Positions 1 to 64,000 of a stretch of DNA of 64,000 nucleotides are shown piece after piece; within the stretch, counting starts at the first letter, position 1; the number at the start of each line of letters is the position of its first letter. This stretch comes from Ochromonas danica (lineage: Eukaryota > Sar > Chrysophyceae > Chromulinales > Chromulinaceae), in the NCBI GenBank assembly GCA_015146655.1, contig VKHL01000021.1, forward strand, positions 1 through 64,000. Direction: 5' to 3'. The translations under genes were made by a program, and so were the position numbers. A model generated the notes under the pieces. That model was not told where the DNA came from. It saw only the letters and a list, made by a program, of their open reading frames with translations, and did not search any database.

Positions 1-40
1 TTGTCTTGTAAGACCTTAATGCTGACTTGGTGGTGTTTAG

Positions 41-812
41 AGACACCGAATGTAATCAGGCTTATATAGGCACAAGAACCTTAATTATGGCAGAGGAGGT
101 TCAGTCAATGAGTGCTCTCAGAGCCACACATTCCGTAACACTCCTGCTGACCACAATTTCGGTTCTTCAACATGTATGTAAGCAGAGGAGATATATATAT
201 ATAACTTAACATGTATTATGCAATTACTTAGTATCTAACTTAACTTGTATTATGTAATTACTTAACTCGAATACTATTACTACTAATAGTTTGGCGGCCG
301 CTGTTCCTGAAGAATACTTCTCCAAGGATGTGCTCGGGTACTATGCCTTGTCTAGAATGCTGCGATATGAAAATGGAATCGAAGATGAGAGCTTCAGCGC
401 TCAAGTTGCATATTTGCTACACCTAATTCTGCAAGGATTTTACTTCGTTACAGGAGTGGGGCCTTGTCTGTTTGGTCTCCTTCACATGATTTGTGATCAA
501 TTTAGCATCAGAGAGATCGTGTTATTTTTAGCTTTGGGTGCTTATGAATATGCTGTGTTGTTACTTGTTTTGATTGCATCTGTTTCTGTTATTCTCTTAC
601 AGTGTGATGCTATTGACATCCTATTTAATTTTTCGGGTGTGCTTGTGGTGATGCAGCTTGATAACATTGTATTTAAACTGTATCACATCAAGATGAAGAA
701 GATGAAGAAGTTGCAGAAGTACACAGAGTTTCAATTGACATCTGCTAAGCTATCGCTGGCTGGCATCGTTGCTGTGATAACATTTATTTACAGTTTTGTG
801 ATTAAAACTTAG
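41..812 (+). CDS. 3' end of an unidentified multi-pass membrane protein gene (partial)
   Basis: The reading frame from about 291 to the TAA at 810-812 encodes about 170 residues with several hydrophobic segments (roughly residues 40-65, 75-110 and 150-170 of this exon) and a basic Lys/Met-rich loop before the last one. It has no ATG at its start; it follows an acceptor-like TACTAATAG, so it looks like a terminal exon. A second open stretch at 41-173 lies between a TTTAG acceptor and a GTATGT donor and may be the preceding exon, but the phases of the two do not join cleanly, so the intron between them is unsure. The start of the gene is outside the window. I do not recognise the family; the spacing of membrane segments suggests an integral membrane protein of unknown role. 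Confidence 0.4.
203..270. repeat. 34-bp tandem duplication inside the putative intron
   Basis: Two adjacent 34-bp units (203-236 and 237-270) built on AACTTAAC.TGTATTATG.AATTACTTA differ at only a few bases. It lies between the two putative exons of the membrane-protein gene, so it would be spliced out. Confidence 0.7.
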
Positions 813-1045
813 AGTGTCATACCACCCAAAAATACTCTTGTAATCCCTAACAACTAAAACTTATTATCAGTGGACCTGTTTGTTTACCATCCTGCAAGTC
901 TGCCACCGTCCAATAGAGTCAAATAGCTGTTGTTTAGTTGTATGAATGTAAATCGACAGCATCAGCAAGCGAATTGTTCTAGCAGTAGCATGACGAGGAT
1001 GTTCTTCTGTCCATTACCACAGGATTCTCCAGTTCGCAATCAGAT

Positions 1046-1515
1046 CTAGCCGGTTAACTTCTGTTTGATCGACTTCTCTCTGTTACAGAAGAAATTCTGT
1101 AATAAAATATTCAATCGCTCGTTCTGCTGGGGATAGGACCAAAACATGAAGCTGTTAAACCAATTGAGGTAGATGGCGGAGGCATAGGCGGCGGCGAGGT
1201 CGAGAAAGACGAGGATGTACTTCGGCTCACACTGGCATTGCTTTAGCACCTCCTCGATCGCCACACTATTTCCTCCCCCTCCCCCCTGCCGCGGGGTGTA
1301 AGATCCCACTACTGCTATCTACCTCCACGCGCAGAGAAAGATGGATCGATGTGAACGCTTTGCTGCACGCGGTCACGCCAGATCTTGGTCTGCGAGGAGT
1401 TGATGCAGCGCAGAGCCTTCTCCACTTTGCTCTCCCCCTCGAGGTCAGAGCGATGCACGGAGTCCAAGAAGTCCTCAGAGTGGATGTGGTCGAGGAGAGG
1501 AAAGGAATAGGAGGA
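1046..1515 (-). pseudogene. Two open stretches of an unrecognised gene, probably debris
   Basis: Reading the minus strand, 1515-1323 is open and codes an acidic/basic, non-repetitive peptide containing HSEDFLDSVHRSDLEGESK, bounded by a CTGCTAG acceptor and a GTAGAT donor. 1265-1046 is open and codes a peptide with EPKYILVFLDLAAAYASAIY and a C-terminal basic tail, after an AAATAG acceptor. Both are richer in G+C than most of the window and look like real protein. However, the two stretches do not join in phase with the splice sites visible, and no start exon was found upstream, where transposon pieces begin. It is either a gene with an unseen small exon or a broken fragment. No family recognised. 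Confidence 0.3.
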
Positions 1516-1676
1516 CTAGCAGTTGATCCAAGTGCTGCAACAGTGCATTCGTGAAGTAGATTCCTATTAATACATCCCGACGCACACATACACACACAAT
1601 GCTCAGTTTAGACCCAACAAATCAGATAGGGATAATACGAGTAAAAGCTTGAATTACCAATGTGGTTGGTCCAGAC

Positions 1677-1761
1677 AGATGACCGATGATGAGGAGTTCT
1701 TAAGGAGGTATAGATATCACACTGAGCAACAATGACATCTCGCAACACGGGACTCAACTTC
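1677..1761. repeat. 85-bp direct repeat, copy 1 (antisense fragment of Harbinger transposase)
   Basis: 1677-1761 and 2208-2292 are the same 85 bases, 531 bp apart. Read on the minus strand the unit encodes the transposase piece around SPVLRDVIVAQCDIYTSLR, so copy 1 is a second, isolated scrap of the same transposase found at 2208-2632. Confidence 0.8.
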
Positions 1762-2266
1762 ACACTGGGAAGCGTTCACATCCTAGAGGTAGCAGGCCAG
1801 CCCCACCTGCTCCTGCTCTTCCACATCCATCTTCGGATGACTTAGTTGCAAGAAGTCAGCTCCTGTATCGTAAGATACAGGAACAACACTCTATGGGGTG
1901 TTATGGAGCTGAAAAAGACTCTGGCGAGGACAACTCGCAGTCTGATTCCTCAATGCAGCAGAGGAGGATGAGAATGAACCTCCTGAACCTCCGTTTTCTC
2001 CCCCAAGTAGCTTCTCTATGAGTCCACCAGCGATGACGACGGAGGAGACTGCTGCTGGCAAGACTGTCAACGACGACGACGCGAAGAAGAAGAAGAAGAA
2101 GAAGAAGAAGAAGAAGAAGAAGAAGAAGAAGAAGAAAGGAAGGAAGGAAGGAAGGAAGGAAGGAAGGAAGGAAGGAAGGAAGGAAAGAAGAAGAAGAGGA
2201 GAAGAAGAGATGACCGATGATGAGGAGTTCTTAAGGAGGTATAGATATCACACTGAGCAACAATGA
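1762..2266 (+). pseudogene. Remnant of a lysine-rich transposon accessory ORF with long microsatellites
   Basis: The plus strand carries a coding-looking stretch rich in Pro, Ser and acidic residues (LVARSQLLYRKIQEQHSMG near 1850-1900; then EPPEPPFSPPSSFSMSPP near 1975-2030) that needs one frame change near 1960 to stay open. It runs into (GAA)n at about 2080-2136 and (GGAA)n at about 2137-2185, giving poly-Lys and KEGR repeats. Its position beside a Harbinger transposase fragment and its composition fit the second (Myb/SANT-like DNA-binding) ORF that Harbinger elements carry. That identity is inference from context only. It is non-functional as it stands. Confidence 0.35.
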
Positions 2267-2632
2267 CATCTCGCAACACGGGACTCAACTTCTTTCTTTT
2301 ATTTTTGGAGATAGGACCCACGAACTTTCCATAGAGATCTCCTGAGCGGGGAAATCCTTGGTCAACGCAAAAGCAATAATCTCCAAGCTCTCGCACACAC
2401 AAGTTGATGAGATCAGCACACACAGAAGTGTCGTGCCAACTTCCCGCATAATTGATACAAGCGTATACAATCTTACCGTGAGGAGCAAAAGCGAAGACAT
2501 TGTTCACTGCTGTATCATGGTAGTACCCATTATAGTGGGTTCCCTGGGCATCCGTGTCGTCAGAGCACTGTATGGGGATAGAGCACCCGTCAATAAAGCC
2601 AACACAGTTTGCAACGGTTGTGCACAAGTTTC
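2208..2632 (-). mobile_element. Harbinger/PIF-type DDE transposase fragment
   Basis: On the minus strand from about 2632 down to 2208 the translation contains the DDE_Tnp_4 (HARBI1-like) signatures in order: VGFIDGC (first catalytic Asp), YAGSWHDTSV (second Asp), CVDQGFPRSGDLYGKF, and ISKNKRKKLSPVLRD with VIVAQCDIYTSLR. The N-terminal part of the transposase and the sequence after TSLR are missing. At its 5' end the fragment is fused directly to an aldehyde dehydrogenase N terminus; at the other end it runs into microsatellites. Plain DNA transposon remnant, immobile. Family assignment rests on the ordered motifs and is fairly secure. Confidence 0.75.
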
Positions 2633-3058
2633 TTGATTTTCTGTAATATATCTTAACATTGTTCTCATTAACTCTCTACGTTTAGTAAAACTACTCTTTC
2701 TCCAAGTCTTTTGTGCAATACGTGCTTTTTGTACAGCTTGTTTGACTTCTTCAGCTGACATAGCAGGAATCTCACCAAAATAATCAAAAGTAGAAGGATC
2801 CCATAGATAAACTTTCTCTCGTTCTCCTTCTAATTTCTTAGGATCAAACTTTGGATAACCTTCCAAGATATCTTCAGTTTCTTCTTTGGTTAATTCTACA
2901 TCCACTTTCTTAGGAGGTAAGGCAAAGACCACAGAAAGAAAAGGTTTAAAGAAGGCAATAAATTTTGCACATCCTACCAGAAGAGCAACTAAACCTGCTG
3001 CTTCAAGTAATAATTCAATTTGTGGTTTTTCTTGAATTAAATCTCTTAATGAAGACAT
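2626..3058 (-). pseudogene. Truncated aldehyde dehydrogenase, N-terminal 140 residues (ALDH22/MSC7-like)
   Basis: From ATG at 3058 the frame encodes an N-terminal membrane segment (about residues 18-45, LVALLVGCAKFIAFFKPFL). The typical start of a membrane-anchored aldehyde dehydrogenase follows: YLWDPSTFDYFGEIP, then EEVKQAVQKARIAQKTWRK and the helix ending RYITENQET. The plant ALDH22 and fungal MSC7 types have the same order. Homology stops exactly at about 2630, where a Harbinger transposase begins; no cofactor-binding, Cys or Glu catalytic region follows. The enzyme is therefore cut to about a quarter of its length of roughly 600 residues. The rest of the gene is not in the window. The promoter side and start appear intact. 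Confidence 0.65.
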
Positions 3059-3541
3059 GATTAAATTAGACTCTCTTGGGTTTTCTTATTTAAAAAAGAA
3101 GATCAAAAAGAGAGTAAGTAATGAACAACAAGTAATTCAAAGATGTGGGCAGGATTGTTTGGTTTGCCCGTCATGTCCAAAACAAAAAACAGTTTTTGAA
3201 CTATTCGTTTTTCACAAAGTAATTTTCATATTGTAAGATCTGCTGGCATTGACGCGTCATTTAGTATACAGTATATATACCAAAGGGATATTCAATTTGT
3301 TAGATCATGGCTACAATTGCACATCGCTCATTTTAACCAAATCACAAGCATCCTGATGAGTTAAAGAGTTAAAAGTCATTAGAAATTAAACTTTGCTGTT
3401 TGTCTAGTTAACTGGTCGTGGTTAAGTTAAAGAAGATTAACTTCACTTGCTATGGTGTGGGGGTGTTGGGGTGTGAGAAGAACAAAGAAAACAGAAGAAT
3501 AATCACAACAATTGCCTCAAAATCAACACAGACATAATACA
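3059..3541. promoter_or_regulatory. Divergent intergenic region, ALDH fragment / MECR
   Basis: About 480 bp without coding sequence between two divergent starts. It holds GTTAAGTTAA at 3421-3430 and ATTAACTTC just after, a motif seen in front of several other genes here, and an AT-rich stretch around 3270-3290 (GTATATATACC). No further feature seen. Confidence 0.4.
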
Positions 3542-4665
3542 ATGTTCCATCTTGTAAAGACTATTCCTACTCAATTAACTCGTCCTTTACGAGGAAAAGC
3601 CTTTGCTACTCTATTGGTTGAACGCCATGGTGCTCCTGCTCATGCTTTAAAGTAAAATATCTTTTGTTTTTTCATGTCCTTGTTGAAGATGATTTTATCA
3701 GATCTGACTTATTCATAGACTTAACCCTGCTAAGGCAAGTGTTAATCCTAAGGCTGATGAAGATGTTGTTGTCAATGTGAAAGCTAGTCAAATCACCTTG
3801 GAAGATATCAAGCAGGTGAAATAGATTTTTTTGCTTTCTCTCTCTGTTTGATTATGTTCGTTCTCAATAAGAGACTATGACTGTCTATCTGATGTAGATT
3901 AGAGGTAATTCTTTCAATGAAAATTCATTAGGAGTAGGGGGTACTGCTGCTGTAGGAGTAGTGACTTCTTCTAAAACCTCAGCGATTGCTGCTGGCGACT
4001 CTGTCTTTGTGCTTCACGAGGCTGTGTGGGCAGACAGTATCGCTGTGCCAAAGACCTCTGTATTCAAGTTACCTAAGCTCACTACAGAGCAAGCTGCTGT
4101 TTTCCCTACTTACCTTACAGCTTGGGGTATTTTGAGCAAGTTTACAACTATTAAACATGGCGATACTATTTTGCAGAATAATGGCGGTAGTGCCATTGCT
4201 GATGCTATTGAACAAATTGGCAAAGCGAGAGGATTTAATGTTCTTTCTGTGAAGAACGCTGATCTAGCCGATCCCACTGTTGTGGCAGGCTTGCGAGAGA
4301 AGAGCAAGACTAAATATGTGGTGTCGGGAGTTCCAGGCAAGACCACTGGTGCAGTGTTGAAGGCTCTGTCTTACGGCGGTACCTTAGTGGTTTATGAGGG
4401 TCTCTATCAGCCAATTAGTCGTATTGCTGGTATTGATATTCCTGTGTCAAGTGCTATTTTCTCCAGTAGCCATATTGTGGGTTTCGATCTGGCCACTTGG
4501 ACTCGCCAAAGCACTGCACAAGTGCAACAGGCTATTACCACGATCTCCGCTTTACTAGAAACTAAGGCGTTATCTGTACCCGCTGAATCTTTCCCTGTGG
4601 AAAAATATGAGAAGGCCTTCACCAGTGCCGAGCACTCTGCCAAGGCCACGGTGTTGACTTTTTAA
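3542..4665 (+). CDS. MECR: Mitochondrial trans-2-enoyl-CoA reductase (MECR/ETR1 type)
   Basis: Three exons: 3542-3651, 3719-3815 and 3898-4665, with in-phase GT-AG introns of 67 and 82 bp (330 residues). The start codon gives a basic N terminus without acidic residues (MFHLVKTIPTQLTRPLRG), a good mitochondrial presequence. The body is a zinc-free medium-chain dehydrogenase/reductase. It has a GroES-like N-terminal part with LNPAKAS and LGVGGTAAVGVV, AAVFPTYLTAWGIL, then the NADPH-binding QNNGGSAIADAIEQIGKARG, which stands where MECR has its QNAANSGVG-like motif. The family performs the last step of mitochondrial type II fatty acid synthesis, which feeds lipoate formation. Slightly shorter than animal MECR. 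Promoter motif GTTAAGTTAA lies about 115 bp upstream. Confidence is high for the superfamily and good for the MECR branch. Confidence 0.8.
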
Positions 4666-4893
4666 TATCCCCGTGATGGATCTCAGAACTGGTTTTGCTC
4701 TTCTTGCCTCTTTTTGATGAATGAAAAGAGCACATTGTTAGCGGTTATGATGAATGATGATGTAGTATTGCCATTATAATCCGCTGAGGAAAATGAAAAT
4801 GAAGCCAATGGTTGAAAATAGTTGATTTGCTTGTTGCGGGTTGTTATTAACACTAACTAGGATAAACAGATCTATGAGCTATAAGCTATCTAT

Positions 4894-5322
4894 CTACATG
4901 AGACAAAAATAGGTACCACAAACAATCAGCATGGTACCAACGATGAGGAGAACAGGATAGCGCACCACTTCGTTAAAGACAGCGTAACTCGTGACAGCCG
5001 TCACAACAAAAGTCAATGAGTTACAGACAGGACTAGCAATACTGACAGGTTCAGAAGAAAGTAAGAAGAAGAAGACTAATGAACCTGTCTGATTGACAAG
5101 AAAAGGAATTAAAACACGTAAATCTTGAAAAGTGCGTAAACCACTTAATAAGGTTTGAAAGAAATTACGTGTATGTCCTTTATCAGCTTCATCTTCTCCT
5201 CCTTTATGAGCTGCAGCTTGTCTTTGACTTGTGATCACTTGAGCATGTTTAATAAAAGGATTTGAACATCCCCATAAGAGACTTACTAGAAGATATCCTA
5301 ATAAGACAGGGAAGGAAATCAT
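4894..5322 (-). CDS. TMEM234-like small membrane protein
   Basis: Single exon, 142 residues. Four hydrophobic segments are visible, at about residues 3-17, 75-90, 92-112 and 118-141. The N-terminal motif LLVSLLWGCSNPFIKHAQ and the central FLVNQTGSLVFFFLLSSEP with SPVCNSLTFVVTAV match the TMEM234 family (EamA-like half-transporter fold). The hydrophilic loop at residues 33-55 is Lys/Glu-rich. Family function is poorly known. Encoded convergently with the enoyl-CoA reductase gene, about 230 bp apart, and divergently from the OGT-like gene, 270 bp away. Confidence 0.75.
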   Translation of the reverse strand: MISFPVLLGYLLVSLLWGCSNPFIKHAQVITSQRQAAAHKGGEDEADKGHTRNFFQTLLSGLRTFQDLRVLIPFLVNQTGSLVFFFLLSSEPVSIASPVCNSLTFVVTAVTSYAVFNEVVRYPVLLIVGTMLIVCGTYFCLM

Positions 5323-5591
5323 CTTTTGGATGATGATGATGGATGATGGTATTTGGATTCAAGTGATCACAAAAAAAATGAATGCTTTGGTCAAGTATAG
5401 TATAAATCGTTCTATCTCCAAGTTAGTTGGTTTATATTTTTCTTTAATTTCTGTTATGGGTATTTTTCCTTGCTTAATTTGTTTTGATCAACCTATAAAA
5501 CAGATCTCCCGCCATTATTATGTATTTCCTTAGTTTAAATAGTAATGATTTACACTAATATCATTTTTCTGCTGCTATCATAACAGAAGAA

Positions 5592-7670
5592 ATGATATGG
5601 TATATCTCACGGCTTCTTATAATTGTATCTTATCTACAATTACTATCCTTAACTACAGTCAATTCTCTTCTTCATGATAATCATGAACTATCTACAAAAA
5701 CATCAACTACTATTACAAGTCATCATCCTTCTTTACTTCATAACTATACATTATTACGTGAAACCCTTGAAGATCTTCTTCAGTCTGAACAAACTGAAAA
5801 AGTTCTTAAGCTTCTAGAAGAAGTAGAATCCTATCATCATCATTCCCTCATAATTGATTCCCCTACTATACCAAGCTTCTATACCTATCGTGGTGTAGCC
5901 CTATTTGAATTAAATCGTATTCATGAAGCTGTCATTTCTTTCCGTCAAGCCATTCAAATCAATCCAATGGAATTACGTGCTTGGATGAATCTTTTACAAA
6001 TCTTACCTTTCCTAGGAGAAGATACTGAAGATGTTCTATTAAAGATTGAAGAACTAACAGGTCATCCTATTCTCTTTACTCGTTATGAACGTGGATATTG
6101 GTCTAATCTAGAGAGTTTACAAGCAGAACAAGATGTTAGAGCTATGACATGTGTGAATCAACCTCATCCAATGACTTGTAATGGAGAGAGTATCACACCT
6201 GCTTTAATTGAGAGTGAAAACATTTATCTCTTAAAGAGAGTGAATGAAGTATTTTGGAGGTTTTCTATGGAAAATCGTTCTATTACAATACTTCCACAAC
6301 GTCACACTATTTCTACATTTAGTAATGATCATATAGAGGAAAGTAATATAAGAGATGTTGAAGAGGGATTAATATCCTCCAGTATTAGTGGTGGAAGGTT
6401 GACTCTTAACAATAAGCGATTAAGTATGGGGATTATCTTGCAAGGAATAGGGCCTGGTCCAGTACAGTCACTGGCACAAGGATTTTTCCATCATCTCAAC
6501 AAGCGAGGAGATATTCGTTTAGAGTTGTTCGTTCTCTCAAGATCAAGAGAGGCCAGTGATGGTGGGCAACAATGGCCAAAATGGTTGACTGACATGCTCA
6601 ATCAGTTTCATCGAATCCATTATCTAGATAATGTCAGCCCCAAGGAAGCAGCTTACTTGATGAATCAACGTAATTTGGATGTTATTATGGAGATGACTGG
6701 ATTGTCTCTACCAAGTGGTCTACCTGCGTTAGCTTATCGCCCTGCGCCTGTGCAAATCTCTTTTATTGGTGATCCTTACACTCTAGGCGCTGCGGAAACA
6801 ATTGACTATTTCATGACAGATGCTGTCTCTTGTCCAGTGGAGTATAGTGAGCAAGCTTTCAGTGAGCGATTAGCACTCTTGCCAGGCCCATACTTGCTCT
6901 CCTCTCATGCTACTTGGCATTCTTCTCTTCTAACCACCCCTCCTCCAACAAAGACAGAAGTTGCTACACACTTTAGAAAGATTGCAAATTACGATTTGGT
7001 TGGAGAGAATTGGGAAGAACGAATCTTATTAGGCGCTTTTCATGGCACTGTGAAGATTGATCCCACAGTATTCCATCTTTGGATGAACATTATCAGAAGA
7101 GCTCCTCATAGTACATTGGTCATGACCTCTGGCAAATATTCTGATTTCCTTGCCAATAGGCTAAAGGAAATTGGTTTCCATGGTGCTACCAACGAACAGG
7201 TTGTTCTCCTTGAAGGTCTTCCCTGGGACCAACACATTATGGTCAAATCAGGGCTAGATCTTTATCTCGATACTTTGATCAAGAATGGTCACACAACGAC
7301 AGTGGATGCTATGTGGGCTGGCCTCCCCATTATCGGATTAGAAGGTCGCAAAGCTGTGGGTACCAGATCAACCGCCTCTCTTGTTCATTACCTCGATAGC
7401 ACACTTGGCTTGGTGCCGTCTCTCAAAGCTTATGAAGATTTGGTTATATCTTTCATTGGTACTGACAAAGGGAGATCTCGTCTCAATGCATGGAAGAAGG
7501 AAGCACGCCGCTTGAGAATGCAGTCAAGGGTCTTTGATATTGCGTATATTAGTGATGAGGTGGTCACATTATGTGAAGCAACTTTGGAACTGCAAATTCG
7601 GAATAGTACTTGGCCAAAGTTTCTTGTTAAGAAGAGATATCATGTGTTTGCTTCCTATGCTAGAGAGTGA
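5592..7670 (+). CDS. O-GlcNAc transferase-like glycosyltransferase (GT41) with a signal peptide
   Basis: Single exon, 692 residues. The ATG at 5592 is followed by a hydrophobic segment (about residues 5-25) that reads as a signal peptide or anchor. A short TPR-like region follows (about residues 90-140, YRGVALFELNRIHEAVISFRQAIQINP). The C-terminal half is the GT41 catalytic domain. It has YRPAPVQISFIGDPYTLGA at about 382-400, DYFMTDAVSCP just after, then GAFHGTVKIDPTVFHLW, LLEGLPW and NGHTTTVDAMWAGLPI at about 565. In canonical OGT these parts bind UDP-GlcNAc. Cytosolic OGTs lack signal peptides and have many more TPRs, so this looks like a secretory-pathway or organelle-targeted relative; the acceptor is unknown. 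The usual HxDG motif before the APVQ block is not obvious. Confidence 0.75.
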   Translation: MIWYISRLLIIVSYLQLLSLTTVNSLLHDNHELSTKTSTTITSHHPSLLHNYTLLRETLEDLLQSEQTEKVLKLLEEVESYHHHSLIIDSPTIPSFYTYRGVALFELNRIHEAVISFRQAIQINPMELRAWMNLLQILPFLGEDTEDVLLKIEELTGHPILFTRYERGYWSNLESLQAEQDVRAMTCVNQPHPMTCNGESITPALIESENIYLLKRVNEVFWRFSMENRSITILPQRHTISTFSNDHIEESNIRDVEEGLISSSISGGRLTLNNKRLSMGIILQGIGPGPVQSLAQGFFHHLNKRGDIRLELFVLSRSREASDGGQQWPKWLTDMLNQFHRIHYLDNVSPKEAAYLMNQRNLDVIMEMTGLSLPSGLPALAYRPAPVQISFIGDPYTLGAAETIDYFMTDAVSCPVEYSEQAFSERLALLPGPYLLSSHATWHSSLLTTPPPTKTEVATHFRKIANYDLVGENWEERILLGAFHGTVKIDPTVFHLWMNIIRRAPHSTLVMTSGKYSDFLANRLKEIGFHGATNEQVVLLEGLPWDQHIMVKSGLDLYLDTLIKNGHTTTVDAMWAGLPIIGLEGRKAVGTRSTASLVHYLDSTLGLVPSLKAYEDLVISFIGTDKGRSRLNAWKKEARRLRMQSRVFDIAYISDEVVTLCEATLELQIRNSTWPKFLVKKRYHVFASYARE

Positions 7671-8168
7671 CCGATTGTAAATATGTACAGTATAACATAT
7701 TTATATTGTTGACCTCGATGTGTTCTATTAAAGAGTTAGTCTGTTATATTACACGTTGTGTGATGGAGTATGATGCATGTATATTGGTATAGTATGATGG
7801 GCTGGCTAATCTTGTGTACAATGTACTAGATCTAATTTACAAGTAATTTAGAGTCTGGGCTGTGCAGGAAAAGGAAACTGCCGATGAGTTGCTGTTGTGT
7901 TGGCGCCGCCGACTTTCTCCACTGGACTTGACCAAAACTACACAAAGCAGAGTTAGCCAGACAATCAATCGATTGATAGACTAAACCAGCTGACTGAACC
8001 AGTTCACTATCAGCTATTACCGTAGCTCTAATCCATTGCAAAACCAGCCAACAGAACTTAGTCAAAGACTTCCTTCCATCCACTCTCTCGCTGTTTCCTC
8101 TCTTGACATCATCATCTGCTGTCATTAATTAGTCTAGATAACAACTATCTGTATCGTCCCATTGCATC
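7671..8168. other. Intergenic, no gene seen
   Basis: About 500 bp between two same-direction genes. I see no coding exon, repeat or RNA gene; a minus-strand open frame here has no coding character. Confidence 0.5.
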
Positions 8169-8441
8169 ATGAGTCAGAAGAATTCAACTACTATCACAGA
8201 ATCATCATCCACCACTACCACTATTACCAATACTAATGATAACCCAACGACGATGTCATCATCTTTCCCTCTACATGGAGTGAAAATTGCTTTTCTTAAT
8301 GAATTCATTCAACGTTGTGGTGGAGAAGAAGCTTTAATCAATAAGACAACACGTGAAGTCTGTGAAGATTTTATCAAACCAATGACTTTATTAAACAAAA
8401 CAACTTCTAAAGTTTCCTTTTGTGATCTCTTACGAGTTGAA

Positions 8442-8498
<57 letters not shown>

Positions 8499-11400
8499 CC
8501 ATCCTCGTCATCATTTGTGACAGATAAAGCAACTTGGTTTATCTCTCATGCATGGAATTATAACTTCTTAGATTTTATTCATACATTACAAGATCATTTC
8601 AAAATGATCAATAAGATGAAAACCAATAACAATAACAATAAAAATGATGAAAATGATATTGTTTTATGGGTTGATATCTTTTCATTCAATCAACATCTTG
8701 TTTTCAATGCGAATGACTTTGTAGATAATCTACCATCAGCTTTAATGAATATTGGACATTATCTCTTAGTTCTTGCTCCATGGTATGATCCGATACCATT
8801 CAAACGAGTTTGGTGTATCTATGAAGCTTATTGTGCTTCTACTTTAGCTATACAAGAGAAATGTCATTTCTCGATTGCTATGAGTCAGACTGATTATGAC
8901 CTCTTCTTAAAGGTAACCAACACTACCACTACTACTACTACCAATACTACCCCTTGTTTACTGTTAACACTGATATGAGTCCGTGTTTTGGGGTTTTTGG
9001 ATTTTTGGATTTTTGTATGTGTTGCATGTTTGGATAGGATTTGACCGAACAAGGAGGATCGACTATTATTAAACAATTAGCAAATCGTATTGATATTCAA
9101 CATGCTACAAGTCAAGATGATGCTGATTGTCAATTAATTCATTCTAAATGTGAACAAACAATTGGTTTAACAATATTAAATGGTACAGTATTTCGTCAAT
9201 TAAGACAATGGATGATAACCTCTATAGAAGATCTTATTCAACGATATACTACTAATAGTCATAGTCATAATGATGACGTTACTACTGCTACTACTACTGC
9301 TACCACCACCACTACTACTACTGCTACTACTACACAAACACCACTACTGTTAGAACAATGGCATTATCAAATCATTTTAGCTAGTCTATATACTCAATTA
9401 GGGAAGTTTAAAGAAGCTGAATCATTACTCATTGAAACATGTTCTTTAATAGAAAAAGCAGTAGGTAAAGATCATCTTGAAACAATTCTTGCTTATCATA
9501 CTTGGAGTAATTATTTACGTGATGTTGGTCAATATGATGAAGCTGAAAGACAATATGAAGAATGTTATCAACATAGTGTCATACTACTAGGTGAAAATCA
9601 TATACGAACATTAACCATCTTAGCTGATTGGGCAATAGAATATCAATATCATGGGAATTATAAACAAGCTGAAAAATGTTTTCATCAATGTTTACAACGT
9701 ATGGAAATACTATTAGGTGAAAGTCATCATAGGACATTAACTATATTATCTAATTTAGCATTTATTTATCGTACAGAAGGATTATATCAAGAATCTGAAA
9801 TGTTATATAAACGTTGTTTATCACTTTGTCAAGAAACATTAGGAAATGATCATGTTGATAGTCTATTAGCAATGAATAATTTAGCTATTGTATATCATAC
9901 AGAAGGTCGATATCAAGAAGCATTAGAATTATTTCAAATTGTATTAGACAAACGTAAATTAGTATTAGGACAGGATCATTTAGAAACATTATCTACAATG
10001 AATCAATTATCTTTATTATATCAAGAGATTGGTAATTATTCAAAAGCAAAAGAATTATCAGAAGAATGTTATAATAAACGAAAATCATTATTAGGAACAG
10101 AACATTCTTCAACATGTTCTGTTATGCATAATTTAATACTGATATTATATTCACAAGGTAATTATACACAAGCTGAAGTAATAGGGAATGAATGTTATCA
10201 ACGTAAACTAAAACAATGGGGTATAAATCATCCTTATACATTATTAACTTATAATAGTCTAGCACAAGTTATATTAGCAGAAGGAAGATATAAAGAAGCA
10301 GAAGAAATGTTATTAGATTGTTATCAAAAAGCACAATTATCATGTGGTATGGATCATCCTTTTACATTATTAATTATGCAAAATTTAGGTTATTTATATT
10401 ATAAATTAGGACGTTATAATCATTCACATGATATATTAACTAATTGTTATGAATTAAGTGTAAAGAAATTAGGTGAAAATCATCCTAATACATTATCCAT
10501 TTTAAATGATCAAGCAAGATTATTACAATATCAAGGGAAATATAAAGAATCTGAAGTAGTTTATAATAAATGTTTACATCAATTAGAGAGGTTATTTAAC
10601 CCTAACAGTACTAACCCTAACAGTACTAACCCTAACAGTACTAACCCTAACAGTACTAACCCTAACAGTACTAACCCTAACAGTACTAACCCTAACCCTA
10701 ACTGTACTATTCCTACTACTACTACTAGTAATAGTAATAGTAATAGTGTTGTTGTAGTAGATGATCATCCACAATTAATAACAATTAAAAAGAATTTAGC
10801 TAATTTATATTATAATCAAGGTAGATACCAAGAAGCCGAAGATTTATATCAATCATTATTAACATTAATGAAAACAAAACAAACGATAGGTGAAGGTGAA
10901 GGAGGTATTGATATCAATCATCCTGAAATATTAACAATGATGAATCATTTAGCTATGGTCTATCGTAATGAAGGTAAATTAACTTTAGCACAATCTTTAT
11001 TTGAAGATTGTCTAGTAAAGAAAAGACAGAAATTAGGTATGAATCATCCTAGTACTATCTCTACTATGAATAACCTTGCCATACTCTATCGTGATCTTGG
11101 ACAATATGATAAAGCAAAACAATTATTTGAAGAATGTTATCAACAACGTCAATCATTATTAGGACAAGATCATCCATCAACGATTGCAGTACAAGAAAAT
11201 GTTGCATCATGTTTACAATTTCAAGGAAAATATCATGAAGCTGAAGCTTTATATCTTGATTGTCTAACAAAGAATAAAGTAACATTAGGTGAATATCATC
11301 CTTATACTTTATTAACAATGAAACATCTTGCGAATGTACTATCAATACAACAACAACAACATGATGAAGGTAAAGAAAAAACGGATAATTCTTATCTAAC

Positions 11401-11926
11401 AGCTGAAAAGTTATATCAAGATTGTTTATTAATCAATCGTAAACAATTAGGATCAAGTCATCCTTATACTTTATCAACAATGCATAATTTAGCTAATTTA
11501 TATCATAAAGAAAAGAAATGGAAAGAATCAAATGAATTATTTAATGAATGTTTAAATATTAGTAAAGTGAAATTAGGTGAATATCATCCTGATTATCTAT
11601 CATGTTATATTGATTATGCTGAGTTATTAATGAATAGTAATATTACTATTAGTAGTGGTACTAGTACAAGTCAACAGAGTAACTATCAAGAAGCGGAAAA
11701 GATCTTATTAGATTGTATGGAGAAATGTAAAGTGGTAGTAGGATCACAACATCCATTATATCTACATTGTCGTATGATATTAGTAACATGTTTACGTTAT
11801 CAAACTGGACGTGAAGATGAAGCAAAACAATTAGAAGAAGAAACAAGATTACAAGTGATTGAAGAAGATGAAGAAGATAATGATAATAATAATAATGATA
11901 ATGAAGAGAAAGAGAAAGAGAAATAA
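8169..11926 (+). CDS. Large kinesin-light-chain-type TPR protein with an N-terminal SHAW-like domain
   Basis: Two exons, 8169-8912 and 9038-11926, joined in phase 0 over a 125-bp intron (about 1,210 residues). The N-terminal domain (about residues 35-248) has WFISHAWNYNF, VLWVDIFSFNQH and FKRVWCIYEAYCAS. This arrangement is common in heterokont and haptophyte proteins and is distantly TIR-like. It is interrupted by a pure Asn run from an (AAT)n microsatellite at about 8442-8498. The second exon encodes some 16 TPR units of about 42 residues (pattern LG..HP.TL..M.NLA..Y..QGKY.EAE.L). Two low-complexity inserts break the series: Thr-rich near 9290-9350, and the NPNST array at 10598-10708. The C terminus is acidic and Asn-rich. 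TPR superhelices bind peptides; partners are unknown. No kinesin motor is present. Confidence 0.7.
10598..10708 (+). repeat. In-frame 15-bp minisatellite with telomere-like core
   Basis: Six tandem copies of AACCCTAACAGTACT (10598-10687) are followed by AACCCTAACCCTAAC. They encode NPNST repeated six times, then NPNPN. Each unit carries AACCCTAA, the complement of the TTAGGG telomere repeat. The unit length, a multiple of three, keeps the host TPR protein in frame. Confidence 0.9.
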
Positions 11927-12354
11927 AAGGATGAAGAAAGAAGAAAGGTAAGTACTATACTATACTATACTATGCTATACTAGATCTAGACCATATGAAT
12001 CATGTAGACTTGACTAGACTAGACTACTGCTACTACTACTGTATGCTACTAGTAGTAGTAGTAGATGATATGATATGATGTTCATTCTCTTCTTCTTTTT
12101 CTTCTTCTCTCTGCTATGACATGACATAGTATACTACATAAATTACACAGTATCCATCATGACAAAATAGACTAGCTGTAGACTACCTGTAGAGTGCTGA
12201 TTACTATTAGACCCCGTCTAACTGTTGATTAATATTAGCTACAGTGTGAATTAAAAGTGTTGTGTTGTTGCTTTAACTCACAAAGAAAAGTGAACAACGG
12301 GAAATAACAGTTAGCTTAGTAATGAGAAGAGATGTTTGAACACATAATGGAGAC
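11927..12354. other. Low-complexity intergenic spacer between convergent genes
   Basis: Runs of CTATA, GACTAGACTAGACTA, CTACTAGTAGTAGTAG and TTCTTCTTTTTCTTC; no exon seen apart from the end of the ARS2 gene at its right edge. Probably 3' UTRs of the two convergent genes. Confidence 0.5.
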
Positions 12355-15300
12355 TTATAAAGCATTGCTATCCCCAACAGTCGCGGTAGTCACAATTGTT
12401 GTAACACTAACATCAGCACCAGCAGCAAGTGGAGCAGCGGAAGTAGTCGCAGTAGTGCTTGCGGTTGGTAGAGACTTGCGCCTTTTCACAGGAGGTTTAA
12501 TCGATACTCCATAATCAATGCTTACCACAGATTCCTAAACACAAACAACACATACATACGATAACAGCAAAGTCAGCAACAGGTACAAAAACAGTCAAAA
12601 ACAAGTATAGGATAAAGATGATCAAATATACATAATTTTAATTGTGGGAAGATTATGTACACATTCTCTTGAACATAGAACTATGTTTGACATAAAGACA
12701 ATCATAGTTGAACAAGAGGATTGAAAAGACATATCATTCCAAGGAATCCAACCAGCGCTGTTGAATAGTCCACAGCAAAACGCGATGGACAGGACAGTCT
12801 GGTTGGACCCGTTGATCTCCCACGCTCGTAACAAGCGACAAACGAAGTGAACGAGAAAGGAGGAGCTGGACGATGCCAGCTCACGACAACAATCTCAGGG
12901 TCTGTCACCTTGACTTAAGTGTGGTGTGCACCATATACAAAGCAAACAACAACAGCACACACTTCAGAGACACAAAAGATCCATGCTCACTCACCTTAGG
13001 CACATCCACATCCATGTAAGTCACTGCTGGCTTGCGAATGAAAGGATTGACAGCATCTGCGGAAGGGTGATTAGAAGCAACAGGTGGAGAGAAAGGTTTG
13101 TTCTCTCGAGATAGTCGATGGCCTTCTTTTTCATCCTCTAGATGTCTGCCATTGCCTCCACTGAAACGACGAGGAGGGTCACGATCATTACCTCCTCCTC
13201 GTCTATAACCACCACCATTATTATTATCAGGCTTATTATATCCTCCTCCACCCAAGGGAGGAACAGACATTATTGGTGGAGGCAGCAAAACCGCAGCATT
13301 CCCTTTAGCTACGCGATCCAATAGTTCCGTTACACTTCTCAACTCAATTCTTCCCACAACACCTGTCTCCATTTCTACAGGTGGCAATGGTCTGTGAGTG
13401 AGATCTTCAGCTTCATATCTTTTGCGCATGTAGGGAATAGCAATATGAAGCAGCGCATCAAGTGCAAAGTCGGTGTGCTTCGCTCGCAGATGTTTACTGA
13501 GAAAGTCAATGCTTTTGAAAAGCTTGCGGCAATATTCATAGCAACAGCGACAACGACCATCCGGTTCAACATGACAGCGCACCTTAATCTCTTTCTCCAA
13601 CGCAGCATTTTGAGCGACTGTCAATATTGCCGCATCTTCTTCATCCATACTACCTGGAATTGTTGGATTTTGAGCTCTCCCTCTCTTTAATGAAACTTGT
13701 CTACGAAGAGTATCAACCAATGCATCAAGACGTCGATCAGAATAGACAGGCTTGCGTCCAGCAGAGGCTGACAAGGAAGGAGCGGTTGGTTCTGCACCAG
13801 CTTCTTCCTCAGCATCTGACAGTCGACGCTTACGACCACTTTCTCGTTCTTCATTCTCTTCTTCTTCACTGGCTTTAACTTCATCAGAAAAACCCTTGGC
13901 TTCATCCTCATTGGTAACACTTTCCGACAAACCATCTGCTTTCACATCACCTTGTAACTCTCCAAGGACATGGAGAAGATGGAAAGGGGTAGTACTATCC
14001 GACGGCTCGGGAGTATAAGATACAGCGCGGAAAGATGGAGTAGGTACTAAAGTAAGTAAATGCGCTTCATCTCTACATCTCTTGGCAGCATAGAAGGCCA
14101 AGAAATGAACACGACGAAGATAAGCCACTACCATATCTAGTGCTTGCACGGGAGAAGTGACGAATTCAACAACTTCAGGAGTGCTCAACAAGGAAAGCAA
14201 GGTCTGATCTTTAGGGACGTCTCGATCTTCATCAAGAAGACCAGCCAATTCAATCGCTCGTCGTAAATCAGCTTGAACACGAGCAGGAATGGAGAGGAAA
14301 TCTGGCAAGACGTGAGTTGAACGACGAGAATGATGATGTGCTTGAATACGGAAAGTGAATGCAGTAACAGCATCGCCTTGTGGCGAGAGCGGTGCTGGGA
14401 CACGAATATCCTTGCCACGCAATAAATCAATAGCACGTCGTGCAGCTTCAGGTGTACGCATAACAATCCAAGCAACACGTTCAAAACGATCCATCACTTT
14501 TGGTGACCATGTTGGCTGAGAAACTAAGATGCGTCTTGGTTGAAGAGCACTTTCAGGCTCTGAAAGTTCCCCAGCCAATATGGCCATAACAGCAGTACGG
14601 AAAACAGGCCGTGGACAACAAGCATGAATAGCAGTCACAAAGACTGTACAATCCTCAAGTCCTTCCAACTGTCTACCAGCCACTACAGAAGATGATGGGG
14701 AAGTAGTACGACCACGCTGATGATCCTCATCTTCTCCATCTCTTTCATTGTCACTTTCTCGATCATGTTCCATGGTAGAGGTATTATTAGTACCACGAAA
14801 TCCTACAGGAGGAACAGGAGGCCTGACATTAGGCTCTAAAGAACAAGCTTCTACAAAGCCCTTGGTATCTGCTAGTAAGGCATTCTTCATGGCCAAACTC
14901 TCTTGTACCGCCCATTGTGCACTTTCCTTTTCTTGTGTAATAATGTTAATTGGGTTATAACGATCTTGAAACCATTCCTCTCCACAAGAAAGACGAAAGA
15001 ATGCTTCAGAGAAGTCTAACAGATAGTCTCGTTGATACTTCTCATAAAGTTGTTGAAATCCTTCAGGAGAAAGATTTTCTTTCCTGGTTTGGATGAAAGA
15101 TTTGAAAGACATGACAGGAGGCATGAGACTACTACCATGACTTTCTCTTGCAGGAGGGATGTCTAATGAAGGTGGAGGAAGGTGGTCATCATCTCGATAA
15201 TAGCGTTGAGGTGGTGGACGATGGTGTGGGTGATGTGGTCCATCTGAATAGATCGGGTGAGGTGATGATGTGTGTTAGAGAAGAAGGAAGGGTTAGTGCT

Positions 15301-15772
15301 TACCATTGCTATAGCGATGGGAACGCCCTCCAGCACCACCAACTCCTCCAACAACTGGTCCACCACCAGCAGCTTGTTGTCCGCCACCGCTCCCGCCATA
15401 CCCACGATAGTCTCTTCGACCAGGAGGGGGTGAGCGTGAACGAGACCTTGATCGTCCTCGACCACGTGAATCCGACCGATCACGAGGTCCATTCAATCTT
15501 CGATTCATGGCATCTTCATTTCCTAGGTCAATCTTGTTAGGACGAACAATAGTACGACCAAAGGCATCGACTTCCTCTCGCTCTAGATTGGACTAGTCAA
15601 AGGATGATCATAGCACCATAGCATTGACATAAAAAACACAAAAGCATAAAAGGCAAAATCGTAATTTAAATGGATGGATAAGAAGGAAGCATGAGGCTGA
15701 TGAAGCTAATCGCTTACCATTCTTCGCTTCTGTGTGGTTCCCGTAAAAGAAACACTTTACAAGGTGTTTCAT
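12355..15772 (-). CDS. SRRT: ARS2/SERRATE RNA-processing protein
   Basis: Five exons (minus strand): 15772-15718, 15582-15304, 15243-12995, 12908-12885 and 12534-12355. All phases agree, giving about 928 residues. The N-terminal part is Arg/Ser/Gly-rich (RGRGRSRSRSRSPPPGRRDY). It is followed by the SERRATE N-terminal domain (MSFKSFIQTR to EEWFQDRYNP), RRM-like segments, and the C2H2 finger with CRCCYEYCRKLFKSIDFLSKH. The ARS2 tail YMDVDVPK is split by introns before VTDPEIVV (a 24-nt exon) and ESVVSIDYG. ARS2 links the nuclear cap-binding complex to RNA processing and decay; in plants and animals it also assists microRNA biogenesis. The first exon is the least certain. A poly-Glu region at about residues 500-545 is low complexity. 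The start region faces the stomatin-like 2 gene. Confidence 0.85.
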
Positions 15773-16003
15773 CACTAAGAAAAAGTTCGTTTCTTTCAAG
15801 TTTGCTCCATGGAATCGTGTTTGGATGGTGGATGGAATGTGGTGGAATGGTCTTTCAGCGGTGTTGTGATGATGTTGTTGTGAGAACTATTCCTACCCGT
15901 GCTTCATTATCCAAATCACCTTGAAAGCTTATCTACTTTCCACTTTCTATTCTTCTCTATCTTCTTCTTCTTCTTCTCCTTGTGTCTATAATTGCAGAAA
16001 GAA

Positions 16004-17074
16004 ATGTTATTTAGTCAACGATCAATGATGAAATTGCTTCAACGCAGTAGCAGCATGACTTTGATGAAACCTTCTGCTTTCACTTTCCATCATCAACCTA
16101 TAAGGTCCATGAGTATTCTTAATGATGTCTATGATAGTGACTTGGATATGTGGCCACATACAGAGAATAATACAGTGTTAAATATCTGTCCACAAGGCAA
16201 AGCTATGGTTGTTGAACGCTTAGGTAAATTACATTCTATTCAACATGGTGGATGGTTTGTAGCTGTACCATTTATTGATCATATTCGATATGTGGTTGAT
16301 ATGCGAGAGAAAGCCTTGGCCATCTCTCCACAACCAGCTATTACGAAAGACAATGTCCACGTGGCAGTCTCAGGCAATCTTTATTGTCAATTTGTCGACC
16401 CTGAAAAAGCAGCTTATGGATCCAATAATCCTTTATATGCTGTCAAACAACATGCACAATCTAGTATGCGTGCTGCGATTGGTGAGATGGAATTGGATGA
16501 AATTCTACATGCTCGTGCCAAACTTAATTCTTTCATTAAATCTACTGTTCAAGAATCAGCACAAGCATGGGGTTTAGAAATTAAACGTTATGAAATTACA
16601 GAGGTGACACCTGATAAGTTCATCATGGAAGCCATGGATAAACAGGCAGCAGCGGAAAGAGATCGTCGTAAGAAAGTTTTGGAAGCTGAAGGAAGTAAAC
16701 GAGCAGCAGAATTAGAATCAGAAGGAAATAAGATTCGTATGAAGAATGAAAGTGAAGGTATGTTGATTAAGATTACCAATGAAGCAGAAGGAAAGAAGCA
16801 GCGGTTGATTCTCGAGGCGGAGGCAGATTCGCGTGGAATTCTTCTCCGAGCTGATGCTCAAGCTCAAGCATTACGAATTATTGCGGAAGCATTGAAAGCA
16901 CAACATGGTGATGAAGCAGCTCGCTTAGCTATTGCTCGTGATTACATTGCCATGTATGGAGAGATGGGCCAGCAGAGCAACACCATGATATTCTCAGAGC
17001 GACCTGCAGACATGCAAGCATTGATGGCACAAGCTGCTGCTATTATCAAAGCTACTCCTACTAGTGCCAAGTAA
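16004..17074 (+). CDS. STOML2: Mitochondrial stomatin-like protein 2 (SPFH/prohibitin family)
   Basis: Single coding exon, 356 residues. The ATG at 16004 lies just after a TTGCAG acceptor-like site, so a 5' UTR intron is likely. The N terminus is basic and acid-free, as in a mitochondrial presequence. The SPFH domain follows (NTVLNICPQGKAMVVERLG, GWFVAVPFIDHIRYVVDMRE, YGSNNPLYAVKQHAQSSMR). Then come the long Ala/Glu-rich coiled coil (KVLEAEGSKRAAELESEG) and the C-terminal Ala-rich tail. Length and order match human STOML2, which binds cardiolipin and prohibitins at the inner membrane. The gene is divergent from ARS2 with about 230 bp between start codons. Confidence 0.9.
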   Translation: MLFSQRSMMKLLQRSSSMTLMKPSAFTFHHQPIRSMSILNDVYDSDLDMWPHTENNTVLNICPQGKAMVVERLGKLHSIQHGGWFVAVPFIDHIRYVVDMREKALAISPQPAITKDNVHVAVSGNLYCQFVDPEKAAYGSNNPLYAVKQHAQSSMRAAIGEMELDEILHARAKLNSFIKSTVQESAQAWGLEIKRYEITEVTPDKFIMEAMDKQAAAERDRRKKVLEAEGSKRAAELESEGNKIRMKNESEGMLIKITNEAEGKKQRLILEAEADSRGILLRADAQAQALRIIAEALKAQHGDEAARLAIARDYIAMYGEMGQQSNTMIFSERPADMQALMAQAAAIIKATPTSAK

Positions 17075-17265
17075 AGCCTAACAAGCATGTAAAGGTCATG
17101 GAGAAAAGGTGTAAATTACAGAATCCATTATAGTTCTACTTGTTTCTCTTTTCCTTTCGCTTTTCTGTTGCACTGCCCATCTCTTCGACTAGCTACTGTA
17201 TGTACACTAAGCAGACATTACCATTACCATCACCACACTCTTAACCCATAGGAAAGAAGAGTTGA

Positions 17266-18663
17266 TCAAGTGGGATAGCTGAGATTGCCTTGTTCAATAC
17301 TAGCCGCGATTTTTAGACGATTCTCTGACATTTCTTCTTGTCTGTAGGTCAATGGTAGATCATCTGTGAGATAGTCTGCACACATGACTACAAAGACACC
17401 ACAATCATATCCATTTCTTTGTTGAGGTATTCCTTGAGCACTCATAGTTGTCCAAGAGGACATATCAAGATCAGTACCTTTCTTATCACGATGTTCATCT
17501 GCTACCCATCGCTTGAGATCTCTTAAATAGACCATCCCTCCACCTGACATGCTGTCATAGAAGACAATCTTCTTCTCTTGCATATATACTACAGCTAATG
17601 TCCAATGTGTATTATGAATATTAATAGGAATAAAGACCTTTTCTAATGCAAAGACATCAAACTTCCTTGACCATCTTCGAACTTGTGAATAAGCATATTT
17701 CCCTCCTTCTTGTAACTTTGTCATAAAGAAAGAATTAAAATAATGACTTGGTTTACGTCCAGTATACTTCTCACATAATGCTTTATCTCGTTCTTGTAGC
17801 ATACACATATAGAAGTTAATGACTTCATCATTTAACCAAGTATATTCACGTAGACAAACGATTTTCTCACGTGTCATATCAATACTAAACTTATCTATTA
17901 CTATCTGACCATTATTACCACCTGATCGTTCTAGTAGATTTATGATCTTCTTCCTTATTTCACTATCTAATGGTTTTTGACGAGCTGCTAGAACGACTTG
18001 TTGAGATGGTCCTGGTCGTTTACTCCCCTCTTCTTCAATATCCATAGAGCATTCTTTGACAGCTTGTGCTGCACATTCTGCTAATAATTTTAATCGATAT
18101 GTTAGATCATCATCTGAAATACGACCACGTTGTGTATTATCTTCCTTTTCAACTTGTTGTCTTCGTTCCATTAAATAGGCAGTATAAGAAGGTTGAGTAG
18201 GTGGATTAGTAGAACGACTAAGTAGATTGACATATTCAATACCACGTTCAAAGAGAACATGTTGATATTGAGTGAAGGAAAGTGGACGTTGGAAGAGTTG
18301 AAGTGAAGAAGTTTGTTGTTCAGTAGAAGGTGATTGTAATTCTTGGACAATAGGAGGAAGGGAAAAGGTAGAGTTTGAGTTCCTAAGAGATCCTCCTCTA
18401 CCATTGTTGTTGTCTTTCCCATTAGGAGAGATTCCTATATAATTCAGATGAACACAAAAACGATGATATTTTGCACACAAAAGAAATAGAAATGTTTTGC
18501 ACTTACCAAATCGCTTACTACGAATGATATCATCACGACTTGGTGGACTACTACTACTACCCCCAACACGTTTTCTAAATCTAGGTGGACTATCCCATTT
18601 CTTATAGTTAAAACCATACGGTGTTGGACTATAATGCATAGGTGCCCATAAACTTGTACTCAT
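17266..18663 (-). CDS. Ulp1/SENP-type SUMO protease
   Basis: Two exons, 18663-18507 and 18434-17266, around a 72-bp intron; 441 residues. The intron has no stop codon and a length divisible by three, so a naive translation reads through it. GTAAGT at 18506 and ATATAG at 18436 mark it, and removal joins RFG to ISPNGK. The C-terminal C48 peptidase domain is complete: LREYTWLNDEVINFYM, IPINIHNTHWTLAVVYM with the catalytic His (about residue 323), IVFYDSMSGGG with the Asp, and GIPQQRNGYDCGVFVVMCA with the oxyanion Gln and nucleophilic Cys (about 395). The N-terminal 200 residues are Ser/Asn-rich and unstructured. The family removes or matures SUMO in the nucleus. Tail to tail with stomatin-like 2. 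Confidence 0.88.
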   Translation of the reverse strand: MSTSLWAPMHYSPTPYGFNYKKWDSPPRFRKRVGGSSSSPPSRDDIIRSKRFGKCKTFLFLLCAKYHRFCVHLNYIGISPNGKDNNNGRGGSLRNSNSTFSLPPIVQELQSPSTEQQTSSLQLFQRPLSFTQYQHVLFERGIEYVNLLSRSTNPPTQPSYTAYLMERRQQVEKEDNTQRGRISDDDLTYRLKLLAECAAQAVKECSMDIEEEGSKRPGPSQQVVLAARQKPLDSEIRKKIINLLERSGGNNGQIVIDKFSIDMTREKIVCLREYTWLNDEVINFYMCMLQERDKALCEKYTGRKPSHYFNSFFMTKLQEGGKYAYSQVRRWSRKFDVFALEKVFIPINIHNTHWTLAVVYMQEKKIVFYDSMSGGGMVYLRDLKRWVADEHRDKKGTDLDMSSWTTMSAQGIPQQRNGYDCGVFVVMCADYLTDDLPLTYRQEEMSENRLKIAASIEQGNLSYPT

Positions 18664-18951
18664 ATTTAAAATAATATCTTACAAGAAAGAAAGAGAGATC
18701 TAATCACTCTGTTGATTTTTATTTTATTTATTATTTTATTTTTGATTGCCAATTTAATTGTGGGAATTCAATTTATTGTCATCCACACCCAACAACAGAT
18801 CAACTTATTATTGTATTGCGTGGAATTACACCTAAGGGACCGTTTCGTCTCTTGGCTCTGCCGTTGTTGTTGTTGATGAATGAATGAGATTTGTTTGGTT
18901 TGTTTATATAGTCTCATAAGTTAACATTACTCAATAGAAGTTATTATCACA
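18664..18951. promoter_or_regulatory. Divergent intergenic region, SUMO protease / BBOF1-like
   Basis: Contains a T/A-rich run just before the protease start and AAGTTAAC at 18918-18925, 27 bp before the BBOF1-like ATG. The shared TTAAGTTAA-like motif is discussed in the findings. Confidence 0.35.
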
Positions 18952-20985
18952 ATGAGTGCAAAGAAAGACAAACGTAAAACAAGTGCTAAAGCAAAAGAGA
19001 ATAAAGAAGGTCCACCTGTCGAAAAAGCTCCCATGGCATTCCAAATTTCCCGACAATTAGACCAAGAACGAATTGGATTTTTATCCAAACGAATTGAAGA
19101 ATTAATACGATCGAATGGTGAATTGCGATCAAATGCCTCTCAGAATGAGAAGGATACACATGATATTGTTCTCTATTTTCAACGAGAAATGGAGATTAAA
19201 GATGAAATCATTTTACGTCTAAATGAAGAATTAGTTAAATGTCAAACACAATTAAAATTTGAAGTTGAAAAGGCAAGAAAAGCCTTTGAAGATGAACTTA
19301 GTGAACTACGTTATTCTTCTGATATGAAGATTTCAACATTAACTGCTCAATTAGAAAATGCTGAAAATGAACTAAAAGCTGTTGAGAAGTATCGATTAGA
19401 ACGATATCAACATGAAGATTTAATACAACAATTAAATCAATCTATGGCACAACAACGTGATCAATTTGTTGATGCTATGGAAGAACAAGAAAGAAGATTT
19501 TTAGAAGAAAAAGCGCAATTATTAAAAGATTTAGATGAACAAAAATTAGCATTTCGTCAAGTAGCATTAGAAGAAGCAAGATCTCTAATGGGAGAAGATG
19601 TTAAAAAGATTCTTGCTGATAATTCACGTTTACATGAAGAATTACGTTTTCATCATGCTGAATCATCTGATTTCCAAGCAGAAAAGGTAATACAACGCTC
19701 GATGTTATGTTGTGCTGTGTATGTACTGCTCCAAACTCATATTCTACCATGCTTTGTTATGCTTTGTTATGCTTGTGCTTTCACTCTGTTACCATGTCTA
19801 TTAACAATTATTCACTAAATTATGTTTATTCCTGTATGATAATAGAATGCATTACATGCTGATCTTGCTGCTGCCAAACGTGAAGCTTCTATCTTTGCAG
19901 AGAAAGAGATTGAATATGCGAAACAAGCTTATAATCGTACAAAAGAAATCAAGACCTTACGAGATCGAGTTGAATTCTTAGAAAAGCAACAAGCTCTCAA
20001 TGTTGAGAAATTCAGACAAAAGGCAAAAGAATTGAAATCAACCGTAACAAAAGAACTTGAAGAAGCAACATTAGATGCAGCAGGTTTACGTAGATTGATT
20101 CATATCAAGAATAAAGAATTGAAGCATATGAAAGCATTAGCTGCAACCATTCTAAGTCAACGAACAGAGACAGAACAATTCTTTTTAGAAGCATTACAAG
20201 AAGTAAAAGAAGTTATTCGACAAGAAAAGAAACAAAAAGCTGCCTTGGCTGCTGCTGCTTCTCCTCCTCCTGGAGGTAATGCTGTCAAGACATCCACGAG
20301 GACACAAGCAGGGACATTATTTCCACCTCTTAATATTAAACCAGCTCAAATGCATCTATTAGAAAATAGTCGTCCAACACGTTTACAAGTGCCATTATCT
20401 GAGTTAGAAAAGATCTCTATCAATGATTTGAATTGGGAGGATAAAGAATTGGTATTACGTGTATTATTTTCAAAGATGAATGGTGTTGGATCGAAACCTA
20501 ATAAACGAACAGTTAACTTTTCTGCTCCAGCTCAAGCTGTCTTTATTTCAGAAGGTGTAGATATGCCATCATCAGCAGTGAATCTAACACCTTTCGAGGT
20601 TAATGATGGAGGACAATATCAAATGGATAATGAGATGCAACGAGGTGGAAGAGGTGATAGTGATGGTGATGGTATGGAACCTATTCTGCCTACCAGAAGT
20701 CATGATGTTGATGACTATTATAGCCAATCATCAACTCCTTCCAAGGCTATTCTGCCATCTCATCAGCAAACAGACCTTTTCCTCGCTTCCTTAGGTAAAC
20801 CTGCCAATGTGGATGATAATCATAGCATAGGCAGCATGCCGAGTATTCATAGCAGTCACAGTCACAGCTCCAAGAAAAAGAAGTCTCGAGAAGTTCGTAC
20901 CATGAGCTCAGGTGATGATGATATGTCCCTGGCAGGTCATAGTATGGTTTCTTCTCTTGGTTCTCAGAGTCGTGGAGGGTTATAA
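18952..20985 (+). CDS. BBOF1: Coiled-coil protein, basal body-orientation factor 1-like
   Basis: Two exons, 18952-19686 and 19846-20985, joined in phase 0 across a 159-bp intron; 624 residues. Nearly the whole first 430 residues is charged coiled coil after a short Lys-rich N terminus. The segment around residues 300-370 (LRRLIHIKNKELKHMKALAATILSQRTETEQFFLEAL) is the recognisable block shared with BBOF1/CCDC176, a ciliary protein needed for basal-body orientation and axoneme integrity. The C terminus is Ser/Gly/His-rich and unstructured. Together with ZMYND10 it indicates motile flagella. Assignment to BBOF1 rests on that block and the general architecture, so it is moderate. Confidence 0.6.
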
Positions 20986-21058
20986 ATTAGTGTTGTTTCA
21001 ACTTAGTCGTTTGTCTTTACATGTGTGTCTTTTAACAATAAGTAACAGACTCTAGAGT

Positions 21059-21971
21059 CTAAAGCTGTCGTTTAATTGGCAAATCAATTCCACCATCTTC
21101 AAAGACATTGTTCAAATCACATAATTCTACGAAAATAGAAGGATGTGGTTTCTCAAAGTTACGATATTTCATTGGTGTCATTTCTTGTACTTTACCCTTT
21201 GTCGTGTACTTGATAACAGGTTTGACACCACAAGGCAAGACTACCAGAGGATTGTCCTCTACCATAGAGAATGTGCTTGTGTCAAAACGAACTGTTGTAG
21301 TTAGTAAACATTCGAACAAGGATGTGACCAATAAATTGACATTGAAATGTGCATATGCAGTCAATATATGCATTGGTTTCAAATTTCCATATAGTAGTGT
21401 GAAGGTGAGCTCCTTAGTGTCAAATTCATTATTCTATAGACAAACCACCAACAAATCATATTATTAGCTCTAGACTATGTCCTTAATTAGTGTTTGTGGT
21501 CATACTCAACAGTCTTACCTGTGCTCCTGGTGGTAGACATGGCAAAGAGACCGTGCATTTCAGATGTCCATAAACATCTCTTCGAGGTGTAAAAGATGTC
21601 AACAAGAATCGATCATTACATAATGTCTCATAGGTAATCTCCGTGAACAAGGCCATCTCAGGTGCTTTTAGATAGGCTACTAGATGTAAGTCACGAAAAC
21701 CTACCGAGCATTCATGATCACTATCAAGATCGAACTTGCATGGAAAAGATGATTGCACAGGACAATAGATCATACGAAACATCTTCTTCTCCTTCTTCTT
21801 CTTGTCAGCAGTCTTTTTCTCACTTTTCTGTCTTCTTCTTCTTTTTCTTTGATAAGGATTATTCAAGGAGATTAAGACAAGCTTCGTAACACTATTACTG
21901 ATATAGTTGTTTTGAATGATATTGAGAACAGGATGATGATGTTGTTGTTGTTGATGACAGGAAGAAGTCAT
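21059..21971 (-). CDS. Conserved-looking protein of unknown function
   Basis: Two exons, 21971-21519 and 21433-21059 (85-bp intron, phases agree), 275 residues. After a His/Gln- and Lys/Arg-rich lead, the body begins MFRMIYCPVQSSFPCKFDLDSD. It appears to be mostly beta strands: VGFRDLHLVAYLKAPEM, YGHLKCTVSLPCLPPGAQ, NEFDTKELTFTLLYGNL, then FECLLTTTVRFDTSTF and GVKPVIKYTTKGKVQEM. The start is chosen at the in-frame ATG at 21971; the internal ATG before FRMIY is the other candidate. No signal peptide or membrane segment. I do not recognise the family. Tail to tail with the BBOF1-like gene. Confidence 0.5.
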
Positions 21972-22675
21972 AAGAGAGAGTGAGAGACAGTGAGACAGTG
22001 AGAGACAGTGAGCGAGTGAGAGAGGGATAGGATAGATGACTTTCACTGACTGACAACCCTCAGTGATGTAGAAGAAGAAGTAGTAGAAGAGCGTAGGACT
22101 ACCCCATGACTCTGTCGTATCATGAGAAGGTTTATTCAGTCTCACCACTATGAATCCCACCTTAGCCTACCCTCACTTCAAGGTGGGACTGGTCCAAGAC
22201 AACAGCTTTATTATCATCAACAATCAATCAATGATTAATCATTAGTCAATCCAGAAATGAAAAAATAGAAAACTGAATCCTTCCAGTAATGAATAGTGAC
22301 TCCATTGCTCTATTATGAAATAACAGTTTTCATACTTTGCTTTCGAAATATGAGCAGCAGAGGACTGGCAACCTTTCTCTAAAGTTAACAAACCTGTTTT
22401 CTTCAAAAACGCGTTTTCACTTTTGGAACGTTTCGTTGGCAACGTTGATTGACAACAAGAAAAGAAACAAAAAGAACATCATTAAATCAATAAATAATAT
22501 TTTAAAAAATAATAGAAAAATTCCCTATTAGATCTCCATTATCAATTCTAGTAATTTAGTTAGTTTATGGTCCAATCAGATTAAATAATATTATTATAAT
22601 TATTATTATCAAGCATATCATATTAATTAGTCTACTGGTATTAGTATTAGTATTAGTCTACTACAGTAGTATAAG
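21972..22675. other. Non-coding spacer with GAGA-type repeats
   Basis: 21970-22030 holds repeated GAGAGTGAGAGACAGTGAG units; 22480-22675 is AT-rich with TTATTATTATTA and ATTAGTATTAGTATTAG runs before the start of the IQ/WW/B-box gene. No exon seen. Confidence 0.45.
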
Positions 22676-25600
22676 ATGTCAAGCAGTAGCAGTGGTGGTG
22701 GTGTTGGTGGGTCAAAGAGAGATCACTTACATCGTTTACTTAACACACGAGCTCAGATCAAAGATGAGCTAAGTTACTATGCCTACCCTTCACTTTCTTC
22801 TAACAACAACAACAACAACAGCCATCATCCTTTCTCTTCACAACAACCTCATCATTCCTCATCTTACAATTCTCTACTCACCAAGAAGCGAGGTGGTGGT
22901 GGTGGTGGTGGTGGTGGTGGTGGAGGAGGAGATAGAGGAGGGTTAGGAAGTGTTCGTAGTGGTAGAAAGCGGTTAGGGTTAAGAAGTGCTACCCCAGAAG
23001 ATGTGCAGGCCATCATTGACCAGGTGGTTAACACTCCTTCTAACCTCATGATCACTCCTTTCAATGCTGCTAGCCATGCACCCAAAGGAGTCATCCAGCT
23101 ACCCATCTTCCGTCTACCTCCTGCCACAGTGCTACCCTTTCTACACTCTAACCAACGAGATATACCCACCACCTCCTCCTCCTCCTCTAACTCTACCCGC
23201 ACTACTGTAACAGTACCTTTCATACCGTATGAGGATCAACGGACTATGATCAAGGCATTATTACATCTCATTCAACATCTATCTGGTAGTGAACGAGCGG
23301 ACTTGTTAATGTCATTAGATCTCATTAGTAGTGACTTTGATGAGGTAGAACAAGCGTTACGAAGAAAGTCTCTTGATATGCCTATGGAAGGAGGAGGAGG
23401 AGGTAGTAGTGGTAGTGGACACCATACACTAAATATCAATAACTCTAACAACACGTCTCTATCACCAGGTGGGAATAACAATAACAATAATAGTAATAGT
23501 AATGGTAATAGTAATAGTAATGGTCAGTTGTCATCAGATTGGATGATAGCATGGGATGATCGATCACTCTTTATTACCGCTCAACGCTGTATGATGACTC
23601 TATCACCTACTACAGCTAGTAGTAGTAGTAGTAATAATGCATGGCCTGCCTTTATTGCTATGGTGGGTAGAGGAGGAGGAGGAGGAGGAGGAGGATCAAC
23701 AAGAGTCAATATGACTACTAAAACTGATCCTTTAGTACACGTCTCTGAGACTTTAGATCTAGTGAAAATAGGATTTGCACCATCTTTAAGAGACTTTCTG
23801 TTATCAGAATCAGTTATACAGACTCGATCTACACCACCACCACAACAACAACTACCACTATCACTATCTTCTTCCACCGCATATAATAATAGTCAACGAG
23901 GTGTGTATAGTAGTAGAAGTGTCTATTCCAGTAATAACAATAACAATCGAATCTATGGTAGTAATAGTAGTGGTGGTGGTGGTGGTGGTGGTCCAACAAC
24001 TCTCTCTCAAACTTCTCCTGCTGCTGTTATGTTATCATCCTATAATACAACAGCAAAGAATACCATGAAAACTAACAACAACACTATTGATAGAAGAAGA
24101 CCATCTACTCATCGTCTTCGTCCTTTAACAGCTTCTGTTTCAACAATAGAAGAAGAAAGAGAATTATCTAATAATCCATATGAGTTAACTTCAGCTTTAA
24201 TTTCATCTTTAACTACTGTACAAAAACATGCTTTAAAACTAAAGAAAACATTAGAAGCTGCACAAGGTGTAGTACAAGTACAAGATCGTCAAGCAAGACA
24301 TTTAATGAATATGTTGGGTGCAGAAAGAATGTATCGGGTATTAATTGTTTTCCCACAATTAGATCAACGACGTGGATGGATAGCATGGAAATTAATGATT
24401 TATCAAGAAAAGAAAATACAAAGATTGAAAATATTATTAAAAGTTTTAATATTACGTAATATCTTAATAGGATTAAAAGAGATTGTCTATCGTATATTAA
24501 AGAATTCATTAATTCAATGGCAAGAATTTACAATAACAGAAACACAACGATTACGTAAAGTTAAAATATTACATAGTACAATATTAATACAATCAGCTAT
24601 GAGAAGATTTTTAGCTAATAAACGTGTTATCTTATTACGTCAAAGAAGGAAATATGAAAAGTTATATGATAGTACTTTGAAAATACAAGCTTTCTTACGT
24701 GGTAAACGTATGCGTTGGCGTTATTTACGTTTATTACGTGAAATAAAAGAATATAATTCAATCATATTAATACAAAGATATTATCGTGGTTATCGTGGAA
24801 GATTAAAAGCAATATGGTTTCGATTTAAGAAAAATCGTCATGGTGCAGCAACTAAAATACAAAATATGTTACGTTGTCGTTTAGCACGTCAACGTGTAAA
24901 ATTATTACGTAAAACACGTCAAGAAAATTATGCATCAAGATCAATTCAAGCAATTATACGTGGATTTCTTGCACGTAAAAATATTGCAACAATTTTAATT
25001 AATCGTGCAAGATATCAATATGTTGTACGTATACAAGCTATGATACGTGGTGTATTATCACGTATGAATCGTGCTATGAAAATTAAAGAAATTACAGAAT
25101 ATAAAGCAAATCGTAAAAAAGCTATAATCATAATTCAATCAGCTTATCGTGGATATCGTAGTCGTGTATTATATCGATTAATGATGTTTCAATGGAAACA
25201 ACATCGTGATCGTTTACATCGTGCTGCTATAGTGATTCAAAAGATTATACGTGGATTTATGGCAAGAGCATATTTACGAGATTTAAAACGTGAACGACGT
25301 GCACATTGGATTCATCTAGCAAGACAATATGTTGAAACATGGTCTGATGAATATCAAGCATGGTATTATTATAATATTGATAATGGTGAGACATTATGGG
25401 AACCTCGTCGTGAAGGATATACTAAAAGTGATGGTCAATTAGTTCTCATGTCTGGTGAAGTAATTGATGATCCTACTACACTCCCATCTTCTGCTCTAAA
25501 TGAACTATTAGGAGCTGTAGAAGATGGTAAAATCAAGAAAGAAGGTGGTGGTGGTATTGGTGGAAATAAACATAAATCAAATAAACCATTATGTACAGAA

Positions 25601-25967
25601 TGTAATGATCGTATTGCAATACGAAAATGTACAGAATGTGGTGATGTCTTTTGTACAAAATGTTATAAGCAATTACATGCTTTAGGTGCACGTCGTCGAC
25701 ATCATTATGAAACATTAGGACCACGTGATTGTGAAGAATGTGAACTGATTCTAGCTGAACGATATTGTGTTTCTTGTGATGAATGCTTTTGTGATGGATG
25801 TTGGAGACTTCTTCATTCACATGGTAAACGTTGTTTTCATCCTTATAGTGAAGTTTCCTCTGAAGGTAGAATTGATTCTCGCGTCTATACTATGGATGGT
25901 GAACAGGTAAGAAAGATAGGGTATATGATTTATCATTGTGTTATGGTTTTGATCTCATCATTATTAT

Positions 25968-26013
<46 letters not shown>

Positions 26014-26424
26014 GCATGACAGTTATCTGGAGCATATGATGTTTCTGCACATACACAAACACGTGCTGATGTTGCTAATGCATCAGATCTTGCAGCAACT
26101 CATCAAAGTGAGATTGATGCTAATACACAGTTTATTGAACGTCCAGCTTCTTCAACAGCTGGATATGACCAACAGCAACAACAAGGCTACTATGACTATT
26201 CTTACTCAGAAGATGGCCAAGGTGCTCCAGCTCAAGATAGTGAAGCTTACTATGCTGAAGGTTATGATAACAACTACGGTAGTGCACAAGGTGGTGGTGG
26301 CGGCAGCGGAGAAGGTGGAGAACAGAGTTGGGAGGTCTACTATGATGAACAAGGTTATCCCTACTACTACAATGCCCTCACAGGACAATCTCAATATGAA
26401 AACCCATATGAGTATGCTACATAA
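22676..26424 (+). CDS. Large IQ-motif, WW and B-box zinc-finger protein
   Basis: Two exons, 22676-25906 and 26023-26424 (1,210 residues, phase 0). The first 480 residues are low complexity (poly-Gly, poly-Ser, poly-Asn). From about residue 630 to 890 there is a series of IQ-type calmodulin-binding repeats (IQAFLRGKRMRWRYL, IQRYYRGYRGR, IQAIIRGFLARKN, IQSAYRGYRSRVL, IQKIIRGFMARAY). A WW domain (WSDEYQAWYYYNIDNGETLW) follows, then two B-box-like Cys/His clusters (CTECNDRIAIRKCTECGDVF and CEECELILAERYCVSC). The second exon ends in another WW (WEVYYDEQGYPYYYNALTG). The 116-bp intron holds a (TTG)n run and is open in the first exon's frame, which would give a false poly-Val tail if left in. Probably a calmodulin-regulated scaffold, perhaps ciliary; function unknown. 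Confidence 0.7.
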
Positions 26425-26788
26425 CAATTATCCCTGTTTTGTAAATAGCAATGGTTGGTAGGGTGACGAGAGATCATCCCCCTACTATTATTATTATTGT
26501 ATAAAGTCGAAAGAAATTAATGTTTTGATTAATAAAGAAACCAAGGAGCGAAGTTTTCTTTTACAACAATCATATATATTATGTGACGGGCTATAAACAA
26601 ATAGTAGCTAGAATATTTAAACACATTGTACAAAGAGCATTATTCCTTCTCTCATACATTCCTTCTGATGCAATCACAAGGTAAACTCTGATCAATCTGA
26701 TCATCACAAGAAGCATACAGGCTAGTAGTACGATGAGGAGCATTATTATATAATCAAATACCCCTCAACATACTACACAGCCAATGGC
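26425..26788. other. Spacer between convergent genes, no gene seen
   Basis: About 360 bp with TTATTATTATTATTG and AT-rich sequence; probably the two 3' UTRs. Confidence 0.45.
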
Positions 26789-27688
26789 CTATTGATAGAA
26801 GTTGATAATCTCCCTCAATCTGCTAACACACATATCCAAAGCAACTGGTTGAATACCATGACCAGCAGGAACAATGATATCTGCTTTACGTTTTGAAGGC
26901 TCCACATAGATCTGATGCATAGGACGCACTGTCTTAACATATTGATCAATAATCTGCTGTACATTACGTCCACGCTCAACAGTATCACGCTGAATACGAC
27001 GAATCAATCGAATATCATCATCTGTATCAACAAAAATCTTCATATCCATCAAACCCACTAGATCAGGTTCAGAGAAGATAAGAATACCATCAACCAGAAT
27101 GATCTTACGTGGTTCAATCAATAATTCAGATGTTGTACGTGAATGAGTAGTGAAATCATAAGTAGGCGTAGCAATAACCTGACCAGCTTTCAATGCTTTT
27201 AGATGATGACACAGAAGTTGTGTGTCAAGGGAATCGGGATGGTCGAAATTGACTTTACCACGTTCTTCCATAGTCAGATGTCTCAGGTCCTTGTAATAGT
27301 TATCATGACCAATAAAACTAATATGCTCTTCACCTACTTCTTTAATAATAGCACGTGCTAAAGTAGTCTTACCAGAAGCACTACCACCAGCAATACCAAC
27401 AATGACAGGATCATACAGTGGGCTAGAGGGTGGGGATGAGGATGAAGATGAAGGGGTTGCAGGAGTTGTTGCATCATTGGGCCTAGTATTACCAATGAGA
27501 TATTTCTCTTGCAAGGCTGTAGGATTTAATCGAGGAAAATCTTGTGCAACCATACGTAACGATGTTGTCATCTTAGCCAATTGGCTTGCATGCAGTTTTC
27601 GATTTGACCATGCATGAGATATCGAAGATAAAATCATTAGTAGAACAGAGATATAAAGTAAAGGAAATCCTTGAAGGAAGTGCTTCAT
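26789..27688 (-). CDS. Uridine kinase with a plastid-type bipartite presequence
   Basis: Single exon from ATG at 27688, 299 residues. Upstream TTTCCTGCAG suggests a 5' UTR intron end. Residues 10-27 form a signal peptide (LLYISVLLMILSSISHA) followed by Trp and a basic, hydroxylated stretch (WSNRKLHASQLAKMTTSLR). That resembles the signal-plus-transit leader of heterokont plastid proteins, with an aromatic residue right after the cleavage site. The kinase domain is complete: P-loop VGIAGGSASGKTTLAR, FIGHDNYYKDL, FDHPDSLD, PTYDFTTHSR, ILVDGILIF, and VDTDDDIRLIRRIQRDTVERG (lid). It phosphorylates uridine or cytidine in pyrimidine salvage. The uracil phosphoribosyltransferase domain found fused in some plant enzymes is absent. 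Divergent from the phosphatase gene. Confidence 0.88.
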   Translation of the reverse strand: MKHFLQGFPLLYISVLLMILSSISHAWSNRKLHASQLAKMTTSLRMVAQDFPRLNPTALQEKYLIGNTRPNDATTPATPSSSSSSPPSSPLYDPVIVGIAGGSASGKTTLARAIIKEVGEEHISFIGHDNYYKDLRHLTMEERGKVNFDHPDSLDTQLLCHHLKALKAGQVIATPTYDFTTHSRTTSELLIEPRKIILVDGILIFSEPDLVGLMDMKIFVDTDDDIRLIRRIQRDTVERGRNVQQIIDQYVKTVRPMHQIYVEPSKRKADIIVPAGHGIQPVALDMCVSRLREIINFYQ

Positions 27689-28039
27689 TTCTTCTTTCTT
27701 TTCTGCAGGAAAGGGCAATGGAAAGAACAAGAGCAAAGTGGGGGAGGTCAAGCAAGTCGTCGTCTTGTCTCTGCCGCCACCACCACAACACAAGTGAGAG
27801 CACACACAGTGACACAGAGTGTGTGCGTGAGACACGTACGGAGTGACGCACCAACTGCTGACTTCCCACGCAAAACACCTCTTGTGCGAAACTGGTTGGA
27901 GCAACGACTTCCCACGCAAACAGCAACTAGCAACGGAACGAGGGAAGTTAATGTTGTTAACTTAACGATATGAGCGGGAGTTTTGGGAGGAAGCAGGAAC
28001 AACAGAGGGAAAGTCACAACATGAACTAAGGAAAGAGAA
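27689..28039. promoter_or_regulatory. Divergent promoter region, uridine kinase / dual-specificity phosphatase
   Basis: 350 bp; contains two copies of GACTTCCCACGCAAA (about 27861 and 27907) and GAAGTTAATGTTGTTAACTT from 27944, combining two TTAAC-type motifs 75 bp before the phosphatase start. No exon is clear here. Confidence 0.4.
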
Positions 28040-28840
28040 ATGAATGCTAGATTAACATTTGAAATCACCTGTTCTCATCAGGAACATTGGTGTTCAGCTT
28101 CTATACCAAGATTTTCAACTGGTAATGACACGGAAGTTACTGAGATGATCAACTTATGTATTGATTGCTTCTCCCATGAAAAAGAAGCTGCTCAGAAACT
28201 TTCCTTACCACCCCTTACCACTCAGTTTCACTGCATTGACTGTGGACATAGTCCAGTGCGATACTTATCGACCATAGCAATTGCTATTTGTGATCGTTGC
28301 CGCACTTTGTCAGATGATTCTTCACTCACTTTACCATTCCTAAGAAATCGCATCCGTCTTTATCCAAAGAAACCACAAAATGTCTACAACAATCAAGTCT
28401 ATTTGGGATGTCGAGATTGTGCTTGTAATCGAGAAGGTCTCAGAGAGTTGGGAATCAGTGCTGTCTTGGTTTGTGGTACTGGACTACCGCTATTCTTCCA
28501 GGAGGAAGGAACCATCCGTTACCATCTCCTTCCAATCGAAGACTCACTCGAACAAAACCTTTTTCTTTACCTACCCTCTGCCATGGCATTTATTGACCAG
28601 GTTGTGGATGAAGGGGGAAGAGTGCTCGTGCATTGCTATGCTGGCATTTCTCGAAGTGCTGCAGTAGTCATCGCATGGCTAATGCAGCGCTTTCAATGGA
28701 ACTATGACAAAGCGTTTCTTCACGTGCTTAGCTGTCGAAGGAAAATCTGTCCTAATAATCATTTTGCCAAGACACTACGAGAGTTGTGGAGTGCTCAACT
28801 TGTTGCACAAGAAACCTCTGGATCAATTCAAACTGCTTGA
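28040..28840 (+). CDS. Dual-specificity protein phosphatase with Cys-rich N-terminal region
   Basis: Single exon, 266 residues. The C-terminal 140 residues are a DSP catalytic domain. QVYLGCRDCACNREGLRELGISAVL opens it, IEDSLEQNLFLYLPSAMAFID carries the general-acid Asp, and the signature HCYAGISRSAAVVIAWLM (about residues 198-215) has the Cys and Arg of the CX5R loop. The N-terminal half has paired Cys/His (CSHQEHWC, CIDC, FHCIDCGH, ICDRC) that look like two small zinc-binding knuckles, not common in DSPs. Substrate unknown. Starts 350 bp from the divergent uridine kinase. Confidence 0.85.
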   Translation: MNARLTFEITCSHQEHWCSASIPRFSTGNDTEVTEMINLCIDCFSHEKEAAQKLSLPPLTTQFHCIDCGHSPVRYLSTIAIAICDRCRTLSDDSSLTLPFLRNRIRLYPKKPQNVYNNQVYLGCRDCACNREGLRELGISAVLVCGTGLPLFFQEEGTIRYHLLPIEDSLEQNLFLYLPSAMAFIDQVVDEGGRVLVHCYAGISRSAAVVIAWLMQRFQWNYDKAFLHVLSCRRKICPNNHFAKTLRELWSAQLVAQETSGSIQTA

Positions 28841-29203
28841 GAGAAACAGAAATCGTTCGATTTTTCCCCTGTCCGCATAACGCACAATCAAAAGCCTTGT
28901 GGTACAATCGTTGCCGCTTCACAAGCACAAATACAATATAGCTTTTTTCCATCTGTGTTAACAATTTTATACTAAGATTTTATTTGCTGAGCTATTTGTG
29001 CTTGTAATTAATACAGTTATTATGAGTTAGTTGTTAGTAGCAGTGTTTTGTTGAAATCATAACACAACATGATTGGGAGATCTCATCTTAAGTTAACAAA
29101 GCACTGCTGGGAAATTCCATCTTAAGTTAACAAAGGCCCAGCAGGTGATGAACCAAAACAGACATTGAAAGGGCTTTCCAGTTGAATAGTAGACTAAGAC
29201 ATC
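28841..29203. promoter_or_regulatory. Upstream region of the LMBR1-like gene with a repeated motif
   Basis: CTTAAGTTAAC occurs twice (29087-29097 and 29121-29131) within a 34-bp imperfect tandem repeat that ends about 70 bp before the next ATG. Rest is AT-rich, no exon seen. Confidence 0.45.
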
Positions 29204-30966
29204 ATGCAGAGTGCGGATCCACTTCTGGTAGTAGGTTTGACAATTCTCTTATTTGTCATGCTTATTATTAATATCTATATTTTAGCTTATTGGCAACATC
29301 CAGATGATAAAAATGAATCATATCTTGCTCGATTACTGATTGTCTATGGTTTACAATTATGTGCTGTCTCTGTCTTGATGATCCCTGTAGGTAAGTCTTT
29401 TTCTCCTCTCCATTCCTCTCCTATCTCATCCTATCCTATTCTCTCTTCCTGATACTATACTCATAATTCCTATGCTATGCTATAATACTAGATGTGGCGA
29501 ATGATGAAGGCAATCCATATTGTGATACTAATTCTTCATTACATGGTACTAATAATGACTATTGTGGTGGAATTAATATGTTCAAAGTTTGGGAAGTATT
29601 CTTCTGTATGCTATGCTTCTCTGTGGTGGTTTTCATCCCTTTTGCCACTTTCTATTACGAATCAGATAGTGTTAGTATACGTGATAGTACTATTAAAACA
29701 AGTCGATTTTGGCCAGCTTTTTGGCAAGAAGTTGTGGTGATTACATTCTTTGCTATAGTTCTCTTAGCATTATATTTTACAAAATCATATGCTGAATTAC
29801 CTATCAAAGAATATGATATCCCTTTTGAAGAAGTCTTCTTATTTAACTATTCTAGAAGTGAAGGAGGAACACCATATACCTTTCTTGAACGAACCATTCC
29901 GATACATTCACCTATCAATATTACTTCCAGTGAGACACATATCCTCTTACCACTTAATTTTGCTGTCTATTGTATTGGATTGTTTGCATGGATTGCTTGG
30001 TGGGCATTTGCTCTATTTGCTGGTGTAGGGTTAGCATGTACACCTTTTGATTATATTACAGCCTATATTTGGCGACCTCATGTTTTAGCACCTGATGATT
30101 TAGCCAATAAGGAATTAGAACTACAAGAAAAGACTGCTGAGTTATTAGAGTTAGTGACGTTATTAAAGCGTGAACGTACTAACCTGAATGATGGTACAGG
30201 CAAAGCTAAACGAGCTATACGGTTAAGATATATGACAGATCGATTGGAAGTGAATAAGTTGACACAAATGGTCTTCCTTCTTGAGAGAGATTTAGAACAA
30301 TTAAATGCTTGTAAAGTGGCACGACATGGTTATAACCCACTCAAACCTTATGCATATCTCATTGCAGGGGTGATTTTCTCTATTTTAACACTTGTCTGGT
30401 TACTTCAGATCATCTTAGCTATGTTAACCAATCCTCCTGCTACACCTTTTCTAAGTCTCTATCTGGTTGCTTTTGATTCCTGGTTCCCTATGTTTGGGAA
30501 TTTGACCTATGCTATCTTCGCACTTTACCTCTTGCTTTGTACGATGAAAGGTGCATTTAAGCTTTCTGTACGATTCTTATGTTGTAAGTTACATCCAATG
30601 CAAGTTGGAGGTACTTATATCAACTCCTTCTTATTCAATTTGGGTATCATCATGACCTGTGCTATTCCATTGGTTCATTTCTGTGTCCTTGCCTTTCAAG
30701 GATATAGTGTTAATACAGATGTTTTCTTTCTCTTCTCAGTGCAGGTTAACAATATCAATTTTTTCATGGTCTTCTTCCGCAACAATGTCTTTGTGTGGAT
30801 GTTAATGTTGATTGCTTTCCTAATGTTACTCTACTTGTTCATCCGACCTCGAGATGTTGCAACAAGCACGGAAGACTTTCGTCGAGGACTTTACAGTCGC
30901 AGTCAGGTTGCTGACAATGCTTACGATGCCCTAGGTACTAAAGAGGCAGAAATGACCAAAGTTTGA
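29204..30966 (+). CDS. LMBR1-like multi-pass membrane protein
   Basis: Two exons, 29204-29390 and 29492-30966, phase 1 junction (MIPVDVAND), 553 residues. About nine membrane segments are visible. The N-terminal block ends in the LMBR1 family motif MPVDVAN. Then comes CGGINMFKVWEVFFCMLCFSV with FIPFATFYYESD, a central coiled-coil cytosolic loop (ANKELELQEKTAELLELVTLLKRE), and a C-terminal block with several helices. This order fits LIMR/LMBD-type proteins, which act as lipocalin or cobalamin-related receptors or transporters. Which branch this is cannot be told. The short intron is CT-rich. Confidence 0.8.
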
Positions 30967-31170
30967 AGACCATTCAATTCGATTCCATAATACAAGCTAT
31001 AATAATAGCTTGCCTACAACAAGCGCGTGTATCAATGTATATATAAGGAAAAACTCGCATAGACAATTTTGTGTTTTGTGTAGTGTGATAACAGTTGGTG
31101 ATGAAGAATGAATAGTTTCAAAAGGACGGGTTGGTGTAGGCTATTATGGTTAAATAAGCAATAGTCAGTC

Positions 31171-31781
31171 TTAAGATGACTTAGCAGGCTTGCTCCAGAT
31201 GTTCTTCACAGTCTCAACTACACCGGGGCCATGGACGGTCAACTTCAACAAACCAGCAGCAGCAACAATGCTAGTGATCAAGACAGCAGCGCGAGCAGCA
31301 GGACGAGCAGACTTGGGGACGTAGTCAGAGACAACATAGTTCATGGCCACATGGGAATGATAAGGAATAAGAAGAGAAAGGGCAACATCCAAGGGAGTAG
31401 AGAGAGGGGAGGATGGTAAGAGGAAGGCGATAGGAGTGACGCCAGCCAAGACCAGAGAACCAGTGTGGTAGAGACGATTTAAGGTGCTGGAAGCATCAGC
31501 TAAATAGAGATGAGGAAGACTTAAAATTAATACATCTTTACTATATTTTAGAAAATGATTATCTCTTACCATTGACAACTGAACCCTCAGACGTACCTAG
31601 AAAGAACAAATTCCAACACAAAAGACAAAAAAAACTTTCAAGTTAATTCTTCTTCTTTCCACACAGAAATACAAACACAAAAAAAACAACAACAAATACA
31701 TCAGAATATATTACCTTTAGAAGAAGATAGATTTCTTCTTGCTATAGAATTAACAGTAATACGTGAAGAAGCACGAAACAT
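31171..31781 (-). CDS. SDHD: Succinate dehydrogenase membrane anchor subunit (CybS, SDH4/SDHD)
   Basis: The first exon (31781-31715) encodes a basic mitochondrial presequence, MFRASSRITVNSIARRNLSS. The last exon (about 31531-31171) encodes the CybS domain with three membrane helices: STLNRLYHTGSLVLAGVTPIAF, then LDVALSLLIPYHSHVAMNYVVSDY with the haem-ligand-region His residues, and ARAAVLITSIVAAAGLLKL. A small middle exon lies around 31570-31600 (GTACGTCTGAG...CAATG). With the most obvious acceptor the middle exon breaks the phase; an acceptor 11 bases further in (ending CTGAG) restores it, so that border is unsure. Part of respiratory complex II in the inner membrane. Confidence 0.75.
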
Positions 31782-32115
31782 CTTGACTCTGTTTGATATG
31801 ATAAGAGAGAGAGAGACAGGATAGTTCTCAATGCTGATGAGGTTTGTTGTTGTTGTTGTTGGCTGGTTTGTTCCTTGAAGGTTGTACTGCCATGCCACCA
31901 CTCCAGACTACCTAATCCTGCCAAACTCTTCTTTTGTGATATTATAATCCACTTTTATGAAGTTATAACTCTAAATCGCATGCTAAGTGGCCACTCCGTT
32001 TGTGTAATTGTGCTCTGACTAAGGGAGCCAGAACTCCAGAATGCCAGAATCTTCCCGCCGCACCTGTGGCAAGTGGTGAACAAGGCGATAACAATCGAAT
32101 TGAGACGAAATCATC
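31782..32115. other. Divergent spacer, SDHD / secreted phosphatase-fold gene
   Basis: About 330 bp with a short (TTG)n run near 31845-31862; no exon seen. Confidence 0.4.
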
Positions 32116-33273
32116 ATGACGATGGGTCTGCTTTTTCTTTTTCTCTTTTTCCAAGCTTGCCAAAGTGCAACCTTTAATGAAAATGCTTTGACCAAATTTA
32201 ATGTCTTTGTGAAAACTCCTTTAAATAAGGAACAAATCCAAACAGGTGGTCGTCTAGTAGAACGTCATATCAGCTATTTGGCAGCAGCTGGATTTAAATC
32301 CATTTTGTCTGTTGTACAATTTGCTACGAATGATTCAGAGTATAATGGTGTAGTAGGCTCTTTTCCCTCGAGTGACTATGAAGTGGCTCTGGCAGAGGCC
32401 AATGGCATGCAGGCCAAGAATATCGCGGCTTCTTTTACTGTAGATTCCGCCAAGGCAGTCTCTTCTTTAATTGATGAATTACCCAAGCCTCTTTATGTCC
32501 ACTGCCATGTTGGCTATATGGCCAATCTGTTCACTCAGTTACACCTTTATCTGGAAAACTCCATTTTGGCGGGTGACATCTATCCTAATGGACTCCATCT
32601 CGGATATGACTATCGTAACAACTCTGATGTTGTTAATCTGGTTAACTCTCTCACTGGTCGTGCTGACACAACACATCCTGAACAATTTGAGCAGACACTT
32701 GCCAATGGAGAATCATCCTACAAGACCTACTATTGGACTCATCGCCTGGGTGATAATGACTATTGGTACAATGCTGGTCAGTTCCTTGAAACCCATGTTG
32801 ATGCTATCCAGACCGCTGGATATAAAACTATCATCTCTTTCCGTGATGATGGTGAGGCTACTGCGAGGTTGCCGAGTGATCAGCCCACTGGTCCCATTCC
32901 TAATCATGAATTCTCTGATGGTGATGGTCTCTATCGTTCTGCATTGGAAGAAATGGCTTTGACCGAGAGAGGTGTGAAGTTCTATCATTTGCCTCTTCCT
33001 GCAGATGGAGCTGATACATGGACAGCGGAGACTTATGCACGCTATTTGCCCTATTTGGAACGTGCGCGTGCACACGGGCCTGTCCTTGTGCATTGTGCCA
33101 GTGGCTATCGCTCTGCTGCTCTGGTATTGACTTACCTTGCCTCTGTTCAGCATCTCTGTTCTGATTGGGTTAACCTGAAGGCACAACAGGTTGGATTCAC
33201 TTATCACAACGATAATCCTACTTCTCATGATCTCGAGGTTATGAATTTCACCTACACGATCCTGGGATGTTAA
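32116..33273 (+). CDS. Secreted protein with two tandem DUF442/BLH-type phosphatase-fold domains
   Basis: Single exon, 385 residues. A short signal peptide (MTMGLLFLFLFFQACQSA) is followed by two related domains of about 160 residues. Domain 1 (FVKTPLNKEQIQTGGRLVE to about residue 190) has HCHVGYMAN where the phosphate-binding loop should be and lacks the Arg, so it is probably inactive. Domain 2 (THRLGDNDYWYNAGQF to the end) has the intact loop VLVHCASGYRSAALVLTYL (about residue 327) with Cys and Arg six apart. The pattern of sensing QIQTAGYKTIISFRDDGEA before the loop is typical of the beta-lactamase-hydrolase-like/DUF442 group. Substrate unknown; its lumenal or extracellular location is inferred from the leader. 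Confidence 0.75.
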   Translation: MTMGLLFLFLFFQACQSATFNENALTKFNVFVKTPLNKEQIQTGGRLVERHISYLAAAGFKSILSVVQFATNDSEYNGVVGSFPSSDYEVALAEANGMQAKNIAASFTVDSAKAVSSLIDELPKPLYVHCHVGYMANLFTQLHLYLENSILAGDIYPNGLHLGYDYRNNSDVVNLVNSLTGRADTTHPEQFEQTLANGESSYKTYYWTHRLGDNDYWYNAGQFLETHVDAIQTAGYKTIISFRDDGEATARLPSDQPTGPIPNHEFSDGDGLYRSALEEMALTERGVKFYHLPLPADGADTWTAETYARYLPYLERARAHGPVLVHCASGYRSAALVLTYLASVQHLCSDWVNLKAQQVGFTYHNDNPTSHDLEVMNFTYTILGC

Positions 33274-33826
33274 ATTATTGTTATTGACTTGAAGAAGATC
33301 TTGTGTTGCTAAGCTGATAGCACACAAAAACGTTGTATTTCTTTTGCATTATGTATTGTCATATTGTAATGCTTTAATTATAACCATCCTGATCATAAGC
33401 ACATTGCACATTGTTATTTAAGGAGAGAATTCTAGATGAAATCAGCGTGGTATATAAACGTCTATCGTAGAGTTTATAGGTTCAGCTTTCACTTTATGCT
33501 TCTCAGATTTTCTACAACTACTGCAAAATCCACAAAAACTATCTACCATGTCCTTTCCCATCCAGATGCATCATCACAACTGAATGCACCAAACCGTCCA
33601 GTCTATAACCGGAACTATTCAAAAGTTAACGGACATCTGTCAGCAGCTTGATTGTTATTGCGTGAGATGGATGAAGCTTGTCCTTGCACTCGTGGCACAA
33701 ATTCCGAAGACACACGCCATACAGCAGTTGGTATGAGCAAGACAGAGAGAAGTTGTGCCAAGATGGTGGAGATCCGACACAATCTAACTCCTTGTTGACT
33801 CGGACTCTCCAAGACTCATCAATAGA
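33274..33826. other. Intergenic, no gene seen
   Basis: About 550 bp upstream of ATP sulfurylase. Small open frames on both strands lack coding features. It includes the promoter region of the next gene. Confidence 0.4.
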
Positions 33827-35122
33827 ATGTTTGAACAATTCTTTCTCTTCTTGACTGTACTACTAGCAGCAACTACTGAAGCATTTCGATTAACTTCGAT
33901 GCAACCCACATCAACTACACTTTCTCGTGTAGGGAATTGCCGAGCATTGCATCAAACAATCAAGATGATTGCTGAACCTCATGGTGGTAAGCTTGTTGAT
34001 ACTATGGCAAAAGGTTGCCAACTAAAGCGAGAGCTTATGGCTTCTTGCGATTTTGAAGTGGATCTTGATGAAAGACAAATTTGTGATGTCGAACTTCTCA
34101 TGCAAGGTGGTTTTTCACCACTTGAAGGTTACATGGATGAAGCTGAATATAAATCTGTAGTGAATGACTTGAAGCTAACCAATGGTCTTATCTTTGGTCT
34201 TCCTGTGGTCTTCGATACAAATGATGAACGCATTGTACCTGGCAAGCGTGTTCTTCTCAAATATTCACATATTCCTATTGCTGTCTTTGATGTCTCCTCT
34301 AAATACTTACCTAATAAAGTACTTGAATCCAAGAAATGCTATGGTACCACTTCTCTAGAGCATCCTGCGGTTCATATGATTACTACTGAACGTGGTCGCT
34401 ACTATTGTGGTGGTAAAATTACTGGATTAAATCGTCCTATCCGTGAATTCCCTTGCAAGTCTCCACAAGAAGTACGGGCTGACTTACCTACTGATGTTGA
34501 TGTGGTTGCTTTCCAATGCCGTAATCCTATCCATCGTGCTCATTATGAACTTTTCACCAGAGCACTCGATGATCCTGTCGTTAAGCCAGGAAGTGTTGTC
34601 TTGGTTCATCCTACCTGTGGACCTACTCAACCTGATGATATTCCTGGTATTGTTCGTTACAAGACTTATGAAGTGCTGAAGGAACAAACTGCTAATCCTC
34701 GTATCTTCTGGGCCTACTTGCCTTACTCCATGCACATGGCTGGTCCTCGTGAAGCTATTCAACATATGATTATCCGCAAGAACTTTGGATGCACTCATTT
34801 TATTATTGGTCGTGATATGGCTGGTTGCAAGTCTTCTCTCACAGGACAAGATTTCTATGGTGCCTATGAAGCTCAAGAGTTTGCTATCGCTAACCAAGAA
34901 CTTGTTGGTGTCACTCCTGTGCCAAGTCTCAATCTTGTCTTCACTGAGGAAGAAGGATATGTTACTGCTGAATCAGCTCAAGAGAAAGGTTTGACTGTCA
35001 AGAATCTTTCCGGTACCAAATTTCGTCAAATGCTCCGAGCAGGTGATGACATTCCCTCATGGTTTGCTTTTGAGTCTGTGGTCAAAGTGTTACGTGCTGA
35101 GGCTCAAGCTGCTGCCAACTAA
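33827..35122 (+). CDS. ATP sulfurylase, plastid-targeted form
   Basis: Single exon, 431 residues. The leader is bipartite: a signal peptide (MFEQFFLFLTVLLAATTEA) with Phe directly after it (FRLTSMQPTSTTLSR), then a Ser/Thr/Arg-rich transit-like part. This matches the ASAF-type signal of heterokont plastid proteins. The enzyme body has the PUA-like start (DFEVDLDERQICDVELLMQGGFSPLEGYM), the QxRNPxHxxH motif (VVAFQCRNPIHRAHYELF, about residue 229), IIGRDMAGCKSS and FRQMLRAGDDIPSWFAF near the end. No APS-kinase or pyrophosphatase domain is fused. It makes APS from sulfate and ATP, the entry to sulfate assimilation. Confidence 0.92.
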   Translation: MFEQFFLFLTVLLAATTEAFRLTSMQPTSTTLSRVGNCRALHQTIKMIAEPHGGKLVDTMAKGCQLKRELMASCDFEVDLDERQICDVELLMQGGFSPLEGYMDEAEYKSVVNDLKLTNGLIFGLPVVFDTNDERIVPGKRVLLKYSHIPIAVFDVSSKYLPNKVLESKKCYGTTSLEHPAVHMITTERGRYYCGGKITGLNRPIREFPCKSPQEVRADLPTDVDVVAFQCRNPIHRAHYELFTRALDDPVVKPGSVVLVHPTCGPTQPDDIPGIVRYKTYEVLKEQTANPRIFWAYLPYSMHMAGPREAIQHMIIRKNFGCTHFIIGRDMAGCKSSLTGQDFYGAYEAQEFAIANQELVGVTPVPSLNLVFTEEEGYVTAESAQEKGLTVKNLSGTKFRQMLRAGDDIPSWFAFESVVKVLRAEAQAAAN

Positions 35123-35335
35123 TTCCCATAGTAACAAAGGTCCACTAGTTAACTTATTATGCTATAGTTTTGCGCAGCTAGAGCAACTAAAAGGAGCAAC
35201 TAAACCAATTTCTTTGGCAGAAGTTTCCTTTTGGAGATATTTTGAACCAATCTGCCTTCGAATTAGTTTACTCTTGTTTAAAGTCTAAAATCAATCTAAC
35301 GCATGTAAAAAATAACAAACTATTTCAACTATTGT

Positions 35336-36325
35336 TCACCGCCATGGCACTGAATCCAAAGGGATCAGACCAGGTCCACACCAATGTAGCATTGCCTTCA
35401 TCTCGGGACACGCCAGATCATATGGATGAGTGCGTTTGAAAGGATTCCGCAACTGTCTTTTATTAGCAAGAGCATTATCTAAACATCCATAAAGATCAGC
35501 TTGAAATGCAGCTAATGCAATTTGTTCACCAGCAACAGCTTGGCCTTGATTGAATTTCCCTATCGGTGAAGCTAACCCAACATAAGAGAAATTACCCTCA
35601 GGATATTGTAATGCTAGACGATGTTCAGTTTGGAAACGTTGCTGCTTAAAGTCAAAACCTACTACAGTGACATAGGAAGGATAGTGTCCAGTAACTTCTC
35701 GAAATCTGCAAATAGAGAACATGAGGTTTTCAAATGAGTCACGAGCATATTCTTCTAGGAAGACTCGAGAAGCTAAACTACTTGACAACCAATGTTCTGT
35801 CTGTGCAAGAAAGTAATAACTAGCAGCTTCAGAGATTGGACCAACTTCTTTACGAGTCTCTCCACCACTAAAGATTAATAAGCTTGCTTCATCTGTATGT
35901 AATAGTCCAATACCTTTTTGAATATGTGAAGAGATGATCTGAGGGAAGCCTTGATGACGTTGATAAGATAGAAGATACCAAGCATCATCTGAGTAGGTTG
36001 CTTGATGGATTTTCTCTAGACGAAGAGCAGCATGGCCGGTGACCATTATGAGATGGGATGGTATCTGAGAAGGAGTGGATTTGGGGAGAGATCGTCTCTC
36101 CCTACTACTACTATCACCATTATTACTATGACCAAAGACACCTCTAGTATTATCTAGACTATGTTGTCCTCGTAATGCTTTCAATGAGACAGAAGGAGGA
36201 GAAGGAAGAAACCAAATGATATAGATTACCCAACAGAAGATAGCAAAGAAGATAATCACTTTCATCCAGGTCAAAGAAGAAGGCTTTGGTGATGAACTGG
36301 GTCTAGGTGACCTTGCTTTCAACAT
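35336..36325 (-). CDS. DUF218 (YdcF-like) single-pass membrane protein
   Basis: Single exon, 329 residues. Residues 21-43 form one membrane span (WMKVIIFFAIFCWVIYIIWF) after a short Pro/Ser-rich cytosolic tail, so a type II topology is likely. A low-complexity linker precedes the DUF218 domain: LIMVTGHAALRLEKI, LLIFSGGETRKEVGPISEAASY, EEYARDSFENLMFSICRFREVTG and VVGFDFKQQRFQTEHRLALQ. Eukaryotic members sit in the ER or Golgi; catalytic activity is unproven. Divergent from the next gene, with GTTAAGTTAA at 36433-36442 between them. Confidence 0.82.
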   Translation of the reverse strand: MLKARSPRPSSSPKPSSLTWMKVIIFFAIFCWVIYIIWFLPSPPSVSLKALRGQHSLDNTRGVFGHSNNGDSSSRERRSLPKSTPSQIPSHLIMVTGHAALRLEKIHQATYSDDAWYLLSYQRHQGFPQIISSHIQKGIGLLHTDEASLLIFSGGETRKEVGPISEAASYYFLAQTEHWLSSSLASRVFLEEYARDSFENLMFSICRFREVTGHYPSYVTVVGFDFKQQRFQTEHRLALQYPEGNFSYVGLASPIGKFNQGQAVAGEQIALAAFQADLYGCLDNALANKRQLRNPFKRTHPYDLACPEMKAMLHWCGPGLIPLDSVPWR

Positions 36326-36625
36326 CCCCTAGTCACACAATATATCTCACCTCTAACAACCAAACCACAAGAATCCAATCCAAATTTTGCTTTCGCCAAA
36401 GAAACGCGGCGAGCAGAATAAGAAACGCGTTTGTTAAGTTAAGAGAAGAGCCTATGTGTCCGTTTCTTCTTCTTCCCTTTCTTTTCTCATCATCATTCAT
36501 CATAGTTTTTTAGTTTCTTTCTAAGTTATCTTCAACTTAGTCTAACCTTTTTCAGTTGTGGGACTAAGGATTGTGTCTCTTAAAGATACAGTGACACTCG
36601 TAGTAGTATTTGTATTAGTAAAGAG
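36326..36625. promoter_or_regulatory. Divergent promoter region, DUF218 / NOXRED1-like
   Basis: 300 bp; contains GTTAAGTTAA at 36433-36442 roughly midway, and CT-rich sequence (TTCTTCTTCCCTTTCTTTTC) before the plus-strand gene. No exon seen. Confidence 0.4.
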
Positions 36626-38653
36626 ATGGTACGCTATATTAAAGATGGTGCCTATACTATCATGGTTGATGATAATGGATCAGCTGTCACAGATGGAGGA
36701 GGAGGTAGTAAAGCAGGTAGTCGAACACCTACTTCAGCACGTAGTTTAAAGACAGAAGGTAGTAAACGATCTCTCACTAGTAAGAGAGCAACAAGTCCTC
36801 CTAAACAAACAAGTCTACTCATTCAAAAGATTGGTGAAGATGGTAATAATAAAGATGATCTCTCTGCTTTAGAAGAAGATGATATTGACTATACTTCACC
36901 TCAGTTTATTTTACAAAACTTGAAAATGGTTCAACCTACCTATGAAGAAGATAATACACATATCTTATCAGGTCGAAGAGATCTAGGAGAGATTATAGCT
37001 CATCAAGTTGCTTTCTATGTCTATTGTCTATTACAAGCATTTCTCAATCATCCTGAAATTTCACCTTGTATTTTACTTTTTGGTGATGGATTTATGGGAA
37101 CACATATTATTGAAATATTAACAGAATGTGCTTGTCTATCTTTCTTACGTATCTATTGTCGTGGTGAAATAGGTGCAGATGAATGGCGTAGACGTGGTTA
37201 TATTTCAGATTATAATATAACACGATTACTTGCTAATGAAAGACCTAATATTGTTATCTTAAGTGCTGATTATTATTCATTCCATCATATCTTCCATCTA
37301 TTAAGTGAAAATCATTTAATTTCAGCTGAAACAGCTATTATCTCAACAACATTAGGTTTTCAAAGGAAAAAGTTATTTTATAATTTATCAACACCAAGTA
37401 TATTTAGAGCATTTGTTGAACCAGTGGAAATACTTAATTCTTATCGTACTATTCCACCACCTATGCCTATTGAAATGGAGATTAACAATATCTCCGTCAC
37501 TCCATGGAATATTATAGAAGATGAAGAAAATAATGATGATACAAATGGTAATAGTAAATCTAATATTGAAGATGGTAAATCTGTTGGTTCTCAGGATACT
37601 CCAGCTTCTTCTTCTTCTGTTGTTGATTCCATGGAATCTTTCCAAACTAACGCAGAGAAAGCTGCTGTATTCTTAGCAAATAGAAGTTTTGATATTAAGA
37701 ATATTCTAATCTTGGTGGAAAATTATTATGCTTTGAATGATGTTAGTGCCAATGAAGCCAGAAAACGAGCATTACGTGCTTTGACTGGTTATAGTGATGC
37801 TTATGTGTCCGCGATGGAGGCTCTAGTGCAAGAGAAGTCAGGCAAGAGAAAGAAAGAGAAAGCATTAACCAAGAAAGAGAAATTAGCCATTCAATTGTTG
37901 GAAAAGGCTATCCTACAACTCTACTCTTCTACGGCGATATCATTCCAAGCAGAGTTTTCAAAACGAATTACATTGGAAGAGCTTAGCAAACTAGCTGCTG
38001 AATTTAGAATTGATCTGACGGTTGACACTTCTCTCACTAAATTCCAAGAAGACAGACAAATGCGTCATCAGAAGCGACTACGACAACTAGAAAAAGCACA
38101 AGCACAAGATAATGAAGATAATAATAGTAAAGAAAGCGGTCAAAATACTCTAGAAGAAACTGGTTCTCATGAAAAGCGTGGTGCATTTGTAGTGAACCAA
38201 GGACGTGAACATTTTGTTCGTGATGGCAAGACTTATCATCCAATGCACAGTAATGATGTTATCTTTGCTATTTTCGCTCTGGATGATGACTATTCTCACT
38301 ATGAAGGTCCAGCCTTTGACTATATGCTGAAGCTTGACACGAATGATCGACGGAAATCTATTTTCCGTAGTAAGTCTCCAGCTCAATTACAGGTATTCTT
38401 CAATGAAGCGGGAGAACCAATAACCAGCAGTAAAAGTCCTGCAAATGGCAATAGTCTGCGTGAGGGAGAGGCACTATTGGCTGCGATGAGCGGATCAAGT
38501 AGTGCTGGTAACACTCCAATGCATTTTCATAAAGCTGTTGCTGAGTCCTCACCTCTACGAGTTGCTCAACGCAATGCAGCAGCAGCTGTAGTCAACAGCA
38601 AAAGTCAAGACAAAGGGATAATGGACAACCACGATACAAGAGACAAAGTTTAA
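36626..38653 (+). CDS. Rossmann-fold NADP-dependent oxidoreductase-like protein (NOXRED1-like)
   Basis: Single exon, 675 residues. After a Ser/Lys-rich lead of about 75 residues comes an acidic segment and the helix ILSGRRDLGEIIAHQVAFYV. Then comes a Rossmann dinucleotide-binding start, CILLFGDGFMGTHIIEIL (about residues 150-168), with ERPNIVILSADYYSFHHIF after it. This resembles the pyrroline-5-carboxylate-reductase-like N domain of NOXRED1. The C-terminal half has coiled coil (KRLRQLEKAQAQDNEDNN) and low-complexity tails with no known domain. The GxGxxG core is GDGFMG, so nucleotide binding is plausible but not assured. NOXRED1 assignment is moderate; the function is unknown. Confidence 0.55.
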   Translation: MVRYIKDGAYTIMVDDNGSAVTDGGGGSKAGSRTPTSARSLKTEGSKRSLTSKRATSPPKQTSLLIQKIGEDGNNKDDLSALEEDDIDYTSPQFILQNLKMVQPTYEEDNTHILSGRRDLGEIIAHQVAFYVYCLLQAFLNHPEISPCILLFGDGFMGTHIIEILTECACLSFLRIYCRGEIGADEWRRRGYISDYNITRLLANERPNIVILSADYYSFHHIFHLLSENHLISAETAIISTTLGFQRKKLFYNLSTPSIFRAFVEPVEILNSYRTIPPPMPIEMEINNISVTPWNIIEDEENNDDTNGNSKSNIEDGKSVGSQDTPASSSSVVDSMESFQTNAEKAAVFLANRSFDIKNILILVENYYALNDVSANEARKRALRALTGYSDAYVSAMEALVQEKSGKRKKEKALTKKEKLAIQLLEKAILQLYSSTAISFQAEFSKRITLEELSKLAAEFRIDLTVDTSLTKFQEDRQMRHQKRLRQLEKAQAQDNEDNNSKESGQNTLEETGSHEKRGAFVVNQGREHFVRDGKTYHPMHSNDVIFAIFALDDDYSHYEGPAFDYMLKLDTNDRRKSIFRSKSPAQLQVFFNEAGEPITSSKSPANGNSLREGEALLAAMSGSSSAGNTPMHFHKAVAESSPLRVAQRNAAAAVVNSKSQDKGIMDNHDTRDKV

Positions 38654-38687
38654 CTTTAGACAAATAGAATCAAGCAATGACCTACTA

Positions 38688-39239
38688 TTATAATATCGAA
38701 TGAATGAAGTTAGAAGAGGTAAAAGGTTGGAGAATCTTCTTGAGTAAAACGATCTGATCGTCTAATAGGCCAAGGTTGGCATTTTCGTCGAGATAGAGGC
38801 TGACAGCTGCAGCTTCCAATTTGATCTGCACTATGATAGCATGCTCTATCCAAGTTAGTGAATAATCTTGGGAACCTAATCCAAGTTTAGCAGCTTGATC
38901 AGCAGCTGTTGCGCAGATTGGTACATAGTGAGCGAGCAGATTGGCCTCCTCGGATTGTGTTCCATCTCCTTCAGCACTCACTTCGCACACGCACACACAC
39001 ATCATAACACATGACTATGTCAAGCAGAGAAAGAAAAAGAAAATAGGCTTCCACCTACCTGTTAGTAGTTCGACCCCATCCAAAGTGGAGAGATGCAGTA
39101 GACGACCGCCATCGATACGATCCAGCCGTTGGCGGAGAACCTTGGCGAGAGATGATCCTTCCTCCTGAATCAAAAGTGAAGGAATTAAAACTTGGATAAG
39201 TCATAAATGGAAAAGTAGAATTACCTTTTTGCTACTCAT
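38688..39239 (-). CDS. LAMTOR3: Ragulator subunit LAMTOR3 (MP1), roadblock fold
   Basis: Three exons on the minus strand: 39239-39225 (15 bp, MSSKK), 39164-39059 and 38980-38688. All phases agree, giving 137 residues. The order matches MP1: N-terminal helix (SSLAKVLRQRLDRIDG), first strands (GRLLHLSTLDGVELLT), the block HYVPICATAADQAAKLGLG, which corresponds to FLSTFALATDQGSKLGL in human MP1, then IIVQIKLEAAAVSLYLDENAN and a final helix. LAMTOR3 pairs with LAMTOR2 in the Ragulator complex that anchors Rag GTPases and MAPK signalling at the lysosome or vacuole. The 15-bp first exon would be missed by most gene finders. The second intron holds a short CA repeat. Confidence 0.8.
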
Positions 39240-39371
39240 AACTATTGAGTTCGTTGTTGTTATTGTGGACAATCAGCAAGCCATATAAGACATAGTATTA
39301 TTTGCGTGTTATTACTGTGTTGCGTGGTATCACTCACTTGATGGAGAGCAAATGATGGCAGAGACTTCGTA

Positions 39372-40354
39372 ATGTCCAGTGAAAGCGATCTCTTGAAGAC
39401 TCTTGACAAAGAAGTAGAAGTTAAACCTTCTACCAATGAATCAACTCCTTTAGATGTTGAAGATGACTGGAGTGAAGATGAAGATGAAGAGCTCAAAACA
39501 TCAACATCTATTCAACTAGGATTCCTAGAGCCTGTCCCTGATGACCTTCCAGACTTGCTCTTCCATGATCCTGATTGGAGGAATTGGGATGGTGGGAAAG
39601 TTGGTGGGAAACCTATTTGGTTAGACCCTGTGGATCTACCCAATCCTAGTCAACTTCTCTGTCCTCATTGTAGTGATCCACTCACTTTCCTAATGGAGGT
39701 ATACCCCCCTCACCCCCTAATCCCTCACCCTCTACTATAGAGAAGCAATCTTACCCTCTTATGTCTTGCTATTTGATGATGATGATGATGCTTCAGATTT
39801 ACTGTCCTTTAGATAATACAGCAGATGCCTTTCATCGAGCACTATATGTGTTCACTTGTCAGAAGAGTGTCTGTGTAGCTCTACCAGGTGGCATGAAATG
39901 CTTCCGTTCTCAACTCCCTCGTAGCAATCCATACTATACTATTGATCCAAAACAGTCATTAGAAGTGATGAACAACGAGGAGAAGAAGAGACCTGCACTA
40001 TGTGAAGTGTGTGGATGCAAAGCTTTGCATGTCTGTAGCCAATGCAAACAAAGTCATTACTGTCATCGCTCTCATCAAAAACTACATTGGAAGACACATA
40101 AACTAGAGTGTCAAGGAAACAAAGGTAATAGTGTTGAGAAGAAAGAGACAGGGCGACAATGTTGTTTTGGCTTCCCTGAACATGAAATAGTGGTGGAAAG
40201 TGAAGAATTGGATGATTCTGATCTACCTACTATACAAGCTCGCACTACTGTATGGGAAGATGCAGGCAAGTGGTTTTTATGTTTTGTTACTAACTAACCA
40301 ATCTAATGCTGGGATGGGTTTTCTTATTATGAAATGATTGTCTGTGTGGGATGG

Positions 40355-40396
<42 letters not shown>

Positions 40397-41157
40397 CCTA
40401 GTCACTCCTGGAGGTAAAGATGAAGCAGATGATGCTGCCTTAACACAAAAAGACTATAATAAAGCATTGAGTGAACAAAAATATGATAAAGTCTATATAG
40501 CTTTCTTAACACATATAGATAGAAGTGGGAAGAAACAAGTATTAAGATACTGCTCAGAGTCATTACATAGATATGATAATGTTAGAGAACGAGCAATTAT
40601 AGTGGATGAACGTGATCGTGGTCGACTCTTTGTCAGCGAAGAAGCAAAGCAAGAACAAGGACAACTAGTAGTCCCTACTTGTTCTAAATGTGGTGAACCT
40701 CGAGCATTTGAGTTTCAGGTATCAAAATACTCAAATTATGACTTTATCACTCAAATGCGTATCAACTGACGACATTCTGATTTTTGTAGATTATGCCTCA
40801 GCTATTGTATTATCTTGAAGTAGACAAAGAGACCAACATTGTGAAAGAAGAAATCTCCGATAATAATAATGGTAGTGGTCAACAGGAAACAGAAGAAGCC
40901 AAGAAGGACGAATCAGCTAAGAAGGTTAGCATGAAAGCAGTCAACAGAAAACAAATGGTGAGTACACACTTCGTGTCTGTGACAAATCTGTTTAACATGC
41001 AATGAATGACATTCTATTATGGAATATATATACATATGTGTGCGTATTGTAGGATTTGAACTGGGGAACAGTTGATATTTACACATGTGTTGGCAATTGC
41101 TGTCCTGGTGGATACATAGAAGAGCATGTCGTCATGCAACGATTGCCTTCCATGTGA
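39372..41157 (+). CDS. PDCD2: PDCD2-type protein with MYND zinc finger
   Basis: Five exons: 39372-39698, 39797-40265, 40402-40718, 40790-40957 and 41053-41157; phases agree, 461 residues. The N-terminal half has the PDCD2 features SIQLGFLEPV, GGKPIWLDP and LLCPHCSDPLTFLMEIYCPL. The MYND finger follows (CEVCGCKALHVCSQCKQSHY with HWKTHKLEC). The C-terminal PDCD2 domain follows: QVLRYCSESLHRYD, VPTCSKCGEPRAFEFQIMPQ, LNWGTVDIYTCVGNC. The intron after exon 2 starts GCAAGT: only this GC-AG junction restores phase (DAG/VTPGG). It also carries (GTT)n. PDCD2 acts as chaperone of ribosomal protein uS5 in ribosome biogenesis. Confidence 0.88.
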
Positions 41158-41225
41158 TGATCTGATCTACCCTTAATAGTCACATGTAGTTAGTAAGAGA
41201 GTTACTGTATGAATTCTACTCCTTG

Positions 41226-41720
41226 TTAATCACGTGTCAGCCGATGGATGACTTCCTTGGCAGCGGGGAAATCTACTAGAAGCTGTTGACGTGATGCTAA
41301 CTCAAAATCTCCAAATTCAAATCCTGGAGCAACAGTGCATCCTACTAAACTGAAAGAAGATGAAGGATCCTCGACATAGGCACCAAACCAAACATTGGCA
41401 GGTACAACATGTTGTAAGACATGACCTTGTTCAATATCTGGACCAAGTTGAGTCACTTTAAAACCACCTGTCTCTTCAATGAGTTCAAAGATTGAGATAG
41501 GTCCACCAGCATAGAAATGCCATACTTCTTCACTTTTAATACGATGAAGATGACTTGCTTCATTTTGACTTAATAGAAAGAGAATAGCTGTACTAGCACA
41601 ACGTTGTTCACCAGAAGGAGTTTGAACATGTGTAGAAGAACGAAATGTTTCTACATAATAACCACCTTCTGGATGAGGTAACATTTGATATTTTGCAATA
41701 ACTTGATCTTTATTAAGCAT
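41226..41720 (-). CDS. DUF985 cupin-family protein
   Basis: From ATG at 41720, 164 residues in one exon. An upstream in-frame ATG at 41861 would add 47 residues that overlap the inverted repeat and look non-coding, so the inner start is preferred. The sequence is a typical DUF985 (cupin_5) protein: YQMLPHPEGGYYVETFRSS, STAILFLLSQNEASHLHRIKSEEVWHFYAG with the metal-binding His residues, then VVPANVWFGAYVED and LVGCTVAPGFEFGDFELA. The family has a single-domain jelly-roll fold; biochemical role is unclear. Convergent with PDCD2 (68 bp between stops). Confidence 0.85.
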   Translation of the reverse strand: MLNKDQVIAKYQMLPHPEGGYYVETFRSSTHVQTPSGEQRCASTAILFLLSQNEASHLHRIKSEEVWHFYAGGPISIFELIEETGGFKVTQLGPDIEQGHVLQHVVPANVWFGAYVEDPSSSFSLVGCTVAPGFEFGDFELASRQQLLVDFPAAKEVIHRLTRD

Positions 41721-41763
41721 TTCTCCTTTATTAGACTGGTTGATGATGAATGGAAATGGAGTC

Positions 41764-41898
41764 GGAGAAATAACGAAAATGCTTAACTGGTGGTTGGTCA
41801 CACAAATGAAAGGAAATCCATATCTGACATGGACTAAGCATTTCCTCAATTTTTCAAACATTTCCTTATAGTCAATTAAGCATTTTCGTTATTTCTCC
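41764..41898. repeat. 23-bp perfect inverted repeat in a divergent promoter
   Basis: GGAGAAATAACGAAAATGCT at 41764-41783 (23-bp arm to 41786) recurs inverted at 41876-41898, with 89 bp between the arms. Inside, further short inverted pieces (GGAAAT/ATTTCC) are seen. It lies just upstream of the DUF985 start and about 190 bp before the prolyl hydroxylase start. Confidence 0.85.
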
Positions 41899-42088
41899 CC
41901 GCATAAAAGTCTGAGTAGTGAGAGTGGCGCACTGCCATCCATCACTGCGGGTGCAACTCAATCATCAACTCGATCAAATCAGTTTTACTTGGTTGAATGA
42001 GAGCACTTGCAAACTAGGTGTAAGAGATAGTGTTTTGATCTTCGACTAGAATAATAAGAATAATAATAAGAAGAGACTGTTGTTTTGG

Positions 42089-43684
42089 ATGTCATTGAAG
42101 ATGAAAATGAATGTAAGATATAGTAATTCATTTTTATTTATTATGATTTGGATGTTTTTCTTTGCTATCCTATCCTCCATTGGTCATAGTAAGATATCAG
42201 TACGATCACTTGATGATGATTATGAAGCTGATATAGAAGCTACTACAGGTGATAGCTTTCTTGAATCATCACCTAATATTATCCCTGTTATTCAAAACAA
42301 TAACAATAATAATCGATTAACAGCAAGTTTTAAAAATGGTTATTTTAATGAATCTATTACCCTCTATTGGTTATCTGATCAAGGTGAAGAAGTCTGTATG
42401 GGTGATATTCCACCTGATTCTGACACGATTATTGATACTTTCACTTCTCATACTTTTCTTGCTCGTACAACGGAAAGTCATCAACGTGCTCATCCTCCTC
42501 AAGCTATAATGCAACTTCATCAACGTTCTTATGTCTTTGGTCCACGTCCTGAGTCTGTTTCTGAGAGACAAGATAAGCTATTCTTTCAAGTTCTTAATCA
42601 TCGTACTACTGCGACTAGTGCGAAGTTTCGTTGTCTAGTCCCTCAAGGTGTGGACATCTACTATGAAGATGGTAGAGGAGGTTTATCACAAGGTTCTCTT
42701 GGTATAGGACAAGAGTATACTGTCAATACATATGAAGGACATGTCTTCTTCTTCACCTTGAAAGGTAACAAGGAGAAGGAATTAGCTCGCTTTACAATGG
42801 ATAGTAAAAAAGTATTATACCTCATACAAGATCCTGCACATCCTCCTGCTAAACATTTCTTAGATCATCGTGATAAAGAAGAAGCCTTTATGAAAGAATA
42901 TGAAGCTCGTACAGGTCGTCAATGGAGACATTATTTTGGTCCAGAAGGACCACGTGGTCCACCTATCCATTTCATGTGGCCTGCTGAACATAAAGGACAG
43001 ATTCATAATGTTACCTCTACGGAAGGCTTCTGGCATTGTCGTGGAAGTAAAGAGGAATGTCAATCTACTGAACCTGTTGAGTTATCACTCAAGGTAGTCT
43101 CTACTGCACCAAAGGCTTTTGTCATTCCCCATTTCATCAGTGATTACGAGGTTGAGTCCATCCTCGGCTTAGCTAGACCTCGTGTTGCTGATAGTTATGT
43201 GGGGAGTATGGATGGTGGTGGAGCTCGATTGAGTGACACACGTACTTCTAAGAATACTTGGTTACCAAGAGTGAGTAATGAGGTGATTGAAACACTTTTC
43301 AAACGTGCTGAACATCTTCTCAAAATTCCTAAGATTGATGCGACTAACTGTGAAGATTTACAAGTCGTGAATTACAAGAATGGTCAAAAGTATGATAACC
43401 ATCATGATTGGGGAGTTAGTGGTTATCCCGAATCTCGCTATCTTACTCTTCTGCTTTATCTCAATGATATGGCTAGCAGAACAGCAGGTGGAGAGACTGC
43501 CTTCCCAAAAGCTGAGGGTGGATTAGGGTTTAAAGTTCATCCTGGCAAAGGTAGTGCTGTGTTGTTCTATGACCTTCTAGAAGATGGAAATGGTGATGAC
43601 TTGTCCCTTCATGCTGCTCTGCCTGTCTATGAAGGAGAGAAGTGGGTAGCCAACTTTTGGGTTTGGGATCCTAAGCGAAAGTAG
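42089..43684 (+). CDS. Prolyl 4-hydroxylase (2-oxoglutarate/Fe(II) dioxygenase)
   Basis: Single exon, 531 residues from ATG at 42089. A hydrophobic segment at about residues 11-29 is a signal peptide or anchor (FLFIMIWMFFFAILSSIGH). The first 330 residues have a beta-rich region of no clear family (ITLYWLSDQGEEVCMGDIPP, repeated in part at IYYEDGRGGLSQGSLG). The last 200 residues are the P4H catalytic domain: FVIPHFISDYEVESIL, RTSKNTWLPR, then the iron site HHDWG (His, Asp; about residue 437), the distal His in SLHAALPV (about 506) and the Lys/Trp of GEKWVANFWVWD. Acts on prolines of secretory proteins in the ER or Golgi; the substrate is unknown. The PSS-rich surface protein in this window is an attractive but untested candidate. 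Confidence 0.85.
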   Translation: MSLKMKMNVRYSNSFLFIMIWMFFFAILSSIGHSKISVRSLDDDYEADIEATTGDSFLESSPNIIPVIQNNNNNNRLTASFKNGYFNESITLYWLSDQGEEVCMGDIPPDSDTIIDTFTSHTFLARTTESHQRAHPPQAIMQLHQRSYVFGPRPESVSERQDKLFFQVLNHRTTATSAKFRCLVPQGVDIYYEDGRGGLSQGSLGIGQEYTVNTYEGHVFFFTLKGNKEKELARFTMDSKKVLYLIQDPAHPPAKHFLDHRDKEEAFMKEYEARTGRQWRHYFGPEGPRGPPIHFMWPAEHKGQIHNVTSTEGFWHCRGSKEECQSTEPVELSLKVVSTAPKAFVIPHFISDYEVESILGLARPRVADSYVGSMDGGGARLSDTRTSKNTWLPRVSNEVIETLFKRAEHLLKIPKIDATNCEDLQVVNYKNGQKYDNHHDWGVSGYPESRYLTLLLYLNDMASRTAGGETAFPKAEGGLGFKVHPGKGSAVLFYDLLEDGNGDDLSLHAALPVYEGEKWVANFWVWDPKRK

Positions 43685-43894
43685 ATACCCACTCCTTCTA
43701 CAACTCTTACTCTCTCTTAATCACTGTGACATTCATTCATTCATTCTCTCTCTCCCTTCGTGTTATAAACTGACCTGACGTCTCATTAGTCAGTGTTCAG
43801 AGCTAAAGTTTACAACAAACACATTCTTTGCTATTCCTCTTCCTTCTGTATAGTCGCAAGTGTAGTGTCCTCTGTTTTCCAATGTATCATCTAC

Positions 43895-44414
43895 TCACCA
43901 GAAACCAAAGATCTTCTTGCGATAGGCTACACTCTTGATCATATCTCTCTTGGCTCTCCTTCTGGCATGGCTACACGGTCTCTTGCCATGGTTAGCCTAG
44001 TCAACATGGTATAGGGTAGAGAGAGAGGGTATGAGGGTGTGTCGGGGAGGGGAGGGGGTATAGGAGAAGCAGGGTATATGGAGGAGTGCTCACTCACCTT
44101 CTTGGGTCTGCGCGCATTTCTATTCATTTCTCTATTGAGGATTAGATTGAAATCCGAGCTATTCTTCAAGGAAGGAGATAAAGTTGACTTAGTCAAGCTC
44201 GAGGTAATCATACTATGAAAGCCTCTAGTAGGAGAGATTGTCCACCTGCATCACATCATCCAGCAACATCATCATTCATTATTATTGTTATTATTATTAG
44301 ATGAATGAATGAAGAAGTCAAAGGAGAACTAAATGGGAAAAAATCCACTTACACAGAGGAAGGAAAGAGATGATGGACAATAGGTGTCCGTACAATAGAT
44401 TTAAGAAAGGACAT
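43895..44414 (-). CDS. Small very basic protein, probably mitochondrial
   Basis: Three exons, 44414-44353, 44245-44098 and 43996-43895, all phases agreeing, 103 residues. The N terminus (MSFLKSIVRTPIVHHLFPSS, then WTISPTRGFHS) is a mitochondrial-type presequence. The C-terminal half is strongly basic: NRNARRPKKANHGKRPCSH followed by ARRRAKRDMIKSVAYRKK, ending IFGFW. The Arg/Lys-rich, Cys-containing tail suggests an RNA-binding or mitoribosomal protein, but I cannot name the family. The gene is divergent from the first copy of the ZMYND10 promoter, with a 16-bp tandem repeat (AGATCTC.AGAAAGAC, three times) at about 44577-44620 between them. Confidence 0.6.
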
Positions 44415-44655
44415 GGTGAGTATGAATGAATGAGAGAGTATTTACTTCTGTCTGTCTCCTTCTTCTTCCTCTTATGATAGTTGTGCAGCACGATTGACGA
44501 CGAACAACAACCAACCTCACTCCTCCTTATTAAGTTAATATACTATACAGCAGCTGTTGGCACAAACAAATACTCAGATCTCTAGAAAGACAGATCTCCA
44601 GAAAGACAGATCTCTAGTTAGCTAGATTTGAAAGGGAGGATGTGAGAAAACGAAC

Positions 44656-45029
44656 GAAAATGAAATTCTTTTGATCTATTAGGACCTATTACTATTACTA
44701 TTCTCTGTTGTCATTCTATTCAATATAAGTGAAACCAAAGATAAGAAATGTCAAGACCAACACATCAATGGGATACTTCTTCATTACGTCATATGAAGAT
44801 TGAAGAAGAAGATAATAATACAATTCTTCCTTTATCATCTCTTAATAGTGTTATAATACATGCTCATGAAGCAGAAAGACTTATTCAATCTTTACAATAT
44901 TTTGATATAGTTGATGTTGGTTCTTCTTCATGGATGGAACAACATCGTATATTTGAAAAATTAAATTTACAATCTCATCAAAATGCTTTATCTAATAGTG
45001 ATGAATATATTATGGAAGCTATATTAACT
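44656..45029. repeat. 374-bp direct repeat, left copy (ZMYND10 promoter and exon start)
   Basis: 44656-45029 is the same sequence as 54933-55306, offset 10,277 bp, with no difference that I could find by eye. It starts GAAAATGAAATTC and ends ATATTAACT. It contains the promoter and the first 94 codons of ZMYND10. Confidence 0.9.
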
Positions 45030-45047
45030 AGTGAAAATGGGTTTTAA
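44748..45047 (+). pseudogene. Truncated 5' copy of ZMYND10
   Basis: The ATG and the first 94 codons are identical to those of the full gene at 55025. After TTAACT the frame runs into the end of a mobile element and stops within six codons (TSENGF). The rest of the gene is absent here. With its promoter intact it could still be transcribed. The neighbour to its left, the small basic protein gene, is divergent from it, which may be the ancestral arrangement. Confidence 0.85.
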
Positions 45048-45122
45048 AGTCAACTTTGCTGAAAAGCAAAGTCGCAAAAAAACCGTTGGGGTGACGGATT
45101 TTTTGACGAAACGGATTATTTG
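45033..45122 (+). mobile_element. 90-bp right-end fragment of the TIR element
   Basis: Same 90 bases as 54843-54932. It contains the hairpin ACTTTGCT-GAAA-AGCAAAGT and the terminal motif GACGGATTTTTTGAC followed by AAACGGATTATTTGAC. Here the element end continues through GCGTGTGGA (to about 45132), which the other copy lacks. Confidence 0.8.
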
Positions 45123-45369
45123 ACGCGTGTGGAGCAGTGCACATGACTTTCAAGTAATAATGCTCCATCTGCTTTACATAAACAAACCTAAATCTGGAGT
45201 TACGTCATAGCATATCTATCAATATAAAGTAAGCTCTAAACTATTATTAACAACACCATTGATCAACAACACTATTATGCTTACTACAACAGGTTAACAA
45301 ATACATAGCTAGTATTACACTATTATTATCACACTCTACTAATTCAACAGATTATTAGTGGCATTGCAC
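45123..45369. other. Spacer at the left border of the inserted block
   Basis: About 250 bp of AT-rich sequence with repeated ACTATTATTA and AACAACA words between the element end and the stop of the giant gene; no exon seen. Confidence 0.4.
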
Positions 45370-48300
45370 CTAGACTTGACCCCCAACATAGTGAACAGCT
45401 CTGGTGCCTGTAACTGCAGCTTCTTCGTCTTGTTCAGCAGAGAGAGCTAGGCTGCTTGATGATGAGAACAGCCTGCTAATGAAAACAGAGTCCTTGTCCT
45501 CTTCCAGCTCATAATCTATATGATCGACACCAGCTTGTTGGCCTATCACTTGTCTAGCAGTGGTCTCTTCTGCCATGACCTCTCTGATCTTCTCTGCTGC
45601 TCTTCTGCCACTACTACTGCCTTTCTCTCGGCACTCTTCTCTCACTTGTTGCCTCTTCTCCCTCTCTTGAACAATAACACCCACTTCTGCTTCTTCACTG
45701 TCTTCTGACATACTTGAGATAATATCCAAGAAGCTAAACCAACTGCTTGCATCATCATCGTCGCCTGACGCCTCGGACTTCGTCCTCCCTTTGCCGCCAT
45801 CTTGCACACCTACTACTACTACTACCCCAAAACCTTCCCCTCCTTCCTGCTCTCTTCTTCTTCTAGCATCGCCTCTCTTCTTCAAAGATGACGCGAATGC
45901 TGCTAGAAACGCATCCTGGGACCGCTTCGAAGTCCACACAGCAAGCAAGCTCAGCGACACGATCCCCAACACAAGCAACGCCTTCCACACACCTCCGTAC
46001 TCTGCCTTCCGTACCTCAGCCCACGCCAGTATCACTCCCGAGAGAACGAGAGGTGCTGCAGAACGAACGATTAGGCGCTGCACTGAGATAGGTATCCTCG
46101 ACACCAACCATATCACTCCTCCATCATAGCCTTCTTCCCTTCTTCTCTCACTATCCACGCCCCTCTTCGCCTCGCATCTATCTGTTGCATCTCCAGCCTC
46201 CTCCTCAGCAAATGGGACCACTGCAGATACACGCCGAAACGGCAGCTTCCATCTGCCTCCTGGTTGTATTTGCACCGCCTCCTGCGCATCACTCATCGTA
46301 GGGTTACGGGCCACCGCCACCGGAAACAACGAACTGTTGTCTCGTCCGCCACCGCCTGACCATAAGCTCCGTCGCCATCTACTGCTACGACTACTACTCA
46401 TGCCTCCATGTGTGGCTAGAGATGGCTGCCTCACACTCGCAGCATTATTATCCTTTCGGTAAGACTGATGAAGAGCCTTCTCGCTCTGACTACCACCCTC
46501 ATCACGAGTCATCAGCTTCCTTGTCAGACTCCCTCCTCCTCCCAGTAGCACTAGTTTGGCTTCCACCAAACCCTCACACACCACCTCCTTATCAAGTAGC
46601 AATTCTAGCATCTCTTGCGACAAATCTAGATGAGGAGACTTCGAGACACCAGCAGTATCTGAAATGCCTACAGACTGCCTCTCGATGCCTGCTGCCCGCT
46701 CAGCTTCACCATCCATCATGCCCTCTTCACCTTCCACCCTTCTCACACTATTTCTTACACACCTTTCCTCCTTACTCTTCACATTCGCTAGCATAGTGTC
46801 AAGTACTTGCACCATCCTCGCATACACTGTCCCCAGCACTTCGCCATACACCAGACCCGGTACTGCCACATCCACACACAGAATCGTCACCGTAGATGCG
46901 AATACCTCGTCCATCACCCACTGCACAGCGCACGCCTTTAAGAATGAACCTTGCCACACTGAACTACGATCTAGACCTCGGAGCATAATGAACAACACCG
47001 CGCCGATGTTCGCTGTTATTAGCACCAACACACAGATCCACTTCACATACCACAACACGGGCGGAGGACGCATCGTGTAGTCCTTCCTCGCAGTCTGCCA
47101 CCAGATCTTCGCTGCCTTCGCATCCTTCGATTGTATCAAGTCATAAGCACACACATGCAGAAAGGTCACCGCCTTGGCTTCTATATCGTCTGCGCCGCAC
47201 GCCAAGTCACGAAACATCTTCCACTCTTGTCGAAACCAATGACTAGAGTTGAATTGCCGCCTAATAATACTGCTCTTCCTTCTCTTCTCGTCTCCTCCAA
47301 CACCAAACCGCTCGCTTCTTCGAACTCTCTTCTGTCTGTTAGAACCTCTTCTTCTACTACTTTCCAAAGCCCTGTCGTCTGCAGCCTGCTCGAATAACTC
47401 ATCATCATACAGCCTGCCCAACCATCCTTCTCCTCCTTCCAGCGCAGTTGCAGCAGCATCAGCTCGTATTCCGCAGACTTCTCCTTCCGTACTCTCAGCA
47501 GCCCCTCCTCTTCTTCCCACTTCACCACGCAGCATACCACACATGATGGGCACATCCCCACTCGCCAAGGCAGAGGCTTCCAGTGTTCGAACAAATGCTT
47601 GTCGGCATCGTCGCACTTCTACCGAAGCCTCATATCCAGCCACGCGATGCAGTAAGTCCACGCCCATTACCTCACCAAGCACGAACAAACATATCACCTT
47701 CCCAGACACATCTGCTGCCGTACTAGCACATGCCGTAGGAGCTTCAATCAAAGCGAACAAGGCTGACACCATGCGATTCAATACCGCAGAGATGAGAGAT
47801 ACCATCATCGCCGCCACAAGAAACGCTTGTAGCGACGCATCTTGCTCCGAGAACTGACATTGTCGACGCAGCTCCTCATCTGTTAGCGATGATTGAACCG
47901 ACTGCGAAGACAAGATCTGGTTGCCCTTGGTCTCCAAGAGCAGCCCAGCTTTGATCACCTTCGCAGCTTTCCATACACAGTAGCTTTGACTCGAATCCAA
48001 CATCGACCTCTTCTCCAGACAGCTTGTCAGGGTCGTGTGCTGCTCGCATGATCCATCATCGTCTGGATACTGTAAGTCATAAAGCCAGGCCAACAAGAAG
48101 CAAGACAGCGTAATTGATGTGAGCATGGCCGCTATTCTCTGTACCTTGCGCCAATCTTCTTCTCTTCTTGGCATGCTCATTCCGTCCCGTACTTCTTTCT
48201 CGTCACTAATCAAATGCTCACCGTGTCTGCCAGTATTATTACCATCAAGCGGAGATGGTGGCGATCTGCAGCGTCTACTACTGCTATCTGCTCCTCGCAA

Positions 48301-51300
48301 TTGCTCTTCTTCCACTACCCTCCCTTTTCCTCCCGTATCTACCTCTCTATTCGCCTCTTCGCTCCCCTCGCTGATTCGAAATCCTAACCACGACAAGGCC
48401 TCCAAGTAGTCATGACGAAGAAGCAACTCTCCCCACAAACGAAGCAGCCATGGCCGAGGTTGATATATCTTAGGCAACGTCTTCAATACATACATGGCCC
48501 AACGCTCGCACAACAATAGATGATCTCGCTGCACTTCTTCCTCTTCTTCCAAACTGCTCCCTCCTCCTTCTCTTCCTTCTACTACGTACGCAAACTCCTC
48601 CCATGGAGCCACAGACCTCGTCGTCCTTGCCTTCGTTTTGGCCAATAATACTAACAACTTCGTATATATGGTAGACAAACCACTGCCTACAACTACTTCC
48701 TTACCGCTCCACTGCCACATACAACTTCCCATCAGAAGTATACCGATTATCCATAGGCAAGCAAATGTAGACAGCAACATCATTGTCCCTTTCACCGCAG
48801 TCGCATCTGATAGACCAGCTACTCCAGACACTGTCCCAGAGAAGCTTTGTGTCACATATTGAGATGTCACACCCACACTCATAGAAAGACTTCTAGACAA
48901 TGTCGGAGACAAAGAGGGAGAAGAAGATGTCCCATTACTGCTGCTGCTGCTACTACTATACCCACATCGACATTGCATGGATGTGGCAGTCGAGGATACA
49001 AGCGTGCAATAGTTACTATCCACCACACGGAAAGTGTTCATGTCGATGACACTGCAACGCTGCTGAGGCACCGGACACTGCTGAGCGACCTGAGCAGATG
49101 CAGCTCCCGAACAACTCAGCTCAAACGTCACGTTTGTTTCTGAGCAATTGAAGAACACCTGCTCTGCCTTCTGAGACGAGCAGTTATATCGAAACACTGG
49201 CACAGAAGAAGCATTAGCAGATCCAGATGAAACTGTCAACGAGATGTTGGCAGTAAACTGCAAAGAGTTACTGCTTGAAGTATTAGACGCAGTAATAGTG
49301 AAGATATCAGACTTGAGACTGGAAGCGAGTGTGCTAGCATTGGCATTGACAGAAGAAGAGAGAGAAGCACGTGAAGAGACCTGCACACTCACTGAGGACG
49401 AGTTAGTCAATCCAACGATATTGACGGATCCTTGAGATACGTGCAATGTTACACTACTGCTGTTTGTATTGGAAACTTCAACCTCTTCCACGACAAGCAC
49501 TGCAGGCGATCCCATCGAGCTAGGATGCGATGAAGACTGCCCGGTAGTTGTTAGCGAATGGGTTGGAGAGGAACTCGGATTTCGGCTAGGGTCACTAGTA
49601 GAAGGCGCTCTGGTGGAAGGTCGAGCTGAGGGCTGTAGACTTGGACTACAAATGCTTGGCTTATGAGATAGACCTCTACTCGGACATGTATTTGAATAGG
49701 GTGAAGAAGATGGTACAGTGGATGGCACTACCGTTGGCTGGCTTGAAGGCTGTGATGAGGACGGCCCTTTCGATGGTGGAGCATATGGTGTAGCGGATGG
49801 CACTGCGGTTGGCGTGCTTGAAGGCTGTGAAGATGGTTCATTGGAGGGCAAAAAAGAAAATGGCATATCAGAGAGTAACACCGTTGGCTGGCTTGAAGGC
49901 CGTGAGGAGGGCCCTTTCGATGGTAAAGATGATGGCAAACTAGGTGGTACTCTAGAAGGCTGGCTTGAAGGCCGTGAGGAGGGACCTTTCGATGGCAAAG
50001 ACGACGGCAAACTAGATGGTACTCTAGAAGGCTGGCTTGAAGGCCGTGAGGAGGGCATAGTTGATGGCGAAGACGATGGCACACTAGAAGGTACTCTAGA
50101 AGGCTGTGAGGATGGATCACTAGAGGGTGAAGACGACGGCAAACTAGATGGTACCACTGTTGGCTGATTTGAAGGTCGTGAGGAGGGCATAGTTGATGGC
50201 GAAGACGATGGCACACTAGAAGGTACTCTAGAAGGCTGTGAGGATGGATCACTAGAGGGTGAAGACGACGGCAAACTAGATGGTACCACTGTTGGCTGAT
50301 TTGAAGGTCGTGAGGAGGGCATAGTTGATGGCGAAGACGATGGCACACTAGAAGGTACTCTAGAAGGCTGTGAGGATGGATCACTAGAGGGTGAAGACGA
50401 CGGCAAACTAGATGGTACCACTGTTGGCTGATTTGAAGGTCGTGAGGAGGGCATAGTTGATGGCGAAGACGATGGCACACTAGAAGGTACTCTAGAAGGC
50501 TGTGAGGATGGATCACTAGAGGGTGAAGACGACGGCAAACTAGATGGTACCACTGTTGGCTGATTTGAAGGTCGTGAGGAGGGCATAGTTGATGGCGAAG
50601 ACGATGGCACACTAGAAGGTACTCTAGAAGGCTGTGAGGATGGATCACTAGAGGGTGAAGACGACGGCAAACTAGATGGTACCACTGTTGGCTGATTTGA
50701 AGGTCGTGAGGAGGGCATAGTTGATGGCGAAGACGATGGCACACTAGAAGGTACTCTAGAAGGCTGTGAGGATGGATCACAAGAGGGTGAAGACGACGGC
50801 AAACTAGATGGTACCACTATTGGCTGATTTGAAGGGTCCGACGAGGGCATAGTTGATGGTGAAGATGACGGCACACTAGAAGGTATTTTAGAAGGCTGGC
50901 TTGATGGCTGCGAGGAGGGTTTACTGGAGGGTGAAGACCATGGCACACGAGATGGTTCTACTGTTGGCTGATTTGAAGGCTGTGTGGAGGGTTGTGTCGA
51001 TGGCTGTCCAGTTGGTTGGCGAGTGGGGGTTTGGCTGGGTTGAGATGTAGGCTGCCCAGTAGGCTGGCTGCTAGGGGTAACAACAGGCACATATATTGCT
51101 ACTCTGCCAGTATTACTAGCATAGCCTGCTGACCCCGTTGCTGTAATGTTGCCATAATAACTCAACGAAACGAAAAAACCATTATACTCATGATCCTGAG
51201 TGCCACCTATATCTACCCCCCACTGTTTCCATCCAGAGCCTGACTTTCGATAGACACAGACTCTTCCTCCAGCTACAACAATATCACTACCACCACTGGT

Positions 51301-52368
51301 ATTATAATAAGGAGACCCTATGGCTACCGTACTGCCATCTTTACTCAAAGAGACGGAATAACCACTCTGTTCATTAGCCAGATTGCCTACTATATCTGCC
51401 CCCCACTGTCTCCATCCAGAGCTTGAGTTTCGATAGACACGAACTCTTCCCACATTCGTTTTGGCAGTAGTGGTGGCATAACGAGGAGACCCTATGGCTA
51501 CCGTACTGCCATCTTTACTCAAAGAAACGGAAGAACCACTCTGTTCATTAGTCTGATTGCCTACTATATCTGCCCCCCACTGTCTCCATCCAGAGCTTGA
51601 GTTTCGATAGATACGAACTCTTCCCACACTCGTTTTGGCAGTAGTGATGTCATAATAATAAGAAGGTGACCCAATGGCAACAATAGCGCCGTTAGAACTC
51701 AAAGAAACAGAAATTCCACTTTGTTCACCATGCTGAGTGCCTACTATATCTACTCCCCACTGTCTCCATCCAGAACCAGCGTTATGATATACACGAACTC
51801 TTCCTATAATAAAGGTACTATTGATACCATATCCAGAAGACCCAACGGCAACAGTACTGCCATCAGAACTCAGCGAAACGGAACAGCCACAATATTCAGT
51901 AGCATGAAAGCCCGTTATACCTGTTCCCCACTGTGTCCATCCAGAGCCTGAGTTTCGGTAGACACAGACTCTTCCATAGCCACCGTAATAAAGTGACCCA
52001 ATAGCTACAGTACTGCCATCTTTACTCAATGAAACAGAAATTCCACTTTGTTCACCATGCTGAGTGCCTACTATATCTACTCCCCACTGTTTCCATCCAG
52101 AGCTTGAGTTTCGATAGACACGAACTCTTCCAGCACGGGTATTATAATAAGGTGACCCAATGGCTACAATACTGCCATCAGAGCTCAACGACACGGACCA
52201 GCCACTCTGTTCATTAGTCTGATTTCCTGCTATATAAGACCCGATCCGCATCCAAGAGATCTGTTCAGCTTGATAGATATTCACATATATCGTAAGCAAC
52301 AAGAACAACAAGACATGTCTATATACACACAACACACAAGAAGTAAAAGAACACGTCCACAGAACCAT
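45370..52368 (-). CDS. 2,332-residue surface protein: FG-GAP-like repeats, PSS-rich stalk, multi-pass C terminus
   Basis: Single uninterrupted exon from ATG at 52368. A hydrophobic leader (about residues 8-33) is followed by seven to eight FG-GAP/integrin-alpha-like repeats of about 50 residues to about residue 430 (SGSSVSLSKDGSTVAIGSP, then GRVRVYRNSSSGWRQWG). A Pro/Ser stalk of about 500 residues follows (PSSQPS, PSNQPTVVPSSLPSSSPSS), partly encoded by 132-bp tandem repeats. Next is a Ser/Thr/Asn-rich beta region ending in a Cys-rich TSMQCRCGY stretch that faintly recalls a GPS site, then about six to seven membrane spans (first near residue 1210, last pair near 2060) with long charged loops. 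The stalk type is characteristic of heterokont cell-surface proteins. The C-terminal half is clearly richer in G+C than neighbouring genes. Function unknown; adhesion or mechanosensing would fit. Confidence 0.75.
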   Translation of the reverse strand: MVLWTCSFTSCVLCVYRHVLLFLLLTIYVNIYQAEQISWMRIGSYIAGNQTNEQSGWSVSLSSDGSIVAIGSPYYNTRAGRVRVYRNSSSGWKQWGVDIVGTQHGEQSGISVSLSKDGSTVAIGSLYYGGYGRVCVYRNSGSGWTQWGTGITGFHATEYCGCSVSLSSDGSTVAVGSSGYGINSTFIIGRVRVYHNAGSGWRQWGVDIVGTQHGEQSGISVSLSSNGAIVAIGSPSYYYDITTAKTSVGRVRIYRNSSSGWRQWGADIVGNQTNEQSGSSVSLSKDGSTVAIGSPRYATTTAKTNVGRVRVYRNSSSGWRQWGADIVGNLANEQSGYSVSLSKDGSTVAIGSPYYNTSGGSDIVVAGGRVCVYRKSGSGWKQWGVDIGGTQDHEYNGFFVSLSYYGNITATGSAGYASNTGRVAIYVPVVTPSSQPTGQPTSQPSQTPTRQPTGQPSTQPSTQPSNQPTVEPSRVPWSSPSSKPSSQPSSQPSKIPSSVPSSSPSTMPSSDPSNQPIVVPSSLPSSSPSCDPSSQPSRVPSSVPSSSPSTMPSSRPSNQPTVVPSSLPSSSPSSDPSSQPSRVPSSVPSSSPSTMPSSRPSNQPTVVPSSLPSSSPSSDPSSQPSRVPSSVPSSSPSTMPSSRPSNQPTVVPSSLPSSSPSSDPSSQPSRVPSSVPSSSPSTMPSSRPSNQPTVVPSSLPSSSPSSDPSSQPSRVPSSVPSSSPSTMPSSRPSNQPTVVPSSLPSSSPSSDPSSQPSRVPSSVPSSSPSTMPSSRPSSQPSRVPSSLPSSLPSKGPSSRPSSQPSRVPPSLPSSLPSKGPSSRPSSQPTVLLSDMPFSFLPSNEPSSQPSSTPTAVPSATPYAPPSKGPSSSQPSSQPTVVPSTVPSSSPYSNTCPSRGLSHKPSICSPSLQPSARPSTRAPSTSDPSRNPSSSPTHSLTTTGQSSSHPSSMGSPAVLVVEEVEVSNTNSSSVTLHVSQGSVNIVGLTNSSSVSVQVSSRASLSSSVNANASTLASSLKSDIFTITASNTSSSNSLQFTANISLTVSSGSANASSVPVFRYNCSSQKAEQVFFNCSETNVTFELSCSGAASAQVAQQCPVPQQRCSVIDMNTFRVVDSNYCTLVSSTATSMQCRCGYSSSSSSSNGTSSSPSLSPTLSRSLSMSVGVTSQYVTQSFSGTVSGVAGLSDATAVKGTMMLLSTFACLWIIGILLMGSCMWQWSGKEVVVGSGLSTIYTKLLVLLAKTKARTTRSVAPWEEFAYVVEGREGGGSSLEEEEEVQRDHLLLCERWAMYVLKTLPKIYQPRPWLLRLWGELLLRHDYLEALSWLGFRISEGSEEANREVDTGGKGRVVEEEQLRGADSSSRRCRSPPSPLDGNNTGRHGEHLISDEKEVRDGMSMPRREEDWRKVQRIAAMLTSITLSCFLLAWLYDLQYPDDDGSCEQHTTLTSCLEKRSMLDSSQSYCVWKAAKVIKAGLLLETKGNQILSSQSVQSSLTDEELRRQCQFSEQDASLQAFLVAAMMVSLISAVLNRMVSALFALIEAPTACASTAADVSGKVICLFVLGEVMGVDLLHRVAGYEASVEVRRCRQAFVRTLEASALASGDVPIMCGMLRGEVGRRGGAAESTEGEVCGIRADAAATALEGGEGWLGRLYDDELFEQAADDRALESSRRRGSNRQKRVRRSERFGVGGDEKRRKSSIIRRQFNSSHWFRQEWKMFRDLACGADDIEAKAVTFLHVCAYDLIQSKDAKAAKIWWQTARKDYTMRPPPVLWYVKWICVLVLITANIGAVLFIMLRGLDRSSVWQGSFLKACAVQWVMDEVFASTVTILCVDVAVPGLVYGEVLGTVYARMVQVLDTMLANVKSKEERCVRNSVRRVEGEEGMMDGEAERAAGIERQSVGISDTAGVSKSPHLDLSQEMLELLLDKEVVCEGLVEAKLVLLGGGGSLTRKLMTRDEGGSQSEKALHQSYRKDNNAASVRQPSLATHGGMSSSRSSRWRRSLWSGGGGRDNSSLFPVAVARNPTMSDAQEAVQIQPGGRWKLPFRRVSAVVPFAEEEAGDATDRCEAKRGVDSERRREEGYDGGVIWLVSRIPISVQRLIVRSAAPLVLSGVILAWAEVRKAEYGGVWKALLVLGIVSLSLLAVWTSKRSQDAFLAAFASSLKKRGDARRRREQEGGEGFGVVVVVGVQDGGKGRTKSEASGDDDDASSWFSFLDIISSMSEDSEEAEVGVIVQEREKRQQVREECREKGSSSGRRAAEKIREVMAEETTARQVIGQQAGVDHIDYELEEDKDSVFISRLFSSSSSLALSAEQDEEAAVTGTRAVHYVGGQV
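50041..50835 (-). repeat. 132-bp tandem repeats in the Pro/Ser stalk
   Basis: About six near-identical 132-bp units (landmark CGTGAGGAGGGCATAG at 50045, 50177, 50309, 50441, 50573 and 50705) encode a 44-residue repeat. A diverged unit lies on each side. The length keeps the frame. Confidence 0.9.
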
Positions 52369-52841
52369 GACTATAAACGTTGTTTTCTTGCTTCACTTGT
52401 TTCTTTACAAACAATTAAGATTGACAGACAAAATGATAAAAGAAGAAGAAGAAGAAGATGAAGAAGAAGAAGAAGAAGAAGTTTGATTATTGATCGAAAG
52501 AGATAAAATAATAACTAAAAGAAGAAAAATAAAGTATCTATAATAGCAAAAACAATAAAGGACAATAAAAGAATGAATAGTGTTTCGATGGAACTGTGAG
52601 TGCTGGTGTGCCCCGTGTATCTTTTATCTTTTATCTTTTCTTGTTGTTGTTGTTGTTGTTGATTATTGATTGTCTGATAAATATTATTGTTGTAATAATA
52701 TGCTTCTTTATTTGTTTGTTTACCAGTTTTTTTATTCCAAAGTATTTATCACAGCACTTCTGTTTTCTGGTTGTTTCCTTGACTTCCAGCGTGTGGTGTG
52801 GTGTCCGCGCACAGTGGGGCGACCGCTGCTGTATGGAGTTT
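52369..52841. other. Spacer at the right border of the inserted block
   Basis: About 470 bp upstream of the giant gene: GAAGAAGAA microsatellite at 52443-52482, a (TTG)n run near 52640, and AT-rich sequence. It must hold the giant gene's promoter; no exon seen. Confidence 0.4.
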
Positions 52842-54932
52842 TCCACACGTGTCAAAAAAATCCGTTTTGTCAAAAAAATCCCTCACCCCTGCTTCATTTT
52901 CATTGAGGAAAGTCCCATCTTTTTCATCTTTTTCTTCACGAACTCATAGCGCTTGCCAAAACAAATGACATAAGTTAATAATGGTAAGTTTATTTCTTGC
53001 TTGGTGGTGATTGGGCAACTAATTGTTCGTTTTCTTTTGCGTTTGTAGGGTCTGAGCTACTCGACGGGGTCACGAGTTTCAGTGACTATTTAAAGGTCGC
53101 GCCTACAGCTGCCAATAAAAGAATGATCATGGAAGTATTCCATTATTGTGAAAAATCAAGCAGCCAGTTCTGTGCCGACTACAAGCTTCATTGTAGCACT
53201 CTGATGTGTTGGAAAAGAAAGTACGGCAGGATGGAGGTCAGGGAAGGGGTGACTTTCATGGTAAACGAGTTGCCCATCCCAAGATTGATTTCATTGACCT
53301 CAATAATATTCACCAACAAGTAGTAGGAGCGGTCAGGATTGAGCGTTCTATGATAGAAGCTGAATTGGATGCTGCTATTGATGAGGAGGCAGCTGCAACA
53401 AGAAATGGCGGAATATAGCTGCCACAGGGGAGAAGTTGAGTTGGGACACTAGAATGAAATATGTAAATTTAGCTAATCAAACGGTTAGGCAGGGCCAGCA
53501 CAGCCCTAGTTCTAGAATTATCACTGAGACCGATCCTCTGAAATGTATGCTATGACCATGGCTTTTCGTGAGCAACTCGCTGCATATATGATCTTGAATA
53601 GAGACGCTACTCAATACTTAGTACACAATAGTGCAGATTCGTCGATGTACGCCGCAAACGGGGAGTTTGATGACCATATTAAATGCGAAAGGCAGGGAAA
53701 ACTCGAATTTAGCATCATAGTGTACAATTTTAACTACGCCGCCGGATACCCAGCCCCTCCAGTCGATCCCTCAATGTCTATCGATGCCTTCAAATGGTGG
53801 AATCCTTCACTCGTCATTTTGTAAGAGCATTCTTCAAAGCAGCCTAGCCTGCACCCTGTGGGGGACCCTGGCTACATGATGCTACGATAATTTCGAGGAT
53901 CGAGCCCTCCGGACGGCTTTAGAGAGCCACTTCAACCAGCATGGTACCATTTCGAGTGATAAAAAGGTCAGTATGTGAGTGGTGTCACGAAAATTGCTTA
54001 TGCGGTTACAGAGGTCCTCGCAAAAGACAAGACAAAGCCCGGTCTCCATGAAACCGACAATGGCCGCTAAATTTTGACATAGTAATGGGTAAATACACAT
54101 GAATACAACATCACGAGCTCACTTAGACCGATATTGAACATATATGAACACAGATGCCGAAGTTGGTGGAGCTGTTTTGGTCTAATAGGCAGGTCACGGA
54201 GAAAGACATGGATGGCATAAATATTGTTGGCTGGATAAAGTCACCAAACCCAAGAAAGAGCGAGACCCTCACCAACAGCACGTAGTGCTACTGAATAAAG
54301 AAGATACTGTCGCACGGTTCAAGCTGCAAAAGACGAAGAAAGAGCAAGAGACAGCGGCCAAAGAGGGAGACGGCTACAAAGGGAGACCACGAGGCAAACA
54401 GGAGAAGCAGCGAACCATGAAAAGCAGCTCCACCAGCAGGGTACGAGAGTCGCTTCAAGGCTGATCAAAAGGCAGAGCGGGAGAGAAGAAAAGCTGTCCT
54501 GCCGGACCAGCAATTTGCCATCAGTGCAAACACAATTACTCTCAGACAAAACGTTTCTCAGTTTTGCTTCCCTTGTGTAGCTTTTAGACTTAAATGATCA
54601 CCACACTCATCATTTCCACAAAAGGAGAGACATAATATAGCAATCTCGATGGCTGGAATTGGATTTCGACCTCACACTTCAAAGAATTCAGCCACGGAAG
54701 TGGGCATATGCCCAATGGCATGCTCCCCAGATTTCGGTCGATATATCATCAACCACAACAAAACACCTATATCATTGGAAAGCTCAGAACATTATCTATC
54801 GATTGATAATGCTGTCGAAGCAAGAATCGACACCAAACTGGCGAAAATGGGTTTTAAAGTCAACTTTGCTGAAAAGCAAAGTCGCAAAAAAACCGTTGGG
54901 GTGACGGATTTTTTGACGAAACGGATTATTTG
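52842..54932 (+). mobile_element. About 2.1-kb DNA transposon-like element with ~47-bp terminal inverted repeats
   Basis: The left end TCCACACGTGTCAAAAAAAT (52842 on) through TCCGTTTTGTCAAAAAAATC to CACCCC is the imperfect inverse of the right end, GGGGTGACGGATTTTTTGAC through AAACGGATTATTTG (to 54932). Each end holds two copies of a CGGATTTTTTGAC-like unit. The right end lacks its last ten or so bases, which are present in the fragment at 45123-45132. Inside, ATG followed by an apparent intron (GTAAGT at 52983, TTTGTAG before 53050) leads to a helix-turn-helix-looking peptide (FSDYLKVAPTAANKRMIMEV with FCADYKLHCSTLMCWKRKYG). Other open pieces near 53540-53820 and 54650-54930 are not assignable. 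No transposase motif recognised. It looks degenerate and may be non-autonomous. Confidence 0.6.
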
Positions 54933-55306
54933 GAAAATGAAATTCTTTTGATCTATTAGGACCTATTACTATTACTATTCTCTGTTGTCATTCTATTCAA
55001 TATAAGTGAAACCAAAGATAAGAAATGTCAAGACCAACACATCAATGGGATACTTCTTCATTACGTCATATGAAGATTGAAGAAGAAGATAATAATACAA
55101 TTCTTCCTTTATCATCTCTTAATAGTGTTATAATACATGCTCATGAAGCAGAAAGACTTATTCAATCTTTACAATATTTTGATATAGTTGATGTTGGTTC
55201 TTCTTCATGGATGGAACAACATCGTATATTTGAAAAATTAAATTTACAATCTCATCAAAATGCTTTATCTAATAGTGATGAATATATTATGGAAGCTATA
55301 TTAACT
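54933..55306. repeat. 374-bp direct repeat, right copy
   Basis: Same as 44656-45029. It begins immediately after the truncated right end of the TIR element (ATTATTTG/GAAAATGA) and continues without a break into the rest of ZMYND10. Confidence 0.9.
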
Positions 55307-56398
55307 TTTCAAAAAATACCTCTTCTTTTACATGATCTTCTTGTAATTGAAGCATGGAAAGATCATGTCTATCCTTTACTAGTCAATGATCTTGCTGATA
55401 AGAATAGTATGAGGTTATATTTTGTACTTTATCATGAGGCTACGATCGTCAATCTATTGGAAATCTTTCTCTACTATAAACATTTTGTAGAAGCTGCAGG
55501 AGAAAATATTATTGAATTGGTAGACTATCTAGCAAGAAAGATGGTTCGTCTCAATCATAATGTTGAAGTCTATCGAGAGCGTGTGAGTGACTCGATTGGC
55601 TGGACCTCTTCAGCAACCAAAAACAACACCAACACTGCGACTACTATGACAAGTGATGTTCAGAGACTTGCTCAACAACTAGAGCAACGCAGTGCTAAAG
55701 AAGAATTGAGTGATCATTACCAAGATATCGAGTTTCGTGTCTGTGTCACTGCTGTTTCTTTGGCTCGTTTCGTGGTGGAACACGGTGACGTGCTACCACT
55801 TTCTGTGGCAAGTCGTATCACAGACACACACGACTACCTTCTCCTCCTGTTGCCTCTTATTGAACAACCACCTTGGACACGTCGGACCAAGGCAGGGAAA
55901 TGGGAGAAGCTCATTGACCATAAATGGCAAGCAGTGAAGCCCATTGACCTGCTCAAAGTGACGAAACTTGAGGGGCAGCCTTGGTTAGCACTCTACCATC
56001 TCCTAGCCAAAGAGGTCTTCCGTGAGAGATACTATCTCCACTCTTTCCGTAAGAACCAGTTGTTGCGTGTGCGCAAGTATATCCATGATGTGTTACTGGA
56101 CCAGCTGCCCTTCTTGGCGGATGTGCAGAGATACATGGACGAACTTGCCGTGACGAACGTACCTGAGCCATCCTCTTTGCAAGACTCGGTCTTTATGCTT
56201 CAGCAAGTGGCGATGATGAGAGAGAAGCTCATGAAGAATCGCTCTTGGCCAGAGATCGCGGCCAGACAAGAGAAGGAGGTCTTCACCATGACCGATCGAA
56301 CAGATCGTGATCTGCTGGCTATGGCCAATCTCTATGCTGACGATGCAGTTGAGGCAGTTCTAGAACCAGAGGCAAACCTATCTTATGAGGATAAATAA
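55025..56398 (+). CDS. ZMYND10: ZMYND10-like dynein assembly factor lacking the MYND finger
   Basis: Single exon, 457 residues. The helical body matches ZMYND10/DNAAF7 along its length: HAEAERLIQSLQYFDIVDVGS, WMEQHRIFEKLNLQSHQNAL, IPLLLHDLLVIEAWKDHVYPLL, YFVLYHEATIVNLLEIFLYYK, ELVDYLARKMVRL. Later come PPWTRRTKAGKWEKLIDHKW and LREKLMKNRSWPEIAARQEK-like helices. ZMYND10 helps preassemble axonemal dynein arms in the cytoplasm. In animals the protein ends in a MYND zinc finger; here it stops at NLSYEDK. The next gene is only 93 bp away on the other strand, so there is no room for a MYND exon. Its promoter and first 94 codons are duplicated 10.3 kb upstream. Confidence 0.85.
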   Translation: MSRPTHQWDTSSLRHMKIEEEDNNTILPLSSLNSVIIHAHEAERLIQSLQYFDIVDVGSSSWMEQHRIFEKLNLQSHQNALSNSDEYIMEAILTFQKIPLLLHDLLVIEAWKDHVYPLLVNDLADKNSMRLYFVLYHEATIVNLLEIFLYYKHFVEAAGENIIELVDYLARKMVRLNHNVEVYRERVSDSIGWTSSATKNNTNTATTMTSDVQRLAQQLEQRSAKEELSDHYQDIEFRVCVTAVSLARFVVEHGDVLPLSVASRITDTHDYLLLLLPLIEQPPWTRRTKAGKWEKLIDHKWQAVKPIDLLKVTKLEGQPWLALYHLLAKEVFRERYYLHSFRKNQLLRVRKYIHDVLLDQLPFLADVQRYMDELAVTNVPEPSSLQDSVFMLQQVAMMREKLMKNRSWPEIAARQEKEVFTMTDRTDRDLLAMANLYADDAVEAVLEPEANLSYEDK

Positions 56399-56491
56399 AA
56401 GAGGTCTCCAATGGTGTAACTATTATAGATATTTATAGTATAGTATAGTGTGGTATGGTTTGGAAGGGTATAGTACAGGGGGTAGGGGGAA

Positions 56492-56923
56492 CTAATGGAA
56501 GAGTTGCCGGACAAAAGAGAAGAAGCGCACAATGCCACCACGTAGTCTGAGCACAAGATGCAAGGTAGAGTCATCGTCAATGTCATAGTCAGAGAGAGTC
56601 TTCATGTTGTCCAGCTGCTTGCCACCGAAGATGATGCGCTGTTGGTCAGGAGGCACGCCTTCCTTCTCCTGGATCTTAGCCTTGAGGCTTTCAATGGACT
56701 CGTCAGGCTCAACATCTACAGAGATGGTCTTGCCTGTCAATGTCTTGACAAAGACTTGCATGCCACCTCGTAGTGCCAGGACTTTGTCCAGTGCTGCACT
56801 TTGTTTATTTCTTTCCAGGAAAGAAGGGAAAGTTGGGAATGATGCTCTACCATTTCCATGACTAGCAATGACTAAGGAAGTAATGGCAAAGAGCAGAACG
56901 ATGCAAAGAGGAAGCATGGACAT
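56492..56923 (-). CDS. Periplastid ubiquitin-like protein (SELMA-type PUBL): signal peptide + ubiquitin + tail
   Basis: Single exon, 143 residues. Residues 4-20 are a signal peptide ([17 protein letters not shown]). A short basic segment of about 34 residues ([15 protein letters not shown] on) follows, then a complete ubiquitin domain starting [19 protein letters not shown] and ending [11 protein letters not shown]6, K11, K27, K29, K33 and K48 equivalents are kept; K63 is replaced (IDDDST). After the Gly-Gly there is a 13-residue tail, [13 protein letters not shown], which must be cut off to expose the glycines. Ubiquitin is normally cytosolic; a secretory leader plus transit-like segment matches the ubiquitin of the symbiont-derived ERAD-like machinery that imports proteins across the second outermost plastid membrane. 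No aromatic residue follows the cleavage site, as expected for periplastid rather than stromal delivery. Confidence 0.82.
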
Positions 56924-57231
56924 GACTACCTGTGTTTCGTTCTTCTTCTTGTTGTTGTGATGCTTCGCAGCTTCCCACTACAACAAACACGTGTCCACCT
57001 CTCTCAGACAGACCGTTTCTACCAATAAACGACTGTTTCACCCTGCGTCTTTCTCTTTTTCTCTTCTTCTCTCATCACATCAAGAACTGAAAAGGAAAGA
57101 GAAGCACTGAAGTAAAAGATACGCTCCTCTCTCTCTCTCTTAGTCCCCCCACACTATCTCTCTCTCTCTTTCTTTCTCTCAGTCAGTCAATCAGTGGTTG
57201 GTTGTGGTAGTAGTAGTCATAATCAAATACA
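56924..57231. promoter_or_regulatory. Divergent promoter region, periplastid ubiquitin / selenoprotein K
   Basis: 308 bp between the two start codons; holds CT-rich runs (CTCTCTCTCTCT near 57125-57140 and 57160-57180) and TCAGTCAGTCAATCAGT just before the SelK start. No exon seen. Confidence 0.4.
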
Positions 57232-57519
57232 ATGCCATATGTTCGATCAGATGGTACAGTCGTCCAGGAACGATCCATCTGGAGACTTTCTATCATCTCT
57301 GATCTATTCTGGAGTATTGCCAATGGTGTGGCTTTATTCTTTCAAACCTTAATTGATCCTACTGCTCCTATTCCAAGAAACCGTGTTACCCAAGGCAGTA
57401 GCGGCGGTCGGTCTTCCGGTCACTCAGGATCAGGTGGTGGTGGGTCATCACAAGGTGCCACTAGAAGAGCTAATATACGAACTCTACCCAAGCAATGCAA
57501 TACAGGTACCTGAGGTTAA
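57232..57519 (+). CDS. SELENOK: Selenoprotein K, selenocysteine encoded by TGA at 57511-57513
   Basis: 95 residues if TGA at 57511 is read as selenocysteine and TAA at 57517 is the stop. The N-terminal part matches SelK closely: MPYVRSDGTVVQERSIWRLS is followed by IISDLFWSIANGVALFFQTL, the single membrane span, with WRLS.I.DFFW.I as in animal SelK. A Gly/Ser/Arg-rich tail follows. The last residues read NTGT-Sec-Gly, compared with GG-Sec-GR at the end of human SelK, so the TGA sits exactly where Sec belongs. SelK is an ER membrane protein linked to ERAD (binds p97 and derlins) and to palmitoylation. A SECIS-like fold lies 140 bp downstream. If TGA were a plain stop, the product would be only two residues shorter. 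Confidence 0.8.
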
Positions 57520-57609
57520 GCGGAGATTCTCCTCCTTCTGGATCATCATTAGTAGAGGAGGGATTCTCTTATTTCCCTTTCTCTTTATTGATGAAGAGAA
57601 TCTCCGCTT
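57518..57609. repeat. 14-bp perfect hairpin arms right after the SelK stop
   Basis: AAGCGGAGATTCTC (57518-57531) and its exact inverse GAGAATCTCCGCTT (57596-57609), 64 bp apart. The arms begin inside the TAA stop codon. It would form a stable hairpin in the SelK mRNA, but the SECIS core does not sit at the right place in it. Confidence 0.85.
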
Positions 57610-57656
57610 CCATCTCTTAACTTGTCTGTGGCAGCTGTTGATTACCATTAGTCATG

Positions 57657-57704
57657 TGGTCGGGATGACAGGGTGATTGACTTTAATTACCCTTGATATG
57701 ACCA
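57657..57704 (+). promoter_or_regulatory. Candidate SECIS element of the SelK mRNA
   Basis: A fold by hand: helix I TGGTC (57657-57661) with GACCA (57700-57704); a small internal loop; core ATGA (57665-57668) opposite TGAT (57694-57697), giving the non-Watson-Crick quartet. Helix II is AGGGTGATT (57670-57678) with AATTACCCT (57685-57693), nine pairs including one G.T; the loop is GACTTT. Core, order and location after the stop fit eukaryotic SECIS. The unpaired AA usual in the apical loop is not clearly present and helix II is short, so it is a candidate only. Confidence 0.5.
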
Positions 57705-57924
57705 GATTATGATTAGTGTTCAAATCAGCTGTTGACTATCTTTTTACAACTTCTCTCGTATACTAGCTCCCATAAAAAATAAAAGAATTAACTCGTCTCC
57801 CTTTATGAACTGCTTCCACCCTTTTCATCATCTTCGCCTAACTGAAAGGTGAATGCCATTACTTTCAGAACATGTGTTATTTACTTTATGCACTTTATTA
57901 TGTGTGCATCACTTTGGAACTAAG

Positions 57925-58586
57925 TAACTTACTCAAGAAAAGCTCCTTGAAACGGACGTTTTGAGTGAATTTCACATGAAAGAAGACCTTGATTCTCATG
58001 CAACATCGCGAAGAGGCATATTTTGCCGTGAAGGTTCATGCAATCCATCGATTCGTGGTCTCGGCTAATCTTAGTCCATGAATCGATAGATTGCATGCAC
58101 CTTCAACCAGTATCGAGCATGGTTCAGATCGTTATTATTGCATGGATGAAGGCAAAAAAGGTAAGAACGCGAAGATATAAAGATAATGACAAATAACATG
58201 TATCCTGGCTAAAATGTGATTTGATGTATGTGACTGAACTGTGCTGCCGTGGCAGAAGAATAGAACTCATCGCCGCTGTAGTCGTCAGCGACAACAACGT
58301 TGCCCACCACAATCTCCGCGCCTCTTTTAAGTTGAAGCGACGATTCGTCTGCTCCAATAAGACCTCTTGCGTCTTACGTTTTTTCTCCTCAGCGATGCAC
58401 AACCTTTTTCTCCGCTTTCGTAGCTTTGGTCGCTCATCCCTGTAACAATAATGATTTGAGCCACGTTCAATACTGGTCATTTTAGCCATGAAGGTGAACC
58501 TTCAGCAACAAAAATGACTAGAATCAAGGTCATTTCTTTTCATGCGAAAACGTCCCTTGAAACGTCCCTTGCTTCCTTAAGTTAAT
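57925..58586. mobile_element. About 660-bp MITE-like element with imperfect long TIRs
   Basis: The left end (TAACTTACTCAAG... then CCTTGAAACGGACGTTTT, CATGAAAGAAGACCTTGATT) and the right end read inverted (ATTAACTTAAGGAAGCAAGG..., GGACGTTTTCGCATGAAAAG, GACCTTGATTCT) share their order of blocks over about 80 bp. Inside is a second palindrome with 30-bp arms, 58029-58058 and 58076-58105, three mismatches. A minus-strand open stretch at 58489-58124 has a Lys/Arg-rich start but no recognised domain. No transposase. Boundaries are approximate. Confidence 0.6.
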
Positions 58587-58671
58587 AAACATACGATAGT
58601 TTAGAGTATCGCGTTTATTGTATTTGTGGTGGATGAGAAGATGAGAGTGATTTGTGGATGTGAGCCATGGT

Positions 58672-60333
58672 ATGTGGGTGAGAAGAATATGGTCGGCAAT
58701 GAAGCCTTCGAGAAGACAAGAAGACTTGACTGAACCTCTTCGTTGTTCACCACGTTCTCTAACTGATGTTAACTTGAACATTCTCTCTGAAGATGAACAT
58801 TTTTGTGTAATTGACAAACCTCCTGATGTTCGTATGGATGGAGCCTTTGAGGTGACAGTAGAGAAGCTCATGCAACATGTCTTAGCTACTGGTCGTCCAC
58901 ATGTAGATGTCCATCAGTTGAAATGGATCCATCAGCTAGACTTCGCTACCTCGGGAGTGTTGTGTGTGGGTCTGACTCGAGAAGGTGCCGCAGCGGCTAG
59001 TAGTGCCTTTGAACATCGTGAAGTACAGAAGTGCTATCTAGCTGTGGTCAAAGGAGAGGTTGATCTAAACATGTGGCCACTTGCTACCTATGAAGTACAA
59101 GAAGAGATTGTCCTGCCCATGAAGCGCCGCAAAGTCTTCCAAAATAGCCAACGGCTACTAGGTAGCAGCAGTGGTAGCATTGACACGTGGCAGCAGAAAA
59201 TCATGTTAGCCAATCTTCAACGCTCTCTTGATGCCTTAGCAAAGGTCAATGAAGAGCAGTTAGCAGCAGTCAGTGATGTCACTTTGTCTCAAGAAGTGCA
59301 GCGAATGCGTACTTTAGGTTGTGATGCGCTAGCTAAAGCACCGAAACAACGTAAAGCACTTCGTAAACTACTACGTACATTGAATATTGATGTGGAACTT
59401 ATTGAATCGAAGGCACCTGAGGAAAGCAGTGTTGTGTCTGATGAGGTAGTAGAGAAAGTGGTAGAAGAAGAGGTAGCACTCACTCCCGAGGAGGTGCAAG
59501 AAGTTGTACGTGGCTATCAAAGACAACAACAACCTCATCCTGCGATCTTTCGAAGAGATGATGATCCCTCTACAGTGGTTGTACGTGTCCCTGTTGCAGA
59601 GGTAGCAGGTGACTTTCGCTGTGAACCTGGTCATGCATTACGACCTGGTCGATCGTGTGAGACTGAGGTGCAGGTAGTAGAAAAAGGTTGGTATCAGGGA
59701 GAGAAGGTGACCAAGTTGTTATTAAAACCTCACACTGGACGTAGACATCAACTACGTATTCATTGCCTTGTACTGGGTCATCCTATTGTGGGTGACTTCA
59801 CCTACAATTACTTCTTCCATAAGAATAACTCATCAACTGCTAAAGCAGGTACTGTAAACAACTCAATGCAATGATAATGACAGTGTAGTGTAATGTGAGG
59901 AGGAAGGTCTGTGATGATCGTTCTAGCAGAGCACCTGCTTGGCGTGATGTTCGCAAAGGATCGCCTTTTCTAATCAAGTTCGACGATTCTGAGACCTTCT
60001 CACCTTCTCACTGACCTTCGTCATGTCTTGTCTTGATTGCATCTGCTCACAATCACTATCGCTCTAACTGTACCATACTCATCTATCCCCTTTACTCTTC
60101 ACTGTGTTATGTTTGATTTAGCAGCTGAGAGGATGATGTTACATGCCTATCGTCTTCGTATTCCTTTCCCTCTTCATGGCAAATGCTCGACAACTTTTCG
60201 TGAAGCCTTACAAAAGAAAGCAACGAATAGCATAGCGATGGTCGAGGCGGAAGCACCAGATCCATTCCCTTTCCTGGACAACATCCTCCAACCACTTCTA
60301 CCTGCTCATTCCTCTTTGTCCAAGACTTCGTGA
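58672..60333 (+). CDS. RPUSD1: RluA-family RNA pseudouridine synthase, RPUSD1 type
   Basis: Two exons, 58672-59848 and 60125-60333 (276-bp intron), phases agree, 461 residues. The catalytic block [20 protein letters not shown] contains the conserved Asp; HQLDF is the variant of HRLD used by RPUSD1. Before it is [21 protein letters not shown], after it [16 protein letters not shown] charged insertion of about 170 residues (poly-Glu/Val) separates this from the second half: [20 protein letters not shown] and [16 protein letters not shown]. The second exon supplies the RPUSD1-specific end [15 protein letters not shown] and [15 protein letters not shown], which confirms the splice. It isomerises uridine in RNA; the target is unknown. 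No targeting leader is evident. Confidence 0.85.
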
Positions 60334-60469
60334 TCCTCACGAGCATCCTCTCTGTCTTACCTCGTAGTAGCTCGAGCTGTTTTACCTCTCTAGTCTTAGT
60401 ATCTTTTGTAAGTTTGTTATTAAGTGTTTCTCCTATTGCCAGAGATTTGCTGACTTTACAACTAACTAC

Positions 60470-61200
60470 CAGTACAACTAGTCTACAGTATACTAGACTA
60501 GTATACTGTACCATATTGGACTATACTATATTATGTATACTAACTACTAGTACAACTAGAGACTAGTATACTGTACCATATTAGACTATACTATATTATG
60601 TATACTAACTACCAGTACAACTAGAGACTAGTATACTGTACCATAATATTGACTATACTATATTATGTATACTAACTACTAGTACAACTAGAGACTAGTA
60701 TACTGTACCATATTAGACTATACTATATTATGTATACTAACTACCAGTACAACTAGAGACTAGTATACTGTACCATAATATTGACTATACTATATTATGT
60801 ATACTAACTACTAGTACAACTAGAGACTAGTATACTGTACCATATTAGACTATACTATATTATGTATACTAACTACCAGTACAACTAGAGACTAGTATAC
60901 TGTACCATAATATTGACTATACTATATTATGTATACTAACTACTAGTACAACTAGAGACTAGTATACTGTACCATATTAGACTATACTATATTATGTATA
61001 CTAACTACCAGTACAACTAGAGACTAGTATACTGTACCATAATATTGACTATACTATATTATGTATACTAACTACTAGTACAACTAGAGACTAGTATACT
61101 GTACCATATTAGACTATACTATATTATGTATACTAACTAATAGTACAACTAGAGACTAGTCTACAGTATACTAGACTAGACTAGTATACTGTATCATTAT
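60470..61200. repeat. AT-rich minisatellite with alternating 65- and 67-bp units
   Basis: About ten units each beginning ACTAACTAC(C/T)AGTACAACTA (starts at 60539, 60604, 60671, 60736, 60803 and so on). Units alternate between a form with CCATATTAGACTATAC and one with CCATAATATTGACTATAC, so a 132-bp dimer is the real period. Units are rich in small palindromes (CTAGACTAG, AGTATACTG). It lies between the 3' ends of RPUSD1 and the plastid oxidase gene; degraded copies extend to about 61300. Confidence 0.9.
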
Positions 61201-61463
61201 ATTGACTATACTATTATGTATTAGACTAGACTATATTATATATGGTGTGATTTGATTGGACTACATTAGACTATAATACTTTTCTAGACTAGTACTAGCC
61301 TAGTACATGGACTATAGTCTACGTAGCTACTACTTGTAGTATTATCAATAAGAGGACATTCACAAAGTGTTAAGAGTGAATTAACCAATAGTTAATAGAC
61401 AACAAGATTGATCTGCCTTAGACTAATGACTCTACAAACCTTTAGCTATTATTATAATCATCA

Positions 61464-62423
61464 TTAATGACGTCCATGACGATGATCAAGATGTTGATGA
61501 TGGCCATCCTTATTGTCTTCAGCAATACCCTTTAGCTTCTTCTGTAACATGATCTCTCTTTGTAAGATCTTCATTGTTTGTGCATGTTCTGCTTCATCAG
61601 CTCGAATATTCGAAAAGACATCATATAAGTTCTCTACCACAGGACGACGTGGTGGAATACTTTCATACAATTCTGGATCTTTCTTACGATTCATTTCATT
61701 ATATTGAAAAGCATCAAACATATATAAATCACCTGTTTGATAATAATCAATTGCTACTTGTGGTGCTGGTAATTTCTTTAATTCTTCTTCATGTTCTATT
61801 AGAAAATCAGAATATGTTTCTGTAGCATGTAATTCAACATGTTTATTTAAATCATAGGCTACAGCAGGAAAGGTAAGATAAAGAAAGACAACCATCCAAT
61901 AATAAAAGAATGCAATATGTTGTGCAAGAAATCGATCATTAAATCGATCTGAACCACCTAATTCTTCCATAATTAATAAATGATGTAATTCATTCCATGA
62001 TTCAGCAAAATGTACTTGAATATATTCTTTTTTACGAAACCATCCTAATGTTTCATAAAGATGAAGTACAGATGTATAAGAGAAATAAGGAACACGTGCT
62101 ATAGTCTCTAAAGCAGCAAAGCGTGCATAAGGACGGTCATGGTAAAAAGTGGTAAGCATTGACTTGACTAAACCAATGGTCGCCTGGTTCATACGCTGAA
62201 TAATAGGAGGTAGACTGAGATCATCTTCTTCGTCAATAGCTTGCCAGTATAACCTCATTCTTCTTCTACTCTGACTATTGATACTTCTTGATATTGGCGG
62301 TAGATGTGAACGAGTTGTTGTTGTGATTGTTATTGTTTTGTGATGATGACAAGAAGAAAAGCGAAGACTATCAACAGAGTATGAAATTGCTAGAGTCAGG
62401 AAGAATACAAGAAGTAACTGCAT
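61464..62423 (-). CDS. PTOX: Plastid terminal oxidase (PTOX)
   Basis: Single exon, 319 residues. The leader has a signal peptide (LLLVFFLTLAISYSVDS) followed by LRFSS and a Thr/Ser/Arg-rich transit-like segment. The di-iron domain has YARFAALETIARVPYFSY, VHFAESWNELHHLLIMEELGG, ELHATETYSDFLIEHEE and IRADEAEHAQTM, supplying the Glu and His ligands. FAESWNE.HHLLIMEELGG is the plastid form (mitochondrial AOX reads differently here). The His-rich C terminus (GHHQHLDHRHGRH) is unusual. PTOX oxidises plastoquinol with O2 in carotenoid synthesis and chlororespiration, so its presence says the organism has a plastid. GCGTTAACAAC occurs twice upstream (62634 and 62657). Confidence 0.9.
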   Translation of the reverse strand: MQLLLVFFLTLAISYSVDSLRFSSCHHHKTITITTTTRSHLPPISRSINSQSRRRMRLYWQAIDEEDDLSLPPIIQRMNQATIGLVKSMLTTFYHDRPYARFAALETIARVPYFSYTSVLHLYETLGWFRKKEYIQVHFAESWNELHHLLIMEELGGSDRFNDRFLAQHIAFFYYWMVVFLYLTFPAVAYDLNKHVELHATETYSDFLIEHEEELKKLPAPQVAIDYYQTGDLYMFDAFQYNEMNRKKDPELYESIPPRRPVVENLYDVFSNIRADEAEHAQTMKILQREIMLQKKLKGIAEDNKDGHHQHLDHRHGRH

Positions 62424-62800
62424 GGCTTCAATTAGACAATACTGTAGAGATCTTGTGTGATTGATTTATTATGAAGCACGAGGACAAATCAAGGCAGTCT
62501 GAACAACTCGAGGGAGAGGAAGGTGTTTGCAGAGCAAGTGAACTGCAAGCCAACCGACAGTCAACTATTGTTAGGGTGCGTGAATAGATTTCGTGCTGCT
62601 CCATCTTACAACAACATGATCTCTAGATCTCTAGCGTTAACAACGGTGGAGTTCTGGCGTTAACAACATCATCCGACTATGAGAATGTTGTTGATGGACA
62701 AACTTCGCAAAAACAACAAGCAGTAATGTCACTCGATGAAATATACCATTCTATGAAGGACACAAAAATATACACACTGAGCAGAACAGCGCTAATCTAG
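62424..62800. promoter_or_regulatory. Spacer upstream of PTOX
   Basis: About 380 bp that contain the PTOX promoter and the 3' end of the apyrase transcript. GCGTTAACAAC occurs at 62634-62644 and 62656-62667. No exon seen. Confidence 0.4.
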
Positions 62801-64000
62801 CTACATCGCCAATGGAACATTCGAAGGAAGTAGTAAAGGCGAATCAAACGAGAGATTAGTGGCATGATAAAGAGCTGCTCCCAACGGCCAGCCCACGCTG
62901 AAATGATGATGTTCATCAGTCGGAACGAAGGTCGTCGCATCATGCTCACCAACTTGATATACATCTTTTGCAAATGCATACATAAAGGCAGCACCAAAAC
63001 ATGCTTGTTGAGCTCGATAAGCAGGAAAGCTTGGAAATCGAGCAAGTACTTCTGGCCAGGGTTGCTTGCAGATAGTCTCTCCTGCCTGACGAATAACTGC
63101 TGGGGCTACGCCTTGATCTCCACGAAGTCCAAGAACTTCCAAAGTCTTTGGGAAATTGTCGACACCAATTATAGTTTTCGGTCGTAGCATCTTCATACAG
63201 CTACTCTCAGACTGAGCCTTACGCGTAATAGCGCCCCTGATTAACCGGACACATTCGCTAAAGTTTCCAGTTCCAATCCAAAGAGGATTACTAGAGTCTG
63301 GTACTTCGAATGGATAACGTGCACCAGGAGATACACATGGATGATCTCGAATAACATAGGGGGCAAGAGTAGTTTTCTGCTGTGATGCACGCAATGCTAA
63401 TTCATAGTAGCCATAGGAAGGATAGATTTGAGCACTTCCAGAGCAAGCAGAAGAAGGCGATTCAGACGGACACAAACCAAGAAGCAATTGCCTCCTTTCA
63501 CCCCATGGTAGGTCTTCTTCCATAGATTCTTGCTGTTGTTCAATGACAAACTGCTCGGCTAGTCTATCGGTTATCTCGGCCATGGCAGCAACAATACCCA
63601 TTCCTGGGATAGAACGAGCAAAGACTTCAATATACTTTGCAGATCCTGGTAGAAGCAAGCGATAATCTGGCCTGCAATCTTGTGGATAACTCGCCAAAAA
63701 CCAAAGATTCCACAAGCTTGTCCACGATAACTGAGTCAAACTGGTTAATGACAAAATACGGGATGGGAGAACAAAGGCGATTTGTGTGCTAGAACCACCT
63801 AGATCTGCTGCAGCTAACTGCAATTCAAAATCATCACTCACGTTGGAAAAGGCCATATTTGTTGCCAATAATGCAAAGAGCGCTTCTTCATTTCCGCTGA
63901 TGACTCTCGTCTCCACAGGATTGAACGAGAAATTAGTTTGCGACAAAATTTCTCGCACATTTGTGATAATCCAATCCTGCTCATCAATATCCATTACTCG
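62801..64000 (-). CDS. Apyrase / nucleoside triphosphate diphosphohydrolase (GDA1/CD39), 5' end beyond the window
   Basis: The minus-strand frame is open from the right edge to the stop at 62801 (about 399 residues present). Apyrase-conserved regions are visible: ISGNEEALFALLATNMAF (ACR3 region) and LAAADLGGSSTQIAFVLP (ACR4). Later come PCVSPGARYPFEV and the C-terminal FSVGWPLGAALYH (ACR5-like). The first two conserved regions, which hold the phosphate-binding DAGS, lie outside. Many Cys residues (e.g. SSACSGS, ESSCMK, GETICKQPW) suggest a disulfide-bonded lumenal or secreted domain. It hydrolyses NTP and NDP, in the Golgi to recycle UDP/GDP or outside the cell. No membrane anchor at the C terminus. 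Confidence 0.82.
   Translation of the reverse strand, partial: RVMDIDEQDWIITNVREILSQTNFSFNPVETRVISGNEEALFALLATNMAFSNVSDDFELQLAAADLGGSSTQIAFVLPSRILSLTSLTQLSWTSLWNLWFLASYPQDCRPDYRLLLPGSAKYIEVFARSIPGMGIVAAMAEITDRLAEQFVIEQQQESMEEDLPWGERRQLLLGLCPSESPSSACSGSAQIYPSYGYYELALRASQQKTTLAPYVIRDHPCVSPGARYPFEVPDSSNPLWIGTGNFSECVRLIRGAITRKAQSESSCMKMLRPKTIIGVDNFPKTLEVLGLRGDQGVAPAVIRQAGETICKQPWPEVLARFPSFPAYRAQQACFGAAFMYAFAKDVYQVGEHDATTFVPTDEHHHFSVGWPLGAALYHATNLSFDSPLLLPSNVPLAM

Follow-up and report, generated by a model that had tools for sequence, protein, structure and literature searches.

The in-frame UGA at position 57511 of the window, a stretch of 64,000 nucleotides (64 kb) of DNA, lies in a selenoprotein K (SelK) gene of an ochrophyte-type eukaryote and is very probably read as selenocysteine (Sec). 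Sec insertion directed by a SECIS-type hairpin downstream is the best-supported reading of the gene, and from this element, the decoding machinery and two sister genes we infer it with high confidence; the mechanism is a known one, and the organism is new. In addition, each of the three Sec UGAs found in the assembly is followed by an unusually stable, SRE-like hairpin of ~80-100 nt, and a stimulatory role for these UGA-proximal hairpins appears reasonably probable.

The SelK coding sequence (57232..57519, plus strand), delimited by the open reading frame, a Pfam match and a codon check, consists of 93 codons, the UGA as the proposed Sec residue 94, one Gly codon and a TAA. The open reading frame itself runs from 57232 to 57510 (93 aa), or to 57513 when the TGA is included, and the sequence then reads TGA (57511-57513), GGT (57514-57516) and TAA (57517-57519), which bears out the original prediction that a TGA sits two codons before TAA at the place where SelK carries Sec. 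Against the Pfam family SelK_SelG (PF10961) the frame scores 73.4 bits over a cut-off of 23.3 (E 2.3e-20). The same prediction had described a match to SelK along the whole length; the family assignment stands, and the wording on length is slightly too strong, since the match covers residues 2-77 of 93 and the C-terminal Sec region lies beyond the aligned part. By eye, the tail is Gly-rich and a hydrophobic stretch is visible, and the protein is presumably located in the ER. SelK proteins span the ER membrane by a single helix, and those of other organisms carry Sec near the C-terminus. The putative Sec codon of the present gene, at codon 94, is likewise close to the C-terminus, with a single codon between it and the stop. 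By simple arithmetic, chance alone should place a single sense codon and then a stop after about 3/64 of TGA stops (~1 in 20), and the position of the TGA taken alone is therefore weak evidence. A PDB search with the protein returned no SelK; the matches lay in the Gly/Ser-rich part and were mostly antibody linkers. No SelK relative was confirmed in a scan of viral contigs. Beside the gene, on the minus strand, a ubiquitin domain (PF00240, 56492-56923) has a signal-peptide-like N-terminus, and its product looks, by eye, like one targeted to a complex-plastid compartment.

The SECIS-type hairpin occupies 57646..57718 on the plus strand and is defined by folding, pair probabilities and descriptor rank. 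Its core halves, ATGA (57665-57668) and TGAT (57694-57697), are preceded by a 5' GGGA and enclose helix II, with 10 bp between 57670-57679 and 57684-57693 (pair probabilities 0.81-1.0) under a small apical loop. Outside the core, the inner helix I pairs 57657-57661 with 57700-57704 (0.97-1.0) and an outer helix of 11 bp pairs 57646-57656 with 57708-57718 (0.81-1.0). The fold of 57625-57740 has a z of -5.4. As in eukaryotic SECIS elements, helices I and II thus flank an ATGA/NGAN core, and the element lies downstream of the TAA. Three core positions pair in Watson-Crick style with probabilities near 0.6, because the standard energy model has no non-canonical pairs. Transcription is presumed to run through the element. 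The hairpin and its ATGA/TGAT core had been predicted 140 bp downstream of the TGA; both are present, and the corrected distance from the TGA to the start of the core is 151 nt. The apical loops of eukaryotic SECIS elements typically, and not universally, hold an unpaired AA (or CC). Neither SelK (loop region GACTTT) nor the SelT element described below (loop ATG) has such an AA or CC, and the apical loop of the third element, in a deiodinase-like (DIO) gene, ATTACCACA, contains CC.

A SECIS search, which the original prediction had proposed as a check, came out in favour of the element: with a generic descriptor (ATGA, 18-45 nt, NGAN, with both helices scored) it ranked 1/331 among the SECIS-like candidates on both strands of the 64-kb window. 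The Rfam model SECIS_1 (RF00031) matched nothing in either the window or the whole assembly, nor did it match 57200-58000 when E-values were relaxed; the three loose Rfam matches obtained there (mir-198, mir-1684 and snoZ247) were far below their gathering scores. The descriptor was also applied to ~220 kb, namely the window together with 52 nuclear loci, with some overlap between loci and with SelT counted twice (L012 and L044). This set, which did not include L001-L007 or the organelle loci, gave 1052 candidates, among which the DIO, SelK and SelT elements ranked 2, 3 and 6. The top-scoring site (L054) was taken, by eye, for probable coding sequence.

The machinery for Sec decoding was searched for in the assembly of 31.2 Mb, and tRNA-Sec, EFSec, SepSecS and selenophosphate synthetase were all found. 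The tRNA-Sec scores 64.2 against a gathering score of 47 and has, in our own reading, the anticodon loop UUUCAAA; ARAGORN did not call it. EFSec has one match in the assembly and contains PF21208 and PF21131, and its protein reaches 176 bits with the NCBIfam model selB, below the cut-off of 242. SepSecS is represented by one full-length match (E 3.3e-166) and a second fragment of 51.8 bits, below the cut-off, and the selenophosphate synthetase SelD by one match, a Cys form. A PSTK-like stretch of 129 aa in a single exon-like frame scores 37-40 bits with TIGR03575 against a cut-off of 382, and 68 bits with the model of the related KTI12 (PF08433) over a cut-off of 22. The presence of tRNA-Sec and EFSec had been named in advance as a check on the SelK reading, and the assembly holds both of them together with SepSecS and SelD. 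The broader claim that the organism decodes UGA as Sec is accordingly supported by the machinery, by the SECIS and by two further genes in which a UGA is accompanied by a SECIS.

The first of these is SelT, whose TGA lies in the CxxU motif (CTSU) and whose score with TIGR02174 is 62.9 bits against 34.2. Its SECIS lies 79 nt past the stop codon, and two more TGAs in its frame are upstream of the assumed start. The SelK and SelT elements have in common GGRATGAC, exactly 24 nt, and TGA, and the assembly was searched with this pattern at a spacer of 22-26 nt, which gave 223 matches as compared with 68 for the reversed pattern. One hundred of the 223 were listed, 8 repeats or near-duplicates were removed by hand, and the remaining 92 were folded and ranked by terminal pairs first and then by energy. 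Among these folded matches of those listed, the energies were -10.6 for SelK, -7.5 for C5:241754, -7.0 for SelT and -6.4 for DIO, and the DIO site was picked because its fold closes at both ends. On contig C10 this site follows a frame with a single in-frame TGA in the motif SLTUPPF, at the expected Sec position of a deiodinase (PF00837, 3.9e-15), with the stop codon 60 nt before the SECIS core. When all 76 assembly matches with 24-25 nt were folded and ordered by helix II energy, SelK, SelT and DIO came first, second and third. Because SelK and SelT had supplied the pattern, only DIO counts as an independent success. MAFFT misplaced the 25-nt DIO element relative to the 24-nt SelK and SelT elements. 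The DIO-like selenoprotein (L066, minus strand, 1962-487) also has ~320 residues before the deiodinase match to which no Pfam family was assigned.

Of four new candidates taken from the pattern, one, the C10 site, led to a selenoprotein gene. At C158:63468 (L067) the RNA folds like a SECIS, but the 553 nt available ahead of it show no recognisable UGA gene, and by eye a transposon-like frame lies there; C9:40454 (L068) has no fold around the core; and C33:201497 (L069) forms a hairpin with the 3' core half paired. Neither of the last two has a recognised UGA gene upstream. The L067 hairpin, on the minus strand of C158 with its core near contig position 63500, is 4th of 76 by helix II energy.

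Other selenoprotein families occur in the assembly as Cys forms. All four GPx genes are Cys forms, and a fifth match, below the cut-off, begins past the catalytic position. The two SelU copies and a SelW-like gene (L011, CPGC) are also Cys forms, and a TGA in a second SelW-like match (L013) was taken for an intron or frame artefact. Thus GPx, SelU, the SelW-like gene and SelD have Cys here, although they often have Sec in algae. The SelU-like frames L023 and L025, ~57 kb apart on C55, share a long identical stretch that includes the Cys motif RRPGCVLCRED, and represent a recent duplication or an assembly repeat.

These Cys forms fit a reading in which the SelK homologue has lost Sec as well, with the TGA as an ordinary stop, a protein ending in ...KQCNTGT, Cys-89 as the thiol and the SECIS as a leftover. 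It would also agree with a TGA, one codon and a TAA being not rare by chance, and with a Pfam match that stops short of the C-terminus. In a decaying relic, pairs should be missing; here, however, the two helices of the SECIS remain complete, and helix II is more stable than that of any other of the 76 matches. Algal SELENOK, moreover, is described as almost exclusively the Sec form (PMC7539508). Loss of Sec is thus highly improbable, and the reading of UGA 57511 as Sec is preferred.

The original prediction was silent on a second and larger hairpin directly at the SelK UGA, at 57512..57616 on the plus strand, which is SRE-like and is supported by fold energy, pair probabilities and window rank. 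Its main stem pairs 57518-57531 with 57596-57609 and includes part of the TAA stop; the segment 57505-57620 folds at -49.7 kcal/mol (z -5.8). Only one 100-nt plus-strand window of the 64 kb exceeds it in stability relative to GC. A whole-assembly search, in which a miss does not prove rarity, found no second copy. For its GC, no hairpin in the window is more stable than the one at 58021-58120, which lies ~300 nt downstream of the SECIS; its arms (58029-58061 and 58073-58105), separated by 11 nt, form a 33-nt inverted repeat with 88% complementarity.

In folds of 100 nt from the U of the UGA, the z values are -5.3 for SelK, -3.5 for SelT and -4.2 for DIO, and 0, 4 and 1 of 683 coding windows, respectively, are as low; this coding background is less fitting for SelK, because the SelK stretch is mostly 3' UTR. 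Synonymous recoding reached the native energy in 6/2000 trials for SelT and 0/2000 for DIO. Eight Cys codons in Cys homologues, folded as controls, gave z values from -0.04 to +1.38. Two of these are in SelD and two in the near-identical SelU copies, the fourth GPx (L018) was left out, and one GPx control window (L020) runs past the apparent exon end. Four fold windows were tried per gene, two of them of 60 nt, and the signal was absent from the 60-nt folds after the UGA in SelK, SelT and DIO. A stable hairpin downstream of the Sec UGA beyond chance, as expected of an SRE, is therefore seen with 100-nt folds and not with 60-nt folds. Ranked by stability within each gene, the UGA window is 1/30 in SelK, 6/57 in SelT and 2/150 in DIO. 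The top window of DIO lies ten nt further on than the UGA window; in SelT, more structure than in the UGA window is seen immediately upstream of the UGA.

The last observation is among those that would fit a reading in which Sec is inserted and the UGA hairpins are unrelated to it, the SelK hairpin acting in 3' end formation or mRNA stability, and chance accounting for those of SelT and DIO. The hairpin at 58021-58120 has no known UGA gene beside it, and stable hairpins therefore also arise here for other reasons. In addition, the comparison rests on n=3 genes without relatives, and coding windows are not a matched background for a SelK hairpin that is mostly 3' UTR. Against this, all three Sec UGAs found carry a hairpin that few coding windows equal, recoding seldom (SelT) or never (DIO) restores the native energy, and the eight Cys codons have nothing comparable. 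Unrelated hairpins are accordingly a serious possibility, held at somewhat below even chances. A different use of the hairpin, in which a near-cognate tRNA reads the UGA with its help and without Sec, would be in line with the description of SREs that alone allow some Sec-independent readthrough (PMC4561486). The SECIS and most genes of the Sec pathway are present, however, and the UGAs of SelT and DIO are at known Sec positions, which makes such readthrough exceedingly improbable. The preferred reading is therefore Sec insertion through the SECIS, probably aided by the hairpin at the UGA.

Two plastid gene sets, with gene names assigned by eye, are present in the assembly: one on C202 (L026-L029), with ferredoxin, sufB, sufC and ribosomal and polymerase genes, and another on C303 and C193 (L033 and L035), with rbcL and petA. 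Of the 45 kb of C202, 40 kb were read, and by eye no photosynthesis gene was recognised in them; one plastid looks non-photosynthetic. Reduced plastids that keep petF and suf genes are described for Spumella-like chrysophytes (PMC7511666). Two mitochondrial gene sets, on C237 (L030-L032) and on C214 (L034), were likewise distinguished by eye. Because of these two plastid and two mitochondrial sets, the assembly may mix two ochrophytes, possibly from a mixed culture or a grazer with its prey. EFSec and SelD have single matches, SepSecS has one full-length match and the three SECIS elements are alike, and one Sec-decoding nucleus is therefore favoured.

In the proposed mechanism, the ribosome would reach UGA 57511, and the 3' UTR SECIS would recruit EFSec with Sec-tRNA, presumably via a putative SBP2-like protein. 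Sec would be inserted, one Gly added and translation terminated at the TAA at 57517. By analogy with the SREs of animal SELENON and SELENOS, the UGA-proximal hairpin probably raises Sec insertion by slowing the ribosome or making release less favourable. A wider and rather doubtful proposal is that two signals are used across the lineage, with a short SECIS that has no apical AA and a long UGA hairpin, in the place of the bacterial SECIS, acting in every gene. Under such a scheme, Sec would have been kept in few families, and every Sec UGA still in use would have a hairpin of its own beside it for support. A standard-code gene caller would end SelK at its probable redox residue. As the standard code ends the protein early and the Rfam model misses the SECIS, counts of selenoproteins in related protists may be too low. 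Should the UGA hairpins be functional, this genome would offer a simple setting in which to study the division of labour between local hairpin and distant SECIS, and also the proposed descent of SREs from bacterial SECIS elements (PMC4561486).

Compared with the SELENOK family (PF10961), the present SelK has a score over the cut-off, a penultimate UGA and a Gly-rich tail, and its protein shows nothing beyond normal divergence. SELENOK, SELENOT and DIO are described as known selenoprotein families in algae (PMC7539508). In the diatom Thalassiosira pseudonana, the set reported in a 2007 survey (PMC2375036) does not include SelK and comprises two Sec GPx genes, a Sec SelU and a Sec SPS2; in contrast, GPx, SelU and SPS2 have Cys in the present assembly. 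The SelK element resembles the eukaryotic SECIS (RF00031) in its place 3' of the stop, its ATGA/TGAT halves and its helices I and II, but its apical loop has no AA, unlike that of the typical eukaryotic element. The spacing between the core halves, 24 nt in SelK, 24 in SelT and 25 in DIO, is shorter than in the RF00031 type, and none of the three was reported by RF00031; the three elements have a common short form that the Rfam model misses.

The first described SRE is that of SELENON, and further candidates are reported, among others, for SELENOT (PMC8704476) and SPS2 (PMC4561486). Stem-loop 1 of SELENOS is described as lying 9 nt downstream of the UGA, where the 3' UTR begins, and as promoting Sec insertion in its native place (PMC3628699), and the SelK hairpin is placed much like it. 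No report of SREs in algae or Chrysophyceae was found among the open-licence papers searched. As in the SELENON SRE and SELENOS stem-loop 1, a stem-loop is predicted a few nt past the Sec UGA here; the present hairpins, known from predicted folds in one assembly, are ~80-100 nt long and occur at all three Sec UGAs found. The bacterial SECIS is likewise a hairpin immediately past the Sec UGA. Unlike the bacterial system, however, the present one also has a eukaryotic SECIS in the 3' UTR and an EFSec of the eukaryotic type.
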